A stretch of 13,348 nucleotides of DNA, from NCBI GenBank assembly GCA_023397045.1, contig JAEWUR010000334.1:1-13348 (forward strand), read 5' to 3'. Below, one piece after another: positions 1 through 13,348 of this stretch. The notes beneath the pieces are model-generated. The model worked only from the letters and a program-made list of their open reading frames with translations, did not search any database and was not told where the DNA came from. This DNA is from Planctomycetota bacterium. GTDB lineage: Bacteria; Planctomycetota; Planctomycetia; Pirellulales; Thermoguttaceae. Each line of letters starts with the position of its first letter. Position 1 is the stretch's first letter. The position numbers and the translations under genes were made by a program.

Positions 1-1038
1 CTGCTGTGACGTGGCGAGATATTCCTCGGTCAACCGGACCTTTTCGGCCAACGCGATCGCCTCGGGATGCATCGGCCCGAGATTCTGTTGGGCGGTCTGC
101 AATTCCGATTGAGCCACGATCAGGCTCTGTTCGAGATTGACCTGCGTATTGGCGTCGCGCGTGCTGAGACCGAGACTGTTCAGCAGCAATTCCCGGCCGA
201 CGGCGTCGCCGACCGTCATCACGTATTGTCCCAGATCTTCTTCCCGGAGGATTGCCGTCTGGATGGTGGCCAACAACGCCTCGTTTTCGACGCGTTTTCT
301 TTGGGCCGCGATCAGCGCGTCGTTGAAAAAGACCGCCCTTTGCACCATCGGATGGAGCGATCGACTTTCAGAGCCAAATCCCATGTCCGCGAATTGGCGC
401 CGGCATTCAAGCAACTCGGTCTGCTTCTTGGTCAGTTTTTCGGCCAATTCCTGCCGCTCTTTGGTCAAGATGCGGCTCAACTCGCCGGCCGTCCCCTTGT
501 GCATCTCGTCCATGAAATCGAGATACGACTGCACCACCGCCTCGACAACCGCGACGGCCGCCTCAGGGGCTTTCGACTTGTAAGAGACCTCCAAAATGCT
601 CGTGTTGCGAATCGATCGGGTCCAAAGCCGGTTCTGGATCGACGAGACCCAGTTCTCTTGCGAGCTGCCCTCCAGATCGACCCGATCCTCGGGCTTCAAT
701 ATCTTCAGCGCGCCCTCGATCACCTTCGCGCTTCGAATCATGTTTTCGAACGTCGGCATGGCGGTCCGAGGTTGCGATTCCTCGTTCGTGATCGACGTGT
801 CGAGATGGTCGCGCCCGGTCTGCGTGATCAGCAACGACGCATCCGCCGAATATCGCCGCGTGGCCGTCGCGTAGTACAGCCCTCCGAGCAACGCGACCGC
901 CGCCATGATGGCCAGAACAAGCTTCTTGCGATAGCGAATCGCCAGCACCAGACGGAACGCCGAATGCACCATCTGCGCGATCGAATGAAACTCCGATTCG
1001 TTCAATTTTTCTTGCGGTGGAGAAGCAATCTCGGCCAT
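1..1038 (-). CDS. Wzz/GumC-type polysaccharide chain-length determinant, partial (C-terminus off the left edge)
   Basis: This minus-strand frame is open from ATG 1038 to the window edge, giving the first 346 residues. Residues 1-35 are a cytoplasmic tail and 39-57 a membrane helix (KLVLAIMAAVALLGGLYY). A Wzz-like periplasmic domain follows (RRYSADASLLI). Residues 185-215 look like a coiled coil (KERQELAEKLTKKQTELLE). At 321-325 the GPMHPE segment matches the G-x-x-HP element of GumC/Wzz proteins that precedes the second helical region. Such proteins sit in the inner membrane and control chain length or export of exopolysaccharide or O-antigen, often with a BY-kinase; whether a kinase domain follows cannot be seen. 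ATG 1110 is in frame, 9 nt after a stop, and would add 24 residues. I prefer 1038 because a candidate promoter at 1131-1160 leaves it a normal leader. Neither start has a well-spaced Shine-Dalgarno sequence. The family call is firm and the start is uncertain. Confidence 0.85.
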   Translation of the reverse strand, partial: MAEIASPPQEKLNESEFHSIAQMVHSAFRLVLAIRYRKKLVLAIMAAVALLGGLYYATATRRYSADASLLITQTGRDHLDTSITNEESQPRTAMPTFENMIRSAKVIEGALKILKPEDRVDLEGSSQENWVSSIQNRLWTRSIRNTSILEVSYKSKAPEAAVAVVEAVVQSYLDFMDEMHKGTAGELSRILTKERQELAEKLTKKQTELLECRRQFADMGFGSESRSLHPMVQRAVFFNDALIAAQRKRVENEALLATIQTAILREEDLGQYVMTVGDAVGRELLLNSLGLSTRDANTQVNLEQSLIVAQSELQTAQQNLGPMHPEAIALAEKVRLTEEYLATSQQ

Positions 1039-1130
1039 GCTCTGGTTGTGGAATTGAGGAGGTTCCAAATCGAACGACAAGACACGGCGGCAATCAGACT
1101 TCGCCGCCATCCCTCTCGTTTAGGGGGCGT

Positions 1131-1160
1131 AGAATACTGAACCGCCACCTCCCAGGTCAA
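1131..1160 (-). promoter_or_regulatory. Candidate sigma70-type promoter for the Wzz/GumC gene
   Basis: On the minus strand TTGACC (1155-1160) is followed after 18 bp by TATTCT (1131-1136). That is 5/6 and 4/6 matches to the bacterial housekeeping consensus. The start point would fall about 10-15 nt before ATG 1110 and about 85 nt before ATG 1038. This is pattern matching only, and planctomycete promoter consensus is poorly known. Confidence 0.35.
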
Positions 1161-1171
1161 GGGAGGTTTTT
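1147..1171 (+). terminator. Terminator-like hairpin with T tract on the plus strand
   Basis: ACCTCCC (1147-1153) pairs perfectly with GGGAGGT (1161-1167) across a 7-nt loop, and TTTT follows on the plus strand. It has the shape of an intrinsic terminator, but I see no plus-strand gene ending here. It overlaps the candidate -35 box of the minus-strand promoter. It may block antisense transcription, be an operator, or be chance. Confidence 0.3.
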
Positions 1172-1208
1172 GTCGCAATCGATCCACCAAAAGGAGTGTC
1201 GTTGAAAC

Positions 1209-1227
1209 GGCGCAGCAAGACTGCGCC
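1209..1227 (-). terminator. Hairpin just downstream of the PEP-CTERM gene, possible weak terminator
   Basis: GGCGCAG (1209-1215) and CTGCGCC (1221-1227) form a perfect 7-bp GC-rich stem with a 5-nt loop, 11 nt past the stop codon of the minus-strand PEP-CTERM gene. On that strand the stem is followed by GTTTC, so there is only a short T run. The position fits a terminator and the weak tract makes it uncertain. Confidence 0.4.
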
Positions 1228-1238
1228 AGCAGGGGGGG

Positions 1239-1973
1239 CTATCGCGGTCGTTCGCCCGCGGCGGCATGCCGCTGTCGTTGTCGCCGCCTGCAACTGAGAA
1301 GTCCGGCGGATATCCCCAACCAGGCCAGAAGGATCAGCGTACCCGGTTCCGGCGCGGCAAACCGGATCTCGCTCAGGCCGACCCGGTCGCCACCGCTGCC
1401 GATGCCGTCGAAATGGTTGTCTTCGATCGTCAGACGCACGGCATTTGCCATGATGTTGCGCCCGAACTCGATGGGGTTTGCGGATGAGCCCGCAAAGGAT
1501 TGGTTCACGGCCAGATGGCTGAGCGATTCGTCGAAGGGACCGTCGACGCCGTTCTGAGAGAACTCCAGCGAGATGATCTGCGCACCGTTTTCGGCCGTCG
1601 CCGGCGATGTGATCGGCGGGGCGTAGTTCCAGACGAGGATCTTGTCGATCGAATAGACCTGATCCAATCCGAAGACAAACACCGGGTTCAGCGCGCCGTA
1701 CTGCTCGTTGAAATAGTCGGTGCCATCACGATCGCCGGGCGAATAGGTAGCCCAGGCGTTTTCCCGCGACGACTCGCCGTGCGTGGCGAATTCGCTATTT
1801 GGATCGCTCAGCCCGATGCCGTCAATCAGGTGGAGGGGCTTGCCGAAGTCTCCTTCATGCGGCGTCAAATAATCGACGCTCACCGGTGTGATCAACGTGC
1901 CCAACGCAGCGTTGCACCCGATCGACATGATCCCGAAGAACGCCACGGCCGAGAATATTCGGATGCGGTGCAT
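1239..1973 (-). CDS. PEP-CTERM sorted exported protein with discoidin-like (F5/8 type C-like) fold
   Basis: The protein has 244 residues. Residues 1-24 form a signal peptide (MHRIRIFSAVAFFGIMSIGC). The middle part (about 35-205) looks like a galactose-binding-like beta-sandwich: FVFGLDQVYSIDKILVWNY at 99-117, a central NGVDGPF, and AVRLTIEDNHFDG through VGLSEIRF at 198-205, a typical last strand of F5/8C domains. The C-terminus is a PEP-CTERM signal: PEP at 208-210, a hydrophobic segment at 212-226, then RRR at 229-231. An unusual 13-residue tail follows the arginine cluster. PEP-CTERM proteins are recognised by exosortase at the cell envelope, and known systems are linked to exopolysaccharide. 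No exosortase is visible here, but a Wzz/GumC gene lies next to it. ATG 1973 is chosen because AAAGGA lies 8 nt upstream and the signal peptide begins there; a longer frame from 2075 is rejected. The specific ligand is unknown. Confidence 0.85.
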   Translation of the reverse strand: MHRIRIFSAVAFFGIMSIGCNAALGTLITPVSVDYLTPHEGDFGKPLHLIDGIGLSDPNSEFATHGESSRENAWATYSPGDRDGTDYFNEQYGALNPVFVFGLDQVYSIDKILVWNYAPPITSPATAENGAQIISLEFSQNGVDGPFDESLSHLAVNQSFAGSSANPIEFGRNIMANAVRLTIEDNHFDGIGSGGDRVGLSEIRFAAPEPGTLILLAWLGISAGLLSCRRRQRQRHAAAGERPR

Positions 1974-2283
1974 CGTTACGGTCCTTTCGTGCGACCGGCG
2001 TGGCTTGATGGTGCGGCGCGATGCGCATTGGCCAATAAAAAGGCCATTGACGGTGTTACGAGCGATTGGCCACATAGTCGACTGGTGGGGGGCTTGAGAA
2101 TGACGCTGCCTCGTTCAATCGAACGGCATCACGGAAACGCGTCTTGCCCCGCACGACGCCTGCCCCAAGAACCCGAAATAGTACCGGAAGACCGCCAATG
2201 ACGCAACCCCACCCGTTTTGAGGGTGTGCGTTTCGCGCTGAACGTTGCGATTTCGGCCTGATTCGACGGACTCTGCAACGGAC
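1974..2283. other. 310-bp intergenic region upstream of the PEP-CTERM gene
   Basis: I see no gene here. On the minus strand it holds the AAAGGA ribosome-binding site of the PEP-CTERM gene (about 1982-1987) and presumably its promoter, though no clear -35/-10 or sigma54 pair was found. Notable sites are the 10-bp palindrome ATTGGCCAAT (2027-2036), a second ATTGGCCA (2065-2072), GGCCATTG between them, and a small hairpin CGTTC-AATC-GAACG (2112-2125). No convincing terminator follows the glycosyltransferase gene; the nearest candidate is a 5-bp CACCC/GGGTG stem without a T tract. Confidence 0.5.
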
Positions 2284-3558
2284 TCAGATGCACCGGGGGG
2301 ATTCGTCCGGCGTGGCGCGGCCTGTGCGGCCGCAAAAAACCACCGCCGCCGCCAACGCCACCAGCGGTATCGCCGGCGCCCGCATCCGCATGTCGGTCCA
2401 AAAGAAAAGATGAACGCCCGTCAGGGATAGAACCAGCAGCAGGGCGTAGGTCCAATCGCGAATGGGTGCGGGGCTTGGACTGGTGATCCTTGTTCTCATG
2501 GTCCAAATCTGAAAGACCGCCAGCGCGACGAGCGCGTATTCCGCCGCGTACCAGAGCGCGACGAAATAGCGTGCCGCGCGGCGCGCGACGGTTTCCGTCG
2601 CGGTGACTTGATGTGGCAGCGGCGACCAGAATCGGCAAAACCGCACGACGCAAGCCTCGACGAACGTGCCGGGCTGGTTGCGAATGGTCTGCCTCGCTTC
2701 ATCGTAGGCCTGGCGATCGGCAGCCACTTCGCCGGCCGGCCGATGCTCTTCCCAATCCGCGTTGAAGCGGTCGGCATTCCAGACGCTACCCCAGTCGCCC
2801 GAGCGAAGCCAATCGTAAAACGACGGATTGTTGGCCAACAGCAGCGTGTAGCCGCCGTGCGTGGTCGTCGCGATCGGCTGGCCGAATTCGATCTGATTGC
2901 GCACCGTCCAAGGGGACAAAACAAGAACGATGCCGAGGAACATCGCCATCGGACATCGGAGTTTTGGCCAGTGGAAGAACGTCATGGCTGCGCAGACCAA
3001 CATCGCCCAAGGCAACAGCGTGGGGCGACAGAGCGCGCCGCAGCCGAGTAGCACGCCGGTCAGCAGTGCGCGGCCGACGGTCCGACGCCGATCGGTCCAC
3101 GACAGCATGGCCAGTCCGGCGACAGCCAGCAACGCGGCGGCCGTCTCGGTCATCACTTGCGCCGATTGGTTCAACAAGATCGGGTCGAACGCGACCAGCA
3201 GTGCCGCCACGACCGCGCCGCGAGTCCCCAATCCCCATCGACGCGCAAGGCGCCACGTCATTCCGACGGTGGCTACGCCCAACAACAGGTGCAGCACGCC
3301 GATCAACAGCCGGGTGTGTTCGGTTGCAACGGGACCGCAAAGCAGGATCGGATAGAGCGGCGGCCGGTAGGCGGTCGGCACGCCGCCCGATCCAAAAACG
3401 CCATGTTCCACAAGGTTTTCCGCCAGCCGTCGATAGTCGTCCGGATCGGCCTGCAATGCACTGGGCGAAAGGAGCAAAACGCCGCCGCGAATCAGCGCGG
3501 CGCACAGAAGCACGGCACACAGCCCGCGATAACGCGAAAAAAACGGCGTTTTTTCCAT
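2284..3558 (-). CDS. GT39/ArnT-like integral membrane glycosyltransferase
   Basis: The protein has 424 residues and is very hydrophobic, with about nine or more predicted membrane helices, for example 13-31, 83-105, 114-129, 136-152, 162-192, 203-217 and three near the C-terminus. The first periplasmic loop carries the acidic motif ADPDDYRRLAENL (D38, D40, D41), where GT39/GT83 enzymes place their catalytic aspartates, followed by AYRPPLYPILL. Further family marks are QVMTETAAALL (E138), SPWTVRNQ (215-222) and the loop THGGYTLLLANNPSFY. Relatives transfer sugars from polyprenyl-phosphate donors to lipid A or proteins on the outer face of the inner membrane. The acceptor here cannot be told. 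At 424 residues it is shorter than many relatives, but start, catalytic loop and C-terminal helices are present. It starts 12 bp after the stop of the DUF4159 gene with no Shine-Dalgarno sequence, which suggests co-transcription and coupled translation. Both products act at the envelope. Confidence 0.82.
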   Translation of the reverse strand: MEKTPFFSRYRGLCAVLLCAALIRGGVLLLSPSALQADPDDYRRLAENLVEHGVFGSGGVPTAYRPPLYPILLCGPVATEHTRLLIGVLHLLLGVATVGMTWRLARRWGLGTRGAVVAALLVAFDPILLNQSAQVMTETAAALLAVAGLAMLSWTDRRRTVGRALLTGVLLGCGALCRPTLLPWAMLVCAAMTFFHWPKLRCPMAMFLGIVLVLSPWTVRNQIEFGQPIATTTHGGYTLLLANNPSFYDWLRSGDWGSVWNADRFNADWEEHRPAGEVAADRQAYDEARQTIRNQPGTFVEACVVRFCRFWSPLPHQVTATETVARRAARYFVALWYAAEYALVALAVFQIWTMRTRITSPSPAPIRDWTYALLLVLSLTGVHLFFWTDMRMRAPAIPLVALAAAVVFCGRTGRATPDESPRCI

Positions 3559-3570
3559 CGGCGCGACCGG

Positions 3571-5958
3571 CTATTGCTGAAGGGAATAGAGGATCACGTT
3601 CAGGCCGATCCGCGCGGCGTCTTCGCGCGTGTAACCGCGGCACTGCATCGAATTCTGCTGCTCCAACGCACAACTCAAGTCGTAGGGCGAAAAGACGACG
3701 CCCCAGCGGTCGCCGAACTTGATGCCTTCGAGCTCGGGCGGGACTCGTTTGACGTTGGCCTCAAGAGGTGAACCTTCGCCGGATGCCGACTGCGGATCGC
3801 GGCGCGAAACCAGCTTCAAATCGAACCCGCCGTAGATCGTGCTATACAACGGATCGTCGACCGGGATCCGCTCCAACTTGCGGTCGGGGAAGATCGCGGC
3901 CATCTCGCGACGAAACGACTCGCTGAACGCCTGACTCGCGCAGATCGAGTCGGCCAGCAGCGTCCCGCCGCGCTCGATGTACTCTTTCAGTTGCTTCCGT
4001 TCGAGATCGGTCAAGTGGAACGCCGTTCGGCCGTGCATGAAGACCAGCGGATAGTCGAACAAACCAGGATCGGACAGGTCGAGCAGATCCTTGCGAACGC
4101 TGGTGCGGATCTTCAATGCCGTGCCGGCGGCCTCCATCAAATTGTTCAGCGCCAGCGGAGCGACGTTGCATCCACCGGGATGCCGCAGGTTGGCCACCGT
4201 GAGCCGGCCGCGCTCGAACGGGTCGGTCGGCCGAGGCTTCGACGCCGGACGGAAGAAATCCTCCTTCGTCTTCAATTCGCGGTTCGTCGCATAGGCCAGG
4301 ATGTTGATGCCCAGCGACAGCGCGGCGCCGATCTGCGCTTGAACGGACTCGCTGTACTTGTTTTCGCGCCCCGGCCGCGACAATTCCCACAGACACGACA
4401 ACGACGGCCGCGGTTTCTCCGGCGGATCGAGCGGCAAATAGACCACGCTCGTCCGGCATCCGAAGTCGATGCCCCAGACCGGCCGCAACTGGTCCGCCGC
4501 AACCTTCTCCTCGGCGTACCAGATCGGATGTTCCGGTTCGAGCAGCCGCAACGGGTAGGCGGGATCCGGAAACATTTCCTTGACCAGCTCGCGGAACCCT
4601 CGGTCAAAGCCCGTTCCGCCGCAATAGTCCTCGGCCAGCAGAAAACCGCCGCGCTCCAGATATCCGACCAGCTTCTCGGCCAGCGCTTTCCGTTCGGCCG
4701 GGTCGTCGGGCAGCGGGTTTTCGCTGCCGCACAGATAAAGGACCGGAGTTTGCACGAGATCGTCGATCGTCGCTAGTCGCAGATCGATGACCTGCCAAGT
4801 CATGTCGCGCTTCCATCGCGATTCGACGTAACGCGTCAGGTTGCCGACGTCGGCGCGGTGCCGGTCCCAGTCGTTGCCGGGGCCGTGCTGCAATTTTCCG
4901 ACCAACACCGGCCACCGGCCCTTCGACAGGAACATCAACGCGAAGCTCGTCCCGATCAGCGGATTATTTTCGGCATGGCTGCGACTGGTCCAGAAGCCCG
5001 ACAGACCCTCCTGCTGATGCACCAGCAGATCGGCGCCGTCGCGATACCAATCGGCTCGGTCGGGCTGACCCGCCCGGGCAGGCAAAGGGATGAATCGCCG
5101 CGCGGTCAGCCGTCCGGCTCGCTCCAGACCGTAGAGGTAATACAGGTGCCACAGTTGATTGTTCGGGTTGTGGCTGACCGAATAGTTCTTGCCCAGCCAG
5201 ACGAACGCGCGGTCGATCGGGTCCTGTCCCGTCGAGGGGCGGCCTGCGCAACAGTCGATGTGATTGCCGTTGACCACGACGTCGAGCGATTGGATCCGGT
5301 CGTCGGCGATGGCCACCGACGTGATCCCGGCGCACGTCATGCTGCCGGTGCCGTTGGTGTCGTTTTTGGTATATCCCCACGAACCGTCGGCGTGTTGGCA
5401 CGACTCCCAATAGCGTTTGGCCAACAGCCACGTGCGGTCGCTGGCCGATACGCCTGCACGTTCGGCCTCGTGAAGCGCCAGCAGCGCGAACTGACTGTTC
5501 GAATTGTCGCCGCTCGTGCCGCCCCGGTACGGATAGCTCCACGCGCCTTTGTTCGGGCCCTCGTCGAGTTGAAACCGCTCCAACTGTTTCACATTCCGGG
5601 CGATCAGGTCGCGGTCGCGGTCCGGTTCGGCCCTCGCAAAAACCATCGTCTGCAACGAAAGGGTGTACGTCCGCTCGGGCCGGATCTTGCGAAGATAGTT
5701 CAAGGCGTTCTGCATCCGGGGATCGTCGGGTTCGACGCCGGAACTGAGCAGGGCCAAGGCGCAGAGCGAACTAACCCCGCCGCGTTCATCGAGGATGTCG
5801 GGCCACGATCCGTCGTCGCGCTGCTGGCCCAAGAGGAAGCGGACGCCGCGATCGATGGCGTTTCGGACCTGTTCGGGAGTGATTTCCGCCCGCACAGGCG
5901 ATCCAATCGCCACAATCAGAACGGTCGCCAGGGCCAGGGCGGTTTGAAGGGACTTCAT
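3571..5958 (-). CDS. Exported protein with prenyltransferase-like alpha-toroid repeats and two DUF4159 domains
   Basis: The protein has 795 residues, with a signal peptide at 1-24 (cleavage near PVRA/EI). Residues about 28-345 carry squalene-cyclase/prenyltransferase-like repeats: FLLGQQRDDGSWPD at 41-54, CQHADGSWGYTKND at 187-200, GDNSNSQFALLALHEAE and GTSFALMFLSKGRWPVL. They form an alpha-barrel fold, and no cyclase DxDD motif was seen. Two DUF4159-like regions follow, at about 370-565 and 583-795. Both have the order 'TPVLYLCG / YPLVFMHG', then 'YLERGGFLLAEDYCGG / YIERGGTLLADSICAS', then an RE-x-F-P segment and a short 'HPIWY / DPLYSTIY' element. The DUF4159 fold resembles class I glutamine amidotransferases, but the function is unknown. 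A GGGGGAA stretch lies about 7 nt before ATG 5958. The gene is divergent from the MoxR operon, which has a protein with a related glutamine-amidotransferase-like fold. It probably works in the periplasm with that system; this is inference. Confidence 0.88.
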   Translation of the reverse strand: MKSLQTALALATVLIVAIGSPVRAEITPEQVRNAIDRGVRFLLGQQRDDGSWPDILDERGGVSSLCALALLSSGVEPDDPRMQNALNYLRKIRPERTYTLSLQTMVFARAEPDRDRDLIARNVKQLERFQLDEGPNKGAWSYPYRGGTSGDNSNSQFALLALHEAERAGVSASDRTWLLAKRYWESCQHADGSWGYTKNDTNGTGSMTCAGITSVAIADDRIQSLDVVVNGNHIDCCAGRPSTGQDPIDRAFVWLGKNYSVSHNPNNQLWHLYYLYGLERAGRLTARRFIPLPARAGQPDRADWYRDGADLLVHQQEGLSGFWTSRSHAENNPLIGTSFALMFLSKGRWPVLVGKLQHGPGNDWDRHRADVGNLTRYVESRWKRDMTWQVIDLRLATIDDLVQTPVLYLCGSENPLPDDPAERKALAEKLVGYLERGGFLLAEDYCGGTGFDRGFRELVKEMFPDPAYPLRLLEPEHPIWYAEEKVAADQLRPVWGIDFGCRTSVVYLPLDPPEKPRPSLSCLWELSRPGRENKYSESVQAQIGAALSLGINILAYATNRELKTKEDFFRPASKPRPTDPFERGRLTVANLRHPGGCNVAPLALNNLMEAAGTALKIRTSVRKDLLDLSDPGLFDYPLVFMHGRTAFHLTDLERKQLKEYIERGGTLLADSICASQAFSESFRREMAAIFPDRKLERIPVDDPLYSTIYGGFDLKLVSRRDPQSASGEGSPLEANVKRVPPELEGIKFGDRWGVVFSPYDLSCALEQQNSMQCRGYTREDAARIGLNVILYSLQQ

Positions 5959-6020
5959 GTCGGAATTCCCCCAACCTCGGACCGAAGAAACGCAGGATAA
6001 ACCATCATAAGTGTCTTAGA

Positions 6021-6049
6021 ATTATCTAGTTAGGTCTGCCCGACGGCAA
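6021..6049 (-). promoter_or_regulatory. Candidate promoter for the DUF4159 / GT39 transcription unit
   Basis: On the minus strand TTGCCG (6044-6049) is followed after exactly 17 bp by GATAAT (6021-6026), which are 4/6 and 5/6 matches to the sigma70 consensus. It lies 63-91 bp before ATG 5958, a reasonable leader length. The -35 box is one arm of an inverted repeat whose other arm could serve the plus-strand operon. Confidence 0.4.
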
Positions 6050-6062
6050 CCGCCTTTTGCCG
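6044..6062. repeat. Inverted repeat CGGCAA-N7-TTGCCG in the divergent promoter region
   Basis: CGGCAA (6044-6049) and TTGCCG (6057-6062) are perfect complements separated by 7 nt. Each arm reads as a -35-like TTGCCG for the promoter pointing away on its own side. It could be an operator for a shared dimeric regulator, or simply a back-to-back promoter arrangement. Confidence 0.5.
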
Positions 6063-6085
6063 GGAACCTAGAGTAATGATACCAT
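6057..6085 (+). promoter_or_regulatory. Candidate weak promoter for the MoxR operon
   Basis: TTGCCG (6057-6062) and TACCAT (6080-6085) are 17 bp apart on the plus strand, each a 4/6 match to consensus. If it is used, the heptad inverted repeat at 6103-6185 lies wholly in the 5' leader of the MoxR mRNA. The match is weak, and an alternative -10 such as TAATGAT nearby cannot be excluded. Confidence 0.28.
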
Positions 6086-6100
6086 GATGAAAGCGGATAA

Positions 6101-6185
6101 GGGATTAGGGATCGGGGATTAGGCCTTAGATTCCCCGGACATCGATTGATTTCAGACGCCAATCCCTAATCCCCAATCCCTAATC
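6101..6185. repeat. Heptad inverted repeat 1, leader of the MoxR gene
   Basis: The left arm 6103-6123 and right arm 6165-6185 are complementary at 20 of 21 positions, separated by 41 nt. The left arm has a 7-base period: GGGATTA, GGGATCG, GGGATTA, GG. The right arm carries the complementary CCCTAAT / CCCCAAT units. The right arm ends 16 nt before ATG 6202, and no Shine-Dalgarno sequence lies between. In mRNA the arms could form a stable long stem. On the minus strand the right side has G runs of 4, 3, 4 and 3, a possible G-quadruplex. Confidence 0.75.
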
Positions 6186-6201
6186 TCCACCCCTACCGAC
6201 T

Positions 6202-7224
6202 ATGAGTACAGGAAAAACGCGCAACCTCGGCGACGTCTTGCAGGAGTTCAGCCAACACCGCCGGCTGATGCAGGAAGAATTGCAGAAGGTGATCGTCGGC
6301 CAGTCCGACGTGATCGAACAGATTTTCGCGGCCATCTTCACCCGAGGGCATTGCCTTCTGGTCGGCGTTCCCGGTCTGGCCAAGACATTGATGGTCAGCA
6401 CGCTCGCCCGGATCCTCGATATCCAGTTCAAACGCATTCAGTTCACGCCCGACCTGATGCCCTCCGATATCACCGGCACGAACGTGTTGGAGGAGGACGA
6501 GCGAGGGCGGCGCGACTTCCGATTTGTCGAAGGGCCGGTGTTCACCAACATCCTGCTGGCCGACGAAATCAACCGGACGCCGCCGAAAACCCAAGCGGCC
6601 TTGCTCCAAGCCATGCAGGAACGCGAGGTGACGGTCGGCCAGTTGACCCTGCCGCTGCCCGACCCGTTCTTCACGATCGCCACGCAGAACCCGATCGAAC
6701 AGGAAGGCACCTATCCGCTGCCCGAGGCGCAGTTGGACCGCTTCATGTTCAACGTGAAGGTCGACTACCCGACCTTGGAGGAGGAAGAACGCATTCTGGC
6801 CAGCACCACGCGCGGCGAGCGGCCGGAAGTCCGGAAAGTGCTCTCCGGCAAGGCGATTTTGAACCTCCAGGCGTTGGTCAACAAGGTGGCCGTCAGCGAG
6901 TACATCGTCCAATACGTGTCGCGGTTGGTCCGCGCCACGCGCCCGAAAGATCCCTCGGCGCCGAAGTTCGTTCAGGAGTTGGTCGACTGGGGCGCCGGTC
7001 CCCGGGCGGGGCAGTTTTTGATCCACGGCGGCAAAGCCCTGGCCGCGATGGACGCCCGATTCTCGGTCGCCATCGAAGACGTCCAAAAAATCGCGATCCC
7101 CGTCCTGCGCCACCGCATCAGCACGAACTTCCAAGCCCAGGCCGAGGGCATGACCAACGAAGACATCATCCAGCGATTGATCCGCGAGACGCCCCCGCCG
7201 GTGATTCCGAAGTACGAGAAGTAG
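6202..7224 (+). CDS. moxR: MoxR-family AAA+ ATPase
   Basis: The protein has 340 residues, the usual length for the family. Walker A is GVPGLAKT at 55-62, Walker B is NILLADEINR with D121 and E122, and sensor 1 is ATQNPIEQEGTYPLPEAQ starting at 160, a MoxR hallmark. It is followed by LDRF at 178-181 and a C-terminal AAA lid with many charged residues. MoxR ATPases form hexameric rings in the cytoplasm and act with VWA-domain partners in protein maturation or envelope-stress pathways; the client here is unknown. It is first in a plus-strand series with DUF58, BatA-like and VWA/amidotransferase genes, a conserved arrangement. ATG 6202 follows a pyrimidine-rich heptad repeat and has no Shine-Dalgarno sequence. 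The symbol marks the family, not an orthologue with a tested role. Confidence 0.95.
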   Translation: MSTGKTRNLGDVLQEFSQHRRLMQEELQKVIVGQSDVIEQIFAAIFTRGHCLLVGVPGLAKTLMVSTLARILDIQFKRIQFTPDLMPSDITGTNVLEEDERGRRDFRFVEGPVFTNILLADEINRTPPKTQAALLQAMQEREVTVGQLTLPLPDPFFTIATQNPIEQEGTYPLPEAQLDRFMFNVKVDYPTLEEEERILASTTRGERPEVRKVLSGKAILNLQALVNKVAVSEYIVQYVSRLVRATRPKDPSAPKFVQELVDWGAGPRAGQFLIHGGKALAAMDARFSVAIEDVQKIAIPVLRHRISTNFQAQAEGMTNEDIIQRLIRETPPPVIPKYEK

Positions 7225-7318
7225 GAAGTAGTGGGTAGTGGATAGTGGTTAGTGGATAGAAAAAGCTGACACGGCTACTTCTCGTCCACTGACCACTATC
7301 CACTATCCACTATCCACT
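7215..7318. repeat. Heptad inverted repeat 2 between the MoxR and DUF58 genes
   Basis: The left arm 7236-7256 and right arm 7285-7305 are complementary at 20 of 21 positions across a 28-nt loop. The left arm is built of TAGTGGN units (TAGTGGG, TAGTGGA, TAGTGGT, TAGTGGA). The right side carries complementary CCACTAT units that run to within a few bases of ATG 7322. A second pair lies inside: CGAGAAGTAG (7215-7224, including the MoxR stop codon) is perfectly complementary to CTACTTCTCG (7275-7284) in the loop. The two pairings cannot both form as simple nested stems; together they have the layout of an H-type pseudoknot. Confidence 0.8.
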
Positions 7319-7321
7319 GCC

Positions 7322-8218
7322 ATGTCCACCGCCGAAAAATACCTGAAGCCCGAAGTGATCCGACAGATCAAGCGGCTGGACCTGCGCGCGCAGTTCATTG
7401 TCAAGGGTTTTCTACAGGGATTGCATGCCAGCCCGTTCCACGGGTTTTCGGTCGAGTTCAGCGAGCATCGGAAATATGCGGCCGGCGACGACCCGAAGGA
7501 TATCGACTGGCTCGTCTATGCCAAGACCGATAAGTATTACGTCAAAAAGTTCGAAGCTGAGACCAACATCACAGGCTATCTGGTGATGGATCTGAGCCGG
7601 TCGATGGGCTATACCTATCGTCAGGAGTTGACGAAGTTCGAATACTCGATCTGCCTGGCGGCGGCGCTCTGCTACTTGATGATCCATCAGCAAGACCCGG
7701 TTGGCTTGTTGACCTTCGATCAGAAGATCCGGCAGAGCCTGCGCCCGAAGGCGCGGCGCAGCCACTTGGGCGATGTGCTCTCGTTGCTGGCCAACCTGAA
7801 GCCCGGGGGCGAGACCGATGTGGCCCGAAGCCTGATCCAAGTGTCGGCCATGCTGCGGCACGCGAGCCTCGTGATGATTTTTTCCGATCTGCTGGCCGAA
7901 CCCGGGCCGATTCTCGAATCACTCTACCGGCTTCGGCACGGCGGCCACGACGTAATCCTATTCCACATTCTCGACGAGGCCGAGGTCGATTTCCCGTTCC
8001 ACGGCATGGTCGAGCTGGAGGATCCGGAAACTCAAAACCGCCTGACGCTCGACGCCGACGGGTTTCGTCGGGCGTATCTCGACGAGGTCGAGTCGTTCCG
8101 AAACACCTACCGCCGCGAGTGCTTCCAGGCCGGCATCGACTACGTGCCGCTCGACACCAGCATGCGATTCGATCGGGCACTCGGCGAATACTTGATGCGG
8201 CGGAGTGAGCGGGGGTAA
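7322..8218 (+). CDS. DUF58 / VWA-like protein, MoxR partner
   Basis: The protein has 298 residues, typical for stand-alone DUF58 proteins. The conserved DUF58 block is EFSEHRKYAAGDDPKDIDW at 45-63, continuing through YAKTDKYYVKKFEAETN. A von Willebrand A fold follows, with an intact metal-ion-dependent adhesion site: DLSRSMG (D90, S92, S94), a threonine/aspartate loop GGETDVARS near 165, and IFSDLL with D189. No signal peptide or membrane helix is evident, so it is probably cytosolic, matching its likely partner MoxR just upstream. In this family the VWA domain is thought to serve as an adaptor between the ATPase and membrane VWA proteins. ATG 7322 directly follows the CCACTAT repeat and has no Shine-Dalgarno sequence. 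The next gene begins 8 nt after the stop. Confidence 0.93.
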   Translation: MSTAEKYLKPEVIRQIKRLDLRAQFIVKGFLQGLHASPFHGFSVEFSEHRKYAAGDDPKDIDWLVYAKTDKYYVKKFEAETNITGYLVMDLSRSMGYTYRQELTKFEYSICLAAALCYLMIHQQDPVGLLTFDQKIRQSLRPKARRSHLGDVLSLLANLKPGGETDVARSLIQVSAMLRHASLVMIFSDLLAEPGPILESLYRLRHGGHDVILFHILDEAEVDFPFHGMVELEDPETQNRLTLDADGFRRAYLDEVESFRNTYRRECFQAGIDYVPLDTSMRFDRALGEYLMRRSERG

Positions 8219-8226
8219 GCCGACCG

Positions 8227-10416
8227 ATGACCTTCGTCAACGTTTCACTCTTGGCCGGGACCGCATTGATCGCGTTGCCGATCATTTTGCATCTGGTCAT
8301 GCGCCGCCGGCCGACGTTGATGGAGTTTCCTGCGCTGCGGTTCATCCAGAAGCGGCACGACATGAACCAGCGCAGGCTGCAACTGCGTCATTTGATCCTG
8401 CTGCTCTTGCGCATCGCCGCGATTGCCCTGCTGGCGCTGGCGTTGGCTCGTCCGAGCGTCAAGCTGGCCGGAGCCATCGGCAATCGCGAGGCGCCCGTGG
8501 CGGCCGTGCTGGTGTTCGACGCCGCGCCGCACATGGAATACCGACACGAAAACAAGACGCGGCTCGAAGCCGCGCGCGAAATGGGGCTCTGGCTCGTTGC
8601 CCAACTGCCCGAGCAAAGCGAGGTGGCCGTGATGGACACCCGGCTCGGCACGTTGCCGGCGTTCCAGGTCGATCGTGGCCTGGCGCGCGAGCGGATCTCC
8701 CGGCTCGAAACGGTCTCGAACTCCCAATCGTTGCCGTCGGCCATCACGAGTGCGCTCGATCTGCTGCGCGAGAGTCGTCTCGATCGCAAAGAGTTGTACG
8801 TCTTCACCGATCTTGCGCGCGGCGCCTGGCCCGACACCCAGGCGGTCGCCCTCCAACAGAAACTCGATAAGCTGGCCGACCTCGGCGTGTATGTGATCGA
8901 CGTCGGCGTCGAGCATCCGCTCGACTTTGGGCTGGGCGAAGTGCGGCTTTCGAGCGACGTGCTGTCGAGCCGAAGCGCGCTGGGCATCGAAACCTCGCTA
9001 TCGAGCCTCGGCGATAGCGAACCGCGATCCGTCGAACTGCTCATGCGCGACGACGACGGTGTGCTGCAAAAACGAAGTCAACAGAGCCGTGACGTCACGC
9101 CCGGCGAACGCCAGCCGATCGAATTCCGCATCGGTGGGCTCGACCCCGGCACGCATCAAGGCATGGTCCGGATCGTTGGGCAAGACGGGTTGGCGGCGAA
9201 CGACACGCGGTTTTTCACGGTCGCCGTCAAACCGGCGTGGCGTCTGCTCGTGGCCGCGCCGGCGCCTGCCGAGAGCTATGCGTTGTTCTTCACCGAGGCC
9301 TTGGCGCCCGACCTGTATCGCAAGCGAGGCCAAGCCCGATTCGAATGCGATATCTGCGACGAAACCCAATTGGCCGACCGATCGCTGGACGACTACGCGG
9401 CCGTCTGCCTGTTGGACCCCAAGCCGATTACGCCCGCCGTGTGGAAGAAACTGACCGACTACGCCGCCGACGGGCATGGCGTGGCGGTCTTTTTGGGACG
9501 CAATGCCGTGCCGGTCGATTCGTTCAACGTTCCGCAAGCCCAGGAGTTGTTGCCCGGCAAACTGCTGCGTCAAGCACGACGACCCGATGGCGATCTGTAT
9601 CTCGCGCCGCGCGATGTTCAGCATCCAATTCTCCGGGCGTTCCGCGATGAGGCCGGCGCGATCCCCTGGGCGGCGTTTCCGGTATTTCGCTATTGGGAAC
9701 TCGACGAACCGTCGCCGGAAAAGGGGACAGTCCCCTTTTCTAGCGGCAAAGGGGGACAGTCCCCTTTTCCGGCCGGTGTGAGCGTGGTGTTGCCCTACAA
9801 CAATGGCAAGCCTGCGATCCTCGAACGGCCGATCGGGCGCGGCCGTATGCTGCTAATGACGACGCCCGTCTCGGATCGGCCGAACGAAGAGCCGTGGAAC
9901 CTGCTGCCGGTAGGCGAGGCCTGGCCGTTCCTGATCCTCGCCAATCAGATGGCGAACTACCTGGTCGGCGGCGGCGACTTGCAGTTGAACTACCTGGCCG
10001 GGCAGACCGCCATCTTGCCGATGGAGACCTCGGACCAACGCGTGAGCCTCATGCTGTTCATGCCCGACAAGATGAGTCTGCCCATCTCGGCCGACCTGAA
10101 ACGCGACGAATTGGCCGTCACCGCGACCGAGCAGGTCGGCAACTATCGGCTTCAGGCCGGCGGCGCCTCGGGCGTCGATCTCGGATTCAGCGTCAATTAT
10201 GCCGAAGACCAAACCCAGCTCGACCGATTGAACGACGAAGAGTTGGGCCTGATCTTTGGTCCGGTCAAATATCGCCTCGCCCGGACGCGCGAACAGATCG
10301 ACCGCGACATCAGCCTGGGCCGCGTCGGCCAAGAGCTGTTCCCGCCGCTGATCGTCCTCGTTGCGATCCTGCTGGCCTTCGAGATGCTCGTTGCCAACCG
10401 ATTTTATAAGGAATAA
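8227..10416 (+). CDS. BatA-like membrane protein with degenerate VWA domain and internal palindrome insertion
   Basis: The protein has 729 residues. The N-terminus is the BatA-type double membrane region: VSLLAGTALIALPIILHLV (6-24), the motif RRRPTLMEFPALRFI, then a second helix at 55-75 ending ALARP. A VWA-like domain follows at about 90-235, but its MIDAS reads DAAPH (98-102) instead of DxSxS, so metal binding is doubtful. The middle part (about 240-690) includes an immunoglobulin-like stretch and a glutamine-amidotransferase-like region without an obvious catalytic triad (RPIGRGRMLLMTTPVSD). A final helix PPLIVLVAILLAFEMLVANRF anchors the C-terminus. Residues about 497-515 (PEKGTVPFSSGKGGQSPFPA) are encoded by a double palindrome and look like an in-frame insertion. 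It follows DUF58 by 8 nt, so translation is probably coupled. It likely forms a membrane complex with the other VWA protein of the operon. Confidence 0.88.
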   Translation: MTFVNVSLLAGTALIALPIILHLVMRRRPTLMEFPALRFIQKRHDMNQRRLQLRHLILLLLRIAAIALLALALARPSVKLAGAIGNREAPVAAVLVFDAAPHMEYRHENKTRLEAAREMGLWLVAQLPEQSEVAVMDTRLGTLPAFQVDRGLARERISRLETVSNSQSLPSAITSALDLLRESRLDRKELYVFTDLARGAWPDTQAVALQQKLDKLADLGVYVIDVGVEHPLDFGLGEVRLSSDVLSSRSALGIETSLSSLGDSEPRSVELLMRDDDGVLQKRSQQSRDVTPGERQPIEFRIGGLDPGTHQGMVRIVGQDGLAANDTRFFTVAVKPAWRLLVAAPAPAESYALFFTEALAPDLYRKRGQARFECDICDETQLADRSLDDYAAVCLLDPKPITPAVWKKLTDYAADGHGVAVFLGRNAVPVDSFNVPQAQELLPGKLLRQARRPDGDLYLAPRDVQHPILRAFRDEAGAIPWAAFPVFRYWELDEPSPEKGTVPFSSGKGGQSPFPAGVSVVLPYNNGKPAILERPIGRGRMLLMTTPVSDRPNEEPWNLLPVGEAWPFLILANQMANYLVGGGDLQLNYLAGQTAILPMETSDQRVSLMLFMPDKMSLPISADLKRDELAVTATEQVGNYRLQAGGASGVDLGFSVNYAEDQTQLDRLNDEELGLIFGPVKYRLARTREQIDRDISLGRVGQELFPPLIVLVAILLAFEMLVANRFYKE
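9715..9772. repeat. REP-like double palindrome inserted in the BatA-like coding sequence
   Basis: An 18-nt unit, GGGGACAGTCCCCTTTTC, occurs exactly twice (9723-9740 and 9752-9769). Each copy is itself palindromic around GGGGAC-A-GTCCCC, with 11-bp arms in the first copy. The outer segments 9715-9735 and 9752-9772 are also inverted repeats of each other, with only the central base mismatched. The block keeps the reading frame and encodes a low-complexity linker. The structure is like a BIME/REP pair or the in-frame palindromic elements of Rickettsia. No transposase is present in the window. Confidence 0.8.
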
Positions 10417-10453
10417 CCCACCGCCGGTATCGGAGAATCGATAGGATCTCGCT

Positions 10454-10484
10454 ATCTTGAGGTCGCAATTGGCGACCTCAAGAT
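10454..10484. repeat. Near-perfect 31-nt palindrome upstream of the ORF6N gene
   Basis: Arms ATCTTGAGGTCGC (10454-10466) and GCGACCTCAAGAT (10472-10484) are perfect complements around a 5-nt loop, 45 bp before the ORF6N start codon. The site shares TTGAGGT and ACCTCAAG flanks and most of the centre with a palindrome inside the ORF6N gene. Read in the frame that begins at 10445, it encodes [15 protein letters not shown] and then a stop, which resembles the ORF6N family motif. It may be an operator of the ORF6N product, a decayed fragment of an older copy, or the core of a mobile unit. Confidence 0.8.
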
Positions 10485-10529
10485 TTGGATAACCAGCCCT
10501 TGGGCGGGGGTGTTGCGACAAGGAAAATC

Positions 10530-11057
10530 ATGATGGCAGACAACCGTTCCTTGATTCCTGTTGAACAAATCGAGCGTTCGATTCTTGTGATCCGAGGCCA
10601 GAAAGTCATTCTGGATAAAGACTTAGCGTTATTGTACGGGGTTGAGACGAAGTTCTTGGTGCGGGCCGTCAAACGCAATTTTGACCGGTTTCCGTCGGAT
10701 TTTATGTTCCAATTGTCTTCCGAGGAGTTCGACCATTTGAGGTGCCAACTTGGTACCTCAAGTTCCCGGGGCGGTCGCCGGTACGCACCCTATGCCTTCA
10801 CCGAACAGGGTGTCGCCATGCTGTCGAGCGTTCTGCGAAGTTCTCGGGCGGTATCGGTCAATATCGAGATTATGCGGGCCTTCGTGCGATTGCGACAGAT
10901 GCTTTCCTCGCACGCCGATCTGGCGAGAAAGGTCGAAGCGTTGGAAAAGAAGTACGACAGCCAGTTCAAAGTCGTTTTCGATGCCCTGCGGCAACTGATG
11001 CAGCCGCCAGAACCAAAAGACAAACGCGCGATCGGATTCCATGTTAAACATCCCTAA
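10530..11057 (+). CDS. ORF6N-domain DNA-binding protein inserted in the MoxR/VWA operon
   Basis: The protein has 175 residues. The ORF6N domain spans about 8-105: [20 protein letters not shown] (9-28), [40 protein letters not shown], then the family core [40 protein letters not shown] predicted coiled coil follows ([22 protein letters not shown]), and the protein ends with the family tail [12 protein letters not shown]6N proteins are KilA-N-like DNA binders first known from phages; bacterial solitary copies have no settled function. ATG 10530 is chosen for the upstream AAGGA at 5-6 nt, a stronger Shine-Dalgarno sequence than those of the operon genes. Base use is visibly more AT-rich than in its neighbours. 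The location breaks an otherwise continuous operon, which suggests transfer. The upstream TTG start at 10485 overlaps the palindrome and is not favoured. Confidence 0.9.
10737..10761. repeat. Palindrome inside the ORF6N coding sequence matching the upstream one
   Basis: This 25-nt segment pairs at 11 of 12 positions around its central base. It starts TTGAGGTGCC and ends GGTACCTCAA, and it encodes LRCQLGTS (residues 70-77). Over 26 nt from TTGAGGT to ACCTCAAG it matches the upstream palindrome at 20 positions, and both copies are in the same relative frame. Codon choice thus preserves a DNA-level symmetry. Confidence 0.7.
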
Positions 11058-11082
11058 TCCCCAGCCCCTAACCCCTAGCCCC
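11051..11082. repeat. Heptad C-rich repeat 3 before the VWA/amidotransferase gene (G-quadruplex motif on the minus strand)
   Basis: C runs at 11052-11054, 11059-11062, 11065-11068, 11072-11075 and 11079-11082 are separated by 2-4 nt and mostly follow a 7-base period (CCCCTAA, CCCCTAG). The complement has runs of four G's four times in a row plus GGG, which meets a strict G-quadruplex pattern. The last run ends 7 nt before ATG 11090. The ORF6N stop codon (11055-11057) lies inside the repeat. Unlike repeats 1 and 2, no complementary purine arm was found nearby. Confidence 0.75.
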
Positions 11083-11089
11083 TCGCAAC

Positions 11090-13345
11090 ATGTTCCACCT
11101 TTCCTTCTATCCCGTCTTCGACAGCTACCTGTTGGTCGCCGTCGTTGCGCTGGTGCTGATGGGATTGATGTGGTTCGGGCCAAGTCGCGAAAAGACGAGG
11201 CCGTGGGGCAGGGCGGCGCTGGCGATCCTGCGGGCGGTGGTCATTGCGATGGTCATCCTGGCCATGCTCCGCCCGACGTTGATCTACACCCAGACCGAGA
11301 AGCAGGCGGCCACGCTGGTCGTGCTGGCCGATCAGTCGCGAAGCATGTCGGTGCCCGACGCGGTCGGCAACAAGACGCGATGGGACGCCCTGCGCGAGGC
11401 CGTGACCGATGCGTCGTCCGATTTCGCCCGGCTGCAACGCGACTTCGAGTTGAAGGCCTACACCTTCGACGCCGACCTGCACGAGGCGGTCGCCGAAAAT
11501 GGCGCGATCGCATTGCCTGAAAAGCCGGAGGGCAAGGAGACCGCCATCGGAGCCGCATTGGAGGACGTCTTGCGCCGCGAGGCCGGCAAACGGCTCTTGG
11601 GCGTGCTGCTTCTGAGCGACGGCGCGCAACGGGCCTATGCCCCGCGCGACCTGCCGCCGCAGACTGCCGCCGTCCGGTTGAAGCACCTCGGATACCCGAT
11701 GTTCGCGCTGCCGCTGGGCCAATCGCGGGGCCTGGGCCAGGCGAAAGACGTGGCCGTCAAGGATCTGGTCGTTAGTCCGACGGTTTTCGTGAAAAACCAG
11801 TTGGCCATCGACGGTCAAATCCGCGTCGACGGCTATGTGAACGTCGACATTCCGGTCCGCGTGCTGTTCGAGACCTCGCCAGGCAAGATGGAAGTCGTCG
11901 CCCAACAGACCATCAAGGCCGCAAGCGACGGCCAGTTGTTGCCGATCGCGCTGAGCTATGTACCGGAACAGCCCGGCGAGTATCGGCTCACGCTCGAAGC
12001 GGCCGAACAGTCCGGCGAATTGGTCACCACCAACAATCGGCTTAGCACGTTCGTCCAGGTGCTCAAGGGCGGGCTGAACGTCTTGTATCTCGAAGGCGCG
12101 CTGCGCGTCGAACAAAAGTTCATTCGCCGCGCGCTCGAATCGTCGCCCGACATCAAGACCGACTATCTCCGGATCGATCCGCGCGACGCAACGAGCCGGC
12201 CGGCCGACTTGGCCGAGCGATTTGCCCCGGGCAAGTACGACGTCTATATCCTCGGCGACATCGATTCGTCGGCCTTCACCAAGGACGAGTTGACCGCGCT
12301 CAATAAATGCGTCGACGGCGGAGCGGGCTTGATCATGCTCGGCGGGTTCCAGAGTTTTGGGCCCGGCGGATACGGCGAGACGCCGTTGAAAGCCGTGCTG
12401 CCGGTCGGCATGGACCGGCTCGAACGCCAGCAGCCCGACGATCCGGTCCGCACCGATCTGCATTGGCCCGGTCCGTTGGCGATGCGACCGACGTCGTTGG
12501 GCCTGCAACATTTCGCGCTGATGATGGCCGGCGATCGGAACGAGAACGTCAAGATTTGGACGCAGTTGCCGCCGCTGGAAGGCGCCAACAAGTTCCACGA
12601 TCTCGCGCCGGGCGCGGTGGCGTTGGCCGCCGCCGGTCCGGACAAACCGCTGCTGGTCGCCCAGAGTTATGGCAACGGCCGGGTGATGGCCTTCGCCGGC
12701 GATTCGACCTGGCGCTGGTGGATGCATGGACAGGAGGCCACGTTCAAACGGTTCTGGCGTCAGGTCGTGCTCTGGTTGGCACGCAAGGATCAAGCCCAGG
12801 AGGGCTCGGTCTGGATCCGCCTGGCGCAGCGCCGCTTCGCGCCCTCGCAACGCGTCGAGTTCACCGTCGGCGCGAACGGACCGGCCGGCGAACCGTTGGC
12901 CGACGTCACCTTCAAGGCCGAAGTGGTCATGCCCGACGGCGCGCGGCGTCCGTTGCCGTTGGTTCGCCAAGGCGATCAGATGGCCGGTTCGTTCCGCGAC
13001 ACGCAGACGGCCGGCGATTTCGCCATCGAGGTCGAGGCCCACGCGAAGGACAATCCGCTCGGGACGGCCCGGGCGAGGTTCCTTGTCTATCAACAGGACC
13101 TCGAATTGGACAACGCATCGGCCGACGCCTCGATGATGGAGAGCCTCGCCGCGATGACCGGCGGGCGGTCGCTCGCGCCCGAGCAACTGCCCGACCTGCT
13201 CCAACAACTTCTGGACGAAAGCCAGCGGTTCGACGTCCAGCGCGAAACGAAGAAAACGTTCTGGGATACGTGGCCATTCTTCCTGACACTCGTCGGCCTG
13301 CTCGCTATCGAGTGGTATTTGCGCAAACGCTGGGGTATGGTTTGA
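11090..13345 (+). CDS. Membrane VWA protein with glutamine-amidotransferase-like domain (BatB/GATase-type)
   Basis: The protein has 751 residues and is complete. Two N-terminal helices lie at about 12-29 and 43-61, the second ending MLRPT as in Bat-type proteins. A VWA domain follows at about 73-215, with an intact MIDAS: DQSRSM (D81, S83, S85), ETAIGAAL (T151) and LLLSDG (D177). An immunoglobulin-like segment spans about 220-322. Next is a class I glutamine-amidotransferase-like domain: LNVLYLEGALRVEQKFIRRAL at 329-349, YDVYILGDIDSSAF, GAGLIMLGGFQSFGPGGY at 411-428, and SYGNGRVMAFAGDSTWRW. No cysteine sits at the usual nucleophile-elbow position, so it is probably not catalytic. After a beta-rich region, the C-terminus has one helix (FFLTLVGLLAIEWYL). 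It likely forms a periplasm-facing membrane partner for the BatA-like, DUF58 and MoxR proteins. ATG 11090 has no Shine-Dalgarno sequence and follows the C-rich repeat. Confidence 0.92.
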   Translation: MFHLSFYPVFDSYLLVAVVALVLMGLMWFGPSREKTRPWGRAALAILRAVVIAMVILAMLRPTLIYTQTEKQAATLVVLADQSRSMSVPDAVGNKTRWDALREAVTDASSDFARLQRDFELKAYTFDADLHEAVAENGAIALPEKPEGKETAIGAALEDVLRREAGKRLLGVLLLSDGAQRAYAPRDLPPQTAAVRLKHLGYPMFALPLGQSRGLGQAKDVAVKDLVVSPTVFVKNQLAIDGQIRVDGYVNVDIPVRVLFETSPGKMEVVAQQTIKAASDGQLLPIALSYVPEQPGEYRLTLEAAEQSGELVTTNNRLSTFVQVLKGGLNVLYLEGALRVEQKFIRRALESSPDIKTDYLRIDPRDATSRPADLAERFAPGKYDVYILGDIDSSAFTKDELTALNKCVDGGAGLIMLGGFQSFGPGGYGETPLKAVLPVGMDRLERQQPDDPVRTDLHWPGPLAMRPTSLGLQHFALMMAGDRNENVKIWTQLPPLEGANKFHDLAPGAVALAAAGPDKPLLVAQSYGNGRVMAFAGDSTWRWWMHGQEATFKRFWRQVVLWLARKDQAQEGSVWIRLAQRRFAPSQRVEFTVGANGPAGEPLADVTFKAEVVMPDGARRPLPLVRQGDQMAGSFRDTQTAGDFAIEVEAHAKDNPLGTARARFLVYQQDLELDNASADASMMESLAAMTGGRSLAPEQLPDLLQQLLDESQRFDVQRETKKTFWDTWPFFLTLVGLLAIEWYLRKRWGMV

Positions 13346-13348
13346 AAA

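Follow-up and report, generated by a model that had tools for sequence, protein, structure and literature searches.

A palindrome within the DNA-binding-domain code of ORF6N genes covaries with the predicted recognition helix and may serve as a built-in operator

The internal gal operator is a regulator site that lies within a gene, and initiator genes such as lambda O with ori-lambda and pT181 repC with its origin contain their own origin of replication. REP elements, which are paired with RAYT transposases, are short palindromes associated with a gene that has copies nearby. Phage “antirepressors” carry DNA-binding domains of three related kinds, KilA-N, Bro-N and ORF6N. In Cluster A mycobacteriophages, the repressor bound at many stoperators stops transcription elongation (passages of PMC9283540 and PMC6550527).

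The ORF6N genes analyzed here resemble each of these systems in some respect. Like the intragenic operators, which can repress, they hold a predicted regulator site inside a coding sequence, and repression from it is what we infer. Unlike the gal operator, the site is embedded where the regulator's DNA-binding domain is encoded; it recurs throughout the family, in either of two reading frames, and varies in step with the residues that would read it. As in the initiator genes, a DNA-binding protein has its site, here a predicted one, within the gene that encodes it, and changes in the site accompany changes in specificity; in contrast to them, ORF6N shows no evident replication or nicking function (Pfam finds no replication domain in the protein studied here), and the site is a dyad rather than a set of iterons or a nick site. 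Repressor and site motifs likewise diverge together in the Cluster A stoperators, which, according to passages of PMC6550527, are asymmetric and spread over the phage genome, whereas the ORF6N palindrome lies inside its reader's own gene and is found in bacterial chromosomes, plasmids and viral contigs. No title or abstract in the open literature on ORF6N, to which the search was confined (subscription papers were outside its scope), describes an embedded site. One candidate precedent, PMC11172241, was set aside: its outline and passages from it do not concern a site of this kind.

The ORF6N gene and its two palindromes

The window, that is, the whole stretch of 13,348 bp that was analyzed, carries co-directional genes for a MoxR ATPase, a DUF58 protein, a BatA-like protein, an ORF6N protein and a GATase-like protein. 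The ORF6N gene (10530..11057, plus strand) encodes 175 amino acids and matches Pfam PF10543 (E 2.8e-34) at 117.7 bits, against a curated cut-off of 27.8. By sequence it also falls in the PHROG phage “anti-repressor” family phrog_4792 (E 1.7e-29), and it matches the profile of the PADLOC candidate defence gene PDC-S05 (E 6e-58), so the ORF6N family is being counted as a defence gene; PDC-S05 is treated in passages of PMC12988326. The family is large, with at least 7999 related proteins scored in one search. Neither NCBIfam nor Rfam gives a match in the window.

An AlphaFold model (me5e676000760; 37 sequences; mean pLDDT 74.9, a middling confidence) can be read as showing a helix-turn-helix formed by helices 29-36 and 40-49. 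The predicted recognition helix is encoded by codons 40-49 (10647..10676, plus strand), the stretch with the strongest covariation outside the palindrome described below. A search for solved relatives by sequence returned nothing convincing (best E 0.17), and the model has no significant fold relative (best E 0.085, a Ski-like protein).

Two palindromes are associated with this gene. The internal one (10737..10761; arms 10737-10747 and 10751-10761, centre 10748-10750) covers codons 70-78, encodes LRCQLGTS and is the predicted binding site of the encoded protein. It pairs at 11 of 12 positions around 10749, a level that only three centres in the window reach. The upstream one (10454..10484) pairs at 14 of 15 positions around 10469, the best centre in the window at that arm length. 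At an offset of 280 the copies are identical at 21 of 31 positions, compared with at most 12 at any other offset from 270 to 294. Of the six differences within their 26-nt common stretch, four are pairs 3 and 4 on both arms and two are central. The original prediction had described this pair of palindromes (31 nt with 14/15 pairs and 25 nt with 11/12), and a centre-by-centre scan of the window confirms it; its count of 20 identities in 26 positions, read by hand, and its translations (LRSQLATS upstream, LRCQLGTS internal) are also right.

How did the gene come to its present place? At the 12 planctomycete loci with the best-scoring GATase relatives, no ORF6N gene was found. The BatA and GATase relatives are close neighbours at four of these loci, less than about 100 nt apart by tblastn ends, and at the remaining eight no BatA relative was detected. 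With no ORF6N gene found at these loci, and with BatA and GATase adjacent in four, the ORF6N gene looks inserted in the lineage of the window. Within the open frame of the BatA-like gene, two GGGGACAGTCCCC-type palindrome copies lie at 9721-9772, and a palindrome resembling them is found upstream of the ORF6N gene at L009.

Conservation of the palindrome as a DNA word

In a scan of species genomes we took the best 80 of at least 586 relatives (54-73% identity, from many phyla). With the window included, 79 of 81 genes have a palindrome of at least 9/12 pairs in the aligned codons; in the other two (L031 and L061) it is found by eye after a small shift. A larger set came from a Pfam search in four phyla, in which 34 of 149, 31 of 200, 39 of 148 and 43 of 148 genomes matched, together with further regions of some genomes and with plasmid and phage records. 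There, 245 of 249 distinct copies spanning the motif have at least 8/11 pairs around a 3-nt centre, and the best stem in the motif segment has a median score of 12, compared with 4 for 720 control segments taken from these genes. In 242 of the 288 distinct ORF6N genes from all sources at least 10/11 arm bases are paired, versus 0.47% of synonymous recodings that preserve the protein and the codon usage of the gene. Outer pairs vary on both arms (TTGAGG/CCTCAA, TTGAAA/TTTCAA, TTGATA/TATCAA, TTAAGG/CCTTAA, TGGAGG/CCTCCA), and inner pairs vary as S-V, S-A, C-G and F-G codon pairs. Moreover, 16 copies carry the same core in a second reading frame (for example EVVTNCDHL instead of LRSQIVTS), so the conserved unit, as read from these alignments, is a DNA word and not a peptide. 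Thirteen of the 288 genes lack a site with at least 9/11 pairs and a 3-nt centre. One of the family, L132, has lost its internal site and has a site of its own type upstream.

Two explanations dispense with a DNA-binding protein. Quasi-palindrome template switching could keep the arms alike by mutation, with no selection on the site, and it would account for two-sided changes that alter the amino acids of both arms in one step. It predicts neither the persistence of the core in two frames nor its near-universality in the ORF6N gene, and the link between residues and bases described below is observed but unpredicted by it; we regard it as very improbable. The palindrome could instead form an mRNA hairpin controlling translation or stability, as stems of at least 11 pairs with 3-nt centres would allow. 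With 11 pairs in each of 229 first-frame genes there are 2519 cells, of which 2395 hold a Watson-Crick pair, 46 an A-C mismatch and 15 a sense-strand G-U pair, the rest being other combinations. The excess of A-C mismatches over G-U pairs fits duplex DNA better than an mRNA stem, with codon constraints also shaping these counts, and the prediction of bases by helix residues points to duplex DNA as well. A hairpin seems no more credible than template switching.

Among Desulfobacterota genomes, 29 of the 43 with ORF6N contain a full-length palindrome of one particular site class, versus four of the 105 without it, an excess due in part to the gene itself carrying the palindrome. Lone ORF6N-type palindromes were also seen in Desulfobacterota genomes without a PF10543 match (L304, L309, L311, L312). 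At L312 the palindrome is followed by a scrap of an ORF6N C-terminus; those of L304, L309 and L311 may be relics or other targets.

Genes with the related domains likewise carry in-domain palindromes. Strong in-domain inverted repeats occur in 7 of 21 and 11 of 20 KilA-N genes (13.9 and 20.0 per 10 kb versus 1.4 and 0.8 in flanks) and in 4 of 24 and 11 of 26 Bro-N genes (7.9 and 19.0 per 10 kb versus 1.2 and 0.5); by this measure the majority of KilA-N and Bro-N genes are without a strong repeat. A coarser first scan gave 9 of 25 KilA-N loci (five being copies in one genome) versus 6 of 100 control stretches, and 5 of 25 Bro-N loci versus 5 of 100. The assessment of a residue-base code below concerns ORF6N only. 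Palindromes in KilA-N genes (L406-L434, L447-L476) and Bro-N genes (L376-L405, L477-L506) are similarly placed and show paired changes, as between L419 and L429, which suggests that KilA-N and Bro-N share the embedded-site design.

Residues of the predicted recognition helix and bases of the palindrome

We are interested in whether the protein and the palindrome vary together. Mutual information with palindrome bases 3-4 is highest for profile columns 65 (1.06 nats), 95 (0.88), 62 (0.84) and 92 (0.66), of which 95 and 92 are encoded by the palindrome itself. Columns 66 (0.29), 64 (0.21) and 61 (0.19) follow, and all other columns outside the palindrome have at most 0.16. Columns 65, 62, 66, 64 and 61 correspond to residues 45, 42, 46, 44 and 41 of the window's protein, all within the predicted helix 40-49; Arg45 is encoded at 10662..10664 and Lys41 with Phe42 at 10650..10655 (both plus strand). 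For bases 6-7, column 61 (0.55) is highest outside the palindrome, and these bases also covary with the non-helix columns 105 (0.40), 100 (0.25) and 87 (0.20).

The codons of columns 65 and 61 lie 25-30 codons upstream of the palindrome. Local linkage was considered as the cause of the covariation at pairs 3-4 and rejected: columns 67-86, which span the interval between helix and palindrome, are not among the top 25. A contact between residues is an unlikely cause too, because the link persists in the second frame, where the encoded residues differ. At base 3, 12 of the 16 second-frame copies match on both arms and three on one arm, and one is without the helix.

The association takes the form of a simple rule. 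On the 5' arm, pair 3 is A when column 65 is Gln, G when it is Glu (accompanied by Arg at column 62) and C when it is Arg or Lys. Pair 4 is C with either Gln or Glu, T with Lys and G with Arg, in the last case often on a single arm. Where column 61 is Lys, pair 6 is G in 135 of 135 genes; where it is Arg, pair 6 is A in 44, asymmetric in 32 and G in six. Classical contact preferences join Arg or Lys to guanine, Glu to cytosine and Gln to adenine. Besides the 13 genes without a site, 13 of the 288 have at least two inverted repeats in the segment, which leaves 262 single-site genes. At base 3, 251 of these match the rule, six do so on one arm only, three are mismatches (L135, L144, L370) and two have another residue; with symmetric base 3 the score is 251 of 254, compared with a mean of 104.9 and a maximum of 129 in 2000 shuffles. 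Each of the 13 multi-repeat genes has among its repeats one that matches its own type, although for L237 the match is confined to one arm; some of the second repeats are chance occurrences.

A tree was computed with the columns of the helix and the palindrome left out; on it, base 3 has 71 changes and residue class 74. One parsimony assignment places changes of both on the same 70 branches, with four branches on which only the residue class changes and one on which only the base does. There are 75 disjoint pairs of genes that are more than 60% identical but unlike at base 3; residue class differs within all 75, and in 74 of them the code holds for both genes. The pair-3 rule was fixed beforehand and then applied to a separate collection, ORF6N genes from viral contigs: 40 motif-spanning genes with exact duplicates removed, some near-duplicates left, and profile-split genes such as L336 excluded. 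Counting as a match any inverted repeat in the segment that has at least 8/11 pairs and carries the predicted base in each of its arms, 35 match, one (L370) mismatches and four are unscorable.

This covariation of residues with bases makes it very probable that the ORF6N coding sequence is bound by its own product. The proposal that the protein recognizes a site inside its own gene is thereby strongly supported at the level of sequence comparison, and a predicted cognate site inside the gene, as expected of an intragenic operator, is what the covariation identifies. Since site and protein have changed together many times, part of a DNA-recognition code can be read from the genes themselves.

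What does the code say about the two copies in the window? Arg45 calls for C at pair 3 and Lys41 for G at pair 6, and the internal site carries both bases; at pair 4 its arms are mismatched (G/T). The upstream copy, with G and C at pairs 3 and 4, is of specificity type G3-C4. This type belongs to relatives in which columns 62 and 65 are Arg and Glu, whereas the window's protein predicts C at pair 3. The copies thus differ at pairs 3-4, where specificity lies, and the upstream copy is probably not an operator of the window's own protein but either the target of a different ORF6N protein or the remnant of a different ORF6N gene. It translates as 12 residues followed by a stop, which is suggestive of a relic.

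Lone sites around other ORF6N genes were counted under a strict definition that demands an intact centre, and the window's own upstream copy is therefore left out. Lone palindromes lie within 400 bp upstream at no fewer than 30 loci (289 genes were examined, some with incomplete flanks). The 42 sites there amount to 395 per Mb, versus 17 per Mb at 400-1300 bp; 20 share the type of the gene beside them and 22 have a different one. Within 400 bp downstream there are nine, 88 versus 15.5 per Mb, four of the gene's own type and five of other types. A conserved upstream operator of the gene's own type was accordingly rejected, and the earlier idea of a paired upstream operator did not hold up, given these numbers and the mismatch of the window's copy at the specificity bases.

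A built-in operator, mobility and immunity

We propose that the ORF6N protein is a helix-turn-helix protein whose cognate palindrome is embedded in the code for its own DNA-binding domain and acts as a built-in operator, and we give this reading as a whole a probability of about 0.7. Residues 41 and 45, one helix turn apart, would read base pairs 6 and 3 in each half-site. A dimer bound about 210 bp into the gene (codons 70-78) would obstruct RNA polymerase, and such a roadblock would cap ORF6N expression behind whatever promoter the gene had landed. If the protein binds as predicted, action of the site as an operator or roadblock is our favoured but by no means secure expectation. An intragenic roadblock is independent of the promoter, which would suit a gene that moves between hosts and operons; and because site and reader overlap, they would be inherited and exchanged together, leaving specificity free to diverge. 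Extra sites of other types in or near some genes might put those genes under other ORF6N proteins.

Some genes carry several palindromes in a row, in frame and of differing types: three in L259, L258 and L172, and two in L247/L239, L231 and L069. L303 has three in a row (four by eye). At L255:1855-2220, four palindromes of differing types with a 34-bp period lie between an ORF6N fragment and a full ORF6N gene, and a further palindrome is found upstream of the fragment. At L082:1486-1527, two palindromes 27 bp apart stand upstream of two small genes; this site is in the same genome as L044, apparently on a different contig. Deletion or truncation endpoints adjoin a palindrome in the decayed ORF6N genes L107:3118-3240, L260:1883-2164, L287 and L252.

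Might the palindrome instead help the gene to spread, insert or exchange its variable segment? The tandem arrays, with periods of 27-39 bp in and near genes, keep a mobility role under consideration, as do the truncated or deleted copies that break beside a palindrome (L107 by eye; L260, L287, L252) and the position of the window's ORF6N gene between two genes that are closely adjacent in related planctomycetes. Some of the apparent breaks are tandem insertions or frameshifts, however, and mobility leaves unexplained why helix residues predict bases. The Pfam and PHROG profiles reveal no nuclease or recombinase domain in the ORF6N protein, and sites are few: one site type was found 0-3 times per genome in 30 host genomes (reversed-pattern control, 0). 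As with REP/RAYT, a short palindrome is associated with a gene that has copies nearby; unlike REP/RAYT, the searched type is this sparse, the palindrome is intragenic and Pfam finds no transposase domain in the gene. A REP element or other dispersed palindromic repeat was rejected on the same genome counts, the earlier suggestion of a selfish unit or recombination site finds little support in them, and we consider mobility improbable as the explanation of the palindrome.

Immunity or exclusion is compatible with the built-in operator rather than exclusive of it. Here a resident ORF6N protein would silence incoming gene copies or phages with the same site type, and specificities would diversify into groups, in the manner of phage repressors and their stoperators. 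The many specificity switches (the 71 base-3 changes on the tree), the several site types within some genes, the presence of ORF6N genes in viral contigs and plasmids, and the match to the candidate defence model PDC-S05 all agree with it. In the L032/L040 pair the palindrome region is, by eye, more diverged than the flanks. The joint divergence of Cluster A repressors and stoperator motifs, as given in passages of PMC6550527, offers a parallel. We hold immunity to be a possible but rather doubtful role.

Returning to the built-in operator, one could extend it, tentatively and with the odds against us, to the ORF6N, KilA-N and Bro-N superfamily as a whole: its genes might be self-addressed units, in which copies with the same address silence each other and tandem addresses cross-wire genes. 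If so, reader and address would travel and evolve as one, and there would be compatibility groups among mobile genes. For ORF6N itself, the 288 genes studied, and probably thousands overall, unite a DNA-binding protein with its predicted site; such naturally matched pairs allow a protein-DNA recognition code to be derived and tested. They offer a direct handle on the function of a very common family, and an example of a coding sequence under strong DNA-level constraint amid the code for the protein predicted to read it. The finding is also relevant to how a mobile regulator stays under its own control once it has been transferred.
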